A program made the translations under genes and the position numbers. 64,000 nucleotides of DNA, from positions 3,038,001 to 3,102,000 of the forward strand of contig NZ_CP011789.1 in assembly GCF_001636055.1 (NCBI RefSeq), read 5' to 3'. The first letter of the stretch is position 1; every line of letters begins with the position of its first letter. This document shows positions 1 to 64,000 of the stretch, one piece after another. The notes below the pieces were generated by a model, which ran no database searches, had not been told where the DNA came from, and was given only the letters and a program-made list of their open reading frames with translations. The stretch comes from Pseudomonas putida (GTDB taxonomy: Bacteria; Pseudomonadota; Gammaproteobacteria; Pseudomonadales; Pseudomonadaceae).

Positions 1-2
1 TG

Positions 3-353
3 GACAGCCATCTGCAGCAAATGCGCGACCGGCTGGAGTTGCGCATGGCGATTTTATGCCATGCCGTCGAACAGCATCTGGGCAGCCTGTTGGCGTTCAG
101 TGTGCCTGAAGGCGGACGCGTGCTCTGGTGTCGCCTGGACTTGGCAGTGGATGTACGTCAGTTGTTGGAGGCCTCGAGTACCCCGGCGCTGCTGGCGGCG
201 CCTGGAAATCTGTTCAGTTTGCAAGAGAGTTACGATCGCCACCTGCTGCTGGCTTGGCAGGGGGACGATGCAGGCGAGCTGGAGGATGCACTCGGGGAAC
301 TCGGGCAGCGGTTGCAGTGCTTGCGTGCCAACGCAAAGGACAGGTCGGACTGA
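3..353 (+). CDS. C-terminal fragment of a MocR/GntR-type PLP-dependent regulator or aminotransferase
   Basis: The reading frame is open from the window edge to a stop at 351-353, so only the last 116 residues are visible. The fragment resembles the end of a fold-type I aminotransferase domain: a helix of the type DSHLQQMRDRLELRMAIL, then a PEGGRVLWCRLD strand corresponding to the 'P.GG.FLW..L' motif, and an APGNLFSLQ motif matching the 'APG..F' element that precedes the last strand. MocR-family regulators and stand-alone aminotransferases share this tail, and the N-terminal part that would decide between them lies outside the window. The ATG at 21 is internal and not a true start. Confidence 0.7.
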   Translation, partial: DSHLQQMRDRLELRMAILCHAVEQHLGSLLAFSVPEGGRVLWCRLDLAVDVRQLLEASSTPALLAAPGNLFSLQESYDRHLLLAWQGDDAGELEDALGELGQRLQCLRANAKDRSD

Positions 354-387
354 CCGTCGATCCGGCGCGCTTGCCAGGCGGCTATAT

Positions 388-403
388 CTGTATGTATAAC
401 CAG
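388..403. promoter_or_regulatory. LexA (SOS) box upstream of the FAN1-helicase operon
   Basis: CTGTATGTATAACCAG fits the gammaproteobacterial LexA consensus CTG-N10-CAG, with the AT-rich TAT..ATA core typical of strong boxes. It ends 28 bp before the GTG start of the nuclease gene, where it would overlap or abut the promoter. The downstream genes encode DNA-repair enzymes, which fits SOS control. Binding is inferred. Confidence 0.7.
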
Positions 404-431
404 TGCTCATGCCAGCCTGCGACGCCATGCC

Positions 432-2084
432 GTGATTGCCCATTCCGTCGAAGATCCGCTCTATTACCTGCATAACTTCCGCCAGGTGCTGAGGTGGGTC
501 GAACACCGATACGCCGATATCCTTGACTCGCACGAGCAAGACTTTCTCCGAGTCTTCAGCGGGCTAGCCCAGCCGACGCAGGCACTGCTGGTGCGTATGG
601 TCATGCGCAAAGGCGAGCTGTTTCGCGGCGACCGGCTCGAGTATGCCGAGATCGGCGACACGGACGCGGCCTTGCAGCCTTTGCTCACCCTGGGATGGGT
701 CTGCCCGAGGCCGGTACTGGGTCTGGAACAGCTGTTCGCCTTGTTGCGCCGGGACGAACTGCTCACCTGTTTTGCCGATCACCTGGCCCATCCTCGCGCG
801 ACCAAGACCCAGTTGCTGGCCACGCTGCGGCCATTGGACCTGCCGGGCAGGCCTCTTTCTGCCTGGTTCGCGCAGGCGCCGGTGCAGATTCTGCAATGGC
901 GTCTGCAACCCCTGTGCGACCGCCTGCGCCTGTTGTTCTTTGGCAATCTTTATCAGGATTGGTCGGAGTTCGTACTGGCCGATCTGGGCGTGCTGCGCTA
1001 CGAGCAGGTGAACTTCAGTGCGGATTCACGCGCCTTGCGCCAGCGCGATGAGGTCGATCTGGCGATGGCCTTGCATGCTTGCGCCGAGCGTCTGGAGCAG
1101 GGAGAGGCGCCGAGTACGTTGCTGCAGGCACTGGAACGGGTCGACAGCACCAACCCCTGGCTGGCCCGGCGTCGTGCACGTCTGCTGTTTGCAATTGGCC
1201 AGCGCTGCGAGCGGCTTGGGCAGTGGGACCTGGCCTTGAGCGTCTACGATGGGCTCGACCACCCCGAGGCGCGCATTCGTCAGGTGCGCGTGCTCGAGCG
1301 CAGCGAGCAGTGGCAGAGGGCGCAGGCACTGGCGTCACACATGGCCCAGACCGTGGCCAATCCGCTTGAGAGCCAGGCGTTGGCGCGCATGCTGCCGCGC
1401 CTTGCACGCAAGCTCGGAGGGCCGCCCCGACGCCGCCCGTCGCCCGCCGCGCAAACGCTCATCGAACTGGAGTTGCCCGTGGAAATGGCCGAACGGGGTG
1501 TGGAGGAGGCGGTGCGCTTGCACTTGGCGCACGCTGACGGCGAGGTCCACTATGTCGAGAATACCTTGTTCAACAGCCTGTTCGGCCTCCTGTGCTGGGA
1601 GGCGATTTTCGCGCCACTGCCCGGCGCTTTCTTTCACCCTTATCAGGCGGCGCCGCAGGATTTGCACGACAGTGATTTCCTGACGCGCCGCGCCGCGCTG
1701 TTCGAAACCTGTCTGGGGCGGCTCGACGATGGCAACTACCGACAGGCGATACGCGAATGTTTTGCCACCAAGCACGGCCTGCAGTCACCGTTCGTGTTCT
1801 GGCAGGTACTGAACGAGGTGCTGCTCGAACAGGCCTTGGCCTGCATTCCTGCCGAGCATCTGAAGCGGTGTTTCCAGCGCCTGCTGCAGGATATTCGCAA
1901 CAACCGCGCAGGCATGCCCGACCTCGTCCAGTTCTGGCCTGCGCAAGGGCGCTACCGCATGATCGAGGTCAAGGGGCCGGGTGATCGCCTGCAGGATAAC
2001 CAGTTGCGCTGGCTGGACTTCTGCCGTGAGCACGGCATGCCGGTCGCGGTATGTCATGTGCGGTGGTGCGAGGTTGCGCCGTGA
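432..2084 (+). CDS. FAN1-type structure-specific nuclease (VRR-NUC domain)
   Basis: A 550-residue protein of about the size of bacterial FAN1, a nuclease that cuts 5' flaps and unhooks DNA interstrand crosslinks. The VRR-NUC domain occupies roughly the last 120 residues. It shows the PD-(D/E)XK signature: Pro496-Asp497 in GMPDLVQFW, then Glu512-Val-Lys514 in MIEVKGPGDRLQDNQ, with the Q..Q helix that follows. The N-terminal part (PLYYLHNFRQVL) matches the FAN1 SAP-like and helical region. The start is a GTG; no ATG lies nearby in frame. The last four bases overlap the start of the helicase gene (GTGA), so the two are translationally coupled. A LexA box lies upstream. Confidence 0.88.
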   Translation: MIAHSVEDPLYYLHNFRQVLRWVEHRYADILDSHEQDFLRVFSGLAQPTQALLVRMVMRKGELFRGDRLEYAEIGDTDAALQPLLTLGWVCPRPVLGLEQLFALLRRDELLTCFADHLAHPRATKTQLLATLRPLDLPGRPLSAWFAQAPVQILQWRLQPLCDRLRLLFFGNLYQDWSEFVLADLGVLRYEQVNFSADSRALRQRDEVDLAMALHACAERLEQGEAPSTLLQALERVDSTNPWLARRRARLLFAIGQRCERLGQWDLALSVYDGLDHPEARIRQVRVLERSEQWQRAQALASHMAQTVANPLESQALARMLPRLARKLGGPPRRRPSPAAQTLIELELPVEMAERGVEEAVRLHLAHADGEVHYVENTLFNSLFGLLCWEAIFAPLPGAFFHPYQAAPQDLHDSDFLTRRAALFETCLGRLDDGNYRQAIRECFATKHGLQSPFVFWQVLNEVLLEQALACIPAEHLKRCFQRLLQDIRNNRAGMPDLVQFWPAQGRYRMIEVKGPGDRLQDNQLRWLDFCREHGMPVAVCHVRWCEVAP

Positions 2085-4342
2085 GTCTGAGTGTGGCGGT
2101 GCGCGCGCTGTGTGAGTTTGCTGCCAAGGTCGGCGACCTGGACTTGCGCTTTACGCCGTCGCCCACCGCCCAGCAGGGCATCGATGGCCATCGGCGGGTC
2201 GTTGCCCGGCGCGGGGCTGGCTACGAGGCGGAGGTGTCGCTGGAGGGCGAGTACCAGGGATTGCGGGTGCGGGGGCGAGCCGATGGCTATGATCCGCTGC
2301 GCAATCGTGTGGAAGAGATCAAGACTCACCGTGGCAGTCTCGACCGTCAGCCGGACAACCATCGGCAATTGCACTGGGCGCAGGCCCGGGTCTACGCCTG
2401 GCTATTGTGCCAGTCGCGTGGGCTGGAGCGGATCGAGGTCACGCTGGTGTACCTGGATGTCGACAGCGACCGGCAGACCTTGTTCAGCGAGCCGCATCAT
2501 GCCGCACAGTTGCAGCAGTTCTTCGAGGCCTTGTGCCAGCGCTTTCTTGGCTGGGCACAGGCCCAGGCCGCACGGCTGCGCCTGCGGGACAACGACCTGC
2601 AGGGGCTGGCGTTCCCTTACCCACAGTTTCGCCAGGGCCAGCGCCAACTGGCAGAGACCCTGTACAAGGCGGTGGCCACCGGTCGCTGCCTGATGGCCCA
2701 GGCCAGCACCGGTATTGGCAAAACGCTCGGCACCCTGTTCCCGCTGCTCAAAGCCATGGCCCCGCAGCAACTGGACAAGCTGTTCTTCCTTACCGCCAAG
2801 ACACCAGGCCGGGCATTGGCGCTCGATGCACTGCGTCAGATCACCGACACCACCGCACAGCCCAGCCTGCGAGCGCTGGAGTTGATCGCCCGGGACAAGG
2901 CCTGCGAATACCCGGGCAGTGCCTGTCATGGCGAGTCCTGCCCGCTGGCCAAGGGTTTCTACGATCGGCTGCCAGCGGCTCGCGAAGCGGCGTCTCAGGT
3001 GGTGTTGCTCGACCGTGTCGGGTTGCGCGAGGTCGCGCTGGCACACCAGGTCTGCCCGTACTACCTGGGGCAGGAGATGGCACGCTGGGTCGATCTGGTG
3101 GTCGCTGACTACAACTATTACTTCGACGCCCATGCGCTGCTGTTCGGCCTCACCCAGCTCAACCAGTGGCGGGTTGCCGTGTTGGTGGACGAGGCGCATA
3201 ACCTGGTGGAGCGCGGGCGCGCCATGTACAGCGCCAGCCTCGACCAGGGGCAACTGCTGGCCTTGCGCAAGACCAAGCCGGCGGGCTTGAGCGGTGCACT
3301 GGAGCGCCTCAATCGCCAGTGGAATGCGCTGTACAAGGCTCAGGTGGCACCGTACCAGGCGAGTGAGCAACTGCCCGAGGCGTTCCTGCGGGCGTTGCAA
3401 CAGTGCATCGGCCTGATTCAGGAGGGCATGGAGCAGGCGCCTGCGCACATCGAGCCGCAGGTTCTGCAGTTCTACTTTCAGGCTCTGCAGTTCAGCCGTG
3501 TGGCCGAGCTGTTCGATGAGCATTTCCTGTTCGATATCAGCCTGCGCAACGGCCCGCGCAGCCGTCGTCTGGCGACGCTGACGCTGCGTAATGTGGTGCC
3601 CGCGCGCCTGCTCGGCCCACGCATGGCTGCGGCGCGCAGTGTCACGCTGTTTTCGGCGACGCTGGGGCCACGACGGTTCTACGCCGACTTGCTGGGCATG
3701 CCGGCGGATACCGCCTGGCTGGATGTGGCCGCGCCATTTCGTGCCGAGCAGCTGCAGGTGCGTATCGTCAGTGAGGTCTCGACCCGTTTTCAGCAGCGCA
3801 AAGCGTCCCTGGCGCCGATCGTCGGGCTGATCGGCGAGCAGTACCAGCGTCAGCCGGGCAACTACCTGGCGTTCTTCAGCAGCTTCGAATACCTGGAGCA
3901 GGTGATGGCCCTGTTTGCCGAACGCTATCCCGAAGTGCCGTACTGGCGGCAGGCGCCGGGCATGGACGAGGCCGCACGCGAGGGATTCCTGGCGCGTTTC
4001 GTGGCGGATGGGCGAGGGATAGGCTTCGCCGTGCTGGGTGGGGCCTTCGCTGAAGGGGTAGACCTGCCAGGCACCCGGCTGATTGGTGCTTTTGTCGCCA
4101 CCCTGGGGTTGCCTCAGGTCAATCCGGTCAACGAACAGTTCAAGCAACGTCTGGCCCGGCAGTTTGGCAGCGGGTTCGACTACGCGTACCTGTACCCTGG
4201 CGTGCGCAAGGTAATCCAGGCGGCCGGTCGGGTCATTCGCGGCGACCAGGACCGTGGCGTGCTGTTCCTGATCGATGAGCGTTTCAATGAGCCGCGAGTA
4301 CAACAGATGTTTCCCATTTGGTGGCAGACCGCTATCAACTGA
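2081..4342 (+). CDS. RecB/Cas4-like nuclease domain fused to an XPD/DinG-family Fe-S helicase
   Basis: From the GTG at 2081 the protein has 753 residues. The N-terminal ~170 residues carry a PD-(D/E)XK nuclease signature: Asp in GRADGYD (about 68), Glu-Ile-Lys in VEEIKTH (79-81), and a QARVYAWLL motif (about 101), as in RecB/Cas4 nucleases. A superfamily 2 helicase of the DEAD_2/XPD/DinG type follows: Walker A ASTGIGKT (about 208-215), four cysteines around 265-320 (CEYPGSAC..C, later VCPYYL) expected to bind a 4Fe-4S cluster, DEAH in VLVDEAHN, and motif VI in QAAGRVIRG near the end. The GTG overlaps the upstream stop as GTGA. An in-frame ATG at 2051 is less likely because the conserved-looking N-terminus begins at [10 protein letters not shown]. 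Probable role: crosslink or replication-fork repair with FAN1. Confidence 0.85.
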
Positions 4343-4422
4343 GCCAGCCCCATCGCGCGCCGTTGCAACTCCCAGTACACTGCGCGTTCCAACATCTACA
4401 TCCGTTGAACTCGAGGTTTTGC

Positions 4423-6060
4423 ATGACGCTCAGTCCTTTGGCAGGCAAGCCGGCTCCGGCCAGCGTGCTGGTCGATATTCCCCGCCTGTTGACCGCCTAC
4501 TACACCGGTCGCCCGGACGCTACGGTCGCGTCGCAGCGCGTGGCCTTCGGCACTTCCGGACATCGAGGCACCTCGTTCGAGTTGAGCTTCAACGAGCATC
4601 ATGTGCTGGCGATCACCCAGGCGATTTGCCTGTACCGCCAGGAGAAGGGCATCGATGGCCCACTGTTCATCGGGGCTGACACCCATGCCTTGTCGGCGCC
4701 GGCCACGGCCAGCGCGCTGGAGGTCCTGGCGGCCAATGGCGTGCAGGTGCGGTTGTCCAAGGACGACGAGTACACCCCGACCCCGGCGGTGTCCCATGCG
4801 ATTCTGTGCTACAACCGCGGGCGTCAACAGGGCCTGGCCGACGGGATCGTCATCACCCCCTCGCACAACCCGCCCCAGAGCGGTGGTTTCAAATACAATC
4901 CGCCCAATGGTGGCCCGGCCGACAGCGATGTGACCAAGTGGGTCGAAGCCAAGGCCAACGAACTGCTGGCCGCAGGCCTTGAGGGTGTCAAGCGCATTGA
5001 CTACGCCCAGGCTCTGCAGGCGGCCACCACACAGCGTCACGACTATGTGAACAGCTACGTGGCAGACCTGGAAAACGTCATCGATTTCGAGGTCATCCGC
5101 AATGCCAACCTGCGCCTGGGTGTCGATCCGCTGGGTGGCGCGGGCGTGCGCTATTGGTCGGCGATTGCCGAGCGATACCAGTTGAACCTTGAAGTGGTCA
5201 ACACCGAGGTCGACCCGACCTTCCGGTTCATGACCGTCGACTGGGACGGGCAGATTCGCATGGACCCTTCGTCGCCACACGCCATGCAGGGCCTGATCGG
5301 CCTGCGCGAGCGTTTCGACGTGGCCTTTGCCTGCGATCCGGACCATGACCGCCACGGTATCGTCACCAGTGACGGCCTGCTGCAGCCGAACAACTACCTC
5401 GCCGTGGCCATCGATTACCTGTTCCGCCATCGCCCGCAGTGGCGCAACGACGCCGCTGTCGGCAAGACCGTGGTCAGCAGCTGCATGATCGACCGGGTTA
5501 CCGAGCGGCTAGGGCGCAAGCTGCATGAGGTGCCGGTGGGCTTCAAGTTCTTCGCCCAGGGCTTGTTCGAGGGCTCGCTCGGTTTTGGTGGGGAGGAGAG
5601 TGCGGGGGCTTCGTTCCTGCGTCTGGACGGGAGCGTCTGGGCGACCGACAAGGATGGCCTGATTCCCGCCTTGCTGGCGGCCGAGATGACTGCACGCACA
5701 GGACGCAATCCGAGCCAGGCCTACGCCGATCTCACCGCAGCCCTGGGCAAGCCCTACGCCACCCGCGTCGAGGCCAAGGCCGATGCGCGGCAGAAAGCGC
5801 TGCTGAGCAAGCTGGCGCCTGAGCAGGTGAAGTCCACCGAGCTTGCCGGCGAGCCGATCCAGCAGATCCTCAGCCACGCACCGGGCAACGGCCAGGCCAT
5901 CGGCGGCCTGAAGGTGATGACCGCCAATGGCTGGTTTGCCGCGCGTCCTTCGGGTACCGAGGACATCTACAAGATCTACGCCGAAAGCTTCATTGACGAG
6001 GCGCATCTGCAGCGCCTGGTGCAAGAGGCCCAGGCACTGGTGGATGCGGCGATCAGCTGA
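4423..6060 (+). CDS. pgm: phosphoglucomutase (alpha-D-glucose-phosphate specific)
   Basis: A 545-residue enzyme of the length of E. coli Pgm, interconverting glucose-1-phosphate and glucose-6-phosphate in the cytosol for glycogen, trehalose and cell-envelope sugar synthesis. Visible motifs are the N-terminal FGTSGHRG, the phosphoserine loop [11 protein letters not shown] that carries the catalytic Ser, the metal-binding loop DPDHDRHG, the sugar-binding segment GGEESAGAS, and the phosphate-binding [16 protein letters not shown] at the C-terminus. The ATG at 4423 is preceded by GAGGT about 6 bp upstream; the open frame extends further but without family similarity. It is followed by a strong hairpin. 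Confidence 0.96.
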
Positions 6061-6075
6061 TTGCCTACGCGCATA

Positions 6076-6121
6076 CCGAACCGTGCTTTTTGCGGGCCAG
6101 CCCGCGAAAAGCACGGTTCGG
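6076..6121. terminator. bidirectional hairpin terminator between pgm and the pirin gene
   Basis: A perfect 15-bp inverted repeat (CCGAACCGTGCTTTT and its complement) encloses an inner GCGGG/CCCGC stem. It lies between two convergent genes, and the T and A runs within the stem suit termination in both directions. Confidence 0.8.
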
Positions 6122-6130
6122 TCATCTGCC

Positions 6131-6829
6131 TTAGGCCACGTCCACCAGCACGATCTCGCTGTCCTCGAGCGCCGTGACGCGCAGCACTTCTTCACCCTCC
6201 ACGGCAACCCCGTCCCGGGCTTTGGCGCGCACGCCATTGGCCTCGACCACGCCTTTGGCCGGAACCAGATAGCCACGTCGTCCGGCATCGAAGCGGTACT
6301 CGGCGCTCTCGCCGGCGCGCAGGGTCGCGGCCACCAGCCGGGCGTCGGCGCGGATGCGCAGGGCGTCCTGGTCCTCGACACGGCCGCTGGCCAGGGTCAC
6401 GAAGCCTTCGCCGCGGTCACCTTTGGGGAAGGGCCGAGTGCCCCAGGACGGCGCCTCTCCGACCTTGTCCGGCACGATCCAGATCTGGAAAATGCGGGTG
6501 TCGACCTTCTCCAGGTTGTACTCGCTGTGCACGATACCCGTGCCCGCACTCATCACTTGCACGTCACCGACTTCGGTGCGGCCTTTGTTACCCAGATTGT
6601 CCTGGTGGCTGATTGCACCTTCGCGCACGTAGGTGATGATCTCCATGTCCCGGTGCGGATGCGGCGGGAAGCCACTACCGGCGGCGATCAGGTCGTCGTT
6701 CCACACGCGCAGGTTGCCCCAGTGCATACGTTCTGTGTCGTAGTACTCGGCAAAGGAAAAGTGATGATGGGCGTCCAGCCAGCCGTGGTTGGCATGGCCG
6801 AGGCTTTCGAAGGGGCGCAGTTGCAGCAT
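6131..6829 (-). CDS. pirin family protein (YhaK/quercetinase-like bicupin)
   Basis: A 232-residue cytosolic protein with a pirin-type N-terminal cupin. The metal-binding residues appear in PPHPHRDMEIITYV and in the later AGTGIVHSEYN, giving the usual three His and one Glu arrangement. The C-terminal cupin is shorter (residues about 150-230). E. coli relatives YhaK and YhhW have this size; YhhW acts on quercetin in vitro, but the physiological substrate of most pirins is unknown, so no pathway is assigned. It is divergent from the UvrD-like helicase gene with a 214-bp AT-rich gap between them and stands alone as a transcription unit. Confidence 0.88.
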   Translation of the reverse strand: MLQLRPFESLGHANHGWLDAHHHFSFAEYYDTERMHWGNLRVWNDDLIAAGSGFPPHPHRDMEIITYVREGAISHQDNLGNKGRTEVGDVQVMSAGTGIVHSEYNLEKVDTRIFQIWIVPDKVGEAPSWGTRPFPKGDRGEGFVTLASGRVEDQDALRIRADARLVAATLRAGESAEYRFDAGRRGYLVPAKGVVEANGVRAKARDGVAVEGEEVLRVTALEDSEIVLVDVA

Positions 6830-7043
6830 GATCAGGGTCCTCGGTAGATGGGAATGGGCTCATGATGCCTCTTTCAAGTATCGAAAATAAGCGTAAATAT
6901 CGGCTTGTTTTTATCTGATAAATAGATGTTTTTCGTTATGGTACTTTCTGCGTTTCATCGCCTAATCCCATGATCTGCAAGCATTAGCTGGCACTTTTCA
7001 GCAGTTCGGTGGAACATGCTCTACTGATTCGATTAGCAATGGA

Positions 7044-9521
7044 GTGACCGTGTCTCTCGAGCAGCCCCCGGCGCCACCGGACCTGACCCCGCCCGCGCAA
7101 TTACCCTGGTTGCGCCGCCTGGCCGCACGCCTGCTTGGGCGAGGATTGAGCCGTTTGCAGGCGCAGCACCGCGACTCATGGTTCCTCGGCCACGCCACCG
7201 GCCAACGCAGCGGGCACGCCGATGGCCTGCGTGACGGCTACGAACGTGGCCGTGCCGAAGGGTACGAGGCCGGGCGGCAGGTCCTGGTGATCCGCGACAG
7301 CCGCCCTGACAGCGCTGCAGTGCCAGGCCAGGATGACAAGCTGTTCGACGACTGGCGCCTGCCGCTGACAGCAGAGCTGAAGAAACGCTTCAAGGCCGAT
7401 GTCGTCCAGCGCCTGCCTGCCGACGCCCAGCCCAGCGCCGCGCAATGGAAGCTGATCTTCAGCGACACGCCATCTACCTGCGTGGTGGCGGGTGCCGGTG
7501 CCGGCAAGTCCACTTCGCTGGTGCTGCGTATCCTGCTGCTGCGCCACTACCTGGGCTTCGAGCTGGACGCCATGACCGTGGTCACCTTCACGCGTGAGTC
7601 GCGCAAGGACTTCATCAAGCGGCTGGTGCAGGTCTTCGCCATCTGGCAGATCGACCTGCCGCCGGCCCGTGCTCGTGACCTGGTTCGCACCTTCCATTCG
7701 CGCATCCTGCCGCTGGTGCGCAGCCTGCCGGGGTTCTCCCAACTGCGCGCATTCGAGACACTGGGTAACGACCTACCGGCTGGCAGCGAAGCCGAGAGCG
7801 AAGGTAATCCTTTCGACCTGCGCCTGAACGATGCCCAGCGCCACCAGCTCAATCTGTGTTATAGCGACCTGCTGCGTGACAGCCCACGCTTTGTCGAACT
7901 GGTCGCGACGATGCGCCGCGAGGCCCTGCAGCTCAAGCCCCTCGATCCGGATCATCCCGATGTGCAGAAGCGCGTGCAGGTGACTCAACTGGCTGCCCAG
8001 CGCGACGAAGAACTGTGCGACGTGATCGAAGACCTGTGGTTCGCTGCGGGCGCCTGGCCGATCAAGGGCATCGAGCCCTGTCGGGAAACCGTGCAGATCC
8101 GTGGCCAGCGTTTCCATGTGCACGGGCGTCTCGAAGGGCTTGATGCCTGGGTGGTGCTGGGCTTCGATCCGTCGGAAAGCGCCCAGTACCAGCGTGCCAA
8201 CGCCAAGCTGTCGGTGCGTGCCGAGTGGGCTGTAAAGCGCACGTTGTTTCAAGCTTTCTGTGATAAGTCATTGATTTGGCTTGATAACTATACTTCGGCA
8301 AAACGCCTCGCCGCGTCGCTGGCGGGTGATGCGGTGGCGGGGCCTGGGTTCGAGTTCAAGGTCAAGGGCGAACTGGCCCCTGCGCCGTTGCTCGATGCCT
8401 TCGTCGGTGCGGCGAGCTTCATCGAGAACCTGGGGCTCGAGGTGGGGAGCGCCGTGGCTCGCATGAGCTTTGCGCCAGGCGACAGCGATGCGCCGTTTTT
8501 CGAAGCCCTGGCCCTGTACTGGAAGGCATTGGAAGCTCACCTGCTTGGGCAGTCGCCGCCAGTGATGACCTATAACCGCATGTTCGCCCTGTTCGGCGAG
8601 AACAACCCCGAGAACCTGCAACTGTTGCCAGACCCGCTGCTACGCCCGCTGGCGCACTTGATGATTGACGAGTTCCAGGATGTTTCGCCACAGATCGTCA
8701 GCTGGTTGCGCGCTACATTGGGCGAGATCCGCAGGCGTGGCCCAGGCATGCATACCGGGCGCAACGCCGGGCATTCGTCGTTGATGTGCGTGGGTGATGA
8801 CTGGCAGTCGATCTATGGCTGGCGCGGCAGTTCACCGAAGTACTTCATGGAGTTTGGCAAGACCTTCCCATCACCGGCCAATACCCGGGTGATGCTGGTC
8901 GAGAACTACCGGAGCCAGCAGCACATCATCGATGCGGCCGAACACCTTGTGCGCGGTACAACGGCGATCAACGGCAAGAAAGCCAGGGCGTGCGGTGGCG
9001 CCGCCGCGCTGCCACTGTCGCCAGTCAAGGTGTTCGAGCGCGACGAAGCCGCTCTCGGGCAGACCCTGATCGAGCATTACCAACGGGGCGAAACGGTGAT
9101 GATGCTGTTTCGAAAAAGTAGCGATAAGTCACTGATTTCAAATCATATAGATGCGATTGTCAGGGCTGATTCGAGCCTGCCGCCTGAGCAGCGTCGTCTG
9201 CGTCAGCTCACCTATCACAGCGCCAAGGGCCTGCAGGCCGATGCCGTGTTCATGCTTGGTGATTGTCAGTACCTGACCAGTTCACCCTACAAGAACCAGG
9301 TGTATCGCATGGCCGGGTTAGGGCGTACCGGGGATGCACAGCCGTTCGACAGCGCGCAGAAAGACGAAGCGCAGCGCCTGGCCTACGTCGGGGTGACGCG
9401 GGCGATCAGGCACTGCTATTGGCATGTGGACGCTGTCAGCGGCGAGGCGGCGGCGCTGCATCGTGCGTCCAGCCAGGTACAGGGACGGCAAGCCTTCTTC
9501 GAGGACTTGCGCGGCCAGTGA
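7044..9521 (+). CDS. UvrD/Rep superfamily 1 helicase with an N-terminal Gly-x3 repeat
   Basis: An 825-residue SF1A helicase. Motifs in order: Walker A GAGAGKST (150-157), an SF1 Ia-type TVVTFTRES, motif II IDEFQDVSP, motif III GDDWQSIYGWRG, motif IV VENYRS, motif V TYHSAKGLQADAVF and motif VI RLAYVGVTRA. The N-terminal 140 residues are not part of the helicase core. They contain eight glycines spaced exactly four residues apart (49 to 77), a GxxxG helix-packing pattern like that of FliH/YscL. The GTG start at 7044 is chosen because the ATG at 7039 is out of frame. Distinct from UvrD and Rep proper; the middle region with inserted sequence recalls DNA helicase IV-like proteins. Role in repair is inferred. 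Confidence 0.85.
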   Translation: MTVSLEQPPAPPDLTPPAQLPWLRRLAARLLGRGLSRLQAQHRDSWFLGHATGQRSGHADGLRDGYERGRAEGYEAGRQVLVIRDSRPDSAAVPGQDDKLFDDWRLPLTAELKKRFKADVVQRLPADAQPSAAQWKLIFSDTPSTCVVAGAGAGKSTSLVLRILLLRHYLGFELDAMTVVTFTRESRKDFIKRLVQVFAIWQIDLPPARARDLVRTFHSRILPLVRSLPGFSQLRAFETLGNDLPAGSEAESEGNPFDLRLNDAQRHQLNLCYSDLLRDSPRFVELVATMRREALQLKPLDPDHPDVQKRVQVTQLAAQRDEELCDVIEDLWFAAGAWPIKGIEPCRETVQIRGQRFHVHGRLEGLDAWVVLGFDPSESAQYQRANAKLSVRAEWAVKRTLFQAFCDKSLIWLDNYTSAKRLAASLAGDAVAGPGFEFKVKGELAPAPLLDAFVGAASFIENLGLEVGSAVARMSFAPGDSDAPFFEALALYWKALEAHLLGQSPPVMTYNRMFALFGENNPENLQLLPDPLLRPLAHLMIDEFQDVSPQIVSWLRATLGEIRRRGPGMHTGRNAGHSSLMCVGDDWQSIYGWRGSSPKYFMEFGKTFPSPANTRVMLVENYRSQQHIIDAAEHLVRGTTAINGKKARACGGAAALPLSPVKVFERDEAALGQTLIEHYQRGETVMMLFRKSSDKSLISNHIDAIVRADSSLPPEQRRLRQLTYHSAKGLQADAVFMLGDCQYLTSSPYKNQVYRMAGLGRTGDAQPFDSAQKDEAQRLAYVGVTRAIRHCYWHVDAVSGEAAALHRASSQVQGRQAFFEDLRGQ

Positions 9522-9533
9522 GGGTGGACAGCG

Positions 9534-9647
9534 TCAGGGGGTTTCGACCTCACGGGTCAGGCTGTCGAACAGGCCGCGCTCGACGCTGGCCTGCTCATCG
9601 CGCAGCGCGTTGTATGCCGCCTCGTGTGCGACAGAAACCGCTGATGC
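9534..9647 (-). pseudogene. possible C-terminal remnant of a lost gene
   Basis: On the minus strand a short frame ending at 9534 reads SVAHEAAYNALRDEQASVER, then GLFDSLTREVETP and a stop. The composition is that of a genuine soluble protein tail, unlike the arginine-rich translation just upstream of it. No start codon or ribosome binding site lies in frame within the stretch. It may be the decayed end of a gene otherwise deleted between the helicase and VOC genes. I cannot name the parent family. Confidence 0.3.
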
Positions 9648-9785
9648 CCTTCCGCTCCGAAAGGCTGGCTTGCAGGGCGCGCGCGCCTGTAGATGGCTAG
9701 CACCTGATCGTGAATTGTCCTGTCTGCGAGGGATCGGTTATGGTGCTGCGATACCCTTTCGGAGCGACGAGCAGGAGCTGCACCC

Positions 9786-10214
9786 ATGCGTCCCTTTGCC
9801 ATTCGTCATATCGATCATCTGGTGCTGCGAGTGCGCGATCTTCAGCGCAGTGTCGCCTTTTACCGTGATGTGCTTGGCTGCCGGGTGAGCAAGGAGCGGC
9901 CGGACTTGGGCATGATCCATCTGGCCACCGGTACCGCGATGATCGATCTGGTAAGCCTGGACGGTGAGCTGGGACGCCCGGGCGGTGCTGCGGCAGGCGA
10001 GAGCGGGCGTAACCTGCATCACTTCTGCCTGCGTATCGAACCGTTCGACGAGCAGGCGTTGACCCGCTATCTGCAAGCCGCCGGGGTTGCGGTCGATGCC
10101 GCCGAAGTGCGATACGGCGCCGAGGGCGAGGGCCTGTCGCTGTACTGTTATGACCCCGATGGCAACCAGGTCGAGCTGAAAGGGCCTGTTGGCGAGCAGG
10201 CTACCCGTCCCTAG
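9786..10214 (+). CDS. VOC family protein (glyoxalase/dioxygenase fold)
   Basis: A 142-residue vicinal-oxygen-chelate protein with two beta-alpha-beta-beta-beta modules. The first opens with IRHIDHLVLRVRDLQRSVAFY, the typical metal-ligand His on strand 1. The second holds LHHFCLRI and closes with DPDGNQVELKG, which supplies a second His and the C-terminal Glu ligand. Enzymes with this fold include glyoxalase I, fosfomycin-resistance transferases and ring-cleavage dioxygenases; nothing here distinguishes among them. The closest general match is the small 'virulence protein/bleomycin resistance' type. It is monocistronic. Confidence 0.82.
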   Translation: MRPFAIRHIDHLVLRVRDLQRSVAFYRDVLGCRVSKERPDLGMIHLATGTAMIDLVSLDGELGRPGGAAAGESGRNLHHFCLRIEPFDEQALTRYLQAAGVAVDAAEVRYGAEGEGLSLYCYDPDGNQVELKGPVGEQATRP

Positions 10215-10399
10215 CGTCATCAAGGGCGCAGTGGATATCCGCGTAATCCCGATTATGCTTCAACGTACCTTGCTGCGATTCTGGGCAGCCCGCCCTGTCG
10301 TGCTTCGCGCAACCGTAGTCCTGCTTAGACCCGGGGCCAGGGTGCGATGCTGTTTTTCTGAGGTACTCCGGCCTGACAAGAACAAGACGGAGGCAACCC

Positions 10400-12076
10400 A
10401 TGGCGGCAATCGACAGCACATCGACGGGCAGTGCGCCCCAACGCGGCATCAGTCGGGAGGAGCGCAAGGTCATCTTCGCCTCGTCCCTGGGCACCGTGTT
10501 CGAGTGGTACGACTTCTACCTTTACGGCTCGCTGGCGGCGATCATCGCCAAGCACTTCTTCGCCGGCGTCAACGAAACCACCTCGTTCATCTTCGCCTTG
10601 CTGGCGTTTGCCGCAGGCTTTGCCGTGCGGCCGTTCGGGGCCGTCGTGTTCGGCCGACTCGGCGACATGATCGGGCGCAAGCACACCTTCCTCATCACCA
10701 TCATCATCATGGGCCTGTCCACTGCCGTGGTCGGGATATTGCCCAGCTATGCCAGCATCGGCGTGGCGGCGCCGATCATTCTCATCTCCCTGCGGCTGCT
10801 GCAAGGCCTGGCGCTGGGCGGCGAGTACGGTGGCGCAGCGACCTACGTGGCCGAGCACGCACCGCCTGGCAAGCGTGGCTTTTTCACGTCGTGGATCCAG
10901 ACCACCGCCACCTTGGGCCTGTTCCTGTCGCTGCTGGTGATCCTGACCTGCCGCACGGTGATGGGTACCGAAGCGTTCGAAGCCTGGGGCTGGCGGATTC
11001 CGTTCCTGATCTCGATCCTGCTGCTGGTGATTTCGGTGTACATCCGCATGCAGCTCAACGAGTCGCCGGTGTTCCTGAAGATGAAGGCCGAGGGCAAGGC
11101 GTCCAAGGCGCCGCTGACCGAATCCTTCGCGCGTTGGTATAACCTCAAGGTGGTGATCATGTCGCTGCTCGGCGGCACTGCCGGCCAGGCCGTGGTGTGG
11201 TACACCGGGCAGTTCTACGCGCTGTTCTTCCTGTTGCAGACCCTGAAGATCGACCCCCAGACCGCCAACTTGCTGATCGCAGGTTCGCTGTTGATCGGCA
11301 CGCCGTTCTTCATCCTGTTCGGCAGCCTGTCCGATCGCATCGGGCGTAAGAAGATCATCATGGCGGGCTGCATCATTGCCGCGCTCACCTATTTCCCGAT
11401 CTTCAAGGGCCTGACCGAGTACGGCAACCCGGACGTGTTCGTCGCTCAGGAGCAGAATCCCGTCGTGGTGGTGGCCGACCCGGCGCAGTGCTCGTTCCAG
11501 TTCGATCCCGTGGGCAAGGCCAAATTCACCAGTTCCTGCGATATCGCCAAGAGCCTGCTGGCCAAGCGGGCCATTCCCTATGACAACGAACGTGCACAGC
11601 CCGGCAGTGTGGCGCAGGTGCGTATCGGTGAACGGGTCATTGCAAGCTTCGAAGGCACAGGGTTGGCGGCGGCCGAGCTCAAGGCCCAGGGCGATGCGTT
11701 CACCGCGACCCTGACCGGCGCGCTGAAGGAGGCCGGCTATCCCGAAAAGGCTGACCCGGCGAAGATCCATTACCCGATGGTGTTGCTGCTGCTGACCCTT
11801 CTGGTGATCTACGTGACCATGGTCTACGGCCCCATCGCTGCCTGGTTGGTGGAGCTGTTCCCGGCGCGTATCCGCTACACCTCGATGTCGCTGCCTTACC
11901 ACATCGGTAACGGCTGGTTCGGCGGTTTCCTGCCGACGGTGGCCTTTGCCATGGTGGCGGCCACGGGGGATATCTACTACGGGTTGTGGTACCCGATCGT
12001 CATCGCGGTGATGACCGCGGTGCTGGGTATCTTCTTCCTGCCTGAGACCAAGGACCGGGATATCAACCACGCCTGA
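10400..12076 (+). CDS. MFS metabolite:H+ symporter (MHS family) with a large extracytoplasmic insert
   Basis: A 558-residue inner-membrane carrier of the ProP/ShiA/KgtP type. The N-terminus has the family signature GTVFEWYDFYLYG, followed by FGRLGDMIGRKHTFL (the loop 2-3 motif) and a second copy, GSLSDRIGRKK, between helices 8 and 9. It is about 110-120 residues longer than typical members (430-450). The extra length lies between about residues 345 and 455, before the last hydrophobic pair, and contains two cysteines in a polar segment expected in the periplasm. The substrate cannot be read from sequence; relatives carry organic acids, shikimate or betaines. GGAG precedes the ATG. Confidence 0.9.
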   Translation: MAAIDSTSTGSAPQRGISREERKVIFASSLGTVFEWYDFYLYGSLAAIIAKHFFAGVNETTSFIFALLAFAAGFAVRPFGAVVFGRLGDMIGRKHTFLITIIIMGLSTAVVGILPSYASIGVAAPIILISLRLLQGLALGGEYGGAATYVAEHAPPGKRGFFTSWIQTTATLGLFLSLLVILTCRTVMGTEAFEAWGWRIPFLISILLLVISVYIRMQLNESPVFLKMKAEGKASKAPLTESFARWYNLKVVIMSLLGGTAGQAVVWYTGQFYALFFLLQTLKIDPQTANLLIAGSLLIGTPFFILFGSLSDRIGRKKIIMAGCIIAALTYFPIFKGLTEYGNPDVFVAQEQNPVVVVADPAQCSFQFDPVGKAKFTSSCDIAKSLLAKRAIPYDNERAQPGSVAQVRIGERVIASFEGTGLAAAELKAQGDAFTATLTGALKEAGYPEKADPAKIHYPMVLLLLTLLVIYVTMVYGPIAAWLVELFPARIRYTSMSLPYHIGNGWFGGFLPTVAFAMVAATGDIYYGLWYPIVIAVMTAVLGIFFLPETKDRDINHA

Positions 12077-12082
12077 AGAAAC

Positions 12083-12119
12083 GGCCACTCCTGCAGGTTT
12101 TGCAGGAGTGGCCTTGTTT
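12083..12119. terminator. hairpin terminator between MHS transporter and dehydratase
   Basis: A perfect 13-bp stem (GGCCACTCCTGCA with its complement), a 5-nt loop and a TTGTTT tail on the plus strand. It separates convergent genes and probably serves both. Confidence 0.85.
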
Positions 12120-12134
12120 CGCGAGCACTGGCCG

Positions 12135-13046
12135 CTAGGCTGCAAGCCAGTCGCGAATCTGCTCCAGCGTGGCAGTCGCGCCACCGCAGACGATCATCAG
12201 CACGTTGCTGTACTGCGCCAGGCGCTCGGGTGCGTAGGCCAGGGCCAGCGCTGCGCCGCAGGCAGGTTCTACCAGTATTCGGTGATCGTGCAGGAAGCGC
12301 TCGCAGGCCTGGAGCGCCGCATGGTCGGTTACTCGCTCGCTGTGCAGTGGGTGGTTTTGTGCGCAGGCCAGCGCCTGGTCCGCCACACGCTTGGCGCCCA
12401 GCGAGGTGGCCACCGAAGTGATGGCCGGCAGTTCCACCGGATGGCCCGCAGCGATGGCGGCGTGCAGTGATGCGGCACCGTCGGTTTCCACCGCCAGCAC
12501 AGGCACGTCGTGCCAGCCATTGCGCTTGAGCCCCTCGACCACGCCGCTGAGCAGTCCGCCGCCCCCTACCGACAACACCACTGCATCGGGTTTGAGTCCG
12601 GCCTGGGCGACTTCGTCGATCATGCTGGCATGTCCGGTCCACAGCAGCGGGTCGTCGAACGGGTGGATGAATGCATCACCCGGGCCCAGCAAGCCTTGCG
12701 CATGCTGGTTGGCTTCTTGCCACGAGCTGCCTTTGACCACGACCTGGGCGTCTTCGAGTTTCAGCAGTTCGATGGCGCGCGTGCTGGTGGTTTCCGGCAC
12801 CACCACGGTTACCGGCACGCCGAGCCTGCGCCCAGCATAGGCCACGGCGAGGCCGGCGTTGCCTCCGGAAGACGACACGAAGTGCCGGGCGCCACGCGCA
12901 TGGTGCACTTCGCAGGCATGGCCTACGCCGCGCAGCTTGAACGAGCCAGAGGGCTGCAGGGCCTCGAGCTTGAGCCACAGGGTACGGCCGGCGGCCACTG
13001 ACAGCGGGCGGGATTCGATCAAAGGGGTCTGGATATGCAAGGTCAT
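12135..13046 (-). CDS. serine/threonine dehydratase-like PLP enzyme (fold type II)
   Basis: A 303-residue fold-type II PLP enzyme resembling mammalian-type serine/threonine dehydratases (SDH/SDS), which deaminate L-serine or L-threonine to 2-oxo acids. The PLP lysine is in GSFKLRGV near residue 37, the substrate loop is SSSGGNAG, the phosphate-binding glycine loop is SVGGGGLL, and the ring-nitrogen region is CGGATAT. It lacks the C-terminal ACT domain of biosynthetic IlvA, which suggests a catabolic role. It follows the YheO-like regulator gene by 14 bp on the same strand, so the regulator and enzyme form an operon. Specificity, including hydroxyaspartate or D-amino acids, is open. Confidence 0.85.
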   Translation of the reverse strand: MTLHIQTPLIESRPLSVAAGRTLWLKLEALQPSGSFKLRGVGHACEVHHARGARHFVSSSGGNAGLAVAYAGRRLGVPVTVVVPETTSTRAIELLKLEDAQVVVKGSSWQEANQHAQGLLGPGDAFIHPFDDPLLWTGHASMIDEVAQAGLKPDAVVLSVGGGGLLSGVVEGLKRNGWHDVPVLAVETDGAASLHAAIAAGHPVELPAITSVATSLGAKRVADQALACAQNHPLHSERVTDHAALQACERFLHDHRILVEPACGAALALAYAPERLAQYSNVLMIVCGGATATLEQIRDWLAA

Positions 13047-13060
13047 GGCGGGCTCCGCAT

Positions 13061-13765
13061 TCAGCGTTCGCGGGCAGCCGGCGTGGCGTCGCCGCGCAGC
13101 TGCTCCAGGTAGTTGTAGATGGTGTAGCGGGTCACGCCCAGAGCGTCGGCAGCCTTCTCCACGCCACCTTTGACGATGAACAGGCCGCGCTCCTGCATCA
13201 CTCGTACGGCCTCGACCTTGGCTTGCTTGTTCATCCGCCCTCGGCCTGAGCGCTGCAGCGAGTCCTGGATGATTTCGCTCATCAGCAGCGTCATGTCGGC
13301 CGCCTCACGGGGCGGGTGTGTGTCCGGGAGGGCACCGAGTGGCTGAAAGTGCTGGAGAAAGGTCATGGCGGCATCGAGGCCGGTGATGTCGGTGTTCACG
13401 CACAGGCTGGCGAACGGGTGGCCACCGCTGTCGCGAAAGATTGCCGTGGCACTGCGCAGCGTGCGCCCCTTGAGGGTTGTGGGGTAGTCCGGCAGCACCA
13501 CCGGCTCGCAGCCGTCCTGAGTACGGCCGGCGTGCATCAGTGCCTTGAAGCCTTGGTCCTGTTCCGGTGCGGCCAGGATCGGGCTGCCCACTCGACGGCC
13601 CGAAAGATGGCCGTTGACGATGGCGATCACCGAGTGCTCGGGATTGTCGAGGTCGTGCAGGAGGATTTCCAGGTTGCGCGGCGCAACGCTGCCCAAGGCC
13701 TGGAGCGCAGCCTTGAGGACGGTGAGGGTGAGATGGCGTTCTTGCTGAAGGGGGAGTGCGGGCAT
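13061..13765 (-). CDS. YheO/DauR-type PAS-HTH transcriptional regulator
   Basis: A 234-residue regulator. Residues about 10-130 form the YheO-like PAS domain (IVNGHLSGRRVGSP, then FASLCVNTDITGL), and residues about 170-225 the HTH domain, with the recognition region AADALGVTRYTIYNYLEQL. DauR of P. aeruginosa, a repressor of D-arginine catabolism, has this architecture. The gene heads an operon with the dehydratase. A nested palindrome (13773-13822) lies directly upstream and is a likely autoregulatory operator. The ligand is unknown; an amino acid related to the dehydratase substrate is a reasonable guess. Confidence 0.85.
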   Translation of the reverse strand: MPALPLQQERHLTLTVLKAALQALGSVAPRNLEILLHDLDNPEHSVIAIVNGHLSGRRVGSPILAAPEQDQGFKALMHAGRTQDGCEPVVLPDYPTTLKGRTLRSATAIFRDSGGHPFASLCVNTDITGLDAAMTFLQHFQPLGALPDTHPPREAADMTLLMSEIIQDSLQRSGRGRMNKQAKVEAVRVMQERGLFIVKGGVEKAADALGVTRYTIYNYLEQLRGDATPAARER

Positions 13766-13772
13766 GGGAAAT

Positions 13773-13822
13773 CGCCAGATTCTTAATTGTGTTGAATTTT
13801 ACACAAATAGTTGAATCTGGCG
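13773..13822. promoter_or_regulatory. nested palindrome, candidate operator of the YheO-like regulator
   Basis: Outer arms CGCCAGATTC (13773-13782) and GAATCTGGCG (13813-13822) enclose inner arms TTGTGT (13787-13792) and ACACAA (13801-13806), with an AT-rich centre. The element lies 8 bp upstream of the regulator start and 21 bp downstream of the amidase stop. It could act as an operator, as a terminator for the amidase gene, or both. Confidence 0.5.
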
Positions 13823-13843
13823 AGTGTGGATTGCGCTTGAACT

Positions 13844-15547
13844 TCAGCTCAGTGGTGGGGTGCGCGGTGGAATCACCCGCCGCGAGCCGGTGGCTTCAAA
13901 ACCTGCAGCAAAGCGCAGCAAAGCATTGTCGTCATAGGCCCGGCCAGCGAAGGTCAGGCCTACTGGCATGCCGATGTCGGCCATCACGCCCATCGGTACG
14001 GTCACTGTCGGCACACCCAGATGACGGATTGCCAGGTTGCCATTGGCGACCCAGATCCCGTTGCTCCAGGCGATGTCTGCCGAGACTGGGTTGATATCGG
14101 CATCGGCCGGGCCGACATCGGCGACGGTGGGGAACAGCACCGCGTCCAGCTTGTGCTCGTCCATCCAGTCTTCCAGGTCCATCTTGCGCGTTTGCTCCAG
14201 GCCGCGCAGGCCGTCCGGGACGGTAGCGATCTGGTCCCAGGACTTGAGGCCACGCTTGGCCATGTTGACGTATTCGTCCATGCCGGCCGCCAGGTCGTCT
14301 TCGCGGTTGGGCAGGGTGCCCGGATCGTGCGGGAAGATCTTCGGCCCGTCGACGTCAGCCAGGCGGTTCAGCTTGGGGTCGTTGTTGGCGCGCAGGAAAT
14401 CGTCGAACGCCCAGCCGGACAATTCCCACAGCTCGTCATGCAGGAATTCCTTGCTGACGATACCGCGGTTGTACACGGTCGGCGCACCCGGACGATCACC
14501 CTCGCAGTTGGAGACCAACGGGAAGTCGGTTTCGACCACTTCGGCGCCTGCCGCCTCCAGCGCTTTGCGGGCCTGCTCCCAGAGGTCGATGACGCTGGCG
14601 CGGGTGTTGATGCGCTGGCCGGTCGGGCCACCAATGCCGGGTTTTTCCGAAGTGCCGGCCTCGGCGTCGGCATTGATGTACATGCGCGGTACGGCAAAGC
14701 GCTTGCCTTTGAGCGCGCCGGCGCCGACGGCCAGGTCGAGGTAACTGGCGGGGCGCACGCTCGAGGCTGCCGGGATTGGCACCCAGGGTTGCATGCGCCA
14801 AAGGTCGCCACGGGTGTCGGCGTCGTCGGCCACCACCACGTCGAGAATTTCCAGCAGATCGGCCATGGTCCGTGCGTAAGGCACGACCACATCCATGGTT
14901 GGCGTGAGCGGCCAGTTGCCGCGCACCGAGATCACCCCACGCGATGGGGTGTAGGCGCACAGGCCGTTGTTCGACGCCGGCCCGCGACCGCTCGACCAGG
15001 TTTCCTCGGCCAGGCCGAAGGCGCTGTAGCTGGCCGCCGTGGCGGTACCGGCGCCGTTGGAGGAGCCAGAGGCGAAGGGGGCGGTGAGGTAGGCCGCGTT
15101 GTACGGGCTTTCGGCGCGGCCGTAGACGCCGCGCTGCATGCCGCCGTTGGCCATGGGCGGCATGTTGGTCTTGCCCAGGCAGATCGCGCCTGCAGCGCGC
15201 AGGCGCTCGACGGTGAACGCGTCGCGCTGGGCGACCAGATGCTCGAACGCCGGGCTGCCGGAGGCGGCGGTCAGGCCCTTGACCAGGTAGCTATCCTTGG
15301 CGGTGTAGGGGATGCCGTCCAGCGGGCCAAGCGTGGTGCCGGCGGCGCGGCGGGCGTCGGAGGCCTCGGCCTCCCTGAGCGCTTCGGGGTTGCGCACCAC
15401 GACGGCGTTCAGCGCGGTGGCGGTGTCGGCTCCATCATAGGCGTCGATACGGGCCAGGTAGGCCTTGATCAGTTCGACCGCCGTCGTGCGGCCGGACTCG
15501 AGCGCGTTGCGCAGCTCGGCAATGGAAACCTCGGTTACCTCGATCAT
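13844..15547 (-). CDS. amidase signature family hydrolase
   Basis: A 567-residue enzyme of the amidase signature superfamily, which hydrolyses amide bonds with a Ser-cisSer-Lys triad. The Lys is in IPYTAKDSYLV, the cis-Ser region is FASGSSNGAGTATAA, and the nucleophile lies in ETWSSGRGPASNN, where the usual 'T.GS...PA' pattern is altered to TWSSGRGPAS. The C-terminal NLAIRHLGVPTVTVPMG and GLTFAGRAYDD are typical. No signal peptide is visible, so it is probably cytosolic. Substrates in this family range from aliphatic amides to allophanate and peptides, and none can be assigned. It is divergent from the choline transporter gene. Confidence 0.88.
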   Translation of the reverse strand: MIEVTEVSIAELRNALESGRTTAVELIKAYLARIDAYDGADTATALNAVVVRNPEALREAEASDARRAAGTTLGPLDGIPYTAKDSYLVKGLTAASGSPAFEHLVAQRDAFTVERLRAAGAICLGKTNMPPMANGGMQRGVYGRAESPYNAAYLTAPFASGSSNGAGTATAASYSAFGLAEETWSSGRGPASNNGLCAYTPSRGVISVRGNWPLTPTMDVVVPYARTMADLLEILDVVVADDADTRGDLWRMQPWVPIPAASSVRPASYLDLAVGAGALKGKRFAVPRMYINADAEAGTSEKPGIGGPTGQRINTRASVIDLWEQARKALEAAGAEVVETDFPLVSNCEGDRPGAPTVYNRGIVSKEFLHDELWELSGWAFDDFLRANNDPKLNRLADVDGPKIFPHDPGTLPNREDDLAAGMDEYVNMAKRGLKSWDQIATVPDGLRGLEQTRKMDLEDWMDEHKLDAVLFPTVADVGPADADINPVSADIAWSNGIWVANGNLAIRHLGVPTVTVPMGVMADIGMPVGLTFAGRAYDDNALLRFAAGFEATGSRRVIPPRTPPLS

Positions 15548-15560
15548 GCTGTCACCAAAA

Positions 15561-15593
15561 TGTACAGGTGGATTTTATGCAGGCGAGTGTACA
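15561..15593. promoter_or_regulatory. pair of TGTACA half-sites upstream of the amidase gene
   Basis: Two copies of the self-complementary hexamer TGTACA lie 27 bp apart (15561-15566 and 15588-15593), 14 to 46 bp upstream of the amidase start. The spacing fits two adjacent sites on nearly the same helical face. No matching regulator is encoded next to them, so this is a weak prediction. Confidence 0.3.
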
Positions 15594-15799
15594 AGAAGCC
15601 CTGCGCGGGCGCAGGTTTGCACCAGGGAAAAACCTGTTTGCAGCACGGCATGTGCGGGCAGGAGGGCGTGTGTTCAGGAGGGGAGCGCTTTGAAAAATTC
15701 AGAAACATCCGATATGTCACGACGAGCAAAACCATCAGCGTCTACCGTTTGTCGTAGCTAACCGTGCGCATGAAGCGCCCTGATGGAGATTACCCGTAC

Positions 15800-17770
15800 A
15801 TGGCAAGTCCGCCCGAGCAACCTCGCAAGCCCACCATCAACCCACCGGTTTTCTGGATTTCCTCGGTCCTGCTGCTGATTCTGGTGCTGTACGCCAGCGT
15901 GTTCCAGGCCCATGCACAGGCGTTGTTCGCACATATCCAGGGCTGGATCATCGTCAATGTCAGCTGGTTCTACATTCTCGGTGTGGCGCTGATTCTCGGC
16001 ACTGTGGTGTTTCTGGGCATCAGTCGCTACGGCGATATCAAGCTCGGCCCCGACCACAGCACCCCCGACTACAACAATGCCACCTGGTTCGCCATGCTGT
16101 TCTCCGCAGGCATGGGCATCGGCCTGATGTTCTTCGGTGTCGCGGAGCCTGTGATGCACTTCCTCAAGCCACCGCTGGGTGAGGGCGGCACGGTGCTGGC
16201 GGCGGGCGAGGCAATGCGTATCACCTTCTTCCACTGGGGGCTCCATGCCTGGGCGATCTACGCCATCGTCGCGTTGATCCTGGCCTATTTCAGCTATCGC
16301 CATGGCTTGCCGCTGACCCTGCGTTCGGCACTCTACCCGCTGATCGGCGAGCGCATCCACGGGCCACTGGGGCACGCGGTCGACATCTTTGCGATCATCG
16401 GCACGGTGTTCGGCGTCGCCACTTCGCTGGGCTTTGGCGTGTCGCAGATCAACACCGGGCTCAATGCCCTGTTTGGTGTGCCGGTATCCATTCCGGTGCA
16501 GATCGCGCTGATCATCGGTACTACGTTCCTGGCCACGTTGTCGGTGATGTCCGGGCTGGACAAGGGCATTCGGCGGTTGTCCGAGCTAAATCTGGGCCTG
16601 GCGGTGCTGCTGTTGCTGATGGTGATGCTGCTAGGGCCGACCGTGCTGATCCTGCAGACCTTCGTACAGAACACGGGTGGCTACCTGAGCGAGATCGTCA
16701 GTCGCACGCTCAACCTCTACGCCTATCAGCCCACCGACTGGATCGGCGGCTGGACCCTGTTCTACTGGGGCTGGTGGCTGGCCTGGTCGCCTTTTGTCGG
16801 GCTGTTCATCGCGCGCATCTCGCGCGGGCGCACCATCCGTGAATTCGTGACCGGGGTGCTGCTGGTGCCGACTGCGTTCACCCTGCTGTGGATGACGGTG
16901 TTCGGCAACACAGCGATCCACATGATCCTTGACGAGGGGTTGACCGACCTGGCCGCGGCGGTGGAGCAGGATACGTCGCTGGCGCTGTTCGCCTTCCTCG
17001 AGCATTTCCCCTTCGCCAGCATCATCAGCACCCTGGCGGTGATCATGGTGGTGGTGTTCTTCGTCACCTCGGCCGATACCGGCGCGATGGTGGTGGACAT
17101 GCTGGCCTCCGGCGGCAAGGAAGGCACACCGATCCGCCAGAGGATCTTCTGGGCCTCAAGCATGGGTATCGTCGCCATCGCACTGCTGCTGGCCGACGGC
17201 CTCAAGGCGCTGCAGACCGCGACCATCGCCAGTGCGCTGCCGTTTACCCTGGCGTTGCTGCTGAGCATGCGCGGGCTGCTCAAGGCGCTCAAGCTCGACG
17301 CCACCAAGCGTGACCTGCGCTACCAGGCGCTGGCGATCTCGCCAACCGCTTCGCGTGCTGCGGGCAACTGGCAGCGACGTCTGCGCACCCTGGCGATGTT
17401 CCCGCGTCGTTCACATGTGCAGCGCTTCATCGCTGACGTAGCGCTGCCGGCCTGCCAATCGGTGGCCGAGGAGTGGCGTCGCCAGGGTTATGAATGCAGT
17501 GTCGAGGAAGGCGAGGCTGGCCGAGTGACGCTCAAGGTCGGGCCGAGCGATGAGGTGTTCGTCTACGAGATTCGCCCACGCGCCTATGCCATGCCCAGCT
17601 TCGTCCTGAGCGATGCCGCCGGGGAGGAGCGCAAGTACTTCCGTGCCGAAGTGCACTTGCGTGAGGGCGGGCAGGACCACGATGTGATGGGTTGGTCGAA
17701 GGACGAAGTGATCGGCGACATTCTCGATCACTTCGAACGGCACCTGCACTTCCTGCACCTGGTGCGTTGA
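15800..17770 (+). CDS. betT: BCCT-family choline transporter, BetT type
   Basis: A 656-residue secondary transporter with twelve hydrophobic segments and the BCCT signature region (FYWGWWLAWSPFVGLFIARISRGRT), supplying choline for betaine synthesis or catabolism. The roughly 150-residue hydrophilic C-terminal extension (from about LRYQALAISPT to the end) is typical of BetT, where it takes part in osmotic regulation. I prefer the ATG at 15800, preceded by GGAG and giving MASPPEQPRKPTINPP, over a GTG at 15764 with no ribosome binding site. No betIBA genes are adjacent, so this is probably an additional, unlinked BetT paralogue. Confidence 0.88.
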   Translation: MASPPEQPRKPTINPPVFWISSVLLLILVLYASVFQAHAQALFAHIQGWIIVNVSWFYILGVALILGTVVFLGISRYGDIKLGPDHSTPDYNNATWFAMLFSAGMGIGLMFFGVAEPVMHFLKPPLGEGGTVLAAGEAMRITFFHWGLHAWAIYAIVALILAYFSYRHGLPLTLRSALYPLIGERIHGPLGHAVDIFAIIGTVFGVATSLGFGVSQINTGLNALFGVPVSIPVQIALIIGTTFLATLSVMSGLDKGIRRLSELNLGLAVLLLLMVMLLGPTVLILQTFVQNTGGYLSEIVSRTLNLYAYQPTDWIGGWTLFYWGWWLAWSPFVGLFIARISRGRTIREFVTGVLLVPTAFTLLWMTVFGNTAIHMILDEGLTDLAAAVEQDTSLALFAFLEHFPFASIISTLAVIMVVVFFVTSADTGAMVVDMLASGGKEGTPIRQRIFWASSMGIVAIALLLADGLKALQTATIASALPFTLALLLSMRGLLKALKLDATKRDLRYQALAISPTASRAAGNWQRRLRTLAMFPRRSHVQRFIADVALPACQSVAEEWRRQGYECSVEEGEAGRVTLKVGPSDEVFVYEIRPRAYAMPSFVLSDAAGEERKYFRAEVHLREGGQDHDVMGWSKDEVIGDILDHFERHLHFLHLVR

Positions 17771-17777
17771 CGCGTAC

Positions 17778-17836
17778 CTGTGGGAGCGGGTTTACCCGCG
17801 AAAAGGCCATCACGATGGCCGGTTTCGCGGGTAGAG
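17778..17836. repeat. REP-type repeat pair (Pseudomonas)
   Basis: A REP core (gtgggagcgggtttacccgcg) is followed by a second partial copy in inverse orientation, so that TACCCGCGAAAAGGCC pairs with GGCCGGTTTCGCGGGTA across an 8-nt loop. It fills the gap between the convergent betT and yghU genes and may serve as a terminator. Confidence 0.75.
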
Positions 17837-17839
17837 CCG

Positions 17840-18679
17840 TTACCGCAGGTCTGCCGCCGAGTGCCGCTCCGGCACCTGGCTTTGCTCGTCACCCCAGGTG
17901 CGGTTGACCCGGGTGCCGCGCTGCACGGCCGGGCGCTGGGCGATTTCTTCGGCCCAGCGCTGTACGTGCGGATATTCGTCCACCGCCAGGAATTCGGCCG
18001 CGCCGTACAGGTTGCCACGCACCAGCTGCCCATACCACGGCCATACGGCGATGTCGGCGATGCTGTACTCGTTGCCACCCAGGTAACGGCTCACCGCAAG
18101 GCGTCGCTCAAGCACGTCGAGCTGACGCTTGGCTTCCATGGTGAAGCGGTTGATGGCGTACTCGATCTTTTCCGGCGCATACACGTAGAAGTGGCCGAAA
18201 CCACCGCCCAGGTAAGGCGCCGAGCCCATCTGCCAGAACAGCCAGTTCAGGCTTTCGACGCGAGCGGCTGGGTCTTTCGGCAGGAAGGCACCGAACTTTT
18301 CCGCCAGGTACAGCAGGATCGAACCGGACTCGAACACCCGCACCGGCGGCTCGACGCTGCGGTCGAGCAGGGCCGGTATCTTGGAGTTCGGATTGACCTC
18401 GACGAAGCCGCTGGAGAACTGGTCGCCCTCACCAATGCGGATCAGCCAGGCGTCGTATTCAGCGCCGCTGTGCCCCAGGGCCAGCAGCTCTTCGAGCAGG
18501 ATCGTAACCTTGACGCCGTTGGGCGTGGCCAGCGAATAGAGTTGCAGGGGATGCTTGCCGACGGGCAGGTCCTTGTCGTGGGTGGGGCCGGCGATCGGGC
18601 GGTTGATGCTGGCGAACTGGCCGCCGGCTGCGGCGTCGTTCTTCCAGACCTTCGGTGGGACGTAGGGGCTGTTGCTCAT
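17840..18679 (-). CDS. yghU: YghU-type glutathione S-transferase / disulfide reductase
   Basis: A 279-residue protein in the YghU (Nu-class) GST family, which binds two glutathione molecules and reduces organic disulfides. The N-terminal extension (SNSPYVPPKVWKND, then GGQFASINRPIAGPT) is diagnostic. The thioredoxin-fold region contains LATPNGVKVTILLEEL and the cis-Pro NPNSKIPAL, with FESGSILLYLAEKFG closing the glutathione site. The C-terminal helical domain ends in NRTWGDE. The ATG at 18679 is preceded by AGGAGA; an upstream in-frame ATG at 18712 lacks both a ribosome binding site and similarity. Confidence 0.92.
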   Translation of the reverse strand: MSNSPYVPPKVWKNDAAAGGQFASINRPIAGPTHDKDLPVGKHPLQLYSLATPNGVKVTILLEELLALGHSGAEYDAWLIRIGEGDQFSSGFVEVNPNSKIPALLDRSVEPPVRVFESGSILLYLAEKFGAFLPKDPAARVESLNWLFWQMGSAPYLGGGFGHFYVYAPEKIEYAINRFTMEAKRQLDVLERRLAVSRYLGGNEYSIADIAVWPWYGQLVRGNLYGAAEFLAVDEYPHVQRWAEEIAQRPAVQRGTRVNRTWGDEQSQVPERHSAADLR

Positions 18680-18848
18680 CCGATGAAATCTCCTGATGGT
18701 CTTCGATCCCATTGCGATCGCCTGATGCGATCAGGGTGCGTTGGGTCAAGACTAGGGCAGGAGAAGTGGTCAAGGGAAGTGAAGTATTGCGCAGGGGTTA
18801 TAACCGCTGCGCGGCTGCCAGGGGCTTGCAGACGCGCAGCGGTCTGCA

Positions 18849-20051
18849 TCAGGCCACGGTGATCAAGGGGTCGGCTGCGGCTAGGGCGGCCGCGCGTTCG
18901 GCCGCTGGTGGGTAGATCCAGATGCTGTTGATCTGGCTCTTGAGTGCCTTGGCCTCGTGCTTGTCTTCCGGCGGGCTGACCTTGCGGTCCCAGCCTTCGG
19001 TGTACACCGCGCCCCACGCACCGAGGTCCAGGCAGGTCACGTACTTGGGCTGGCTGTAGGTCATCGGCGCCACGCCGATCAACTCGGCGGCGGCGTTGTT
19101 GCCGGCGTAGCGACCCAGCGGGATGGCGTGCTGGCACGACATCACCGCGAAATTGCCCACCTCGTCGCAGGCGGCATAGGCGACGTCACCTGCCGCGTAG
19201 ACCGCCGCATTGCCCTTGACCTTGAGGGTGCCGTCCACGTGCAGACGGCCCTGACGGTCGTGCTCGCCGCTGACCTGTGCGGTAAGTGGGTTGGCCACGA
19301 AGCCGACGGTCCAGATCACGGTATTGGCATCGATGCGCTGCCCGTTGTCCAGCGTGACGCCGGCGGCGTCCACTGCGGTTACTGATGCGCCGCAGATCCA
19401 CTCCACGCCCAACGCTTGCGATGCCTGGACGATCGCCGGGCTGATGCCGTCGCCCAGCGCAGCACCGATCCGTGCACCGCGATCGACCACCACCACACGA
19501 TGCTTGACCGGGTCGCCGAGGATCTTGCGCAGCCGTGCGGGGAGTTCAGTGGCCGTCTCTATACCGGTAAAGCCGCCGCCGGCAACCACCACGGTATTGC
19601 GCGCCGGTGTATCGGGTTGGGCAGGCAACGACTTGAGATGCTCTTCCAGGCGTGTGGCGCTGTCGATCTTGTCGACATCGAATACCCGCTCGATACCCGC
19701 AAGCGCCGGACGATTGAGGATGCTGCCGCACGCCATGATCAGCCGGTCGTAGGCCAGGGTCGCCTCGCTGCCATCTGCGCTGCGATAGCCGACGCGCTGG
19801 CCTGCTTCGTCGATGTGGTGGGCCGTACCTTGTACGAAGCGCACGTTTACTGCGTCAAACAGCGCCTGCAACGGTGCAGCCATCTGGTGAACGTCAGGCT
19901 CGTAGAAGCGTGGGCGGATGTGCAGCTCGGCCTGTGGTGCGAGCACCGTGATCTGGACGTCGTCGCGTCCGTGCAGGTCGAGCTGGCGCGCAGCGCCCAG
20001 GGCGCTCCAGAGGCCGGCAAAGCCTGCGCCGAGGATCAGGATCTGTTTCAT
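18849..20051 (-). CDS. NDH-2-like FAD/NAD(P)-dependent oxidoreductase
   Basis: A 400-residue flavoprotein with two dinucleotide-binding folds: FAD-binding ILGAGFAGLWSALG at the N-terminus and NAD(P)H-binding VVVAGGGFTGIETATE near residue 155. A third FAD contact is VYAAGDVAYA. The organisation is that of type II NADH dehydrogenases and related ferredoxin or quinone reductases, though the membrane-anchoring C-terminal helix of true Ndh is not evident. The ATG at 20051 gives MKQILILGAG. The frame is open upstream, but that stretch has no protein character. Physiological acceptor unknown. Confidence 0.82.
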   Translation of the reverse strand: MKQILILGAGFAGLWSALGAARQLDLHGRDDVQITVLAPQAELHIRPRFYEPDVHQMAAPLQALFDAVNVRFVQGTAHHIDEAGQRVGYRSADGSEATLAYDRLIMACGSILNRPALAGIERVFDVDKIDSATRLEEHLKSLPAQPDTPARNTVVVAGGGFTGIETATELPARLRKILGDPVKHRVVVVDRGARIGAALGDGISPAIVQASQALGVEWICGASVTAVDAAGVTLDNGQRIDANTVIWTVGFVANPLTAQVSGEHDRQGRLHVDGTLKVKGNAAVYAAGDVAYAACDEVGNFAVMSCQHAIPLGRYAGNNAAAELIGVAPMTYSQPKYVTCLDLGAWGAVYTEGWDRKVSPPEDKHEAKALKSQINSIWIYPPAAERAAALAAADPLITVA

Positions 20052-20283
20052 CGTTGTGCTCCTGGAAAATTCCGGATACCGCAAATTATGGGTGTTGTCG
20101 GAAACGGGCATGGCATGCGATGACGCAGGAAGGGTCGCTCGAACGGCTGGCGGCGCAGTGCGGTTCGCCTGACTGGCCGAAGTCGATGATGAGGCTTGCT
20201 GGCGTCGCACGGCCGTGGCCCGACAGGCGTAGCCGCAAGGCTCGATCTGTCACGGCGATGCTACGTGCGCTGCCGGGGTGGCC

Positions 20284-21345
20284 CTAGGTCAAAGATCCCT
20301 GGATTTCGGCCAGTGGCACGCTACGGGCGAAACGGGCGCGATAGTCGCGTGGGCTGACCTGCAGGTGGCGCTGAAAAGCCAGGCGCAGGCGTTCTTCGTT
20401 ACCGAAGCCGCACAGGCGGGCGATCTGCTCGATACGCTGCGCGGAGGACTCCAGCAGGCGGCGCGCGGCTTCCACGCGAAACAGCTCGAGGGTCTTGGCC
20501 GGGGTGCGACCGGTCTTTTGCTTGTACACCCGGGTGAAGTTGCGCAGGCTCATGTTCGCCTGGTCCGCCAAGCGCTCCACGCTCAGGCGCGGGTCGCCCA
20601 GGTTGTCGTTGATCCATAGGTGCAAGGCTTCGAAGGCGGCGCTGTCTTCACCCTGGACCTTGAGCAGTTGGCTGAACTGGGTCTGGCCGCCGGGCCGCTT
20701 GAGGAACACCACCAGTTCCCGTGCCACCTGCATGGCGACCTCCCGGCCACAGTCGGCCTCGACCAAGGCCAGTGCCAGGTCGATGCCGGCGCTGACGCCG
20801 GCCGAGGTCCACAAATGCTCCTGTTTGACGAAGATCGACTCGGCATCGACCTGTACCTCAGGGAACAGCCGCTGCAGGTCGTCGCACATCGCCCAGTGGG
20901 TGGCGGCACGACGCCCCTGCAGTAAACCGGCCGCGGCAAGCAGGAAGGTGCCGCTGCACACCGATGCCGTGCGTCGTGCCTTGTGGCTGGCGTGTCGCAG
21001 AGCTTCGATCAACTCGCCCTGGTCAGGCAGCAGCCCGATCATCTGCGGAGCACCGGGCACCACCAGCGTATCCAGGGCCTGATCGAGCAGGACTTGCAGG
21101 CATTCGCTGGCCACCGCCAGGCCCTCGGCTGTGGTGATCAGCCCGCCGCCAAGACTTGCCGTACGCACTTCATAACCTGGCAGCCCTCGTTCGTTGCGGG
21201 CCTTGCTCGCCGCCCAGAACACGGTCTGTGCGCCCGTCAGGTCAAGCAGGCCCATTTGCGGGTAGGCGAGGAACAGCACCCGACGCGGCAGGTCGTGGCA
21301 GACGTGGGGGGTATCCGGGAAGCTGGCGGGATGGGTCATGAGCAT
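20284..21345 (-). CDS. GlxA-family transcriptional regulator (DJ-1/PfpI domain plus AraC HTH)
   Basis: A 353-residue regulator. Residues about 20-190 form a class I glutamine amidotransferase-like (DJ-1/PfpI) sensor with the nucleophile-elbow sequence ASVCSGTFLLAAAGLL. Residues about 245-345 are an AraC/XylS DNA-binding domain with two HTHs (LADQANMSLRNFTRVYKQKTG and IARLCGFGNEERLRLAFQRH). GbdR and CdhR, the activators of glycine betaine and carnitine catabolism in Pseudomonas, have this architecture. It sits directly downstream of cntB on the same strand, so control of the carnitine genes is plausible but unproven. Start could also be the ATG at 21339. Confidence 0.85.
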   Translation of the reverse strand: MLMTHPASFPDTPHVCHDLPRRVLFLAYPQMGLLDLTGAQTVFWAASKARNERGLPGYEVRTASLGGGLITTAEGLAVASECLQVLLDQALDTLVVPGAPQMIGLLPDQGELIEALRHASHKARRTASVCSGTFLLAAAGLLQGRRAATHWAMCDDLQRLFPEVQVDAESIFVKQEHLWTSAGVSAGIDLALALVEADCGREVAMQVARELVVFLKRPGGQTQFSQLLKVQGEDSAAFEALHLWINDNLGDPRLSVERLADQANMSLRNFTRVYKQKTGRTPAKTLELFRVEAARRLLESSAQRIEQIARLCGFGNEERLRLAFQRHLQVSPRDYRARFARSVPLAEIQGSLT

Positions 21346-21376
21346 GTCGACGCTGGAAGGACGTCTACATGGTACT

Positions 21377-21400
21377 GCACCGCGGGCGAGGCCGCGGTGC
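21377..21400 (-). terminator. hairpin downstream of cntB
   Basis: A 9-bp perfect stem, GCACCGCGG with CCGCGGTGC and a 6-nt loop, between the cntB stop and the GlxA-family regulator start. It lacks a clear T-run, so it may only attenuate read-through. Confidence 0.45.
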
Positions 21401-21421
21401 CGAGCTGCCGGGTGGCGTACC

Positions 21422-22396
21422 TTACAGGTCCAGCACCAGCCGTGCGCTGCGCGCGCGCGACACGCACAGCATCATGGTCTGCTGCGAGGCTTTTTCCTCA
21501 TCGCTCAGGTACTGGTCGAAATGTTCGGCTTCGCCTTCGAGAATGGCCGTCTCGCAGGTGCCGCACACACCTTCGCGGCACAGGCACTCGACCTTGGCCG
21601 CCTTGGACTTCTCGATGGCCTGGAGGATGGTCATGCCTTGCTCGACTTCAAGTTCGGTGCCCGAGCGCGCCAGCACCACGGTGAAAGCGCTGCCGGCGGC
21701 AGGGACGGCAGCGGCGAACTGCTCCCGGTGCACGCGTGACTCGGCGATCCCGGCCGCTGCGGCACTGGCGATCACTGCGTCGATCAGCGGCTTGGGGCCG
21801 CAGACATAAAGGTGCGCATCATCGGGCAGGTTGGCGCAGAGGGCGGCCAGGTCAAGCTTGCGCTCGAGGCTGTCGATGTAGAACCGTGTGCTGTGCGCAT
21901 GCGGGCCATTTTCCAGGTCGGCCTGGAAGGCGCCGTGCTCGGGGGCGCGGAAGGCGTAGTGCAATTCATAGGGCGTCGCGCCGCCTTCGAGTTCGTGCAG
22001 CTGCGCCAGGAACGGGGTAATGCCGATGCCGCCGGCGATCAACACATGGCGACCGGCCTCCGGCTCCAGGGCGAACAGGTTGTTGGGGCTGGAGATGGTC
22101 AGCTCGCTGCCCACCTCCACCTGGTGATGCATGAACGCCGAGCCGCCCTTGGACTGCTCCTCGAGGCGCACGCCGATCTGGTAGCTGGACAGTTCGCGCG
22201 GATCGCTCATCAGTGAGTAGGCATTGCTGAACTGGCGCCCGTCGGCACCTTGCATCTGCACGATGACGTGGCTGCCACCGGTGAAGGCCGGCAGGGCGGC
22301 GCCGTCGGCGCGGGCCAGGGTGAAGCGCTTGATCAGCGGGGTGGCTTGCTCCACGCCGGTGACCTTTACCTTGAACATCTCGTATTGCTTGGCCAT
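21422..22396 (-). CDS. cntB: carnitine monooxygenase reductase subunit (YeaX/CntB)
   Basis: A 324-residue reductase that passes electrons from NAD(P)H through FMN and a plant-type 2Fe-2S cluster to the CntA oxygenase. In order: a flavin-binding barrel (YSLMSDP, FTGGSHVIVQM), an NAD-binding domain (IAGGIGITPFLAQL, YVCGPKPLID) and a C-terminal ferredoxin domain with the cysteine motif CLCREGVCGTC and a distal Cys in MMLCVSRA. The order and sequence match E. coli YeaX closely along the whole length. The start is set at the ATG at 22396, giving MAKQYEMF. It lies 60 bp downstream of cntA and is presumably cotranscribed with it. Confidence 0.93.
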   Translation of the reverse strand: MAKQYEMFKVKVTGVEQATPLIKRFTLARADGAALPAFTGGSHVIVQMQGADGRQFSNAYSLMSDPRELSSYQIGVRLEEQSKGGSAFMHHQVEVGSELTISSPNNLFALEPEAGRHVLIAGGIGITPFLAQLHELEGGATPYELHYAFRAPEHGAFQADLENGPHAHSTRFYIDSLERKLDLAALCANLPDDAHLYVCGPKPLIDAVIASAAAAGIAESRVHREQFAAAVPAAGSAFTVVLARSGTELEVEQGMTILQAIEKSKAAKVECLCREGVCGTCETAILEGEAEHFDQYLSDEEKASQQTMMLCVSRARSARLVLDL

Positions 22397-22456
22397 GGCG
22401 TACCTCGACAGCAAAGCCCCGCGCCAGGCCCTGGCGCGGGACGAACTTCAGGGAAA

Positions 22457-23578
22457 TCAGTCGTCCAGGTGGGCGACGGCGATCAGGTTGTGGAAGTGGG
22501 CAATACCGTGCTCGCTGACCCCGCTGCGCTGCTGGTCGACCATGATCCGGCCCTGGCCACGGTAGCCGCGGGACTTCAGGCCCTTCTGCACGCTTTCCAC
22601 CAGGCGCAAGTCTTCTGGGCGGAACACTTCGCGGTACCAGTCGATGAGTTTTTGCTGCTCTTCGCTGATGTCCTTGTTGAGGAAGTAGATGTCGTAGTGT
22701 TGCAGGGTGGTTTCGGCATCGACCGGGAACTCGTAGATCACGGTCATGAAGTCGGCCCCTGGCGGTACGTTGAACATGGTGCACGGCCAGGCCCAGAAGC
22801 CGGCGAAGGACGGATCCTTGACCGATTCGTCGAACGTGAACGACTGCTCCGAAGGTGTCGCCACCCCGTACTGCAGGGTCCAGTTGCCGTGCAGGCTATG
22901 GCTGTACTGGCCGACGTCGACCGACGCGGAGAAACCAGGATGGGCCGGGGCGCAGTGGTAGCACTCCAGGTAGTTGTCGACGATGGATTTCCAGTTGGCC
23001 GGGGTGTCGCTGACGAAGCGCGCAGCCAGGTGCAGGTCGTCGATCACCGGGCAGGCCGCGCGCATGCGCTGCTGCAGGCCTGGAAGCTGGTCTTCGACGG
23101 AGCCTGCATCGTTGTCCATGTTGATGAAGATGAAGCCTGCGTACTCTTCAACGCGCAGCTGCACCAGGGTGGAGTTCTGCTTGTCGAAGTTGACCACGTT
23201 CTCGCAGTTGCGCGCATGGGCCAGTTCGCCGTCGAGCTTGAAGGTCCAGGCGTGGTAGGGGCAGGTGATGACGTTCTTGGCCTTGCCGCTGCCTTCGAGC
23301 AACTGATGGCCGCGGTGCGGGCAGACGTTATAGAAGGCGCGCAGTACATCGTCGCGGCCGCGCACGACGATGATGCTTTCGCCGATCACTTCGCGGGTGA
23401 TGTAGGCATTCTTCTCGGCAACCTCGCTACCGTGGCCGACACAGATCCAGCTGCGGGCAAAGATCGCTTCCTTTTCGTGCTCGAACACCGAGGCCTTGGT
23501 ATAGAAGTTGGCCGGGAGGGTATAGGCCTCTTCAGGGTTGGTGCAGAAGTCGGCGGGCAGGCGTTTGAAATCGTTCAT
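22457..23578 (-). CDS. cntA: carnitine monooxygenase oxygenase subunit (YeaW/CntA)
   Basis: A 373-residue Rieske oxygenase. With CntB it cleaves carnitine to trimethylamine and malic semialdehyde. The Rieske 2Fe-2S ligands are Cys86 and His88 (CPHRGH) and Cys106 and His109 (CPYHAW). The mononuclear iron site is in NYLECYHCAPAH (His208, His213). The residue bridging the two centres is Glu205, not the Asp found in most Rieske oxygenases; this Glu is characteristic of CntA/YeaW. Similarity to E. coli YeaW extends over the whole protein. The upstream region contains two GTTAAC sites. Confidence 0.94.
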   Translation of the reverse strand: MNDFKRLPADFCTNPEEAYTLPANFYTKASVFEHEKEAIFARSWICVGHGSEVAEKNAYITREVIGESIIVVRGRDDVLRAFYNVCPHRGHQLLEGSGKAKNVITCPYHAWTFKLDGELAHARNCENVVNFDKQNSTLVQLRVEEYAGFIFINMDNDAGSVEDQLPGLQQRMRAACPVIDDLHLAARFVSDTPANWKSIVDNYLECYHCAPAHPGFSASVDVGQYSHSLHGNWTLQYGVATPSEQSFTFDESVKDPSFAGFWAWPCTMFNVPPGADFMTVIYEFPVDAETTLQHYDIYFLNKDISEEQQKLIDWYREVFRPEDLRLVESVQKGLKSRGYRGQGRIMVDQQRSGVSEHGIAHFHNLIAVAHLDD

Positions 23579-23601
23579 GGCTGTCTCTCGGTTTTATTTT
23601 G

Positions 23602-23625
23602 GTTAACGCGTATCTGTCAGTTAAC
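23602..23625. promoter_or_regulatory. GTTAAC half-site pair upstream of cntA
   Basis: GTTAAC occurs at 23602-23607 and 23620-23625, 18 bp apart, 24 to 47 bp upstream of cntA. The same hexamer with the same spacing occurs before the BCCT transporter gene. It is a candidate operator of a common regulator. Confidence 0.5.
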
Positions 23626-23666
23626 AATCAGGGCAAAAAAATTTTCGATCCCGTGTCGAGCATCTT

Positions 23667-23698
23667 CGTAGGAGCGGGCTTGCCCGCGAAGGGCCCGC
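23667..23698. repeat. single REP-type repeat
   Basis: The core ggagcgggcttgcccgcgaa matches the Pseudomonas REP element and can fold as a short hairpin. It sits between the BCCT gene stop and the cntA promoter. Confidence 0.65.
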
Positions 23699-23723
23699 CC
23701 ACTCACCACATACTCACCGGCGA

Positions 23724-25322
23724 TCAGTGAACCGTCGCCGCGCTGCGCGGTGCTTTCGCGGGCGCTTGCTCACCGGCCAGGCGTGCCGCTTCTTCCTCGA
23801 TGCGGTAGGCCGGCATGTCGCCGTAGTCCGCGGCAAGCCATTTGAAGAATCCGTAGATCTTCACCAGCAGGATCACCATGAACGGTATCGCGGTCAGGAC
23901 CACTGCGGTCTTCATGGTCGACAGCGAGGCCTTGGCGAACAGCATGGCCAGCGGTACCAGGGTCAGCACTACACACCAGAACAGGCGCAGGGTCGGGCTT
24001 GGATCATCGCCTTCACGAAGGTTGCGGGTGCTGGTCGCGGCCACGGCATAGGCGGCGGCGTCCATGTGCGAGGCACAGAACACGGCCATGATGAACAGGT
24101 ATGCCGCCAGGAACAGCGTGCCCCACGGCAACGCCAGCAGCAGGTCGGTTACCGCTGCTTCGCCGCCCAGTTCACTGAGCATCTTCGGCACGTCGATCTG
24201 ACCGTTGATGAACTGGTGCATGCTGTAGCTTTCCAGCGCGCCGAAGAAGAACCAGCAACCGAAGCTGCCGCCCATCAGCAGGGCGAACACCACTTCCTTG
24301 ATCTGCCGGCCGCGCGATACACGGGCGACGAACATGGCAACGCCTGGGGCATAGGATACCCACCACAGCCAATAGAACACTGTCCAGTTGCGGGTGAAGG
24401 CGCCGTCGCCGGCCGGGTCGGTGAACAGGCTCATGTGCACGTAGTGCTGGAACATCAGGCCGACGGCGTTGGCCGTGTTGTTGATGGTGAACTGGGTCGG
24501 GCCGACCAGCAGCACCACGCCGGCGAACACCAGGGCGCCGATGCAGACCATCTTCGACAGGCGCTGCAGGCCGCCATCGATACCGATGTAGGAGCTGAGC
24601 GAGAACAGCAGCGCCACCGCGCCGATCACCAGCAGTTGCACGGTGAAAGTGTTGGGGGTGCCGGCCAGGTCCGACAGGCCGCGGGTCAGGGTCGAGGCGG
24701 TCAATGCCAGCGACACGGTCAGCGCGCCCATCATGGTCAGCAGGAAGATCAGGTCCACTGCGCGGCCAACGGGGCCGGTGGCCTTGAAGCCGGTCACCGC
24801 TTCGATGATCGAGGCCAGGTTCAGGCCGGTCTTCTTGCGTACGTGGAAGTGGTAGGCCAGGGCCAGCGATGCCAAGGCGTAGATCGACCAGGCGCTGATG
24901 CCCCAGTGGAAGAACGAGTAGCTGACGCTGTATTCCAGGGCCTGGGCGGACATCGGTGCGATGTTCAGGCCGGGTGTCTGGTAGTAGTAGGCCCATTCCA
25001 TCACGCCCCAGTACAGGGTCGAGGACCCCATGCCAGCGCAGATGAACATGAACACCCAGGTGGTGGTGGCATATTCGGGTTTGCCACTGCCCAGGCGGAT
25101 GTTGCCGTACTTGCTGAAGGCGATGTACAGCACCGCGAGGGTGCTGGCGAACACCAGCACCTGAACGCTGGTGCCGAAGGTACGGGTGGACAGTTCGAAC
25201 AGCTGGTTGGCCATGCCTTCTGCCTGAACAGGGAAGGCTGCGAGGCCGATCACGGTGAGCAGTACAGCAAGCAGGCTCATGGCAATCAGGAACACGTCGA
25301 TCTTTTTGTTATCGGGGGACAT
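23724..25322 (-). CDS. BCCT-family transporter of the carnitine cluster (YeaV-like)
   Basis: A 532-residue transporter with twelve hydrophobic segments. The BCCT signature is seen in [25 protein letters not shown], preceded by [17 protein letters not shown]. Unlike BetT it has only a short hydrophilic C-terminus. Its place upstream of cntA-cntB, as in the E. coli yeaVWX order, makes carnitine or a related betaine the likely substrate. The ATG at 25322 follows GGAG. Its promoter region has three TTAAC-containing sites matching those before cntA. Confidence 0.88.
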
Positions 25323-25399
25323 CAATTGTCTCCTGGAGCTTTTCTTGTAGTAGGAGTCAGGCGTTGGGGAAGTCCGTATCGGTGAGGCTTTTTACTCTG

Positions 25400-25433
25400 T
25401 TAACCATTGATTAACACAAATCCATTGGTTAAC
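25400..25433. promoter_or_regulatory. TTAAC site cluster upstream of the BCCT transporter gene
   Basis: GTTAAC at 25400-25405 and 25428-25433 and ATTAAC at 25410-25415. The last two belong to an 11-bp direct repeat, CATTGRTTAAC, with copies 18 bp apart (25405 and 25423). The spacing equals that of the pair before cntA. Confidence 0.5.
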
Positions 25434-25608
25434 GAAAAGTGTGCATGGATTTATCGAGGGCCGCAAGAGGATCGTCGGACAATCCTGATGGCGGGTTTTG
25501 TGGCGATGTGGTCAAAGCGAGGCTGGTGCAGTTTGGTGAGCGCGCGGAGCCCGCTCAATCCCTATGAGAGCGGCGACCTGCCGCTCTCACGGATATCCAT
25601 ACTGCTGG

Positions 25609-26700
25609 TCAGGCGCCGAGCAGCTCGGCGATGGCCTTGCCGACCTCCTGGGTCGAACGGCTGCCGCCCATGTCGCGGGTGGTGTCGCCGTTGGCGATCA
25701 CGGTCTCGATGGCCTTGAGGATGTCGTCGTGAGCGGCCTGATAGCGCGCGTCGTCGCCGTCCTTGCCGAGGAACTCGAGCATCAGCGCGCCGGACCAGAT
25801 CATCGCGATCGGGTTGGCGATGTTCTTGCCGTAGATGTCTGGCGCCGACCCATGTACCGGCTCGAACAGCGACGGGAACTTGCGTTCGGGGTTGAGGTTG
25901 GCCGAGGGCGCGATGCCGATGGTGCCGGCGCACGCCGGGCCCAGGTCGGAGAGGATGTCGCCAAACAGGTTGGAGGCCACCACCACGTCGAAACGCTCTG
26001 GCTGCAGCACGAAGCGTGCGCAGAGAATGTCGATGTGCTGCTTGTCCCAGCTGATCTCGGGGTAGTGCGCGGCCATTGCGGTGGTGCGCTCGTCCCAGTA
26101 GGGCATGCTCACGGCCATGCCGTTGGACTTGGTCGCCGAGGTCACGTGCTTGCGCTCGCGGGTCTGGGCGACTTCGAACGCGTGCTTGAGGATGCGGTCG
26201 ACGCCGCGGCGGGTGAACACCGATTCCTGCAGCACGAATTCGTTATCGGTGCCTTCGAACATGCGTCCGCCGAGCGAGGAGTACTCACCCTCGGTGTTCT
26301 CGCGGATCACCACGAAGTCGATATCACCCGGCTGCTTGTTGGCCAGTGGGCAGGGCACGCCAGGGAACAGGCGCACCGGGCGGATGTTGACGTACTGATC
26401 GAAGTCGCGGCGGAACTTGAGCAGCGAGCCCCACAGCGAGATGTGGTCGGGAACCTTGTCTGGCCAGCCGACGGCACCGAAGAACAGCGCATCGAAGCCC
26501 TTGAGCTGTTCGAACCAGTCATCGGGCATCATCTTGCCGTGGGCCAGGTAGTAGTCGCAGCTGGCCCATTCGAAGAACTCGAATTGCAGGTCCAGGCCGT
26601 GCTTGCGTGCCGCGGCCTCGACCACGCGGATGCCTTCGGGGAGGACTTCGTTGCCGATGCCGTCACCCGGGATGGCGGCGATTTTGAAGGTCTTGGTCAT
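25609..26700 (-). CDS. dmlA: D-malate dehydrogenase (decarboxylating), DmlA/YeaU
   Basis: A 363-residue member of the isopropylmalate/isocitrate dehydrogenase family that oxidises and decarboxylates D-malate to pyruvate with NAD+, and often also accepts tartrate. Visible are the N-terminal IAAIPGDGIGNEVLPEG, the substrate-binding arginines in LLKFRRDFDQYVNIRPVRL, the catalytic region VVIRENTEGEYSS, the metal-binding Asp in ASNLFGDILSDLG, and the NAD site EPVHGSAPDIYGKNIANP. The protein is near-colinear with E. coli YeaU. Start at ATG 26700 gives MTKTFKI; an alternative is ATG 26709. It is divergent from dmlR. Confidence 0.93.
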   Translation of the reverse strand: MTKTFKIAAIPGDGIGNEVLPEGIRVVEAAARKHGLDLQFEFFEWASCDYYLAHGKMMPDDWFEQLKGFDALFFGAVGWPDKVPDHISLWGSLLKFRRDFDQYVNIRPVRLFPGVPCPLANKQPGDIDFVVIRENTEGEYSSLGGRMFEGTDNEFVLQESVFTRRGVDRILKHAFEVAQTRERKHVTSATKSNGMAVSMPYWDERTTAMAAHYPEISWDKQHIDILCARFVLQPERFDVVVASNLFGDILSDLGPACAGTIGIAPSANLNPERKFPSLFEPVHGSAPDIYGKNIANPIAMIWSGALMLEFLGKDGDDARYQAAHDDILKAIETVIANGDTTRDMGGSRSTQEVGKAIAELLGA

Positions 26701-26796
26701 GACGTGCATCTCGTGTGTGGGAACAGATGTGGCTCATGCTATAAGGAGGCGATTCAGAGATAATCCATCCATTCATTTATTCTTAGTGTACGTATC

Positions 26797-27708
26797 GTGA
26801 ATAATCTGCCGAACCTCGACGACCTCGATATCTTCCTGCACGTGGCCCGTCGTGCCAGCTTTGCTGCAGTGGCGGACGAGCGCGGCATGTCGCCGGCGTT
26901 CGTCAGCAAGCGTATCCGGCTGCTCGAAGAAAGCCTGGGCGTACGCCTGCTGCATCGCACCACGCGACGGGTGACGGTGAGCGAGGAGGGCGAACGGGTC
27001 TATCAGTGGGCACAACAGATCTTCAATGCGCTCCAGGGCATGGACGACGATCTCAACGCCGGCCAGCGCGAGCCTGCCGGGCAACTGCGCATCGCCAGCA
27101 GCCTGGGGCTGGGGCGACGTTTCGTGGCACCAGCACTGTCGGAGCTAGCGGCGCGCTATCCGCGCCTGGACATCCGTCTGGACGTGCACGATCGGCTGGT
27201 GGACCTGATCGCCGAAGGTGTCGACCTGGACATTCGCGTGGGCAACGTCATCGCACCGCACCTGATTGCCAAGCCTCTGGCGCGCAATCGCCGGGTGCTC
27301 TGCGCGGCGCCGGCCTACCTGGCCCGGCACGGTACACCGCGCACCTTGGCGGAGCTGGCCAGCCACGACTGCCTGGTGATCAAGGAACGCGATCATCCGT
27401 TCGGTCTGTGGCACCTGGAGGGGCCCAGTGGCGAAGAAAGCGTGCGGGTGACCGGGCCGCTGTCGAGCAACCATGGCGAGGTGGCGCACCAGTGGTGCCT
27501 GGATGGGCGCGGAATCCTGCTGCGCTCGTGGTGGGATGTGCACGACAACCTGATCGATGGCCGGTTGGTACAGGTACTGGAGGATTACCAGCAGGCGGCG
27601 GACATCTGGGCGGTGTACACCGCGCCCCTGGCCGGATCGGCCAAGGTGCGGGTCGCGGTGGAGTTCTTCCGGCAGTATTTTGCCGAGCGGTATCGATTGC
27701 CGGGGTAA
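26797..27708 (+). CDS. dmlR: LysR-family regulator DmlR (YeaT)
   Basis: A 303-residue LysR-type regulator. The N-terminal winged helix (DIFLHVARRASFAAVADERG, then FVSKRIRLLEESLGVRLLHR) is followed by a periplasmic-binding-protein-like effector domain. Similarity to E. coli DmlR, the activator of dmlA in response to D-malate, extends to the C-terminal CLDGRGILLRSWWDV. It is transcribed divergently from dmlA across 96 bp, the usual LysR arrangement for activator and target. The start is GTG. Confidence 0.9.
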   Translation: MNNLPNLDDLDIFLHVARRASFAAVADERGMSPAFVSKRIRLLEESLGVRLLHRTTRRVTVSEEGERVYQWAQQIFNALQGMDDDLNAGQREPAGQLRIASSLGLGRRFVAPALSELAARYPRLDIRLDVHDRLVDLIAEGVDLDIRVGNVIAPHLIAKPLARNRRVLCAAPAYLARHGTPRTLAELASHDCLVIKERDHPFGLWHLEGPSGEESVRVTGPLSSNHGEVAHQWCLDGRGILLRSWWDVHDNLIDGRLVQVLEDYQQAADIWAVYTAPLAGSAKVRVAVEFFRQYFAERYRLPG

Positions 27709-28020
27709 CTTCAGTCTTTGCCCTCGACGGCAATCGGCCCTGCAGGAGTGGCCTCATGTCGCGAAAGGGCTGCGCAGAAGCGCCCGATACTCTGTGTATC
27801 TGCACAGATCCTGGACCCGCTACGCGGCACCTTTCCGGACACAAGCAGCGATTAGGCGCTCCGACTTGCCGCGAGACGACCGCTGCAAAACCGCTCAACC
27901 CTTGCGCAAACAGCTGACTGTTGCGCAACCCTGGGCCGCAACTGTGCTGGTCGCTGTCGACGGAATACCCTTATGCTGTAACGAAATATGTCTAGTAAAG
28001 CCTGAGAGAAGGAACACCGA
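27709..28020. other. intergenic region between dmlR and eamA
   Basis: No convincing gene. A degenerate repeat-like stretch (about 27740-27790, with the words gcaggagtggcc and gcgaaagggctgcgcagaagc) resembles decayed REP or attenuator sequence. The last 60 bases, with TTATGCTGTAACG and AAGGAAC, are a plausible promoter and ribosome binding site for eamA. Confidence 0.5.
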
Positions 28021-28908
28021 ATGCCAGTCAAGGACCTGCTGATCGCTCTGGTGGTGATCATTGCCTGGGGCGTCAACTTCGTGGTCATCAAGGTCGGGCT
28101 CGACGGCCTTCCGCCCATGCTGCTCGGTGCCTTGCGTTTCATGCTGGTGGCGTTTCCGGCAATCCTCTTCATCAAGCGTCCGAACCTGCCCTGGCGTTGG
28201 CTGATTGCCTATGGCGCGACCATCTCGCTGGGGCAGTTCGCCTTCCTGTTCCAGGCCATGTACAGCGGCATGCCCCCGGGTCTGGCTTCGCTGGTGCTGC
28301 AGTCGCAGGCGTTCTTCACCCTGGGTTTCGCGGCGCTGTTTCTGGGTGAGCGCTTGCGCCCGGCCAGCGTGCTCGGGTTGCTGGTGGCGGCCGGCGGCCT
28401 TGCGGTGATCGGCAGCGAAGACAGCAGCCATGTGCCATTTGTGGCGCTGCTGTTGACCCTGTGCGCCGGTGCCATGTGGGGCATGGGCAATATCATCACC
28501 CGTCGCTTTGGCTCGGTGGATCTGGTGGCCTTGGTGATCTGGGGCGGGTTGATTCCGCCGCTGCCGTTCCTGGCGCTGTCGTGGTGGTTGGAGGGGCCGG
28601 AGCGCATCGGCCATGCGCTGGCCAACATCGGCATGAGTTCGGTGCTGGCGCTGCTCTACCTGGCGTTGGTCGCCACCATGCTCGGCTACAGCCTGTGGAG
28701 CACATTGCTCTCGCGTCACCCGGCCGGCAAGGTCGCGCCATTTTCGCTGCTGGTGCCGGTGATCGGCCTGAGCTCCTCGGCCTGGCTGCTCGACGAGCGC
28801 CTCAGCGCCGCGCAGGGTTGGGGGGCGCTGCTGGTGATGCTGGGGCTGCTGATCAATGTCTTCGGGCCTCGCCTGAGCCAGCGCCTGCGAGCTGCCAGCG
28901 CGCACTAG
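28021..28908 (+). CDS. eamA: EamA family exporter (O-acetylserine/cysteine exporter-like)
   Basis: A 295-residue inner-membrane protein of the drug/metabolite transporter superfamily with ten hydrophobic helices in two repeated EamA domains. The first opens with IAWGVNFVVIKVGL, the second with CAGAMWGMGNIITRR. The whole resembles E. coli EamA (YdeD), which exports O-acetylserine and cysteine. The C-terminal half ends with FSLLVPVIGLSSSAWLLDER, typical of the family. Substrate assignment rests on that similarity. It stands alone, with AAGGAAC upstream of its ATG. Confidence 0.85.
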   Translation: MPVKDLLIALVVIIAWGVNFVVIKVGLDGLPPMLLGALRFMLVAFPAILFIKRPNLPWRWLIAYGATISLGQFAFLFQAMYSGMPPGLASLVLQSQAFFTLGFAALFLGERLRPASVLGLLVAAGGLAVIGSEDSSHVPFVALLLTLCAGAMWGMGNIITRRFGSVDLVALVIWGGLIPPLPFLALSWWLEGPERIGHALANIGMSSVLALLYLALVATMLGYSLWSTLLSRHPAGKVAPFSLLVPVIGLSSSAWLLDERLSAAQGWGALLVMLGLLINVFGPRLSQRLRAASAH

Positions 28909-28969
28909 CGCTGTTCAGCGCAAGGCTCTGTTAGGATCTGGGGTTTCCCAGAACCACGGAGCCGCGCCC

Positions 28970-29290
28970 ATGATCATTTCCACTACCAGCCAGCTCGAAG
29001 GTCGCCCGATCGCCGAGTACCTCGGCGTGGTCAGCGCCGAATCGGTGCAGGGCGTCAATTTCGTGCGCGATTTCTTCGCACGCTGGCGCGACTTCTTCGG
29101 CGGTCGCTCGCAAACCCTGGAAAGCGCATTGCGCCAGGCGCGCGAGCAGGCCACCGAGGAACTGCTGGAGCGGGCACGTCGCTTGCAGGCCGATGCAGTG
29201 GTTGGGGTGGACTTCGAAATCAGCATGCCGTCCGTGCAGGGCGGAATGGTCGTGGTGTTCGCCACCGGCACGGCTGTGCGCCTCAGATAG
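28970..29290 (+). CDS. ybjQ: YbjQ family protein (DUF74/heavy-metal-binding domain)
   Basis: A 106-residue homo-oligomer-forming protein of the YbjQ family. It shows the hallmark start MIISTTSQLEGRPIAEYLGVVSAESV, the central GVNFVRDFF....RDFFGGRS with a following helix rich in Arg and Glu, and the end GVDFEISMPSVQGGMVVVFATGTAV. The function of the family is unknown; a putative metal-binding role comes only from the domain name. The ATG lies 61 bp after eamA and is preceded by ACGGAG. Confidence 0.9.
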   Translation: MIISTTSQLEGRPIAEYLGVVSAESVQGVNFVRDFFARWRDFFGGRSQTLESALRQAREQATEELLERARRLQADAVVGVDFEISMPSVQGGMVVVFATGTAVRLR

Positions 29291-29430
29291 CGGCCAGGTG
29301 CCATTGGTCGGGCAAAGGACTTTCGTCCGAGTGGTCTGCAAATGACCGACTAGTCTCATTTCTACGGGCCGTGTTTCTCTGGGCAAGCAGGTTGCTTGCC
29401 GACGCGGACGCCTTTGGAGGGAGACAGGGC

Positions 29431-29625
29431 ATGAGCGAGTCCTATATCGAAGACCTGAACGACGCATTCCCGATCAATAACCAGGTGCGTTGCGGCCAGA
29501 CGGCCTTTCACCTGGGTTTTGCCAACATGACCCTCGACGAATCCGAGCAGCTTCAGCCGGCCCATTTGCAGCGCAGCAAGAAAGGGCGTTTCACGCCACG
29601 GGTGCCAGCCAAGAAGTCATCCTGA
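29431..29625 (+). CDS. small hypothetical protein (64 aa)
   Basis: A short, acidic-then-basic protein beginning MSESYIEDLNDAFPIN and ending in a Lys/Arg-rich tail (SKKGRFTPRVPAKKSS). The ATG at 29431 follows GGAGGGAGACAGGGC, a strong purine-rich ribosome binding site. There is one cysteine and no membrane segment. I do not recognise the family. The ribosome binding site and protein-like composition support it being real. Confidence 0.6.
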   Translation: MSESYIEDLNDAFPINNQVRCGQTAFHLGFANMTLDESEQLQPAHLQRSKKGRFTPRVPAKKSS

Positions 29626-29665
29626 TGCCTCATTGATCCCATTGCGGGAGACCGCGCCAGGCATG

Positions 29666-29692
29666 AAAAAGCCCGGCCTTGCGGGCCGGGCT
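29666..29692 (-). terminator. rho-independent terminator of the 29711-30046 gene
   Basis: On the minus strand a stem AGCCCGGCC/GGCCGGGCT with a GCAA-type loop is followed by five T residues. It lies 19 bp downstream of the minus-strand stop codon and could also stop the plus-strand gene ending at 29625. Confidence 0.85.
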
Positions 29693-29710
29693 CAAGTAGC
29701 GGTGTACAAC

Positions 29711-30046
29711 TCAGTTGAGTGGGTCGATCACCTTGACGGCCTGCTGCTCACGGGCAGCGGGCCATTCTTGTTGCAGGGTCATGAGCACGCGTTCGACGAA
29801 CTGAGTGTCAGCGGCGGCCTTCTTGCCGACGTAGCCCTGGCCACGGCGGTAGACCTTGAAACGGGCGCACATGCTGTCGGGCATATGCAGGTCGGATTCG
29901 TCTTCGACGGTGTTGGCCGGCAGGCGGTCGAGGCGGACCTCGCCGGTCTGGCTGACCCACAGCAGGTGGTCGTCGAGGCTGTCCTTGCGCGCGGCGAACA
30001 GCTGGGCCAATTGGTCGATCGTAGGATTGTTGTTCAAGTTCATCAT
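29711..30046 (-). CDS. conserved hypothetical protein (111 aa)
   Basis: A soluble, mixed-charge protein beginning MMNLNNNPTIDQLAQLFAARK. It contains DDHLLWVSQTGEVRLDRLP, a short beta-strand pair, and later CARFKVYRRGQGYVGKKAA with a basic patch, and ends VKVIDPLN. No signal peptide or known motif is evident. The start could be either of two adjacent ATGs (30046 or 30043). The clear terminator and lone promoter indicate a monocistronic gene. Function unknown. Confidence 0.7.
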   Translation of the reverse strand: MMNLNNNPTIDQLAQLFAARKDSLDDHLLWVSQTGEVRLDRLPANTVEDESDLHMPDSMCARFKVYRRGQGYVGKKAAADTQFVERVLMTLQQEWPAAREQQAVKVIDPLN

Positions 30047-30061
30047 AAAGCCCCCATTACC

Positions 30062-30744
30062 CATTCGTTGGTGATTTTCACAGTTGGCGCCACAGCGGTG
30101 TAGCGCTCTACCAAGGCTGCTACAGCAGCATCGCAACAGGGGCTTTCTCACGCTGCCTTTTGGACAGTTTCCCTCTCCACGAACGGCCTGCGTTACCGCG
30201 CAGGCCGTCTGGAATACCCTTGCCACCGCTCCCGATCAGGGAGACGGCCTCATCATGCACAAGGCTGGGGAAGGGCGTCAATGGTTTTGTAGTGAAAATT
30301 TTTGCTCACTACATCTTGTCGGACAATCCTGCTTTTTCAGGGGAATAGCGTGTACTTGAGGTCATCCGTTTCAAGGAGTTCGCACGCGATTGTGTGAGGG
30401 CTGGTAGGTGCCTGCCGAAAGATTTTCAGCGCCTACGAGATCGAGCGCCGCCCGCGCGGCGCTTCGCGGGCAAGTCGGAGCGCCGAACCGCCGCCCCTAC
30501 ATTTGTTTCGGACCAGTTATGCCTGTGCCACAGGCGCGCGACCGCCTGGTGTGTACGACTCGATATCGCGCGGTGCGCCAAAGGGGGCGAGCGAAAATGC
30601 CACAGGATTCATTGGCCCGAAACAAACTGTGGGAGCGGGCTTGCCCGCGAAGCGCCGCGCGGGCGGCGCTCGATCTCGTAGGCGCTGAAAATCTTTCGGC
30701 GAACCCTCCCAGCCTCTACGCAACCACCTCGAAAGACATGCCAC
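30062..30744. other. gene-free region holding a large inverted repeat
   Basis: About 680 bp without a credible gene. The part nearest 30046 should hold the promoter of the 111-aa protein gene. The segment 30250-30360 is AT-richer than its surroundings. The segment 30414-30700 is a long inverted-repeat structure with embedded REP sequence, described separately. Confidence 0.7.
30414..30700. repeat. perfect 61-bp inverted repeat with REP cores (BIME-like)
   Basis: The 61 bases at 30414-30474 are the exact reverse complement of 30640-30700. Each arm contains gcgcctacgagatcgagcgc and ends in a REP-like gcgggcaag. The 165-bp interior holds a second, imperfect pair (tttgtttcgg near 30510 and ccgaaacaaa near 30618). 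A related sequence, gcctgtgagatcgagcgccg, occurs at 40715, so the arm belongs to a dispersed family. Confidence 0.85.
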
Positions 30745-31884
30745 TCAAGGCGCCACGGCAGACAGGATCGCGTGGGCCGCACGAACCCGTTCATCGTTAG
30801 GGTAATTGCGATTGGCGAGCAGCGCGATCGCGATTCCCTTGGCAGGCACAAAGGCGACGTAGGCGCCGAACCCGGTGGTGGCGCCGGTCTTGTTGTACCA
30901 GTACGCCGGACCGGCCGGTTGCGCGGGGTGCAAGCGCTTGGTGGCCTGTGCCTCACGGATCATCTGCACACCATTGCCCTTGACCAGAGTGTCGAGTGCG
31001 ACCGGATAGGGGTAGCGCTCCCAGCCCAGGCCCTGGGTCATGTCGCCCACCTGGAAGTAGCCGCCGTGGGTGATGGCGATCGCCTTGGCCATATCCGCCG
31101 ACAATCCCTGCGGGTCGAGCTGCGCGCGCAGGTAGGCGAGCATGTCGGTGGCGCTGGTCTTGATGCCGTAGGCTTCGTCGGCGAAGGGCCCCGGGCTGAC
31201 GCGAATCGGGCGCTCATTGGCGTCGTAGCCCTGGGCGTAGTGGCTGCGCTCTGCTGCCGGGACCTGCAGGTAGGTGTGCTTCAGGCCCAGGCTTGGGAGC
31301 AGGTCCTGGCGCATCAGTTCGGCGAACGGGCGTTTCTGCGCCTGCGCCGCGAGGTTACCGAACAGTCCCAGGCTCGGATTGGAATAGCAACGGCGGGTGC
31401 CGCGCTCGGTTTTCTGTTGCCACTGCTGGAGGAACACCAGCGCCTGCGCGTCGTTGCTCACTTGGTCGGGAAACTGCAAGGGCAGGCAGTCAGCACTGTA
31501 GGCGCCCAGTTCCAGGACGCTCGCCGAGCCCAGGGCGGACTTTTCCAGTGCCGGTTGGTAGCGGCTGGCCGGGGCATCGAGGTCGAGCTTGCCTTGGGCG
31601 CTGGCCAGCGCGACGAGGGTCGCGGTGTAGGTCTTGCTCACCGAGCCGACTTCGAACAGCGTGTCGCGGGTCACGGGGCGATTGTCGGCCTTGTCGGCCA
31701 CGCCGTAGCTGAAGTAGTGCGCCTGGCCATTGGCGTAGACCGCCACGGCCATGCCGGGAATGCGTTGTGCCTGCATCAGTGGCTGGACGATGGCGTCGAC
31801 CTGGCGTTGCAGGTCGTCGGCCAGCGCCGGGGTTGCGGTCATCGCCAGGGCCAGGGTGAGCAGGGCGGGGCGGAGGTTGTACAT
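30745..31884 (-). CDS. ampC: class C beta-lactamase (AmpC)
   Basis: A 379-residue periplasmic serine beta-lactamase with a signal peptide ending near TPALA-DD (about residue 22). The active-site motifs are all present: Ser81-Val-Ser-Lys84, Tyr167-Ser-Asn169 and Lys331-Thr-Gly. Two cysteines stand out, Cys133 in AYSADCLPLQFPD, where most AmpC enzymes have glycine, and Cys166 directly before the catalytic Tyr. The start at 31884 gives a normal signal peptide. No ampR gene is adjacent, so inducibility by the usual divergent regulator is not indicated here. DD-peptidase-like relatives are a less likely alternative. Confidence 0.88.
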   Translation of the reverse strand: MYNLRPALLTLALAMTATPALADDLQRQVDAIVQPLMQAQRIPGMAVAVYANGQAHYFSYGVADKADNRPVTRDTLFEVGSVSKTYTATLVALASAQGKLDLDAPASRYQPALEKSALGSASVLELGAYSADCLPLQFPDQVSNDAQALVFLQQWQQKTERGTRRCYSNPSLGLFGNLAAQAQKRPFAELMRQDLLPSLGLKHTYLQVPAAERSHYAQGYDANERPIRVSPGPFADEAYGIKTSATDMLAYLRAQLDPQGLSADMAKAIAITHGGYFQVGDMTQGLGWERYPYPVALDTLVKGNGVQMIREAQATKRLHPAQPAGPAYWYNKTGATTGFGAYVAFVPAKGIAIALLANRNYPNDERVRAAHAILSAVAP

Positions 31885-32011
31885 CGGTAGGTTTCCTTGC
31901 CTGGAAGAGGGCCAATGTCCGTTCAGCGACACTGGCGGGGGTTCCGGCGTTAGCGCCGAGAGAGCGCAGACCTTATCGTCAGGCCTTGCACCATGACAAG
32001 ACGGACACTTC

Positions 32012-33004
32012 ATGAAGTACCTGCGCATGCTTTTCGATAAATTCACCCTGACCCTGCTCTCGGTGGTCCTGCTGGCGACCTTGCTGCCCTGCTCGGGTGA
32101 CGGCGCGGTGGCCTTCGGCTGGCTGACCAACCTGGCGATTGCCCTGTTGTTCTTCCTGCACGGGGCCAAGCTGTCACGCGAGGCGATCATCGCCGGTGCC
32201 GGCCACTGGCGCCTGCACATCCTGGTGTTCTCCTGCACCTTCGTACTCTTTCCATTGCTGGGCCTGGCGTTCAAGCCACTGTTCGTGCCGCTGGTGGGCA
32301 ACGAGCTGTACCTGGGCCTGCTCTACCTGTGCGCCTTGCCTGCGACCGTGCAGTCGGCCATCGCCTTCACCTCGCTGGCACGCGGCAACGTCCCGGCAGC
32401 GATCTGCAGTGCGGCGGCCTCCAGCCTGCTGGGCATCTTCCTCACGCCACTGCTGGTGATGCTGTTGCTGGGTGCTGACGGCGATACCGGTTCGGGGCTC
32501 GATGCGGTACTGAAGATCACCCTGCAACTGCTGGTGCCCTTCGTGGCGGGACAGATCGCCCGTCGCTGGATCGGCGCCTGGGTCAAGAAGAACGCACGCT
32601 GGCTGAAGATCGTCGACCAGGGTTCGATCCTGCTGGTGGTCTATACCGCGTTCAGTGAAGCGGTCGTGACGGGATTGTGGAATACCGTCTCGCCGCAGCA
32701 CTTGCTGGGTCTGTTCGTCGCCTGCGGCGTGTTGCTGGCGGTGGTGCTGCTCGGTACCCGCTTGCTGGGGCGCGTGCTGGGCTTCAGCGTCGAAGACCGC
32801 ATCACCATCCTGTTTGCCGGCTCGAAGAAGAGCCTGGCCACCGGGGTGCCGATGGCTCAGGTATTGTTCGTGGGGAGCGGGATCGGCGCGATGATCCTGC
32901 CGCTGATGCTGTTCCACCAGATCCAGCTGATGGTGTGTGCGGTGCTGGCGCAGCGCTACGCAGCGCGGGAAGTGGTGGGCGAGGAAGCTTCGGCGGCGTC
33001 CTGA
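32012..33004 (+). CDS. bile acid:sodium symporter-type carrier (YfeH-like)
   Basis: A 330-residue inner-membrane protein with nine or ten hydrophobic helices, of the SBF-like family typified by E. coli YfeH. Characteristic segments are LTNLAIALLFFLHGAKLSREAI, CALPATVQSAIAFTSLARGNVP (crossover region with polar residues in the pore), and FAGSKKSLATGVPMAQVLF. Relatives include bile-acid importers and arsenite-type carriers; the bacterial substrate is unknown. It is divergent from ampC and followed by a hairpin. Confidence 0.87.
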   Translation: MKYLRMLFDKFTLTLLSVVLLATLLPCSGDGAVAFGWLTNLAIALLFFLHGAKLSREAIIAGAGHWRLHILVFSCTFVLFPLLGLAFKPLFVPLVGNELYLGLLYLCALPATVQSAIAFTSLARGNVPAAICSAAASSLLGIFLTPLLVMLLLGADGDTGSGLDAVLKITLQLLVPFVAGQIARRWIGAWVKKNARWLKIVDQGSILLVVYTAFSEAVVTGLWNTVSPQHLLGLFVACGVLLAVVLLGTRLLGRVLGFSVEDRITILFAGSKKSLATGVPMAQVLFVGSGIGAMILPLMLFHQIQLMVCAVLAQRYAAREVVGEEASAAS

Positions 33005-33014
33005 CGCAGAGGGT

Positions 33015-33051
33015 GGTGTGAGCGGGACGCGAAGCGCGTACCGTTCACACC
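33015..33051. terminator. bidirectional hairpin between SBF carrier and tetR
   Basis: Near-perfect 17-bp stem (GGTGTGAGCGGGACGCG with its complement) around an AAG loop, with two mismatches. It overlaps the 3' end of the convergent tetR gene. Confidence 0.65.
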
Positions 33052-33629
33052 AACGCTCGCTCTATCCCGCCCGCCACCAGGCTCTCCATCAGCCCGACGC
33101 CTTGCAGCTCGGGCACGCCACGCGCTTGCAGCACGCCCGGCAGCTGGTTCAGCAAGCTGCCCAGCACGTGCCCGGCCGCTGCCAGCACCTCGCCGCCATG
33201 GCGCGCCTTGGGCGCGACCAATTGCAACAACCCGGTTTCGTAGTCGTGGCGCAGCTCGCCCAGGCGTGCCTGCTGAGCCTCGCTCAGGCAGCAGAAATCC
33301 CGCTCTGCCAGACGAAACTGCAAGGGCCGCTCACTGTGCAACTGCCAGTGCGCGGCAATCAGGCCAGGCAATGCCGGCTTGCCTCTGGCCAGCGCGCGGC
33401 GGCCTTGGTCGAGCGTGGCCAGCAGTTCTTCGTACAGCTCCTCGATCAGGTCGAACAACAGGTCCTGCTTGCTCGGGAAATGGTGGTACAGCGAGCCCGC
33501 CGTCAGCCCGACATGCGCGGCCAGTTCGCGCATGCTGACCTGGCCGAAGCCTTTTTCGGCGAACAGCGCCATGGCCCTGTCGCGGCGTTCCTCGAAATTG
33601 GCGCAGCGCAGGGCAGCGGTGACCGGCAT
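33045..33629 (-). CDS. TetR/AcrR family regulator of the bktB-hbd operon
   Basis: A 194-residue regulator. The HTH lies at about residues 15-60 (ALFAEKGFGQVSMRELAAHVG, then LTAGSLYHHFPSKQDLL), followed by a helical ligand-binding domain. It is the last gene of a minus-strand run bktB-hbd-tetR with gaps of 13 and 12 bp, so it probably controls its own operon in response to an acyl-CoA or fatty acid. That ligand is an inference from the neighbours. Confidence 0.85.
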   Translation of the reverse strand: MPVTAALRCANFEERRDRAMALFAEKGFGQVSMRELAAHVGLTAGSLYHHFPSKQDLLFDLIEELYEELLATLDQGRRALARGKPALPGLIAAHWQLHSERPLQFRLAERDFCCLSEAQQARLGELRHDYETGLLQLVAPKARHGGEVLAAAGHVLGSLLNQLPGVLQARGVPELQGVGLMESLVAGGIERALV

Positions 33630-33641
33630 GACGCGCGCTCC

Positions 33642-34490
33642 TCAGTAGGTGAAGAAACCACGGCCGCTCTTGCGCCCGAGGTAGCCGGCGGCAACCATCT
33701 CCTTGAGCAGCGGTGAAGGGCGGTACTTGCTGTCGTTGAAGCCCTCGTGGAAGGCCTCCATGATCGCCAGCAGGGTGTCCAGGCCGATCAGGTCGGCCAG
33801 TGCCAGCGGGCCGATCGGTTGGTTGCAGCCCAGACGCATGCCCGTGTCGATATCCTCGGCGCTGGCCAGGCCCTCCTGACGCACGAAGATCGCTTCATTG
33901 ATCATCGGCACCAGGATGCGGTTGACCACGAAGCCGGGGCGGTTGCCCGCAGTGATCGGTGTCTTGCCCAACTTCTCTGTGACCAGCAGCGCCTGGGCGT
34001 AGGTCGTGTCGCTGGTCTGAAGGCCACGGATGACCTCGACCAGGGCCATCATCGGCACTGGGTTGAAGAAGTGCACACCGATGAACCGCTCAGGGTGCTC
34101 GATGCTGGCGGCCAGCTGAGTGACCGACAGCGATGAGGTATTGGTGGCGATCAGGCACTGTGCAGCGACACTGGCGGCCACCTGCTGGAGGATGCGCTGC
34201 TTGAGCGCCAGGTTTTCGGTCGCGGCCTCGATCACCAGTTGCGCGCTCGACAGCTGCGCGTAGTCGGTACTGGTGCGGATGCGCGTCCTGGCGGCTTCGG
34301 CCTTGTCCGCCTCGAGGGTACCCTTGCTGACCTGGCGTTCCAGGTTCTTGCTCAGTGTGGCGACACCGCGCTCAAGCGCTGCGTCACTGACATCGATGAG
34401 CAACACCTGGAAGCCGGCTATCGCGCACACCTGGGCGATGCCGTTGCCCATGGTACCGGCGCCGATCACGGCGATCTGCTGGATGGTCAT
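33642..34490 (-). CDS. hbd: 3-hydroxybutyryl-CoA dehydrogenase
   Basis: A 282-residue NAD-dependent enzyme oxidising (S)-3-hydroxyacyl-CoA to 3-oxoacyl-CoA, of the short stand-alone Hbd/PaaH type. The Rossmann loop is IAVIGAGTMGNGIAQVCA. The HHX signature holds the catalytic His in FIGVHFFNPVPMMALVEVI, and the C-terminal domain contains NRPGFVVNRILVPMINEA. The ATG at 34490 directly precedes the Rossmann fold; longer starts lack similarity. It lies between bktB and tetR and supplies the substrate of the thiolase. Confidence 0.92.
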   Translation of the reverse strand: MTIQQIAVIGAGTMGNGIAQVCAIAGFQVLLIDVSDAALERGVATLSKNLERQVSKGTLEADKAEAARTRIRTSTDYAQLSSAQLVIEAATENLALKQRILQQVAASVAAQCLIATNTSSLSVTQLAASIEHPERFIGVHFFNPVPMMALVEVIRGLQTSDTTYAQALLVTEKLGKTPITAGNRPGFVVNRILVPMINEAIFVRQEGLASAEDIDTGMRLGCNQPIGPLALADLIGLDTLLAIMEAFHEGFNDSKYRPSPLLKEMVAAGYLGRKSGRGFFTY

Positions 34491-34503
34491 GTCAATGCTC
34501 CCG

Positions 34504-35688
34504 TCACACGCGCTCGAAGACCACGGCGATGCCTTGGCCGCCACCGATGCACATGGTCGCCAGCGCATAGCGCCCCTGAATGCGCTGCAATTCGTGGATG
34601 GCCTTGGTGGCGATGATCGCGCCAGTGGCGCCGACCGGGTGGCCGAGCGAGATGCCCGAACCATTGGGGTTGACCTTTTCCGGATCGAAGCCCAACGTCT
34701 GGGCCACAGCGCAGGCCTGTGCGGCGAAGGCTTCGTTGGATTCGATCACGTCCAGGTCCTTGACCGACAGGCCGGCCTTTTCAAGTACCTTGCGCGTGGC
34801 CGGGATCGGGCCCAGGCCCATCAGCTCAGGTTCGACACCGGCATGGGCGTAGGCCACCAGTCTTGCCAGCGGCTTGAGGCCAAGGCGGCGCACCGCATCG
34901 CCGGTCGCCAGGACCAGGCCGGCGGCGCCGTCGTTGATGCCGCTGGCATTGCCGGCGGTGACGCTGCCGTCTTTCTTGAAGGCGGTGCGCATGCCCGCCA
35001 GCTGCTCGGCACTGACATCGCCGCGCACGTGCTCATCGACGGCGAACTGCACACTGCCTTTGCGGGTTTTCAGCTCGATCGGCACGATCTGGCTGTCGAA
35101 GCGACCTTCGGCGATGGCGCGGGCGGCGCGGCGCTGGCTGGTCAACGCCAGTTCGTCCTGCATTTCACGGGTGATGCCGTGCTTGGCGGCGACGTTCTCG
35201 GCGGTGATACCCATGTGGAAGCCTTCGAACGGATCCTGGAGGATGCCGACCATGTAGTCGATGCCCTGCAGGTCACCCATGCGTGCCCCCCAACGGGCTT
35301 GCGGCAGCAGGTAAGGGCCGCGGCTCATGGACTCGGCACCAGCAGCCAGGGCAATGTCGGTATCGCCCAGCAGCAGGCCCTGGGCGGCGGATACGATCGC
35401 TTGCAGACCCGACCCGCACAGACGGTTGACGTTGAATGCCGGGGTTTCCTTGGGGATGCCGGCGTTCATCGCCGCCACTCGGCCCAGGTAGGCGTCGCGT
35501 GGTTCGGTCGGGATCACGTTGCCCATCACCACATGGCCGATCTGCTCGGCGGCCACGCCCGAGCGCTCGATGGCAGCGCGGGTCACGGCGGTGGCGAGGT
35601 CGGCCAGCGGCAGGTCCTTGAGTGAGCCACCAAAACCACCGATGGCCGAACGCACTGCACTGACGACATAGATTTCTGCGCTGCTCAT
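34504..35688 (-). CDS. bktB: acetyl-CoA acetyltransferase / beta-ketothiolase
   Basis: A 394-residue thiolase cleaving 3-oxoacyl-CoA to acetyl-CoA and a shortened acyl-CoA, or running in reverse. The acylated nucleophile is in NRLCGSGLQAIVSAAQ (Cys near 89), the second conserved block is ESNEAFAAQ, and the general-base His/Cys elements are NPNGSGISLGHPVGATG and CIGGGQGIAVVFE. It is the first gene of the bktB-hbd-tetR operon, divergent from an AraC-type regulator. P. putida strains show this same gene order as far as I recall. Chain-length preference is not evident. Confidence 0.92.
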   Translation of the reverse strand: MSSAEIYVVSAVRSAIGGFGGSLKDLPLADLATAVTRAAIERSGVAAEQIGHVVMGNVIPTEPRDAYLGRVAAMNAGIPKETPAFNVNRLCGSGLQAIVSAAQGLLLGDTDIALAAGAESMSRGPYLLPQARWGARMGDLQGIDYMVGILQDPFEGFHMGITAENVAAKHGITREMQDELALTSQRRAARAIAEGRFDSQIVPIELKTRKGSVQFAVDEHVRGDVSAEQLAGMRTAFKKDGSVTAGNASGINDGAAGLVLATGDAVRRLGLKPLARLVAYAHAGVEPELMGLGPIPATRKVLEKAGLSVKDLDVIESNEAFAAQACAVAQTLGFDPEKVNPNGSGISLGHPVGATGAIIATKAIHELQRIQGRYALATMCIGGGQGIAVVFERV

Positions 35689-35857
35689 ATATAGCTCCGA
35701 TTGCGAAGGCGTGGCGGGACGGTGCCGGGCTCTGCGAGAATGGCGACCGTTGCGGATGGGGTCCGAGTCTAGGCAAAGGCCGGGAACGGGCCTATGCCGA
35801 AACTGCTCAGTCAACCTGGCATTTTTTGCCACTCAGCATAGACAGCGGATATCCGTC

Positions 35858-36871
35858 ATGCGCGAAAGCGATTCGGTCGCGGTGTACTTTCTCAATGCCA
35901 TGCTCCACGCCCTGCGCGATCGCCCCGATGAGCGCAATGCGCAACTGCGTGCGGTCGGCATCGACCCGGCGCTGCTGGCCCGCCCCCAGGCGCGGGTACC
36001 GGCCAAGGCGTTCGCCCGGCTGTGGCTGGCGCTGATCGAAGACCTGGACGACGAGTTCTTCCGTCTCGACAGCCATGGCATGCCGATGGGCAGCTTCGCC
36101 CTGATCTGCCGTGGCTTGATCCAGGAGCCGACCCTGGAAAAGGCGCTGCGTCAGTGCCTGGGTAACTTCGCGTTGTTCCTGCGCGATTTGCGCGGCAGTT
36201 TCGCGGTGCGCGGCGGGCGTGCGGTGATCAGCGTGCAGTCGAATATCGAAGATCCGCTGACACGGGTCTATGCCGAGGAAACCTTCCTGGTGCTGGTGGT
36301 CGGCCTGCTGTGTTGGCTGGCCGGACGGCGCATCAGCATCGACCGCACCGAGCTTGCCGTGGCGCGCCCGGCGCAGGACGACGACACGCTGCTGTGGGGG
36401 CCGGACCTGCGCCTGGGCAGTGGGCGTACCGAAGTGGAGTTCGACAGCGCCTGGCTGCGCCTGCCGGTGGTGCAGGACCTGGCGGCGCTCAAGACCTTCC
36501 TGCGCAGCGCGCCGCAGGGCTTGGTGATCCGTTTTCGCAACCAGGGCGACCTGGTGGCGGAGGTTTATCGCCATCTGCGCAGCCGTGGCTATGGACAGTG
36601 GCCGACCCTGACCGCCATGGCCGAGCGCCAGGGCCTGAGCGCCAGTACCTTTCGCCGGCAACTGGAGCGCGAGGGGCGCTCGTACCAGCAGATCAAGGAT
36701 GAAGTGCGCCGGGCCATGGCGTTCGAGCGTTTGCGCGAGGGGCAACTGAGCATTGCCGAGATCGCCGAGCAGACCGGGTTCCAGGAACCCAGCGCCTTTC
36801 ACCGGGCGTTCAAGAAGTGGACGGGGCAGAGTCCGGGGAGTTATCGGACCCGGCTGGGTGTGAGCCCGTAG
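35858..36871 (+). CDS. AraC-family regulator (Arabinose_bd/OruR-like)
   Basis: A 337-residue regulator with an N-terminal domain of the 'arabinose-binding domain of AraC, N-term' type found in OruR/ArgR-like proteins. The C-terminal AraC HTH pair is clear: LTAMAERQGLSASTFRRQLEREG and IAEIAEQTGFQEPSAFHRAFKKW, followed by SPGSYR. The ATG at 35858 is chosen over an open upstream frame that lacks similarity. Divergent transcription from bktB suggests that it regulates this beta-oxidation operon. Confidence 0.85.
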   Translation: MRESDSVAVYFLNAMLHALRDRPDERNAQLRAVGIDPALLARPQARVPAKAFARLWLALIEDLDDEFFRLDSHGMPMGSFALICRGLIQEPTLEKALRQCLGNFALFLRDLRGSFAVRGGRAVISVQSNIEDPLTRVYAEETFLVLVVGLLCWLAGRRISIDRTELAVARPAQDDDTLLWGPDLRLGSGRTEVEFDSAWLRLPVVQDLAALKTFLRSAPQGLVIRFRNQGDLVAEVYRHLRSRGYGQWPTLTAMAERQGLSASTFRRQLEREGRSYQQIKDEVRRAMAFERLREGQLSIAEIAEQTGFQEPSAFHRAFKKWTGQSPGSYRTRLGVSP

Positions 36872-36878
36872 ACCGCCG

Positions 36879-36895
36879 GGGCCGCATAGCGGCCC
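36879..36895. terminator. short GC hairpin after the AraC gene
   Basis: GGGCCGC pairs with GCGGCCC around a 3-nt loop between two convergent genes. No strong T-run follows it. Confidence 0.45.
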
Positions 36896-36907
36896 TAAAG
36901 GCTCACC

Positions 36908-37345
36908 TCAAGCCGGCACCATGGCAAAGCCGACACCAAAGCGGTTCCAGGCATTGATGGTGGCGATCGCCAGGGTCAGGTTGGCGACCTCGCTCGGTTC
37001 GAAATGCTCCAGCAGCGCTTCGTACTCGACCTGCGGTGCACCGCGCTCAGGCAAGCGGGTGAGGCTTTCCAGCCAGGCCAGTGCGGCGCGTTCACGCGGG
37101 GTGAAGAAACGGGTTTCCTGCCACACGCTCAGGGTCTGCAAGCGTGCCTCGGTTTCGCCCGCCTTGCGCGCATCGTTGGCGTGCAGGTTCACGCAATAGG
37201 CGCAGCCATTGATCTGCGAGGCGCGCAGGCGCACCAGTTCGAGCAGTGAATGCTCCAGGCCGCACTTGGCCAGGACCTGCTCCAGGCCGACCATGGCCTT
37301 GTAGGCTTCAGGGGCGTGCCTGGCCCATTCGATTCGATCGTGCAT
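36908..37345 (-). CDS. AhpD-like carboxymuconolactone decarboxylase family protein
   Basis: A 145-residue helical protein of the CMD/AhpD family. The redox motif Cys-x-x-Cys with the nearby His is present in NGCAYCVNLHANDARKAGE, as in AhpD-type alkylhydroperoxidases, so peroxidase-like activity is more likely than decarboxylation. A second hallmark is the C-terminal ATINAWNRFGV. It stands alone on the minus strand. Whether it reduces peroxides in vivo is unknown. Confidence 0.87.
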   Translation of the reverse strand: MHDRIEWARHAPEAYKAMVGLEQVLAKCGLEHSLLELVRLRASQINGCAYCVNLHANDARKAGETEARLQTLSVWQETRFFTPRERAALAWLESLTRLPERGAPQVEYEALLEHFEPSEVANLTLAIATINAWNRFGVGFAMVPA

Positions 37346-37552
37346 GGTGATTCTCCAGTCAGTTCAAGTCAGGGGTGATTCGTGGTGCCAGCGTAGCGCC
37401 GTTGCCTGCAGGGCCCGATAGCCAATCCCGCTATTTGCCGGGAGACCAATGCCGGCATTCGTGCGGCCACTGACCTGCATCCAATCTCTTCATTTCTGCC
37501 GCGCGCCAGCAGCCGGGATAATGGCCGCCTGTTGTTCGAGGAGTATCGATTC

Positions 37553-38011
37553 ATGTCCAACGAAACCTTCATGCGTGAAGCACTGGCACTGGCCCGCGCC
37601 AATATCGAAGCGGGTGGTCGCCCGTTCGGTGCGGTGCTGGTGCACCAGGGCCAGATCGTCGCCCGTGCGGTCAACGAGATCCACAGCACTCAGGACCCGA
37701 CTGCCCATGCCGAATTGCAGGCGATCCGCAAAGCCGCCCAGGCCTTGGGCCGGTCGCGTCTGGACGGTGCCGAAATCTATGCCAGCGGCCACCCGTGCCC
37801 GATGTGCCTGGCCGCCATGCACCTGTGCGGCATCGAGCGGGCATGGTTCGCCTATGACAACGACGAGGGCGAGCCTTACGGACTGTCTACGGCAGCGGTC
37901 TACGCGCAGATGGCACGTGCACCGCAGCAGCAGAGCCTGCCACTGCACGTGCTCAAGCCTGAGGGCGAGGCCGGCCTCTACCAGCAGTGGCGGCAGGCGA
38001 ACCCGGTATGA
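37553..38011 (+). CDS. nucleoside/guanine deaminase-like zinc enzyme
   Basis: A 152-residue cytidine-deaminase-fold enzyme. The zinc and catalytic residues are His-Ala-Glu in TAHAELQAI and the paired cysteines in HPCPMCLAAM. The ending, with few aromatic residues, resembles bacterial guanine deaminase GuaD and related nucleoside deaminases more than tRNA adenosine deaminase TadA. GAGGAG lies 9 bp before the ATG at 37553. The last four bases overlap the start of the CynX-type transporter (ATGA), which suggests that the carrier moves a related compound. Confidence 0.85.
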   Translation: MSNETFMREALALARANIEAGGRPFGAVLVHQGQIVARAVNEIHSTQDPTAHAELQAIRKAAQALGRSRLDGAEIYASGHPCPMCLAAMHLCGIERAWFAYDNDEGEPYGLSTAAVYAQMARAPQQQSLPLHVLKPEGEAGLYQQWRQANPV

Positions 38012-39204
38012 GAGGCGCGTTGAACCTGCTGCTGGTGATCCTGCTGGCCCTGAACCTGCGGCCGATCCTGACCAGCATCGGCCCCTTGCTCGAACCCATG
38101 CGCAGCAGCACCGGGCTTGGCTACCAGCAAGCGGCGTTGCTCACGGCGCTACCGGTGCTGTGCATGGGGTTGGTGCCTTTGCTGCAGCCTTGGCTGCGGC
38201 GTTGGATCAGTGAGCATGGCGGGATGCTCGCCGGACTTTCGGCCATCGCCCTGGCGTGCCTGTGGCGGCTGCAACTGGACAGCGCCTGGGCGCTGATCGC
38301 CAGCGCCGTGGTCGCCGGCCTTGGCGTGGCGGTGGTGCAGGGCATGATGCCGGGGTTGGTCAATCGCTGGTTCCCGAGCCGCCTGGCTGCATCGATGGGG
38401 CTGTACTCGGCAGCGTTGATGAGCGGCGGCGGCCTGGCTGCGGTGCTCGGGCCGACTGTCAGCGAGGTGGCAGGGCGCTGGCAGGCGGGGCTTGGCATCT
38501 GGGCAGTGCCCGCGCTACTTGCGCTGTGCGGCTGGGCCTGGCTACGCCCGCGCCACGACACGCCGCACCTGGCCGCGGCCAGCGGCGGTCACTGGTTCGG
38601 TAATCGCCGTGCCTGGTTGTTGGCGCTGTATTTCGGCCTGATCAACGGCGGCTATACCAGCATGGTCGCCTGGCTGCCGGCCTATCACCTGGAGCACGGC
38701 GGTACAGCTCAGGGCGGTGGCGAGCTGGTGGGGCTGATGACCATCTTCCAGGTCAGTGGCGCGCTGGGGCTGCCATTGCTGCTGAGGCGCCTGCATGACC
38801 GGCGGCCTGGTCTGTGGTTGGCGCTGGCGATCCAGTTGGGTGGGTTTCTCGGTTTGCTGCTGGCGCCTACCCAGGCCATGGGGCTTTGGGTGGCGATGAT
38901 CGGCCTGGGGCTGGGTGCGTGCTTCAGCCTGAGCCTTACCCTGACCCTCGAGCATCTGAAAACACCGGGCGAGGCGGGGAGCCTGGCTGCCTTCGTGCAG
39001 GGTGTCGGCTTCATCGTCACCGGTACCGTGCCTTATGTGACGGGCTGGCTGCGTGCGTTCACCGGCGATTTCCAGGCTGCCTGGACGCTGCTGACGCTGA
39101 CCGTGGTGGCGATGCTGCTGGTGACCGCACGCTTTGCCCCCCGAGGCTACACCGCTGCCGTGGCGCGGCGGGGGCGCTCGATGCAGGCGACGACGCTCAA
39201 CTGA
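38008..39204 (+). CDS. CynX/NimT-type MFS transporter
   Basis: A 398-residue, twelve-helix carrier of the cyanate/nitroimidazole (CynX/NimT) branch of the major facilitator superfamily. The N-terminal LNLRPILTSIGPLL and the mid-protein MMPGLVNRWFPSRLAASMGLYSAALMSGGG segment are typical. It is translationally coupled to the deaminase through an ATGA overlap, so the pair forms an operon; a purine- or pyrimidine-related substrate is an inference. Its stop overlaps the 3' end of the convergent MocR gene by 8 bp. Confidence 0.85.
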   Translation: MRGALNLLLVILLALNLRPILTSIGPLLEPMRSSTGLGYQQAALLTALPVLCMGLVPLLQPWLRRWISEHGGMLAGLSAIALACLWRLQLDSAWALIASAVVAGLGVAVVQGMMPGLVNRWFPSRLAASMGLYSAALMSGGGLAAVLGPTVSEVAGRWQAGLGIWAVPALLALCGWAWLRPRHDTPHLAAASGGHWFGNRRAWLLALYFGLINGGYTSMVAWLPAYHLEHGGTAQGGGELVGLMTIFQVSGALGLPLLLRRLHDRRPGLWLALAIQLGGFLGLLLAPTQAMGLWVAMIGLGLGACFSLSLTLTLEHLKTPGEAGSLAAFVQGVGFIVTGTVPYVTGWLRAFTGDFQAAWTLLTLTVVAMLLVTARFAPRGYTAAVARRGRSMQATTLN

Positions 39205-40630
39205 GCTGCTGCAGGGCATCGCGCACGCGGTCCAGCGCCGGGTCGATGTCCAGCCGCTCGATGGCACCGAAGCCCATCAGCAGCCCTGGACGCACTGGCA
39301 CATCGTTGAAGAACGGCGCCAGTGAATAGACGCCGACTTCGACCCGGCGAGTCAGCCTGACCAGCAGCTCCACATCGACTCCCGGTGCGGCCAGGGCGCT
39401 GAGGTGAAAGCCGGCGCTGGCCGGTACGGCGCTCAGCCAGGGCGCCAGGTCGCTTTCCAGGCGTGCGAGGATGCGCTCGCGCCGTGCGGCATAGATGTCG
39501 TGGCAACGACGAATATGGCGGTTCAGATGGCCTTCGCCGATGAAACGCGCCAGCGCCCATTGCTGCAGGCTCGGGCTGTGCCAGTCGCTCAGGTGCTTGG
39601 CCACGCAGGCGGCGCGCAGGACGCTGGGAGGCAGTACGGCATAGCCCAGGCGCAGCTCCGACAGCAAGGTCTTGGAAAAGGTACCGACATAGGCCACCAA
39701 CCCGTGTCGATCCAGGCGTTGCAACGCATCGCTGGCCGGGCCCTGATAGCGAAATTCGCAGTCGTAGTCGTCCTCGATGATCAGCGCTCCGAGTTCAGCG
39801 GCGCGGGCCAGCAGGGCGTGTCGGCGGCGTTCGCTCATCGGCATGCCGAGCGGGAACTGGTGCGACGGCGTCACATAGATCAGTTGGGTGCCGTCTGCGA
39901 TCAGCTCGACGCACAGCCCTTCATCGTCCACCGGCACCGACTGCAAATCAGCGCCCATCGCCAGAAACAGCTGGCGTGCCGGTGGATAGCCGGGATCCTC
40001 CATGGCCACGCGTGTACCGGGTTCGACCAGCACCCGGGCGATCAGGTCGAGCGCCTGCTGGGCGCCGTTGCACACCAGCACATCGGCGGCGCTGCAGTGC
40101 ACGCCGCGGGCGAAGGCAATGTGATGGGCGATGGCTTCGCGCAGCTCGGGCAGACCCTGGGCCGGGAACTGGCGCTCGCTGTGGCGCTGGCTGCAGCGCA
40201 GGGCGTACTGCATGCAGGCGCGCCATTGGTCGAAGGGAAACTGGCTCTTGGCCGATACGCCGCCGACGAAGTCGTAACGCGAGGGCGCCTCGAGCGCGGA
40301 GCGGCCGAGCACGGTGGCGCGTTGCTGCCAGCGTTCGAGGCTGCTGGCGGCGGCCAGGGCAATCGGCTCGACGTCGCTGGCCTGCAGGGCCCGCCGTGGG
40401 CTGACGAAGGTGCCACGCCCGACCACGCCGCTGAGCAGATTGTCGTAGGTCAGCCGCGAGTACGCTTCGGCCACGGTCTTGCGCGATATCCCCAACTGCT
40501 CGGCCAGCAGGCGCGTGGGCGGCAACTGGGTGCCGGCGGCCAGGTGGCCGCTGTCGATGGCGCTGCGCAGCTGCTGGTAGAGCTGCTCGGCCAGGCCCTT
40601 GCGGCCCTCCAGGCGAATGTGTAGTTCCAT
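39197..40630 (-). CDS. MocR-family (PdxR-like) GntR/aminotransferase regulator
   Basis: A 477-residue fusion of an N-terminal GntR winged helix (residues about 10-75, LPPTRLLAEQLGISRKTVAEAYSRL) with a fold-type I aminotransferase domain. PLP contacts are visible: DDYDCEFRY with the ring-binding Asp, and the Schiff-base lysine in YVGTFSKTLLSELRLGY. PdxR proteins of this kind sense PLP and control vitamin B6 synthesis; others regulate amino-acid or GABA metabolism. No pdx gene is adjacent, so the target is open. Confidence 0.88.
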   Translation of the reverse strand: MELHIRLEGRKGLAEQLYQQLRSAIDSGHLAAGTQLPPTRLLAEQLGISRKTVAEAYSRLTYDNLLSGVVGRGTFVSPRRALQASDVEPIALAAASSLERWQQRATVLGRSALEAPSRYDFVGGVSAKSQFPFDQWRACMQYALRCSQRHSERQFPAQGLPELREAIAHHIAFARGVHCSAADVLVCNGAQQALDLIARVLVEPGTRVAMEDPGYPPARQLFLAMGADLQSVPVDDEGLCVELIADGTQLIYVTPSHQFPLGMPMSERRRHALLARAAELGALIIEDDYDCEFRYQGPASDALQRLDRHGLVAYVGTFSKTLLSELRLGYAVLPPSVLRAACVAKHLSDWHSPSLQQWALARFIGEGHLNRHIRRCHDIYAARRERILARLESDLAPWLSAVPASAGFHLSALAAPGVDVELLVRLTRRVEVGVYSLAPFFNDVPVRPGLLMGFGAIERLDIDPALDRVRDALQQLS

Positions 40631-40975
40631 GGGGCTATCCGGATGGGGGACGGCCTAGCTTGCGATTTTGGGGGGTGGCTCGCAAGTTTTGTTGCTTGGC
40701 GGGAGTTCTTTAGCGCCTGTGAGATCGAGCGCCGCTCGATCTCACAGGCCCTAAAAAGCTGTCGGCGAACACCTGTCAGCCCTCACGCGATCACATTCGA
40801 ACACCTTGAGATGATTTCCAGAATCTCAACCTGGAAAAGGCTTACAGTCTGCTCAATGCTCGAAAATCGGCGGAGCCTGCTTCGCGGGCAAGCTCGCTCC
40901 CACAAAACCCGCTCCCACAAAATGGACTGCCCCCACAGAACCTGCTATCACAAAACCTACCCACGCACACCCAGA
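40631..40975. other. repeat-rich intergenic region
   Basis: No gene found. At 40715-40749 there is a 16-bp perfect palindrome arm pair (gcctgtgagatcgagc with its complement, 3-nt loop), related to the arms of the repeat at 30414. At 40866-40920 there are degenerate REP pieces, including the words gcttcgcgggcaagc and two tandem copies of cgctcccacaaaa. Confidence 0.75.
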
Positions 40976-41761
40976 TCAACCCCGACGATAACGTGGCGCC
41001 AACTGTTGATTCGACAGGTGCCCGTTCAACGCCTGGCGGCTGGCCTCGAACGCCTCGAAGCGTTCGATTTCGTGCAGCGACGGAATCGAGATCAGGCGCT
41101 TGGCGTCGAAATCGGCCAGTGCCGCTTCCACCAGGTCCTGCGCAGTCATGACGATCGCAGGATCCAGATTCTCCACCGGCAGGCCGCCGATGCTCCAGAA
41201 GTCGGTGGCGGTGGCGCCTGGCAGTACGGCCTGGACCTGCACACCCTTGTCGGCCAGCTCCTTGTGCAGGCTCTGAGTGAAGGCGGTGACGTATGCCTTG
41301 CTGCCGCCATACACGCCATTGAGCAGTTCCGGCAGCAGGCTGACCACTGAGGAGATGTTGATCAGCGCGCCCTCGCCGCGCTCGACGAAGCCAGGCACCG
41401 CGGCATAGGTCAGGCGGGTGAGGGCGGTGATGTTCAGCGCGATCATGCGGGTCATCTGTTCAACGTCGCTTTCCAGCAGTGCGGTGTGGGTCCCGATACC
41501 CGCGTTGTTGACCAGCAGGCCGATGCTGGCATCTTCGCGCAGACGGGTTTCGATGCGCGCCAGGTCCTGGCTGTCGGCCAGGTCTGCCGGCAGGACTTCG
41601 ACGCTGCGTCCGGTCTGGCTGCTCAGGCGAGAGGCCAGTTGATTGAGGCGTTCGCGGTTGCGGGCGACCAGGATCAGGTCGTGGCCGCGGCGGGCCAGGT
41701 GTTCGGCGTAGAGTGCGCCAATGCCGGTAGAGGCGCCAGTGATGAGGGCTGTACGAGTCAT
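40976..41761 (-). CDS. short-chain dehydrogenase/reductase (classical SDR)
   Basis: A 261-residue NAD(P)-dependent oxidoreductase. The cofactor loop is TALITGASTGIGALYAE, the NNAG motif is LLVNNAGIG, the catalytic Ser is in INISSVVSLL and the Tyr-x3-Lys is YGGSKAYVTAF. The C-terminal third is variable and gives no substrate clue. It is divergent from a GlxA/LysR regulator pair with 102 bp between, so one of them probably controls it. Confidence 0.88.
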   Translation of the reverse strand: MTRTALITGASTGIGALYAEHLARRGHDLILVARNRERLNQLASRLSSQTGRSVEVLPADLADSQDLARIETRLREDASIGLLVNNAGIGTHTALLESDVEQMTRMIALNITALTRLTYAAVPGFVERGEGALINISSVVSLLPELLNGVYGGSKAYVTAFTQSLHKELADKGVQVQAVLPGATATDFWSIGGLPVENLDPAIVMTAQDLVEAALADFDAKRLISIPSLHEIERFEAFEASRQALNGHLSNQQLAPRYRRG

Positions 41762-41863
41762 GGTTGCTGCTCCGTGGGTTGGGTTGCAGCGATGATGCGC
41801 GCCTTTGATTGTGGCGCAAATGACGCATATAGTACGTTTTCAGGACATCAAGCGAGGTGGGCC

Positions 41864-42829
41864 ATGCATCGGGTCGGCTATCTGTTGTGTGAAGGGTTTC
41901 AGGTCATGGCGCTGGCGTCGCAGTCGGTATTCGAGTTCGCCAATGTGCTGACGGGCAAGCGTCTTTACGCCTTGGGCAACTACAGCGTGGCCGGCGGTGG
42001 GCTGGTGTCGTCGCTGGGCATGCAGTTGCAGACCCAGGCGGTCGATACGCCGGGGCATGCCGACACCTGGCTGGTGGCGGGCACCTTGTCGCCGATCGCT
42101 TCACCTGCCGATACGGCCAGCGTGGACCTGGTGCGTCGGCTGGGCGAGCAGGCGCGCCGTACCGCCGGGATCTGTACGGGGGCCTTCACCTTGGCGGCAG
42201 CCGGCCTGCTCGACGGGCGTCGGGCGACCACGCATTGGGCCTACGCCCGGGAACTGCGGCAGATGCACCCGGCGATCCAGGTAGAGGACGACCGCATCTT
42301 CATTGCCGATGGCAACATCTGGACGTCCGCCGGCATGACCGCCTGTATCGACATGGCCCTGGGCATGCTTGAGCAGGATCACGGCCATGAGCTCGCACGA
42401 GCCGTTGCGCATCGGCTGGTGATGCATCAGCGCCGCTCGGGAGGCCAGTCGCAACATTCTCAGCTGCTCGACCTGGCACCGCGCACCGACCGCATGCAGA
42501 GTGTGCTCGACTACGCTCGCCAGCACCTGCAGCGGCCGCTGAGCGTCGAGGAACTGGCTGAGGTTGCGCACCTGAGTCCGCGCCAGTTCAGCCGCGTGTT
42601 CAGTGCCGAAACCGGGCAATCGCCGGCGCGGGCCATCGAGGGCCTGCGCCTGGAGGCGGCGCGGCTGATGATCGAACAAAGTCGGCACAGCCTGGATGTG
42701 GTGGCGCGCGAGACAGGATTTCGCGACCGTCGGCATTTGCGCGAGGCCTTTGTACGCGGGTTCGGCATTCCGCCCCAGGCGATACGTCGTGATGCACGGC
42801 GCGTGGGGCGTGAAGGAGTCGTGGCATGA
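41864..42829 (+). CDS. GlxA-family transcriptional regulator (DJ-1/PfpI plus AraC HTH)
   Basis: A 321-residue regulator. The amidotransferase-like sensor domain has the elbow motif AGICTGAFTLAAAGLL and the following RRATTHWAY. The AraC DNA-binding domain (about residues 220-315) contains LAEVAHLSPRQFSRVFSAETG and VARETGFRDRRHLREAFVRG. The ATG at 41864 gives the usual short N-terminus. Its stop overlaps the start of the LysR gene (ATGA), an unusual coupling of two regulators of different families. It is divergent from the SDR gene. Confidence 0.87.
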   Translation: MHRVGYLLCEGFQVMALASQSVFEFANVLTGKRLYALGNYSVAGGGLVSSLGMQLQTQAVDTPGHADTWLVAGTLSPIASPADTASVDLVRRLGEQARRTAGICTGAFTLAAAGLLDGRRATTHWAYARELRQMHPAIQVEDDRIFIADGNIWTSAGMTACIDMALGMLEQDHGHELARAVAHRLVMHQRRSGGQSQHSQLLDLAPRTDRMQSVLDYARQHLQRPLSVEELAEVAHLSPRQFSRVFSAETGQSPARAIEGLRLEAARLMIEQSRHSLDVVARETGFRDRRHLREAFVRGFGIPPQAIRRDARRVGREGVVA

Positions 42830-43734
42830 AGAAACGGGTTCGCATGGACGACCTGCAGGTGTTTGTCACCACTGTCGAGGCCGGTGGGCTTTCAGCTGCA
42901 GCGCGACAACTGGACATCTCGCCAGCCCTGGCCAGTGCCGCGCTGCAGCGCCTGGAGCACAGCCTGGGGATTCGTCTGTTGGTGCGTTCGACACGCCGGC
43001 TGCGCCTGTCGGACGATGGCGAGCGCTATCTGCCCCACGCGCGTCAGGCCCTGGACGCGCTGGTCGATGGCGAAATGGCGCTGGAGCAGGCACGCGCCGA
43101 ACTGGCGGGGCCATTGCGTCTGTCGATGCCGTCGGACCTGGGGCGCAACCTGCTGTTGCCCTGGCTGACGGAGTTTCAGGCCGAATACCCACGACTCGAC
43201 ATGCGCCTGCGAGTCAGCGACCAGGTGGCCGACCTGTTTGGCGAGCAACTGGATGCCAGCATCCGCTACGGGCTGCTGGGGGATTCCAGCCTGGTGGCCT
43301 TGCCGCTGGCCGCCGATAACCGCCGCACGTTGTGCGCGGCACCGTCCTACATCGCTCGGCATGGCGCGCCGCAGACTCCGCAGGCGCTGGCCGGGCACAA
43401 CTGCCTGCGTTATGTGATGGGGGAGCAGACCCACGATCGCTGGAGTTTTGAGGATGCAGGGGCAACGAGCACGGTGCTGGTCAGCGGCGATCGCTGCAGC
43501 GACGATGCCGATATCGTGCGACGCTGGGCGGTGGCGGGGCTTGGTGTGGTCTACAAGTCGCGCCTGGATGTGCTCGAGGACATCCGCGCCGGAAGGTTGG
43601 TGGAGTTGCTGGCGGACCATGCAGGGCAGGCGGCGCCACTGCAACTGGTATGCGCGCACCGACAGTCGCTGAGCCCGGCAGTGCGGCGCTTGCATGGGTT
43701 TCTGGCGCAACGGCTGCAGGCCTATCTCGCGTGA
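42826..43734 (+). CDS. LysR-family regulator coupled to the GlxA regulator
   Basis: A 302-residue LysR-type regulator with winged helix MDDLQVFVTTVEAGGLSAAA, then LASAALQRLEHSLGIRLLVR, and a CrgA-type effector domain (LLPWLTEFQAEYPRLDMRLR). It begins inside the stop of the preceding gene, so both are made from one transcript. The final codons form the left arm of a terminator hairpin. Target unknown; the divergent SDR is the nearest candidate. Confidence 0.87.
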   Translation: MKKRVRMDDLQVFVTTVEAGGLSAAARQLDISPALASAALQRLEHSLGIRLLVRSTRRLRLSDDGERYLPHARQALDALVDGEMALEQARAELAGPLRLSMPSDLGRNLLLPWLTEFQAEYPRLDMRLRVSDQVADLFGEQLDASIRYGLLGDSSLVALPLAADNRRTLCAAPSYIARHGAPQTPQALAGHNCLRYVMGEQTHDRWSFEDAGATSTVLVSGDRCSDDADIVRRWAVAGLGVVYKSRLDVLEDIRAGRLVELLADHAGQAAPLQLVCAHRQSLSPAVRRLHGFLAQRLQAYLA

Positions 43735-43759
43735 GCGGATACGCCTGCAGCCGTTGCGC
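43705..43759. terminator. 17-bp inverted repeat spanning the LysR stop codon
   Basis: GCGCAACGGCTGCAGGC (43705-43721, inside the LysR coding end) pairs exactly with 43743-43759. The 21-nt loop contains the stop codon. It lies just before the convergent rhodanese gene and probably terminates both. Confidence 0.65.
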
Positions 43760-43765
43760 TTCAGG

Positions 43766-45349
43766 TCACAGCACCTTGAAGCCGTGGGTGCCATCGCGCT
43801 CGAGTTGCGCGATCAGACCAAACTCCCAGTCCAGGTAGCCTTGCATGGCTTCGCGTGGGTTGTCGGTCCCTTCGTATGGCCGGCGATAGCGGTCGGTACG
43901 CTCCGCTGCCAGGCGCGTTTCACCTGATTCCAGGGGTTTGCCGGCGGCGATCCAGCTTGCCGTGCCGCCTGCCAGCAGATAGACCGGTGTGCGCGTCAGG
44001 GCTTGAAGGTCGGTGGCGGCAAAGCTTGCCAGCAGGCTGCTGCCGCAGGTCAGCACGTAGCGCTCGGCCTTGGGCAGGCGCTCCAGAGCCTCGGGCAACT
44101 GCGCGCGGATCGCCCAATAAGCACCTGGGATGTGGCGCTTGACGTAATTGGCGCTGGCGGTGAAGTCCAGCAAGACGGTGCCTTCCTCGGCCAGCCAGGC
44201 CTGCAATTGCTCGACGTCGATCTCGGTATTGCGCGCAAGTGCCGGGCGGGGTGCCTGCCATTCGCCGGTTTCGCTGAAGTCGGCCTTGCTCAGGCCGTCG
44301 AGCACCGCCACTTCCCAGCCCATCTGCGCGAGCCACGAAGCGCTCATGTTGGCACGCACGCCGTCGTTATCGACCAGCACGATGCGGGCGCCGCGCACGC
44401 TGGCGTTGTGATCGGTTTCCTGCACCAACTGGCCACCGGGCGTGGAGCGGCTGTTGGGCAGGTGACCGGCAACGTATTCCTCGGGTGTGCGCACGTCGAA
44501 CAGATAGGTGGTGCGCGCAGTCTCTGCCTGCCAGGTGGCCAGACCTTGACGGTCCAGGCGCTGCACTCCGGCCCGGTCGGCAACGGCGCGGGCGCGCTCG
44601 GCAGCGCTGCTGCGGGTGCTGTCGCCGACCTCGGCGAAGCGCTGCGCCTGGCCGTGGGCCAGTTTTTGACCGGCCAGTGTCCAGCCGATGGTACCGTTGC
44701 GCAGCGCCGCCACCGGGTTGGGGATGCCGGCGTTGACCAGCGATTGTGTGCCGATGATGCTGCGGGTGCGCCCTGCGCAGTTGACGATCACCCGGGTCGC
44801 CGGATCGGGTGCCAGTTCGGCGACGCGCAGCACCAGTTCGGCGCCAGGCACGCTGATGCCTCCGGGAATGCTCATGGTCTGGTATTCGTCGAAGCGTCGG
44901 GCGTCGAGCACCACTACGTTGGCCTGGCTGTCGAGCAGGGCCTGGACCTCTTCGGCGGCCAGCGAGGGGGTGTGGCGCACACTCTCCACCAGCTCGCCGA
45001 ACGCTTTGCTGGGTACGTTGACGTCGCGGAACAGCTCGCCGCCGGCATCGCGCCAGCCGCCAAGCCCACCCTCGAGCACCGCCACATCGCTATAGCCCAG
45101 TGCCTGCAGACGCTCGACAGCGATGGCCGCCAGCCCCTCGCCATCGTCATAGACGGTGATGGCAGTGTCCCGGCGTGGCACGCGGGCGAAGATTTCCAGT
45201 TCCAGCTTCGAGAGCGGGATGTTGGCCGCGAACAGCGGATGCGCCTGGGCGAAGGGGTCTTCCTCGCGCAGGTCGATCAGGGCGACTTCTTCGTGGGCCA
45301 GCAGGGCGGAGCGAATGTCATGGAAACTGCGTGTGCTGAGGCGGGTCAT
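43766..45349 (-). CDS. four-domain rhodanese-like sulfurtransferase
   Basis: A 527-residue protein of four tandem rhodanese domains (about residues 5-110, 125-230, 265-360 and 375-475). Only the second and fourth have a cysteine at the active-loop position: Cys191 in VNCAGRTRS and Cys435 in LTCGSS. In the first and third the loop has Asp instead (YDDGEG, VDNDGV). It starts within the stop of the 3-mercaptopropionate dioxygenase gene (ATGA), so the two are coupled. A role in handling sulfane sulfur released from thiols is a reasonable inference. No signal peptide is seen. Confidence 0.88.
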   Translation of the reverse strand: MTRLSTRSFHDIRSALLAHEEVALIDLREEDPFAQAHPLFAANIPLSKLELEIFARVPRRDTAITVYDDGEGLAAIAVERLQALGYSDVAVLEGGLGGWRDAGGELFRDVNVPSKAFGELVESVRHTPSLAAEEVQALLDSQANVVVLDARRFDEYQTMSIPGGISVPGAELVLRVAELAPDPATRVIVNCAGRTRSIIGTQSLVNAGIPNPVAALRNGTIGWTLAGQKLAHGQAQRFAEVGDSTRSSAAERARAVADRAGVQRLDRQGLATWQAETARTTYLFDVRTPEEYVAGHLPNSRSTPGGQLVQETDHNASVRGARIVLVDNDGVRANMSASWLAQMGWEVAVLDGLSKADFSETGEWQAPRPALARNTEIDVEQLQAWLAEEGTVLLDFTASANYVKRHIPGAYWAIRAQLPEALERLPKAERYVLTCGSSLLASFAATDLQALTRTPVYLLAGGTASWIAAGKPLESGETRLAAERTDRYRRPYEGTDNPREAMQGYLDWEFGLIAQLERDGTHGFKVL

Positions 45350-45954
45350 GGGGCAGGGTTCTCTTTGGACAGGTCCCAGATGTTGGGCAGGCTGGAGTTG
45401 GAATAACCGGAGATGAACGGCTTCTCGCTACCGTCGGGCAGGTAGACGGCGCGGCTGACCGCACCGATGTTGGCGCCGTAGACATGGATGCTGATCGAGA
45501 CCCGGTCGTCGAAGGCGTTGCTGACCTGATGGATATCGCCGATGTGCGGTGACACTGCTTCCACGTGGCCAGGGTCGATCCGCAGCCGCTCGCCCTGGGC
45601 CACCAAGGCGCCATGGGCGTCGCGGGTGAAGCCTTGGGCGTACTCGGCACCGCGCAACATGCCGATCAAGCCCCAGACACGGTGGTCATGGATCGGCGTG
45701 CTCTGGCCTGGCCCCCAGACGAAGCTGACCACCGAGAAGCGTTGGCGCGAATCGCAATGCAGCAGGTATTGCTGGTAGCGGGCGGGGTCCGGCTGGGCAA
45801 GGGCTTCGGGCAACCAGTCGTCATGGGCGACCAGGCTGTGCAGCAGGGTGTGGCCCTGATCGAGCAGGGTGGCTTCTTCGGGGTGGCGGTCCAGCAGGTC
45901 GGAGAGTTCGCCAATGAAGTGGCGCAGGCGCTCGAGGCGCGGTGTCTGGCTCAT
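45346..45954 (-). CDS. 3-mercaptopropionate dioxygenase (cysteine dioxygenase family)
   Basis: A 202-residue cupin thiol dioxygenase that oxidises 3-mercaptopropionate, and more slowly cysteine, to the sulfinic acid using Fe(II) and O2. The iron ligands are His89 and His91 in TPIHDHRVWG and His142 in GDIHQVSNAF. The sequence is closely similar along its length to the P. aeruginosa enzyme, including the end GYSNSSLPNIWDLSKENPA. It is first in a two-gene operon with the rhodanese protein and is divergent from the sulfonate-type genes. Confidence 0.92.
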   Translation of the reverse strand: MSQTPRLERLRHFIGELSDLLDRHPEEATLLDQGHTLLHSLVAHDDWLPEALAQPDPARYQQYLLHCDSRQRFSVVSFVWGPGQSTPIHDHRVWGLIGMLRGAEYAQGFTRDAHGALVAQGERLRIDPGHVEAVSPHIGDIHQVSNAFDDRVSISIHVYGANIGAVSRAVYLPDGSEKPFISGYSNSSLPNIWDLSKENPAP

Positions 45955-46038
45955 GGTTCAGGCTCGGGCTGACGGTCATGGGCAAACCCTAGCAACTGCC
46001 TGAATATTCTCAAAATTCAAATTATTCATAAGCTAATA

Positions 46039-46091
46039 TGCAAATTCAGCATTTACTGGCGATGAGAAATTATCTGCAAGTTCTGCATTTT
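46039..46091. promoter_or_regulatory. direct repeats between the two sulfur operons
   Basis: TGCAAATTCAGCATTTA (46039-46055) and TGCAAGTTCTGCATTTT (46075-46091) agree at 14 of 17 positions and start 36 bp apart. They lie in the AT-rich gap between the dioxygenase gene and the SsuD-like gene, and could bind a regulator acting on one or both. Confidence 0.4.
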
Positions 46092-46213
46092 GAATGAATT
46101 AGGTTATGCCTAAAACGAATTTCACAGGGTGTGATCAAGTGGTTAGCGTATAAGTCAGTGGGCATTTAGATTCAAACGCTATAAAAACCCTTTCTGACCT
46201 TGGGGCACCTGCA

Positions 46214-47284
46214 ATGAGCGTTCAATTCATCGGCATGATCGGCCATCGCCTGTCATCGGAGGTCCTGGCCCCCAGCGGGCCCGTCTTCGACAAGGACTAC
46301 ATCACCCGTTTTGCCCAGGCCCATGAGCAGGCTGGGTTCGATCGCATCCTGGTCGGTTATTGGTCGGACCAGCCTGACGGATTCCTGGTGACTGCCCTGG
46401 CAGGGCTTGCTACCTCGCGTATTCACTTCCTGCTGGCGCACCGCCCGGGTTTCGTCGCACCGACCCTGGCCGCACGCAAGCTGGCAACCCTTGAGCACCT
46501 GCTCGACGGGCGCCTGGCGGTGCACATCATCAGTGGCGGCAGCGACATCGAGCAACGCAAGGACGGCGACCACCTGGCCCATGACCAGCGCTATGCCCGC
46601 ACCGATGAATTCCTCGATGTGGTGCGCAAGGTCTGGACCCATGACACGCCGTTCGACCATGACGGCAACCATTACCAGGCCGCGGGGGCGTTTTCGGCGA
46701 TCAAGCCGCTGCAGCAGCCGCATCTGCCCATCTATTTCGGCGGCTCCTCGCCTGCGGCCCTGGCGGTGGCGGGCAAGCACGCCGATGTATACGCCTTGTG
46801 GGGCGAATCGCTGGAGCAAACCGCCGAAACCATCGCCGCCGTGCGCGAGCAGGCTGCGCGTCATGGTCGCCAGGTGCAGTTCAGTGTGTCCTTCCGGCCG
46901 ATCATCGCCGCCACCGAGGAGGCGGCCTGGGCCAAGGCCGAGGGCATTCTCGGTCAGGCTCGTCAGCGCCTCGAGCAGGCAGGGCCGGTGATCGCCAACA
47001 AGCCGCAGAGCGTGGGCGCCCAGCGCCTGCGTGACACCGTGGCCAAGGGGGAGCGGGTCGACGAACGCCTGTGGACCGGCATCGCTGCGCTGGTGGGCGG
47101 CGGTCACAACTCCACGGCGCTGGTGGGGACCGCCGAGCAGGTCGCCGATGCCTTGCTGGCCTATTACGACCTGGGCGTGACCAGCTTCCTCATCCGCGGC
47201 TTCGACCCTTTGGCTGACGCCGAGGACTATGGCCGCGAACTGATCCCGTTGACCCGCGCCAAGGTGGCAGCGCGCAACGCCTGA
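46214..47284 (+). CDS. SsuD-like FMNH2-dependent alkanesulfonate monooxygenase
   Basis: A 356-residue bacterial-luciferase-like (LLM) flavin monooxygenase. It parallels E. coli SsuD in segments such as HIISGGSDIEQRKDGDHL, ERY-type HDQRYARTDEFLDVV, the core LPIYFGGSSPAAL, and the C-terminal ALVGGGHNSTALVG. SsuD enzymes release sulfite from alkanesulfonates with reduced flavin supplied by a partner reductase, which is not encoded here. It heads a plus-strand run with a binding protein and a second LLM enzyme. The exact substrate is not known. Confidence 0.85.
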   Translation: MSVQFIGMIGHRLSSEVLAPSGPVFDKDYITRFAQAHEQAGFDRILVGYWSDQPDGFLVTALAGLATSRIHFLLAHRPGFVAPTLAARKLATLEHLLDGRLAVHIISGGSDIEQRKDGDHLAHDQRYARTDEFLDVVRKVWTHDTPFDHDGNHYQAAGAFSAIKPLQQPHLPIYFGGSSPAALAVAGKHADVYALWGESLEQTAETIAAVREQAARHGRQVQFSVSFRPIIAATEEAAWAKAEGILGQARQRLEQAGPVIANKPQSVGAQRLRDTVAKGERVDERLWTGIAALVGGGHNSTALVGTAEQVADALLAYYDLGVTSFLIRGFDPLADAEDYGRELIPLTRAKVAARNA

Positions 47285-47359
47285 TATTCACTGTTACACG
47301 CGACGAGACCGCACGCGCGGATCGCCCTGACTTGCCCGAAGTGGCATCTGGAGACGAAC

Positions 47360-48313
47360 GTGCGTTATCTCAAACAACTGGCCGCCGGTGTGCTGGCCAC
47401 CTCGATCAGCCTTGCGGCGGCTGCGCAGACCCTGGTGGTCGGCGACCAGAGCTACAACGCCCGTGCCGTGATGGAAGCGGCCGGTGTGCTTGAAGATTTG
47501 CCTTACACCCTGGAATGGAAGCAGTTCACTGCCGGCTCTCCAGTGGCCGAGGCACTCAATGTCGGCAGCCTCGATCTGGGTCTGTTGGGGGATGCGCCAC
47601 CGTTGTTCCTCGGCGCACTCGGTGCGCCGATCAAGGTGGTGGCGGTGTCGCGGCAGAACCTCGAGGGTGTGGCGATCCTCGCGCGCAAGGATTCCGACAT
47701 CCACAGCCTGGCCGACCTCAAGGGCAAGCGCGCGGCGATCTGGAAAGGTTCCTGGAGCCAGCAACTGCTGTTCAGCGCCCTCGACAAGGCCGGTGTACCC
47801 CGCGATGCACTCGAGCTGCGCTACCTCAGCGCCCTGGACGCCTCCCACGCGCTGGATGGCGGATCGGTCGACGTGATCGCCACCTGGGAGCCTTATGTCA
47901 CCCAGCAGGAGCGCCAGGGTGCACGGGTGCTGGCCACCGCCGAAGGCATCATCCCAGCGCAGAGTTTCGTGGTCGCCAATGCCAAGGCCGTGCAGGAAAA
48001 GCGTGCGCAGATCGCCGACTTCCTCCAGCGCCTGAAAAAGGCGCGTCAATGGACCCTGAGCGATCCGGCGCACACCGAAGCGTACGCCGACGCCTGGGCC
48101 AAGCGTACCCGTGCCGACGGCGACATCGCCCGCGCCTGGTTCGCCCGCGCCCGCACCGACCTGGCACCACTCAACGCACAGGTGATCACCGATGCACAGA
48201 AGACCGTGGACTTCTTTGCCGGAATCGGCCTGATCAAGGGCTATCCGGCCGCAAGTCTGTTCGACACCTCCTTCTCGGCGGCGCTGCAGGACAGCGCCGT
48301 CACCCAGCACTGA
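47360..48313 (+). CDS. sulfonate-type ABC transporter substrate-binding protein
   Basis: A 317-residue periplasmic binding protein with a signal peptide (MRYLKQLAAGVLATSISLAAAA, cleavage near AAA-QT). The two-lobe fold of the SsuA/TauA/nitrate group is shown by EWKQFTAGSPVAEALNVGSLDLGLLGDAPPL and DVIATWEPYVTQQE. It lies 75 bp after the SsuD-like gene and 9 bp before the NtaA-like gene. No permease or ATPase gene accompanies it, so it must use a transporter encoded elsewhere. The start is GTG. Confidence 0.87.
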   Translation: MRYLKQLAAGVLATSISLAAAAQTLVVGDQSYNARAVMEAAGVLEDLPYTLEWKQFTAGSPVAEALNVGSLDLGLLGDAPPLFLGALGAPIKVVAVSRQNLEGVAILARKDSDIHSLADLKGKRAAIWKGSWSQQLLFSALDKAGVPRDALELRYLSALDASHALDGGSVDVIATWEPYVTQQERQGARVLATAEGIIPAQSFVVANAKAVQEKRAQIADFLQRLKKARQWTLSDPAHTEAYADAWAKRTRADGDIARAWFARARTDLAPLNAQVITDAQKTVDFFAGIGLIKGYPAASLFDTSFSAALQDSAVTQH

Positions 48314-48322
48314 GGCCCCGGC

Positions 48323-49642
48323 ATGAGCAAACGACAGATCAAACTGGGTGCCCTGACCATGGGCTGCGGCGGCCCAGGGCGGCACAACCTGTGGCTGGAC
48401 CCGGCGTTGCCTGCCGACGCCAGCGTCAACATCGACTGGTACATCGATATTGCCCGCCAGGCAGAAGCTGCGCTGTTCGACCTGATCTTCATCGTCGACA
48501 GCCAGTTCATCACGCCCGGTTCGCCGTCCCATTACCTCAATCGCCTCGAACCCCTGACATTGCTCTCGGCGTTGGCCGTCAGCACCCGTCATATCGGCCT
48601 GGTCGGCACCCTGACCACGTCCTACAACGCGCCGTTCAACGTCGCTCGGCGCCTGGCCTCGCTGGACCTGATCAGCAAGGGGCGTGCCGGTTGGAACGTG
48701 GTCACCAGCGGCGATGCCGGCACCGCTGGCAACTACGGGCTGGACGAGCATTACGATTACGACACCCGCTACAGCCGCGCCCACGAGCATGTCGAGGTGG
48801 TGCAGAAACTCTGGCATTCCTATGAAGACGATGCCTTCCCGCGGGATCGCCAGAGCGGGCGCTTCCTCGACCCCGCCAAGCTGCACACCCTCAACCACCA
48901 GGGTGAGCACTTCTCGGTGGTCGGCCCGTTGAACATCCAGCGCTCACCCCAGGGCCAGCCGGTGATCTTCCAGGCCGGGGATTCCGAGCAGGGGCGTGAC
49001 CTGGGGGCGGCCACGGCGGACGTGATCTTCACCCATGCCGCAAGCGTCGAGCAGGGCCAGGCGTTCTACCGCGACGTGAAGGCTCGCGCCGCACGCCTGG
49101 GGCGTGACCCTGAGCAGGTGCTGGTGCTGCCGGGCGCCGAGATCTACGTGGGTGACACCGACGAGCATGCCCGTGAGATCGAGCGTCACTATCATCAGGC
49201 CGATCACAGCTTCGAGCTGGCGTTGAAGGAGTTCGGGCGTAACTTCGGTTGGCACGATTTCAGCCAGTACGACCTCGATGCGCCGTTCCCGCAGCAGAGC
49301 CTTGAGTTTGCCCGCAGCAGCTTCTTCACCAATGCCAAGCGCATCGCCGACCAGGCCCGGGACAAGGGCTTCAGCCTGCGCCAGGCGGTGGAGTTCGGCC
49401 GCCAGCTACGCCCGGGTGCCTTCGTGGGCTCGGCGCAGACGGTGGCGGCGAAGATGGCCGACTGGTTCGAAGCGCGGGCGCTGGATGGCTTCAATATCTA
49501 CATCGGGCATCCGGAGCAGTTCCGCCGCTTTACCCAGGAGGTAGTGCCGTTGCTGCAGGAACGAGGGGTCTACCGCACGGCCTACGAAGGGACGACCCTG
49601 AGGGAGAGCCTGGGGCTGGCCATACCGCGCTTCGCTGATTGA
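48323..49642 (+). CDS. NtaA/SnaA/DmoA-type FMN-dependent monooxygenase
   Basis: A 439-residue LLM-fold flavin monooxygenase of the nitrilotriacetate, pristinamycin, dibenzothiophene-sulfone and dimethylsulfide monooxygenase branch. Diagnostic pieces are the N-terminal GALTMGCGGPGRHNLW, the central GRAGWNVVTSGDAGTAGNYG, and QPVIFQAGDSEQGRDLGA. It is the last gene of the sulfur run. The neighbouring SsuD-like enzyme and sulfonate binding protein suggest an organosulfur substrate such as a sulfone or thioether, which is an inference. Confidence 0.86.
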   Translation: MSKRQIKLGALTMGCGGPGRHNLWLDPALPADASVNIDWYIDIARQAEAALFDLIFIVDSQFITPGSPSHYLNRLEPLTLLSALAVSTRHIGLVGTLTTSYNAPFNVARRLASLDLISKGRAGWNVVTSGDAGTAGNYGLDEHYDYDTRYSRAHEHVEVVQKLWHSYEDDAFPRDRQSGRFLDPAKLHTLNHQGEHFSVVGPLNIQRSPQGQPVIFQAGDSEQGRDLGAATADVIFTHAASVEQGQAFYRDVKARAARLGRDPEQVLVLPGAEIYVGDTDEHAREIERHYHQADHSFELALKEFGRNFGWHDFSQYDLDAPFPQQSLEFARSSFFTNAKRIADQARDKGFSLRQAVEFGRQLRPGAFVGSAQTVAAKMADWFEARALDGFNIYIGHPEQFRRFTQEVVPLLQERGVYRTAYEGTTLRESLGLAIPRFAD

Positions 49643-49644
49643 CT

Positions 49645-49692
49645 GTCGCCGCTGCGGTGATGGCATCACAGGCCATTGCCGCGAGCGGCGAC
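49645..49692. terminator. hairpin after the sulfur operon
   Basis: GTCGCCGCT pairs with AGCGGCGAC, enclosing a second short stem (tgatgg/ccat region). It lies between convergent genes. Confidence 0.5.
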
Positions 49693-49702
49693 CGATTTCG
49701 GC

Positions 49703-50389
49703 TCAATGCACGCGCTTGCGCATCGCCACGCAGGCCTGGGCCTGCAACGCCAGTTCGTCAAGGTGCTCATCGCGCTGGCGTTCGGCGTCGATCATCGCCT
49801 CTTCGCCATGCTGCTTGAGCAGGTAGGCGTGAATCTGGCGCACTTCCAGGGTCTGGTAGATGGGCGCGATGTCCAAGCGTCCGACCAGCGCGCCGCTGGC
49901 CTTGCCGGTGCTGCTCATCAGCACCTGCGGCCCGGTGGCGCTCACGACCTGCAGGCCCATGGCCTCGAACCAGGGCACGGCGTGGGCGAACGCGCTCATC
50001 TCCACGCAACGGTAGCGTGCCCGCAGGTCTGTCAGCAGTCCGCGGGCGATACCCTGGCGACGATGGGCAGGAGATACGGCGAGAAACGCCAGAACACAGG
50101 CGTGTGCGTCATCCTGGGCGGGCAAGGCGAGGGCGAAACCCAGCAGTTGGTCCGGGGCGTCGGCGTCCAGCGCCAGGACCAGCTCCACGGCCAGGCCCCG
50201 GGTGCCGTCCAGGGCCTGCAGGTATTGGTGGACTTCGAGGCCGACACCGTACTGGTACAGCGGATACAGCGGGTTGTCTGCGGTGATGGCGACGCTGCTC
50301 AGCGCGCCGACATGTTCGATCACCAGCTGGCGGATCTGGTTCTGGAAGGACTCGGGCGGCACGCCGTCGAGGCGGCTCAGGATGAACAT
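49703..50389 (-). CDS. GNAT family N-acetyltransferase
   Basis: A 228-residue acetyltransferase. Motif A, which binds the CoA pyrophosphate, is FLAVSPAHRRQGIARGLLTDL, and the following helix and WFEAMGLQVV match the GNAT core. The N-terminal 60 residues and the C-terminal His/Gln-rich tail lie outside the domain. The ATG at 50389 is preferred over an upstream start that lacks similarity. Substrate unknown. Confidence 0.82.
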   Translation of the reverse strand: MFILSRLDGVPPESFQNQIRQLVIEHVGALSSVAITADNPLYPLYQYGVGLEVHQYLQALDGTRGLAVELVLALDADAPDQLLGFALALPAQDDAHACVLAFLAVSPAHRRQGIARGLLTDLRARYRCVEMSAFAHAVPWFEAMGLQVVSATGPQVLMSSTGKASGALVGRLDIAPIYQTLEVRQIHAYLLKQHGEEAMIDAERQRDEHLDELALQAQACVAMRKRVH

Positions 50390-50473
50390 CGGGGGACAGG
50401 CTCCGGCGGTTGAACTCACCCCGCGCCTGAATGACGCGGGGTGCACAGTCTAACCGCTTTTACCGGCTTGGCC

Positions 50474-51409
50474 TCACTGGCGCATCGCTGCCAGCATCAG
50501 GTCGAGGTTCTGCACTGCGGCACCCGAAGCGCCCTTGCCCAGGTTGTCGAACACGGCCGTCAGCAGGACCTGCCCGTGCTCGGGGTTGGCATACAGTGCC
50601 AGGCGCAGGTCGTTGCTGTCGTTCAGCGCCTGCGGGTCCAAGGGTGTCGCTGGGCCTTGCTGGTGCAGGGGCATTACCTGGACATGGCGCGCGCCCTGGT
50701 AGTGCTGTTCGAGACAGGCCTGCAGGTGCTCGGCGGTGACGCCCGGCGACAGTAGCCGCAACTGCAGCGGGATGCTCAGCACGATGCCCTGGCGATAGTC
50801 GCCATAGCCCGGCAGGAACACCGGACGTGCGCTCAGGCCAGCATGGGCCTGGATCTCCGGGACATGCTTGTGCGCCAACTCCAGGCCGTAGAGCTGCAGC
50901 GCTGGGGCAGGATCGCCACCCGACTGCTCATGACGCTCGACCGCAGCCCGACCACCACCGGAGTAGCCGGAAATGGCATGCACGCTCAGCGGGTAGTCCG
51001 CAGGCAACAGGCCGGCGCGCACCAGCGGCCGCAGCAGGGCGATGGCACCGGTCGGGTAGCAACCGGGATTGCTGACCCGTGTGGCCTGGGCGATGCGTTC
51101 GGCCTGCTGCTCGTCCAATTCCGGTAAGCCGTAGACCCATCCTGGGGTGGTGCGGTGCGCAGAGCTGGCGTCGATCACCCGTACTGCCGGGTTGTGAATC
51201 GTCGCCACGGCCTCGCGTGCGGCCGCGTCGGGCAGGCAGAGCAGGGCGATATCGGCGCTGTTGATGGCCTCGCGGCGGCGCTGCGGGTCCTTGCGCTCGG
51301 TCTCGGGCAGGGTCAGCAGGCGAAGGTCGCTGCGACCGTGCAGGCGGGCGTGGATCTGCAGGCCGGTGGTGCCCTGGTCGCCGTCGATGAATATCAGGGG
51401 CTGGTGCAT
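50474..51409 (-). CDS. argC: N-acetyl-gamma-glutamyl-phosphate reductase, short form
   Basis: A 311-residue enzyme of the short ArgC class (about 310 residues against about 345 in the common class), reducing N-acetylglutamyl phosphate to the semialdehyde in arginine synthesis. Visible are the Rossmann start [16 protein letters not shown], the nucleophile in [14 protein letters not shown], and the conserved SGYSGGGRA and HKHVPEIQ (with the general-base His). Pseudomonads usually carry a second argC, so this may be the accessory copy. It is divergent from a LysR gene. Confidence 0.9.
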
Positions 51410-51539
51410 GGTGGGGATCCGTTCAGGAAGGAAGTGGGTGTATCCTCGCTGTTGTTTGATCTGAAGAAAATTTGAATATCATGACGACGATGTTCAGATT
51501 AAATGAATCACGACGTTCGACAGCATAAGGAGCAGCACC

Positions 51540-52421
51540 CTGCGAGAAATCAGCCTCGACCGCCTGCGCACACTGGTGGTGATCGCCGACCTTGGCTCTT
51601 TCGCCGAGGCCGCTCGCCAGTTGAACCTGGCACCACCGACCATCAGCCTGCATGTCGCCGAGCTTGAAGCGAGGGTGGGGGCTGCGCTGCTTACCCGTAC
51701 CCGCGGGCAGGTTCGGCCCACGGTGGTCGGAGAAACCCTGCTGGCGCGTGCCCGTCGGCTGCTGGCCGATGCAGACCAGGCGCTGGATGAAGTGCAACGC
51801 CAGGTGGCCGGGCTGACCGGGCGGGTGCGCCTGGGCGCCTCCACTGGCGCCATCGCTCATCTGTTGCCCAGTGCATTGGCGGCCCTGCGCAGTGAGCATC
51901 CGGGGATCGATGTGCAGGTTCAGGTGCTCACGTCGCAAGCATCACTGGCGCGTGTGCGTGAGGGGAGCCTGGACATCGGCCTGGTGGCGCTGCCGCAGGT
52001 GGCAGTGAAGGGGGTGAAACTCACCCCGTGGCGACGCGACCCGATCATGGCCTACCTGCCTGCCGACTGGCAGCCTCCGGCGCGGGTCACACCGGCCTGG
52101 CTCGGGCAGCGCGCGCTGATTCTCAACGACAGCAGCACGCAGCTGTCGCGGGTGACCAGCGATTGGTTCGCGGCGGCCGGGCTGTACCCGGAGGCGCGCA
52201 TCGAGTTGAACTACAACGATGCGATCAAGAGCCTGGTGGCTGCGGGGTATGGCGCGACATTGCTGCCCCAGGAGGGGGAGGCGCCTGAGCTGGATCGGCG
52301 CATCGCTCGACGCCCGTTGCGACCGGGGTTGTGGCGTGCGCTGGGAATCGCTTGCCGCGAAGGTGAGGTGGAGCGGGCCACGGGGCATGTGCTGGAGGCG
52401 TTGGAACGGTTGCGGCAATGA
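51540..52421 (+). CDS. LysR-family regulator with a probable CTG start
   Basis: The LysR winged helix is complete only when translation begins at CTG 51540: ISLDRLRTLVVIADLGSFAE, then LNLAPPTISLHVAELEARVG. AAGGAG lies 7 bp before this CTG. No ATG, GTG or TTG occurs in frame between the stop at 51504 and GTG 51576, and a start at 51576 would remove half of the first helix. From the CTG the protein has 293 residues and an ordinary effector domain. It is divergent from the argC gene across 130 bp, so argC is its most likely target. Confidence 0.78.
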   Translation: MREISLDRLRTLVVIADLGSFAEAARQLNLAPPTISLHVAELEARVGAALLTRTRGQVRPTVVGETLLARARRLLADADQALDEVQRQVAGLTGRVRLGASTGAIAHLLPSALAALRSEHPGIDVQVQVLTSQASLARVREGSLDIGLVALPQVAVKGVKLTPWRRDPIMAYLPADWQPPARVTPAWLGQRALILNDSSTQLSRVTSDWFAAAGLYPEARIELNYNDAIKSLVAAGYGATLLPQEGEAPELDRRIARRPLRPGLWRALGIACREGEVERATGHVLEALERLRQ

Positions 52422-52455
52422 CCGTCTGTGTCGACTGCCAACACGGGCATGCACC

Positions 52456-52497
52456 GCCGTGGTCCTTGGGCAGGCTTGCCCGCCAAAAGACCACGGC
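52456..52497. terminator. bidirectional hairpin between LysR and tautomerase genes
   Basis: GCCGTGGTC pairs with GACCACGGC, enclosing a REP-like inner stem (gggcaggcttgccc). It lies between convergent genes. Confidence 0.65.
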
Positions 52498-52508
52498 GAT
52501 GATGTGGG

Positions 52509-52715
52509 TCAATCCCGCTCGCGCTTGCGCACCGCCGTTATCGTCTCACCACCCACTCCCCAATTGTCGGTAGGCACTTCCTCGATCACCACGAAGGTAC
52601 TCGCTGGCGGCTTGTTCAGCACCCGTTGCAGCAGTTCGGTGGTGCCTTCGATCAACAGACGCTTGTGCTCGGCAGTGACCCCTTCTTCGGTCACACGGAT
52701 ATGAACGTATGGCAT
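52509..52715 (-). CDS. 4-oxalocrotonate tautomerase family protein
   Basis: A 68-residue protein whose Pro after the initiator Met (MPYVHIRVTEEGVTAEHKR) would be the catalytic N-terminal base of this family. It is slightly longer than classic 4-OT (62 residues) and resembles the PptA-like group by its VIEEVPTDNWGVGGE segment. It lies 18 bp downstream of the SDR gene and is probably cotranscribed with it. Substrate unknown. Confidence 0.85.
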   Translation of the reverse strand: MPYVHIRVTEEGVTAEHKRLLIEGTTELLQRVLNKPPASTFVVIEEVPTDNWGVGGETITAVRKRERD

Positions 52716-52733
52716 GGCAGGCTCCTTGGGTTT

Positions 52734-53468
52734 TCAGTGCCAGGTACCGGCGGTACTGCCGCCGTCTACTGGAAGTACGACGCCGCTGACGAAACGTGCG
52801 TCGGTCAGGTATAGCACGGCATCGACGATGTCCTGCGGCTTGCCGGTGCGCCCGCTCGGCGACAAGATACCCAGGCCTGCGACGTCGTTGTTGTGCAGGG
52901 GCGTCTCGATGATCCCCGGAGCCACGGCGTTGACCTGTACGCCGCTACCGGCCAGTTCCAGCGCCAGGCCCCTGACCGCCTGGTTCAGGCCACCCTTGAC
53001 GAGGATCGGCAGCGCTGCGGGTACCCGCACGTTAGGCTGCATGGCGACCGAGGCGGTGATCGCGACGATGTGTCCATGGCCTTGGGCGCTCATGGTCTTC
53101 GCTGCGGCCTGGGAGGGGTAGATGAAGCCCTTGAGGTTGGTGGCAAACAGCGCGTCGATGTCCTGCTCGGTGTAGTCGGTGAACGGTTTGGGAATGAAGA
53201 TCCCGGCATTGTTGACCAGGATATCGACGCGGCCGAACACCTGCAGCGCCGTATCGAACAGGCGTTGTGCGGTACTGGCGTCGGCGATGTCGCCAGCGAC
53301 GCCGACGAAGGCTGCCGGGTTGCCCAGCTCGATGGCGGCCTGATCGAGGCGGGCCTGGGTGCGGGCGTTGCCGACCACGTTGTCGCCCCGTTCGATAAGG
53401 GCCTTGGCCAGGGCAAAGCCCAAGCCGCTGGATGCGCCGGTGATAACGATGGTTCTTGCGGTGCTCAT
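52734..53468 (-). CDS. SDR-fold protein lacking the catalytic tyrosine
   Basis: A 244-residue SDR with an intact cofactor loop (TIVITGASSGLGFALAKAL) and NNAG motif (ILVNNAGIF). Lys158 is present, but the position four residues before it, where classical SDRs have Tyr, is Pro154 in AALPILVKGG. The Ser region is AITASVAMQ. Cofactor binding is likely, classical dehydrogenase chemistry less so; a subgroup of SDRs with this change exists. It is followed by the tautomerase gene and is divergent from a LysR gene, its probable regulator. Confidence 0.85.
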   Translation of the reverse strand: MSTARTIVITGASSGLGFALAKALIERGDNVVGNARTQARLDQAAIELGNPAAFVGVAGDIADASTAQRLFDTALQVFGRVDILVNNAGIFIPKPFTDYTEQDIDALFATNLKGFIYPSQAAAKTMSAQGHGHIVAITASVAMQPNVRVPAALPILVKGGLNQAVRGLALELAGSGVQVNAVAPGIIETPLHNNDVAGLGILSPSGRTGKPQDIVDAVLYLTDARFVSGVVLPVDGGSTAGTWH

Positions 53469-53486
53469 GGTGGGTCTCCAGATAAG

Positions 53487-53502
53487 CGAACCGGCTGGTT
53501 CG
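53487..53502. promoter_or_regulatory. palindrome upstream of the atypical SDR gene
   Basis: CGAACCGGCTGGTTCG is palindromic at 14 of 16 positions and lies 19 bp upstream of the SDR start, in the gap shared with the divergent LysR gene. It is a possible operator. Confidence 0.35.
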
Positions 53503-53592
53503 TAGGTGGAGCCACTCTAAGACCTCATCTGAAGTTGAAAAATATGGCGGATGGCATTTCAATCGATACCTCGCGTAATCAATAGAGCCATC

Positions 53593-54513
53593 ATGACCCG
53601 CCATTTCGATGATCTTCAACTGGGCAGCCTCGAGCTGTTCTGCCTGGCTGCCGATACCGGCAGCTTCACTGCCGCAGCCACCGAGGCCGGGGTCACGCCC
53701 GCGGCGGTCAGCCGCTCGGTGGCACGCCTGGAAGAACGCCTGGGTGTACGGTTGTTCGTGCGTACTACGCGGCAGATGCGCTTGTCCGATGCCGGGCAGG
53801 TGTACTACCAACAGTGCCGCCTGGCACTTGGGCAACTGGTGGAGGCCGAACGCGAAGTATCTGGTGGCCAGATCGAGCCGCGTGGACGCCTGCGGGTCAG
53901 TGCGCCGACGCCTTACGCCCATCACCGTCTGTTGCCGTGGCTGCCGCGTTTTCGCGAGCGCTACCCGCTAGTGCAGGTGGACGTGCATGTCAGCAATCGC
54001 AATGTCGATTTCGCCGAAGAGCAGTTCGACCTGGCCATCCGCGGACGCGAGCCTGCCGATTCGCGCCTGGTGGCACGGCGCCTGGAAAACGCCGAGCTGG
54101 TAGTGGTGGGCACCCCGGGCTACCTGGCGCGAGCAGGCCATCCGCAGGTGCCGGAAGACCTGGCGCGGCATGAGTGCATCCTGTTCGAGATCCCCAGCAG
54201 CGGACGTAGTGCGCCCTGGACCTTTCGCCGTGACGGTGGCCTGGTGGAGATCGAGGTCGGCGGCTCGATCACCTGCCTGGGCGACTTTCTCGCCACCGCT
54301 ACCCTCGCGCGACATGGCGCCGGCCTGATGCAGGCGTACCGCTTCACCGTGCAGGACGCCCTGGACAGCGGTGAGCTGGTCGAAGTACTACCGGCTTTCG
54401 GTGGCACGGCCCGGCCATTCACCTTGATCTATCCGCAGGCGCGGCACATGCCGCTGCGGGTGCGGCTGTTCATCGACTTTCTGGTGGCGGGCGGGCAGTT
54501 ACCCGCCAGCTGA
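53593..54513 (+). CDS. LysR-family regulator (CrgA-type)
   Basis: A 306-residue LysR-type regulator. The DNA-binding domain reads LGSLELFCLAADTGSFTAAA, then TPAAVSRSVARLEERLGVRL. The effector domain has the CrgA-type RGRLRVSAPTPYAHHRLLPWL and HVSNRNVDFAEEQFDLAIRG. The ATG at 53593 is preferred to an upstream in-frame codon at 53551 without similarity. It diverges from the SDR-tautomerase operon and probably regulates it. Confidence 0.87.
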   Translation: MTRHFDDLQLGSLELFCLAADTGSFTAAATEAGVTPAAVSRSVARLEERLGVRLFVRTTRQMRLSDAGQVYYQQCRLALGQLVEAEREVSGGQIEPRGRLRVSAPTPYAHHRLLPWLPRFRERYPLVQVDVHVSNRNVDFAEEQFDLAIRGREPADSRLVARRLENAELVVVGTPGYLARAGHPQVPEDLARHECILFEIPSSGRSAPWTFRRDGGLVEIEVGGSITCLGDFLATATLARHGAGLMQAYRFTVQDALDSGELVEVLPAFGGTARPFTLIYPQARHMPLRVRLFIDFLVAGGQLPAS

Positions 54514-54518
54514 GGGCT

Positions 54519-55145
54519 TCAGAACCAGCGGTCGTTGCGTTTGCGCCCGCGGGTCAGCGCCGGCAGGATCAGACCGGCCAGCAAGCCGGCGCCGGCGATG
54601 CTGCCGCCGTAGACCATGTACCGCATCATCACCTGCTTGTTCTCGTCGCCCAGGCGTGCCTGGGTGTCGCGCAGGCTCGACTGCGACTGCTCGAGCTGTT
54701 CGTTGAGGGCCTTGTTGCGCGACTCCAGCTCATCGATCAGCGCCTTGCGCGAATCCAGGGTTTCCTGCATGCCTTGCACGCGCGTCTTCCAGCTGTCGTC
54801 GATGGTCTTGAGCTGGCCGGACAGGTCTGCGACCTGGGCATCGAGTTGCGGCAGGCGTTCGTTCTGGCCGGGGACCGTCTGCAGGTCGCTGGTAAGAATC
54901 CACACCAGATCGCCACTTTGGCCGCGAACCTGGCTGTAGTTGCCCTGGGTGCCGATCAACGACACCTTCTGCCCGGATTTGAGCGTGCCGACGATGCGAT
55001 GGCCATCGGTCGGGCCGCTGCGCACATACGTGCTCAGGCTGTCGCTGACCCAGCGTGCGTCGCTGGAGGATTCTTCGGCGTGGATGGACGGGGCAGTGGC
55101 GAGCAGGGCGGCGAGGGCGAGGGTGGCGCGGCGGAATTCGGGCAT
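54519..55145 (-). CDS. SH3b-coiled-coil-membrane protein (TIGR04211/YgiM-like)
   Basis: A 208-residue envelope protein: signal peptide (residues 1-23, ATAPSIHAEE), a bacterial SH3 domain (about 30-95: STYVRSGPTDGHRIVGTLKSG and YSQVRGQSGDLVWI), a long coiled coil (about 100-170), a C-terminal membrane helix (about 178-197) and a basic tail, GRKRNDRWF. This order is that of E. coli YgiM and the TIGR04211 family. It would be anchored in the inner membrane with the SH3 domain in the periplasm. Function unsettled. The stop lies 5 bp from the convergent LysR stop. Confidence 0.9.
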   Translation of the reverse strand: MPEFRRATLALAALLATAPSIHAEESSSDARWVSDSLSTYVRSGPTDGHRIVGTLKSGQKVSLIGTQGNYSQVRGQSGDLVWILTSDLQTVPGQNERLPQLDAQVADLSGQLKTIDDSWKTRVQGMQETLDSRKALIDELESRNKALNEQLEQSQSSLRDTQARLGDENKQVMMRYMVYGGSIAGAGLLAGLILPALTRGRKRNDRWF

Positions 55146-55389
55146 GGTGGTCTTCGCTGAAACAGTACGGTTGGAGGCCCGGTGACTGGGCCGTGAAGCG
55201 GTCGGTGGATTGACCGTCAGCGAAAGACCGTTTTTTTGTAGGCAGGTTCACTGCTTTGGGTGGGAATTGTCTGCAAGATATTGCAGCTAACAGGTTTGCT
55301 CATGGGGTGACGCGTGCGCGGATCAATCGCAGTGGCAGTTCACCGCTGCGATTGTACCGCGCAGGTTGGCGCGGAAGCCGCGACCGCAG

Positions 55390-56763
55390 TCAGGTCACGA
55401 CCTGGTAGCACGGCACGTAGGCCGCGCCGCCGGGCAGCTTCATCCGGTGCTGGTCGACAAAGGCCTGCAACAGCCTGCCCAACGGGTCGAGGATCGCCTG
55501 GTCGCCGCGGATCTGGTACGGGCCATGCTCCTCGATCAGGCGAATGCCCTTGTCCTTGACGTTGCCGGCGACGATTCCCGAGAACGCCCGACGCAGGTTG
55601 GCGGCCAGCTCATGGGGCGGCAGGTCGCGACGCAGGGCAAGATCGGCCATGTTCTGGTGAGTCGGGTCGAACGGGTGCTGGAAGCCACCGTCGATCTTCA
55701 GCAGCCAGTTGAAGTGGAAGGCGTCGTTGCGCTCGCGGCGGAACTGCTTGACCGTCTTGAGCCCCTCGACCATATGCCGGGCCACTTCGGCCGGGTCGTC
55801 GATGATGATCTGGTAGTGGCGCTGCGCCGCTTCGCCGAGGGTGGCACCGACGAAGGCATGCAGTTGCTGCAGGAACGGCTCGGCGCTGCGCGGGCCGGTG
55901 AGAATGACCGGGAAGGGCAGGTCATGGTTGTCCGGGTGCATGAGGATGCCGAGCAGGTACAGGAATTCCTCGGCCGTGCCTGCGCCTCCGGGGAAGATGA
56001 TGATGCCGTGGCCGACGCGGACAAAGGCCTCCAGGCGCTTCTCGATATCCGGCAGGATCACCAGCTCGTTGACGATGGGGTTCGGCGCCTCGGCAGCGAT
56101 GATGCCCGGTTCGGTCAGGCCCAGGTAGCGGCTGCCGTGCATGCGCTGCTTGGCGTGAGCGATGGTGGCGCCCTTCATCGGGCCCTTCATGACGCCCGGG
56201 CCGCAGCCGGTGCAGACGTCCAGCTTGCGCAGGCCCAGTTCATGGCCGACTTTCTTGGTGTACTGGTATTCCTCGCTGCTGATCGAGTGACCGCCCCAGC
56301 ACACTACCATCTTCGGCTCCACGCCCGGACGCAGGGTGCGTGCGTTGCGCAGCAGGTGGAATACGTAGTCGGTGATGCCCTGGGAGCTTTCCAGGTCGAT
56401 GCGTTGGCTGGCCAGCTCGCTTTCGGTGTAGACGATGTCACGCAGGGCGCTGAACAGCATTTCGCGGGTGCTGGCGATCATTTCGCCATCGACGAAGGCA
56501 TCGGCCGGGGCATTGAGCAATTCCAGGCGCACGCCGCGATCTTGCTGGTGGATGCGGACCTCGAAGTCCTTGTAGGCCTCGAGGATGGTCTTGGCATTGT
56601 CGACATGGGCGCCGGTGTTGAGGATAGCCAGGGCGCACTGGCGGAACAGGGTGTAGAGACTGCCGGTACCGACTTCGCTCAGTTGCTGGACTTCACGTTG
56701 CGACAGCGTCTCCAGGCTGCCTTTGGGGCTGACGGAGGCGTTGATGACATTGCGTTGGGGCAT
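55390..56763 (-). CDS. ppnN: nucleotide 5'-monophosphate nucleosidase PpnN (YgdH)
   Basis: A 457-residue LOG-family enzyme that splits nucleoside 5'-monophosphates into base and ribose-5-phosphate and is a (p)ppGpp target in E. coli. The central Rossmann-type domain has GCGPGVMKGPMKGA and the LOG signature with its catalytic Glu in IIIFPGGAGTAEEFLYLLG. It has the extra N-terminal (about 130 residues) and C-terminal domains typical of YgdH. It lies downstream of pncA-pncB on the same strand, 121 bp from pncB, so it may be expressed separately. Confidence 0.93.
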   Translation of the reverse strand: MPQRNVINASVSPKGSLETLSQREVQQLSEVGTGSLYTLFRQCALAILNTGAHVDNAKTILEAYKDFEVRIHQQDRGVRLELLNAPADAFVDGEMIASTREMLFSALRDIVYTESELASQRIDLESSQGITDYVFHLLRNARTLRPGVEPKMVVCWGGHSISSEEYQYTKKVGHELGLRKLDVCTGCGPGVMKGPMKGATIAHAKQRMHGSRYLGLTEPGIIAAEAPNPIVNELVILPDIEKRLEAFVRVGHGIIIFPGGAGTAEEFLYLLGILMHPDNHDLPFPVILTGPRSAEPFLQQLHAFVGATLGEAAQRHYQIIIDDPAEVARHMVEGLKTVKQFRRERNDAFHFNWLLKIDGGFQHPFDPTHQNMADLALRRDLPPHELAANLRRAFSGIVAGNVKDKGIRLIEEHGPYQIRGDQAILDPLGRLLQAFVDQHRMKLPGGAAYVPCYQVVT

Positions 56764-56884
56764 CTAAGTCTTTCCTGTGCGGGTAAAACATCCTTCTTTG
56801 ACAACACCATACCGACAATTGCACGCGGCAACGAGGGGGAGAGGCAAAGATTCGGCGCTTGGGCAATTGCCAGTGCACGATGGC

Positions 56885-58087
56885 TCAGGCGGGCACCTTG
56901 AACACATGGCGCAGGTAGGCGACGAAATTTTCGTCCCGACACTGGGTCTTGCCAGTGCTGTCGGAGATCTTCGCGACAGGGGCTCCGTTGCAGGCGGTCA
57001 TCTTGATCACCACGTTCATCGGCTTCACGCCAGGAATGTCACAGGTCAGGTTGGTGCCGATGCCGAAGCTGACGTTGATCCGCCCGTGCAGCGCGCGGTA
57101 GAGCTGCAGTGCCTTGGCGAAATCCAGGCCGTCGGAGAAGATCAGGGTCTTGCTCAGCGGGTCGATGCCCAGGCGCTCATAGTGGGCGATGGCTTTTTCC
57201 GCCCAGGCCAGTGGATCGCCGGAGTCGTGGCGAAGGCCATCGAAGAGCTTGCCGAAATACAGGTCGAAGTCCTTCACGAAGGCGTCCATGCCGATGCAGT
57301 CGGTCAGGGCGATGCCGAGCAACCCTCGGTATTCACGCACCCAGCACTCCAGCGCTGCGACCTGGCTATCGACCAGGCGCGGGCCGAGCTGCTGGTGGGC
57401 CATGAACCATTCGTGGGCCATGGTACCGATGGGTTTGAGTTCGTATTCTCGGGCCAGGTGGACATTGCTGGTGCCGACGAAACGCCCGGGGAAGTCGCGT
57501 TTGAGGATATGCACCACCTGATCCTGTACGGGATAGGAGAAGCGTCGGCGGGTACCGAAGTCAGCGAGCTGGAAGCCCGCCAGCTCATCGCTGCTGGCGT
57601 GCGCCTTGAGCCAGTCGAGTTTCTGGTACAGGCGCTCGCCCACCTGTGCCATCGTCACTTCGCGATAGCGGTAGCGATTACGCACCTCGCAAATGATTGC
57701 CAGTAACGGGATTTCATAGAGGATCACGTGCAGCCAGGGGCCGCGAATACGGATCGCCAGTTGCCCGGCATCGTCCAGTCCGACCTGGACATAACGCAGG
57801 TTGAAGCGAAACAGGCTGAGGAAACGGATGAAGTCCGGCTTGATGAAGGGGATTTTTTCCAGGTAGGCGAGCTGGTCGTGGGTCACCGAGACCTCGGCCA
57901 ACTGTTCGATCTGGTAGCGGATTTCGGCAAGGTAGGGCGACAGGTCTTCGTCGTTACGGCAGCGCAGCTCCCACTCCACCTCGGCGTTGGGGTAGTTGTG
58001 CAGCACCGCCTGCATCATGGTGATCTTGTAGAAGTCGGTATCCAGCAGGTTCTGGATGATCCGTGGGGCAAAAACGTCGTCGCTCAT
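56885..58087 (-). CDS. pncB: nicotinate phosphoribosyltransferase
   Basis: A 400-residue enzyme converting nicotinate and PRPP to nicotinate mononucleotide in NAD salvage. Characteristic segments are [21 protein letters not shown] at the N-terminus, [14 protein letters not shown] with the phosphorylated His, [17 protein letters not shown], and [12 protein letters not shown] near the C-terminus. The size matches E. coli PncB. Its start overlaps the pncA stop by four bases (ATGA), so nicotinamidase and this enzyme are made in a coupled way. Confidence 0.95.
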
Positions 58088-58734
58088 GGGCGGGGCTCCT
58101 TGAACAGTGCGAGCTGGCGGTCCAGCTCTTCCTCATTGGCGCACAGTACTACCCCGGCGGCAGCCAGCTCGCTGCAGGCAGCTTGGGCGCCGGCGTCGCT
58201 CAGTGCTCGGCAGGCGGGCAGGTAGAGCAGCACCTGGAGTCCGGCGCGGTTCAGTTGCAGCGCGGTGGTGCGCACGCAGTAATCCAGAGCCAGGCCGCCG
58301 ACCAGCACGACCTCGACGGCGTGAACCTTGAGGTACTCGATGACCCCGGTGGAGCGGTGCTCGGCCAGGTCGTGGTAGCAGGCGCCGTAGGGGTGCAGGT
58401 CAGGCTCCACGCCTTTCCAGACGAAATAGTCGTAATCGATCGGGGCAGGAAGGCCGGGCAGCAGTTCGAAACCGGGTGTGCCGGGCACGCAGTGGCTGAC
58501 CCAGGTGAGGTCGGCGTTGGTCAATGCCAGTGGCTGAAGCATCTGTGCGGCATCGCTCACCACCCAGGCAGCATTGGCTGGGTGAGCATCCTTGCTGCCC
58601 AGGCGCAGGTCGGCACGACGGGCCATGGCATTGAGCGCCGGTGCAATCAGGTGGCCGCCGGGTACCGGCAGCTCCTGCGGGGCGTTAGCGGTAAAGCCGT
58701 TCTGGGCATCGACGTCGAAACTGGCGATCTTCAT
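58084..58734 (-). CDS. pncA: nicotinamidase
   Basis: A 216-residue cysteine hydrolase converting nicotinamide to nicotinate. The catalytic triad is visible: Asp in [10 protein letters not shown], Lys in [10 protein letters not shown], and Cys in [14 protein letters not shown]. Metal ligands are in [12 protein letters not shown]. It is the first gene of the pncA-pncB pair and divergent from the NrtR gene. An operator-like sequence lies 29 bp upstream. Confidence 0.94.
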
Positions 58735-58762
58735 CAGGAGGTTCCTCCACTGGAATGCCTAT

Positions 58763-58779
58763 ATATTTCACCTGGTATT
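58763..58779. promoter_or_regulatory. candidate NrtR operator before pncA
   Basis: ATATTTCACCTGGTATT starts 29 bp upstream of pncA. It agrees at 14 of 17 positions with the reverse complement of a second site in front of nrtR. The two sites therefore lie in mirror orientation, one at each divergent promoter. Confidence 0.6.
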
Positions 58780-58829
58780 ATAAGTGTGTCAAGCAGCCTT
58801 TTTTCAAGACTAGGGCTTGCATCACAAAA

Positions 58830-58846
58830 AACACCTGGTGGAATAT
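58830..58846. promoter_or_regulatory. candidate NrtR operator before nrtR
   Basis: Read on the minus strand the site is ATATTCCACCAGGTGTT, matching the pncA-side site with three differences. It ends 23 bp before the nrtR start, a position suited to autorepression. Confidence 0.6.
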
Positions 58847-58869
58847 GGCGTATTGAGCAAGGAGTCGAC

Positions 58870-59571
58870 ATGAGCGCAGTTGAAGTCTTGGCCAGCGTGG
58901 ACATCGTTGCATTGCGCCTTGCCCCGGACTTGCAGGGGTTGCAGGTGTTGTTGCACCGCCGCGAGCGAGAGCCGCACCGCGGCCAGTGGGCCTTGCCGGG
59001 TGTCATCGTCAACGGCAGCACGCCGGACAATAGCCTGGATGCGGCGGCCGAGCGGGCGCTGCGAGAGAAGGCACAGGTTCTGCCTCGGCACATGGAGCAG
59101 GTCGGTACAGAAGGCAACGCTTTTCGTGATCCGCGCGGGTGGTCGTTGAGTACCTACTACCTGGCATTGCTCGACCCGGCGCAGTCCATCGAGGCAGAGC
59201 AATTGGCCTTTTTCGACCTCGACAGTCTGTCGACCCGCAAAGTGCTGTTGCCGTTCGATCATGGGCTGCTGGTGCAGCGCACCTGCGAGCGGCTGGCGGC
59301 CAAGAGCCTGTACAGCAGCCTGCCGCTGTACTTGCTGCCGACGCGTTTCACGGTGCTCGATGCGTTGAGTGCGGCGCAGGCGTGCCTGGGGCGGCCGGTG
59401 AACAACACGTCGTTGCGCAAGCGCCTGGAGCGTCTGAGGGAGGCAGGCTGGGTGCGTGATACAGGCGAACGCAATCAGCCGCGACTGGGCCGGCCGCAAC
59501 AGCTTTACGAGCACCTGCCGCAAGGCGTGGGTCCCTTTCTGTTCGAGCGCAGCCTGTTGCCGGAAGCATGA
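58870..59571 (+). CDS. nrtR: NrtR-type regulator of NAD metabolism (Nudix plus wHTH)
   Basis: A 233-residue protein with an N-terminal Nudix-like domain (about 8-140) and a C-terminal winged helix (about 150-225). The Nudix box is degenerate: after GQWALPGVIVNG the REUXEE part reads ERALREKAQV, so hydrolase activity is probably lost, as in other NrtR repressors, which bind ADP-ribose. The wHTH contains VLDALSAAQACLGRPV and SLRKRLERLREAGWV. It is divergent from pncA-pncB across 135 bp with paired operators. ATG at 58870 follows AAGGAG. Confidence 0.9.
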   Translation: MSAVEVLASVDIVALRLAPDLQGLQVLLHRREREPHRGQWALPGVIVNGSTPDNSLDAAAERALREKAQVLPRHMEQVGTEGNAFRDPRGWSLSTYYLALLDPAQSIEAEQLAFFDLDSLSTRKVLLPFDHGLLVQRTCERLAAKSLYSSLPLYLLPTRFTVLDALSAAQACLGRPVNNTSLRKRLERLREAGWVRDTGERNQPRLGRPQQLYEHLPQGVGPFLFERSLLPEA

Positions 59572-59636
59572 AGCCTCAAGCATGGCGTTTGGCGGCCGAT
59601 ACAGCGGTCAGGTCAAAATCCTTGCGGAGAAGGGAA

Positions 59637-60068
59637 ATGGTAGGGATCACAAGTGTCAATGTCACCGGCGTGAATGGGCAATCGTCTGCGTTGCAGACGG
59701 CCGCCCAGGCCAGCGACACTGAAAAGAGCAGCAGCGCGGCTGGCGGCGCCCAGGTCGCCATGCCGGCACAGTCTGACAAGGCCGACAAGGCCAAGAGCAG
59801 CGACAACAGCAGCGAGCCGTCACACATCCGCCAGTTGCGTGAGCTGATCAAGCAAATGCAGAAGCAACTGGCCGACGCCCAGAAGCGGCTGTCCGAGGTT
59901 CAGGCGCAACCGATGGACGAGAAGGCCAAGCTGGCTGCGGTGGCGGGTGTCCAGGCGCAGATCGCGACCATCAGCGGTCAGATCCAGCAGGCGACCGCGC
60001 AGTTGCTGCAGGCCTTGAGCAAGCTGAACAGCAGTAGCTCCGGCAACTTGATCAGCACCATTGCCTGA
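59637..60068 (+). CDS. FlxA-like coiled-coil protein
   Basis: A 143-residue soluble protein. The first 65 residues are low-complexity, rich in Ser, Ala and Lys. A coiled coil follows (about 66-135: IRQLRELIKQMQKQLADAQ and a Gln/Ala-rich second helix, QAQIATISGQIQQATAQLLQ). The pattern resembles the FlxA-like family, whose function is unknown. ATG at 59637 follows GAGAAGGG; there is no signal peptide. It may be cotranscribed with nrtR, 65 bp upstream. Confidence 0.72.
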   Translation: MVGITSVNVTGVNGQSSALQTAAQASDTEKSSSAAGGAQVAMPAQSDKADKAKSSDNSSEPSHIRQLRELIKQMQKQLADAQKRLSEVQAQPMDEKAKLAAVAGVQAQIATISGQIQQATAQLLQALSKLNSSSSGNLISTIA

Positions 60069-60078
60069 GGGTGAGGGC

Positions 60079-60104
60079 AGGGCGGACCCGCAACGGGCCG
60101 CCCT
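60079..60104. terminator. hairpin between convergent FlxA-like and pbpG genes
   Basis: AGGGCGG pairs with CCGCCCT, with an inner CCCG/CGGG stem. It lies 10 bp after the plus-strand stop. Confidence 0.55.
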
Positions 60105-60116
60105 GAACGTGGTGAC

Positions 60117-61043
60117 TTACTCGGACGCCACGCGCGAGCGGTTCTGGCGGTCTGACTTGTACTGCATCGCCACCGCCGGCGCCGCCTTGGCCGAGCCGGT
60201 TTCCAGCCATTGACGCAGGCGCCCGGCATCGGCGAAGTGGGTGAACTTGCCGTAGGCGTCGAGAATCACCATCGCCACCGGGCGGTTGTCCATCCTGGTC
60301 AGCAGTACCAGGCAGTGCCCCGCCTCGTTGGTGAAGCCGGTCTTGGTCAGCTTGATATCCCAGTTGCTCTTGTTCACCAGATGATCGGTGTTGCGAAAGC
60401 CTAAGGTGTAATTGGGTTTGCGGAAGGCTACGGTCTTCTCGCGGGTGGTCGAGAGCTCGCTGAGCATCGGGTAGTTGCGCGAGGCGATCAGCAGCTTGGC
60501 CAGGTCATGGGCAGTGGAGACGTTGTGCGTCGACAGGCCAGTCGGCTCGACGTAGCGGGTCTGGCTCATGCCCAGGCTGCGGGCCTTGGCGTTCATCGCC
60601 TTGATGAACGCGCCATAGCCGCCGGGATAGTGGTTGGCCAGGGTGTTGGCCGCGCGGTTCTCCGACGACATCAGGGTAATCAGCAGGGTCTCGCGGCGGT
60701 TCAGCTCGCTGCCGGGGCGGACGCGGGAAAAGACACCCTTGAGGTCAGGGTTGTTGGCGATGGTCATGGTGAGCATCTCGTCCATTGGCAGCTTGGCGTC
60801 GAGCACTACCATGGCGGTCATCAGCTTGGTGACCGAGGCGATGGGCACCACGCGGTCGGCGTGGCTGGAGTACAGCTCTTTGTTGGTATTCAGGTCGATC
60901 AGCAAGGCGCTGCCGGAAGCCAGGTGCAGTTTGGAAGGATCGCGTTGGGCCTGGGCCGGGGATTGTGCAGCAGCGGTCGACGGAAGGATCGCGGTTCCTG
61001 TGAGCGCCAGCAGCAGGCTGAGGATGGACAGGGAAGTTTTCAC
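60117..61043 (-). CDS. pbpG: D-alanyl-D-alanine endopeptidase (PBP7 type)
   Basis: A 308-residue periplasmic peptidase that cuts D,D-crosslinks in peptidoglycan. A signal peptide ([19 protein letters not shown]) is followed by the three active-site motifs: Ser-Val-Thr-Lys in [11 protein letters not shown], Ser-Glu-Asn in [11 protein letters not shown] and Lys-Thr-Gly in [11 protein letters not shown]. The length equals that of E. coli PBP7. The start is placed at the GTG at 61043 because it gives a normal signal peptide; an in-frame extension upstream has no similarity. Confidence 0.9.
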
Positions 61044-61235
61044 GTTGAGGCTCACTAATAGTTGGTATGTCGTTGGCTGTGCAAGGGTTTCCCCCGAAAA
61101 CCGCTGCATTGTGGAGTATGGCTCAGCGGCTGTCGATTGCTCGTCCAGGCCCAGCGTCGAAATGAAAAAACCTTCATGCTGTATCGGTTTTTCCCGCCTG
61201 TTGCGACAAATGGTCCCCGCGCTTTCGCACAGGCG

Positions 61236-61259
61236 AAAAAAAGCCCGCCAGAGGCGGGC
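61236..61259 (-). terminator. rho-independent terminator of the 60-aa gene
   Basis: On the minus strand GCCCGCC/GGCGGGC with a 3-nt loop is followed by seven T residues, 57 bp beyond the stop of the small gene at 61316. Confidence 0.85.
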
Positions 61260-61315
61260 AGAAAGAAGCGTAAGGAGCAACGCACAACACATGAAACGGT
61301 CAACAAAAACGGTGG

Positions 61316-61498
61316 TCAGGCGGTAAGGGTGCCGGCCTGCAGCTGTTCGGCCATGGCCTGGGCCTTGGCGCGAGAATCCAGAGGGCCGCTGACGGGCTCG
61401 CCGTTGCGCATCAGGTACCAGCAGGCCAGCAGGCCTTGAGCGCGCAAGGGAGCAGGGACAGCACTGCCGACGACAGACATGATGTGGATAGTGGCCAT
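61316..61498 (-). CDS. small conserved-looking protein (60 aa)
   Basis: The ATG at 61498 is preceded by a perfect AGGAGG, and a strong terminator follows the gene, so translation is likely. The protein begins [20 protein letters not shown], has a short hydrophobic stretch with [18 protein letters not shown], and ends in a helix, [15 protein letters not shown]. The middle resembles a small beta-hairpin domain for modified or wrapped substrates, but I cannot assign a family. Confidence 0.65.
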
Positions 61499-61603
61499 GT
61501 TGGACCTCCTGTGAAACATGGCCCTACCTTACGCAGCAGCCGACGCTGTTTGAAATCAACTTGCTCGATAGTGGTCATTACTTTTTTCAACGACAAGTGC
61601 AGG

Positions 61604-61942
61604 TCACCAGCGCGGCGGGCCGTAGTACACCGGCGGCGGGCCGTAGTAGCGGCGATACACTGGCGGCGGCGCGGGTACATAGCGCTCGACGACATAGGGC
61701 TGGTAATACACCGGCGGCGGTGGCGCCTGCACATAGACCGGAGGCGGCGGATAATAGGCCGGTTGGCGCTCCACATAGACGGTGCGGTCATGGCCGCCGG
61801 ATACTGCTGCCCCGACCACGGCACCGACCACGGCTGCACCGAGTACAGGGCCTGGGCCCCAACCGCCGCCATGGGCGGCTGCTTGCCCGCTGACGGCCAG
61901 TGCGCCGACCAGCAGGGCGATTCCGGGGATGAGACGGTTCAT
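61604..61942 (-). CDS. exported Pro/Tyr-rich protein with a glycine-zipper segment
   Basis: A 112-residue protein with a signal peptide (LVGALAVSGQAAAHGG). After it comes a Gly/Ala/Val segment, GAAVVGAVVGAAVSGG, of the glycine-zipper kind. The last 60 residues are rich in Tyr-Pro-Pro-Pro and Pro-Pro-Val-Tyr repeats (YYPPPPVYVQAPPPPVYYQP). It is probably periplasmic or outer-membrane associated. The ATG at 61942 has GAGG upstream. Function unknown. Confidence 0.78.
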   Translation of the reverse strand: MNRLIPGIALLVGALAVSGQAAAHGGGWGPGPVLGAAVVGAVVGAAVSGGHDRTVYVERQPAYYPPPPVYVQAPPPPVYYQPYVVERYVPAPPPVYRRYYGPPPVYYGPPRW

Positions 61943-62103
61943 GAATGAATCCTCGCGATAACCCCACACTTGGGGCTTATCAATAAGACCGCGAAATCGG
62001 TAAAGAGAGCACAGGTGCAAGGTAAAGGTTGTGTAAGGGGCGATTGACGGTCAGGTCTGGTACGCTCGCGGAAACGATTCAGTCATCAACGACAGGAGCA
62101 GAT

Positions 62104-62925
62104 ATGGCGATTGCACCCAGCAGGGACACGACACTGTGCATTTCCCTTGCCGGACGTCCGGGCACTTTCGGCGTGCGTTTCCACAACCACCTCTATCAAC
62201 AGTTGGGGCTGGACTACTACTACAAGGCCATGACCACCCAGGACCTGCCTGCGGCAGTGGGTGGCATCCGCGCCCTGGGTATCCGCGGATGCGGTGTGTC
62301 CATGCCCTACAAAGAGGCGTGCATGGCCCTGGTGGACGAGATCGATCCCTCCGCGGCAGCCATCGAGTCGGTGAACACGCTGGTCAACACCAACGGTCAC
62401 TTGAAGGCCTACAACACCGATTACCTGGCTGTGCGCCAACTGCTGGAGTCGCACCAGGTCGATCCGGCCACCGCCTTTGCCCTGCGCGGCAGCGGCGGCA
62501 TGGCCAAGGCGGTGGCCAGTGCGCTGCGTGACGCAGGTTTCCGCGAGGGCCTGATCATTGCCCGCAACGAGCAGGCCGGGCGGCAACTGGCAGATACCTG
62601 CGGGTATCGCTGGCAGCGCGAGCTGGGCGACCTGTGTCCGCCGATGCTGGTCAACGTGACCCCCATTGGCATGGCCGGCGGGCCGCAGGCGCAGGCGCTG
62701 GCCTTCCCACGTGAGGCGGTCGATGCTGCGCAACTCGTATTTGACGTGGTGGCCATGCCGGCCATCACCCCGCTGATCGTTCTCGCCCAGGAGCTGGGCA
62801 AGCCGGTGATCACTGGGCTCGACGTGATTGCGTTGCAGGCGCTGGAGCAGTTCGTGCTGTACACCGGTATCAGACCGACCGTGGAGCAAGTGGAGGCCGC
62901 GGTCGCTTACGCCCGTGAAGCCTGA
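62104..62925 (+). CDS. shikimate dehydrogenase-like protein (AroE paralogue)
   Basis: A 273-residue member of the AroE family. The catalytic Lys is in GCGVSMPYKEACMAL and the Asp in YNTDYLAVRQLL, both as in shikimate dehydrogenases. The NAD(P) loop is RGSGGMAKAVASAL, differing from the GAGGA of true AroE, and ESVNTLVNTNG replaces GAVNT. These features match the AroE-like group typified by H. influenzae HI0607, which has weak shikimate activity and an uncertain role. It stands alone. Confidence 0.87.
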   Translation: MAIAPSRDTTLCISLAGRPGTFGVRFHNHLYQQLGLDYYYKAMTTQDLPAAVGGIRALGIRGCGVSMPYKEACMALVDEIDPSAAAIESVNTLVNTNGHLKAYNTDYLAVRQLLESHQVDPATAFALRGSGGMAKAVASALRDAGFREGLIIARNEQAGRQLADTCGYRWQRELGDLCPPMLVNVTPIGMAGGPQAQALAFPREAVDAAQLVFDVVAMPAITPLIVLAQELGKPVITGLDVIALQALEQFVLYTGIRPTVEQVEAAVAYAREA

Positions 62926-62931
62926 ACGGTT

Positions 62932-62957
62932 GCCATCACGGGGATCCCCGTGATGGC
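62932..62957. terminator. 26-bp perfect palindrome after the AroE-like gene
   Basis: GCCATCACGGGGA followed immediately by its reverse complement, 7 bp after the stop codon and 11 bp before the convergent gene's stop. Probably a bidirectional terminator. Confidence 0.65.
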
Positions 62958-62967
62958 TTGAATGCCC

Positions 62968-63210
62968 TCAGAACACCCTCTGCCCTTTATCCAGTCGCTC
63001 GTCCACCAGGGCGCGGCCGTGCGCCAGAGAAACGTGCTGGGCGTTTTCCAGGTCGGAGAAGAACTTCATGGGCATCGACAGGCGCCTGCTGGTATGGCCT
63101 TCGGGATCAGTGATCAGGCAGCCGGCGGCGTAGGGCAGGGGAGAATCGGGGTGGGGCATCACACTGGCGGTGATGGTGTGCTCACGGTACTCACAGTGAA
63201 GGGTTTGCAT
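62968..63210 (-). CDS. hypothetical protein (80 aa)
   Basis: A small soluble protein starting MQTLHCEYREHTITASVMPH, with a probable beta-rich first half (PYAAGCLITDPEGHTSRRL) and an acidic helical end (FFSDLENAQHVSLAHGRALV). GTAAGGA lies just upstream of the ATG. No known motif is seen. Its place between two terminators suggests a separate transcription unit. Confidence 0.65.
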   Translation of the reverse strand: MQTLHCEYREHTITASVMPHPDSPLPYAAGCLITDPEGHTSRRLSMPMKFFSDLENAQHVSLAHGRALVDERLDKGQRVF

Positions 63211-63308
63211 CGTCCTTACCTCGCTGTGCTGGTTTGGAAGCGCTCACCTCTATGTACCACAGCGTGGGGCCGGAAGTTCCCGGCCCCGACGAGCGTGACC
63301 TGCGTCGG

Positions 63309-63836
63309 TCAGCCCTTGAGTTCGGTCGGCTGGATGACTTCGACCCAGTAGCCATCCGGATCCTTGACGAACGCCAGGTGGTTCATGCGGCCATCCTGCA
63401 GGCGTTTCTGGAAGGGCACCTCCAGCGCTTCGAAGCGTGCACAGGCCTCACGTACGTCCGGCACCGAGATGCAGATGTGGCCAAAGCCGCGCGGATCGGT
63501 GTTGCCGTTGTGGTAGGCGAACTCGGCATCGCTCTCGGTGCCGTGGTTGTGGGTCAGCTCCAGCACGCCTGGAATGGATTTCATCCACTGGTGGCGTGCG
63601 GCGTCATCGGCAGGAATCTGCGCCGGGTCGACCAGGGCCAGGAAATACAGGCTGAACTTCGCTTCGGGGAAATCGCGCTTGTCTACCAGGCGAAAGCCCA
63701 GCACGCGGGTGTAGAAGTCCAGCGACTTCTCGATATCCTTGACCCGCAGCATGGTGTGATTGAAGACGAATTTTGCGGTGGCGGTGTCGGGCTGGGCGGT
63801 GACGCCGGGCAGGGTTTGCAGATCGTTCAGGCTCAT
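63309..63836 (-). CDS. gloA: lactoylglutathione lyase (glyoxalase I)
   Basis: A 175-residue glyoxalase I of the longer, zinc-type class that includes the P. putida and human enzymes. It converts the methylglyoxal-glutathione adduct to S-lactoylglutathione. Metal ligands are seen in FNHTMLRVKD, in VLELTHNHGTE, in GFGHICISV and in GYWVEVIQP. The ATG at 63836 gives MSLNDLQTLPGV; the open frame upstream has no similarity. Confidence 0.93.
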   Translation of the reverse strand: MSLNDLQTLPGVTAQPDTATAKFVFNHTMLRVKDIEKSLDFYTRVLGFRLVDKRDFPEAKFSLYFLALVDPAQIPADDAARHQWMKSIPGVLELTHNHGTESDAEFAYHNGNTDPRGFGHICISVPDVREACARFEALEVPFQKRLQDGRMNHLAFVKDPDGYWVEVIQPTELKG

Positions 63837-63927
63837 GGGGGCTCCAGAGACAAGGCCGGCGCAGACCGCGCCGACGGTGAAAACAGGACGGCCATGATAC
63901 GGCAGTGAAGCGATTGCGCAAATGAAA

Positions 63928-63978
63928 GCGCCCTGCACGAAGGCAGGGCGCTGGAATTAGAGGCCCGCATGTGCGGGC
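63928..63978 (-). terminator. two adjacent hairpins at the window end
   Basis: GCGCCCTGC/GCAGGGCGC (63928-63951) and GCCCGC/GCGGGC (63963-63978). They lie upstream of gloA and probably end a minus-strand gene beyond the window. Confidence 0.5.
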
Positions 63979-64000
63979 GCGTGATGGGGTCGCTAGTCCT

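Follow-up and report, generated by a model that had tools for sequence, protein, structure and literature searches.

The FAN1 Gene and Its Helicase Neighbor

The window analyzed here is a 64,000-nucleotide stretch of Pseudomonas putida DNA (contig NZ_CP011789.1, positions 3,038,001 to 3,102,000), whose forward strand carries a FAN1 nuclease gene followed by a gene for a nuclease-helicase fusion. The FAN1 gene (432..2084) has a GTG start and codes for 550 amino acids, in which the order HTH, SAP and C-terminal VRR-NUC is present (Pfam FAN1_HTH, 9.2e-37; FANC_SAP, 9.1e-15; VRR_NUC, 7.9e-42). Residues 6–545 of the protein match 4r89 (E 2.7e-193) and 5y7g (E 3.1e-193), which we take to be P. aeruginosa FAN1 structures, and the residues PD (496–497) and EVK (512–514) presumably form the FAN1 active-site motif. 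Cutting of 5′ flaps has been reported for FAN1 orthologues, including that of Pseudomonas, in the available part of PMC4103454; by analogy, the FAN1 of this window is a putative nuclease for 5′ flaps or the strand of an interstrand crosslink (ICL).

The second gene (2081..4342, forward strand) codes for 753 amino acids from a GTG at 2081, or for 763 from an ATG at 2051. The GTG is the better start because its GTGA overlaps the FAN1 stop and because a Shine-Dalgarno-like GAGG, read from the sequence at 2070..2073 of the same strand, lies 7 bases before it; the alignment to the solved homologue 9kqh begins at residue 13 of the longer reading, which is residue 3 of the shorter. The product combines an XPD/DinG-type Fe-S helicase with a Cas4/MGME1-like nuclease fold at its N terminus. 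It matches 9kqh over profile positions 4–749 (E 3e-145), and cysteines 275, 282, 287, and 325, K214 and the DEAH box at 370–373 are all invariant, giving a four-cysteine Fe-S domain and an XPD-type motor. The N-terminal PD-(D/E)XK domain shows H, E, D, and ExK; it was assigned by sequence, motif and structure comparison, and a Pfam search with the N-terminal 190 residues alone gave nothing above the cut-off. The AlphaFold model of the protein is middling (mean pLDDT 66.4, pTM 0.43), with pLDDT of 78–96 in blocks of ten over residues 31–160, and its large whole-length rmsd (19.0 for 9kqh) suggests that the domains are poorly placed relative to one another. The protein scores 73 bits against the DinG family model NF008729, whose cut-off is 598. 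A subgroup of DinG-like helicases has been published under the name EndoDinG, and endonuclease data for a Bdellovibrio member are cited as unpublished (PMC11981726, in its available part). The window's EndoDinG-type protein is, by analogy, a putative endonuclease and helicase.

FAN1 and this helicase gene are same-strand neighbors in 80/80 loci of the named set and in 117 of the 120 loci of the family set (both defined below), and the 4-bp overlap of the start codon with the FAN1 stop is found in 177 of 198 loci. Such an arrangement makes translational coupling of the two genes plausible, and the pair named in the original prediction, a FAN1-type nuclease gene coupled to one for a nuclease-helicase fusion, agrees with the domains, the motifs and the overlap, with the helicase start now refined to the GTG at 2081.

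A Predicted LexA Box Upstream of FAN1

The 16-mer CTGTATGTATAACCAG (388..403, forward strand) is a predicted LexA box, separated from the FAN1 GTG at 432 by 28 bases (404–431). The bare pattern CTG-N10-CAG was rejected as evidence, its count in the window being at chance level (36 matches vs. 32.0 ± 4.7 in shuffles, with 23 of 100 shuffles reaching 36); a strict 20-mer consensus of the E. coli type, with no match within three mismatches, was also dropped. A matrix for which seven further boxes in this genome were used gives CTGTATGTATAACCAG the top score in the window (18.0, with the runner-up at 12.6), close to the 18.1 of the best site before recA in this genome; the recN box, with which the FAN1 box has the right half ATAACCAG in common, scores 21.6 (18.3 when left out of the matrix). 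In the same genome, uvrB has a LexA-like site scoring 16.0 and uvrA has none in the stretch scored. The genome-wide comparison consisted of pattern and family searches, matrix scoring being applied to chosen stretches. Over 5.81 Mb, 17 distinct sites come within three mismatches of CTGTATATATATACAG, the FAN1 box among them, and the reversed control pattern yields none. Seven of the 17 precede lexA, recN, yebG, umuD-like and similar genes; another nine, neighbors having been identified for two of them, belong neither to FAN1 nor to these seven SOS-type genes (site 4872817 is among these nine).

The box lies over a promoter-like pair, TTGCCA-18-TATAAC. The −35-like hexamer TTGCCA (371..376, forward strand) shows counts of T71 T73 G71 C57 C67 A50 in 81 aligned upstream regions, and the −10-like TATAAC (395..400, same strand), located inside the box, T73 A81 T81 A81 A81 C64, the two being 18 bp apart in the alignment. 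The conserved pair spans the predicted box, and TATAAC may serve as the −10 element of an operon promoter. A mechanical scan, which demands a final T in the −10 element, found no promoter.

Conservation of the Box

Two sets of FAN1 orthologues were compared. The named set holds the best 80 of 510 loci (79 labeled Pseudomonas and one, L058, labeled Pantoea sp.). The family set holds 120 loci from 118 genomes, two of which (G138 and G122) contribute a second copy, and the window's own gene (L098) is among them; 119 family genomes matched, G081 (E 7.9e-4) and a weak second hit in G093 being left out, and two short leading fragments fall inside L216 and L217. Between −110 and +6 of FAN1, CTG-N10-CAG is present in 80/80 named loci (843 of 15,272 random windows) and in 113/120 family loci (1,100 of 21,438), a random rate of about 5%, and these counts are not independent trials because the named and unnamed sets may overlap in species and the loci share descent. 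In L175 and L215 the box lies at the gene start and is counted only with the six extra bases, which raise the family figure from 111 to 113, and L156 is positive only through a chance match. At least one genome carries the box in 13 of the 14 genera from which a FAN1 was retrieved. In the family set, other spacings CTG-Nk-CAG (k from 4 to 20) occur in 1–9 of 120 loci each, except for k = 17 (35/120). Certain control patterns are frequent in the named set too (CAG-N10-CTG, 34 of 80; CTG-N15-CAG, 16; CTG-N17-CAG, 10), but all stay far below 80. The 80 related loci, 909,061 bp in all, hold no other site at 18.0 or above, and in 79 of them the FAN1 site has the top score. Among the named loci the box forms an island of near-invariance over the promoter-like pair. 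The 81 aligned regions all match, and 13 of the 16 box positions are the same in every one, most flanking columns being mixed. There are 42 distinct box sequences, and their variation is mainly central, as expected of an operator.

The exact pattern is missing in seven family loci, five of which have a half-site one base off, and the two without any box (L166 and L189) belong to genus g17. Loss of the helicase was considered as a predictor of box loss and rejected, for it holds in g17 (2/2 loci) and fails in genus g8, where L124 keeps the box with no helicase adjoining. Some boxes are weak by the matrix, with a score of 11.1 for the mandelii/fluorescens type and 7.2 and 9.5 for two of the g5 type. 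Outside the family most loci are without a good box, an exact CTG-N10-CAG with at most five mismatches being found in 10 of the 47 loci scored (G494, G254, G763, G549, G615, and G770 were left out, and L218 and L219, the same places as L278 and L280, are not counted among the 47). Good boxes precede FAN1 in families f191, f193, and f109, and good ones with one end base changed in f141 and f145.

Probable SOS Control of the Operon

The site at 388–403 is significant because the whole 16-mer scores high and is conserved in place, and not because of the bare triplet pattern named in the original prediction of a LexA box 28 bp before FAN1. We give a probability of about 0.8 to a two-gene SOS operon, in which FAN1 and the EndoDinG-type helicase are both under LexA. 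SOS control of FAN1 is strongly supported by the comparison of sequences, and LexA probably binds at 388–403. A chance match would accord with the frequency of the triplet pattern in the window; it is refuted by the conservation of the box at the same place in both sets, against some 5% of random windows, and its likelihood is negligible.

In the available part of a 2026 paper (PMC12796719), PA1865, the FAN1 orthologue of P. aeruginosa, is induced by UV-C and ciprofloxacin, and PA1866, probably the helicase to judge from gene order in L103, by UV-C; both are placed in a group of genes for which control by LexA, PrtR/PrtN, or AlpR/AlpA is not known. This grouping, together with the asymmetric conservation of TATAAC and its flanks in the named set, would suit a conserved block that is mainly a −10 promoter element or the operator of another regulator, with a LexA-independent induction by damage. 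Against this reading, which we consider unlikely, the letters of TATAAC vary (e.g., CTGTATAAATCCACAG) and the triplet spacing is fixed among the 42 distinct sequences, these having been picked by CTG-N10-CAG, and a 16-mer of the same type also precedes lexA, recN, and yebG in this genome. The box before FAN1 offers an explanation for the induction of PA1865 and PA1866. Control by LexA2 is very unlikely, even though the genome does code for a second LexA-type protein, directly upstream of imuA/imuB-like reading frames (read by eye) in a lexA2-imuAB operon. The palindrome just before lexA2 is GAGTACAAATGTGCTC, a motif unlike CTGTATGTATAACCAG, which places the FAN1 site outside the LexA2 regulon as judged by motif; moreover, a box is present in L103, a near relative of P. 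aeruginosa, a bacterium with only one lexA according to the available part of PMC5261740.

The two-gene SOS operon under LexA would then work as follows. As long as the cell's DNA is undamaged, the LexA encoded by lexA1 would occupy 388–403 and mask the operon promoter's −10 element. Upon DNA damage, RecA loaded on single-stranded DNA would trigger LexA self-cleavage, and FAN1 and the EndoDinG-type helicase would be produced together through translational coupling, which we expect to operate in vivo. Working in the 5′–3′ direction, the helicase would open the damaged DNA or stalled fork and so expose a 5′ flap or ICL strand for FAN1 to cut, and the displaced strand would be left to the Cas4-like domain for trimming or nicking.

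Possible Role in DNA Repair

The original prediction went on from SOS induction to DNA crosslink repair; the SOS part is upheld by the comparative evidence and by the induction of PA1865 (as given in the available part of PMC12796719), but the crosslink step does not follow from the site. A crosslink role rests on FAN1 biochemistry: the same part of PMC12796719 credits PA1865 with crosslink unhooking, citing Jin (2018) and Gwon (2014). Crosslinks may be the main substrate, and the named inducers, UV-C and ciprofloxacin, which are not crosslinkers, leave room for a broader repair role. SOS control may be real and the main target other than interstrand crosslinks (UV photoproducts, stalled-fork flaps, or invading DNA), a reading to which we assign a substantial chance, if below even, and which is favored by these inducers, by the 5′ flap cutting already mentioned and by the scores at uvrA and uvrB, the unhooking role given to PA1865 speaking against it.

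FAN1 and the EndoDinG-type helicase may act jointly. A more tentative proposal, to which we give perhaps one chance in a handful or slightly better, is that they form one SOS-inducible excision machine, in which an XPD/FANCJ-like motor with a Cas4-type nuclease and a 5′-flap/unhooking nuclease are made in step. If true, bacteria would have a counterpart to the pairing of Fe-S helicases with FAN1 in eukaryotes, and Pseudomonas would possess an inducible unhooking route, whereas E. coli leaves unhooking to UvrAB, which is SOS-induced. Bacterial FAN1 probably has a functional partner in the EndoDinG-type helicase; we found none named for it in the available parts of the literature. Under the two-gene SOS operon, the SOS regulon of nearly an entire bacterial family would gain FAN1, whose human relative is a crosslink-repair nuclease, as well as its barely characterized nuclease-helicase partner. 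The damage induction of PA1865/PA1866, left open in the available part of PMC12796719, would have in the box a direct cause that can be tested. Titles and abstract openings of the literature on FAN1/VRR-NUC, PA1865/PA1866, EndoDinG, and Pseudomonas LexA regulons gave no statement of LexA control of FAN1, and neither FAN1 nor VRR occurs in the main text of two Vibrio SOS papers.

Comparison With Known Systems

The P. aeruginosa FAN1 (PA1865) is a near full-length homologue with the same three domains as the FAN1 of the window. L103, which is 94.5 and 96.1% identical to P. aeruginosa in two FAN1 segments, shares the gene order, and its LexA-like box, CTGTATGCATGAACAG, is weaker than that of the window (14.9 vs. 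18.0, with the matrix from the P. putida genome and L103 standing in for PAO1). The EndoDinG subgroup and the solved homologue 9kqh (Finegoldia magna DinG) share with the window protein the PD-(D/E)XK domain, the four-cysteine Fe-S domain and the XPD-type motor; the window protein differs in being a conserved neighbor of FAN1, with one predicted LexA box for both genes, FAN1 and VRR being absent from the main text of PMC11981726. PA1865 and PA1866 are set apart from the known Pseudomonas LexA regulon in the available part of PMC12796719. The members of that regulon (lexA, recA, recN, yebG, and a PA0069-like gene) have a 16-bp operator type in common with the FAN1 box. To our knowledge, E. coli has no FAN1, and its DinG has neither an N-terminal nuclease nor a FAN1 partner; its dinG gene codes for an XPD-like Fe-S helicase under LexA control, as is proposed here for the EndoDinG-type gene.

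Site and gene arrangement

A putative LexA box (CTGTATGTATAACCAG; 388–403, forward strand) is read in the window 28 bases ahead of the GTG start (432) of a FAN1-type nuclease gene, exactly where the original prediction had placed it. The forward-strand gene (stop codon 2082–2084) codes for 550 residues with FAN1_HTH, SAP, and VRR-NUC domains, of which residues 6–545 match the solved FAN1-homologue chains 4r89 (E 2.7e-193) and 5y7g (E 3.1e-193), presumably P. aeruginosa proteins. The EndoDinG-type nuclease-helicase gene that follows (2081–4342) has a GTG at 2081 that overlaps the FAN1 stop as GTGA, with GAGG seven bases upstream. Because 177 of 198 loci (the window and family locus L098 being the same gene) have a start codon with exactly this 4-bp overlap, two a 1-bp overlap, and 19 other arrangements, a longer reading from ATG 2051 is possible but less likely than GTG 2081. 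Elsewhere in the window, 7044–9521 codes for a UvrD/Rep-like helicase of 825 aa; 15 helicase-type NCBIfam models are listed for the protein, and it falls short of the cut-off in every case.

Two conserved forward-strand hexamers, TTGCCA (371–376) and, 18 bp further on, TATAAC (395–400, inside the putative box), suggest a promoter TTGCCA-18-TATAAC; the proposal comes from conservation, since a mechanical scan requiring a final T found no promoter. A LexA operator across the -10 is a classic SOS arrangement.

Strength of the box within the genome

The bare CTG-N10-CAG pattern was rejected as evidence, since its 36 occurrences in the window are near the 32.0 expected; the significance of the site comes from its whole sequence. 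By a matrix built from seven other LexA-type boxes of the same genome (FAN1 box left out), the site scores 18.0 and the second-best in the window 12.6. The same matrix gives 18.1 for the best site upstream of recA, which is not among the matrix sites, 21.6 for the recN box (18.3 leave-one-out), and 16.0 for a LexA-like site at -48 of uvrB (CTGGCTAAATTTACAG), and detects no LexA-like site for uvrA within the stretch scored (loci L255 and L247 for these two genes).

The 5.81-Mb genome holds 17 distinct sites at three or fewer mismatches from CTGTATATATATACAG, the FAN1 site included, and none for a reversed control pattern at that threshold. Besides FAN1's, seven lie 10–67 bp before genes, as measured from mechanical reading-frame starts: lexA1, an SRAP gene divergent from a umuD-like gene, a PA0069-family radical SAM gene, yebG, a 102-aa gene without Pfam match, a second SRAP gene, and recN, the right half of whose box (CTGTATAAATAACCAG) is identical to that of the FAN1 box. 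Two of the other nine adjoin genes without a familiar SOS link (a membrane transporter and a glyoxalase), and the remaining seven may include chance matches. The LexA-like box of the membrane-transport gene (PF03547), CTGTACGTATATACAG, is located about 140 bp before it (locus L006, 1501–1516; G000:C1:1593464). That upstream of the glyoxalase-domain gene, CTGTATATTTGTACAG (locus L008, 1490–1530; G000:C1 about 2895386), stands inside a perfect 17-bp inverted repeat whose centre is six bases long, and is either a LexA site or another element.

Conservation of the box

Exact CTG-N10-CAG is present upstream of FAN1 in every one of the 80 named loci, which are the best 80 of 510 and carry Pseudomonas titles in 79 cases and Pantoea sp. 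in one; among random 110-bp windows of these loci, 843 of 15,272 contain it. Control patterns are rarer in the same upstream stretches, yet not all rare (CAG-N10-CTG in 34, CTG-N15-CAG in 16, CTG-N17-CAG in 10, others in 0–7). CTGTA-N8-CAG has a single match in each of the 80 regions and in the window's own, and alignment on it leaves 13 of 16 positions invariant and the flanking columns mostly mixed. The FAN1 site has the top matrix score of its locus in 79 of the 80, and across the 909,061 bp of these loci a score of 18.0 is reached nowhere else.

FAN1 was detected in 119 of 148 genomes of the window's family, one by a weak partial match only. The exact pattern is found at -110 to +6 in 113 of 120 family loci (L156 being counted through a chance match only; its likely site ends in CAC), against 1,100 of 21,438 random windows, and the stricter CTG[TG]A[TC]-N7-CAG in 110, against 66. 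Other CTG-Nk-CAG spacings (k 4–20) occur in 1–9 family loci each, except k = 17 (35), and inverted controls in 10 (CAG-N10-CTG) or 1–5 (five other triplet pairs). The misses comprise CTG-N10-CAC near -100 (L159, L172), a TAG end (L167, L206), a CAT end (L173), and two loci of genus g17 (L166, L189) with no helicase and no proper site but a degenerate one (CTG-N8-CAG in L189). Second FAN1 copies (L216 in genome G138, L217 in G122) have an internal stop codon, the box CTGTACAAGAATACAG kept, and a partial helicase downstream. The exact-pattern sequences number 42 distinct forms, varying mostly in the centre; because the genomes share descent, the counts are not independent trials, and this variety is the stronger argument.

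Outside the family, CTG-N10-CAG stands at -110 to +20 in 14 of 47 loci (nine other spacings, k 6–15: 0–2), ten of them at five or fewer mismatches from the consensus; examples are CTGTATAAACATACAG (family f191), CTGTATATTCATACAG (f193), and CTGTATAAAGATACAG (f109). Families f141 and f145 show LexA-like boxes (CTGTATAAATATACAC, CTGTATATAAATATAG, CTGTTTTTATAGACAG) about 40–65 bp upstream of FAN1 genes (L301, L303–L305, L231–L233; 22–28% identity), with the helicase match absent nearby. A decayed ATGGAT...CAG form occupies the same place in seven of eight f3 loci, and nothing convincing was found upstream of FAN1 in f189, f183, f62, f147, and f156 among these 47 loci. From this pattern, FAN1 seems to be under SOS control almost throughout the window's family but only patchily elsewhere.

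Regulation and role

Whole-box score and conservation make the predicted SOS control well supported, and the operon, short of proof, a good candidate member of the LexA regulon. In undamaged cells, LexA1 would occupy the box and cover the -10; RecA-driven LexA cleavage would then let FAN1 be made together with the helicase, which could expose FAN1 substrates. LexA2, the product of the genome's second lexA, is a poor candidate for this control: the motif before lexA2 is unlike the FAN1 box, and the box is present in a near relative of P. aeruginosa, a species with a single lexA according to PMC5261740. By-eye reading places the lexA2 gene (locus L002; G000:C1 about 3892583) directly upstream of imuA/imuB-like frames; a palindrome of its own, GAGTACAAATGTGCTC, immediately precedes the lexA2 ATG.

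The role of the pair is less certain than its regulation. FAN1 cleaves 5' flaps, as stated in PMC4103454; PMC12796719, citing other papers, credits it with guiding the unhooking of crosslinks. The crosslink-repair role originally proposed is plausible from FAN1 biochemistry rather than from the site itself; crosslinks, UV damage, and stalled forks are all possible.

Finally, PMC12796719 reports P. aeruginosa FAN1 (PA1865) and its neighbour PA1866 as UV-C-induced, PA1865 also as ciprofloxacin-induced, and both as set apart from known LexA targets. Locus L103, of the near relative, with identities of 94.5 and 96.1% in two FAN1 segments, carries at -34 a box (CTGTATGCATGAACAG) that is weaker by our matrix (14.9). 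Judging from gene order, PA1866 is likely the helicase. The proposed control addresses a gap stated in that literature, and would give bacterial FAN1 a likely partner.
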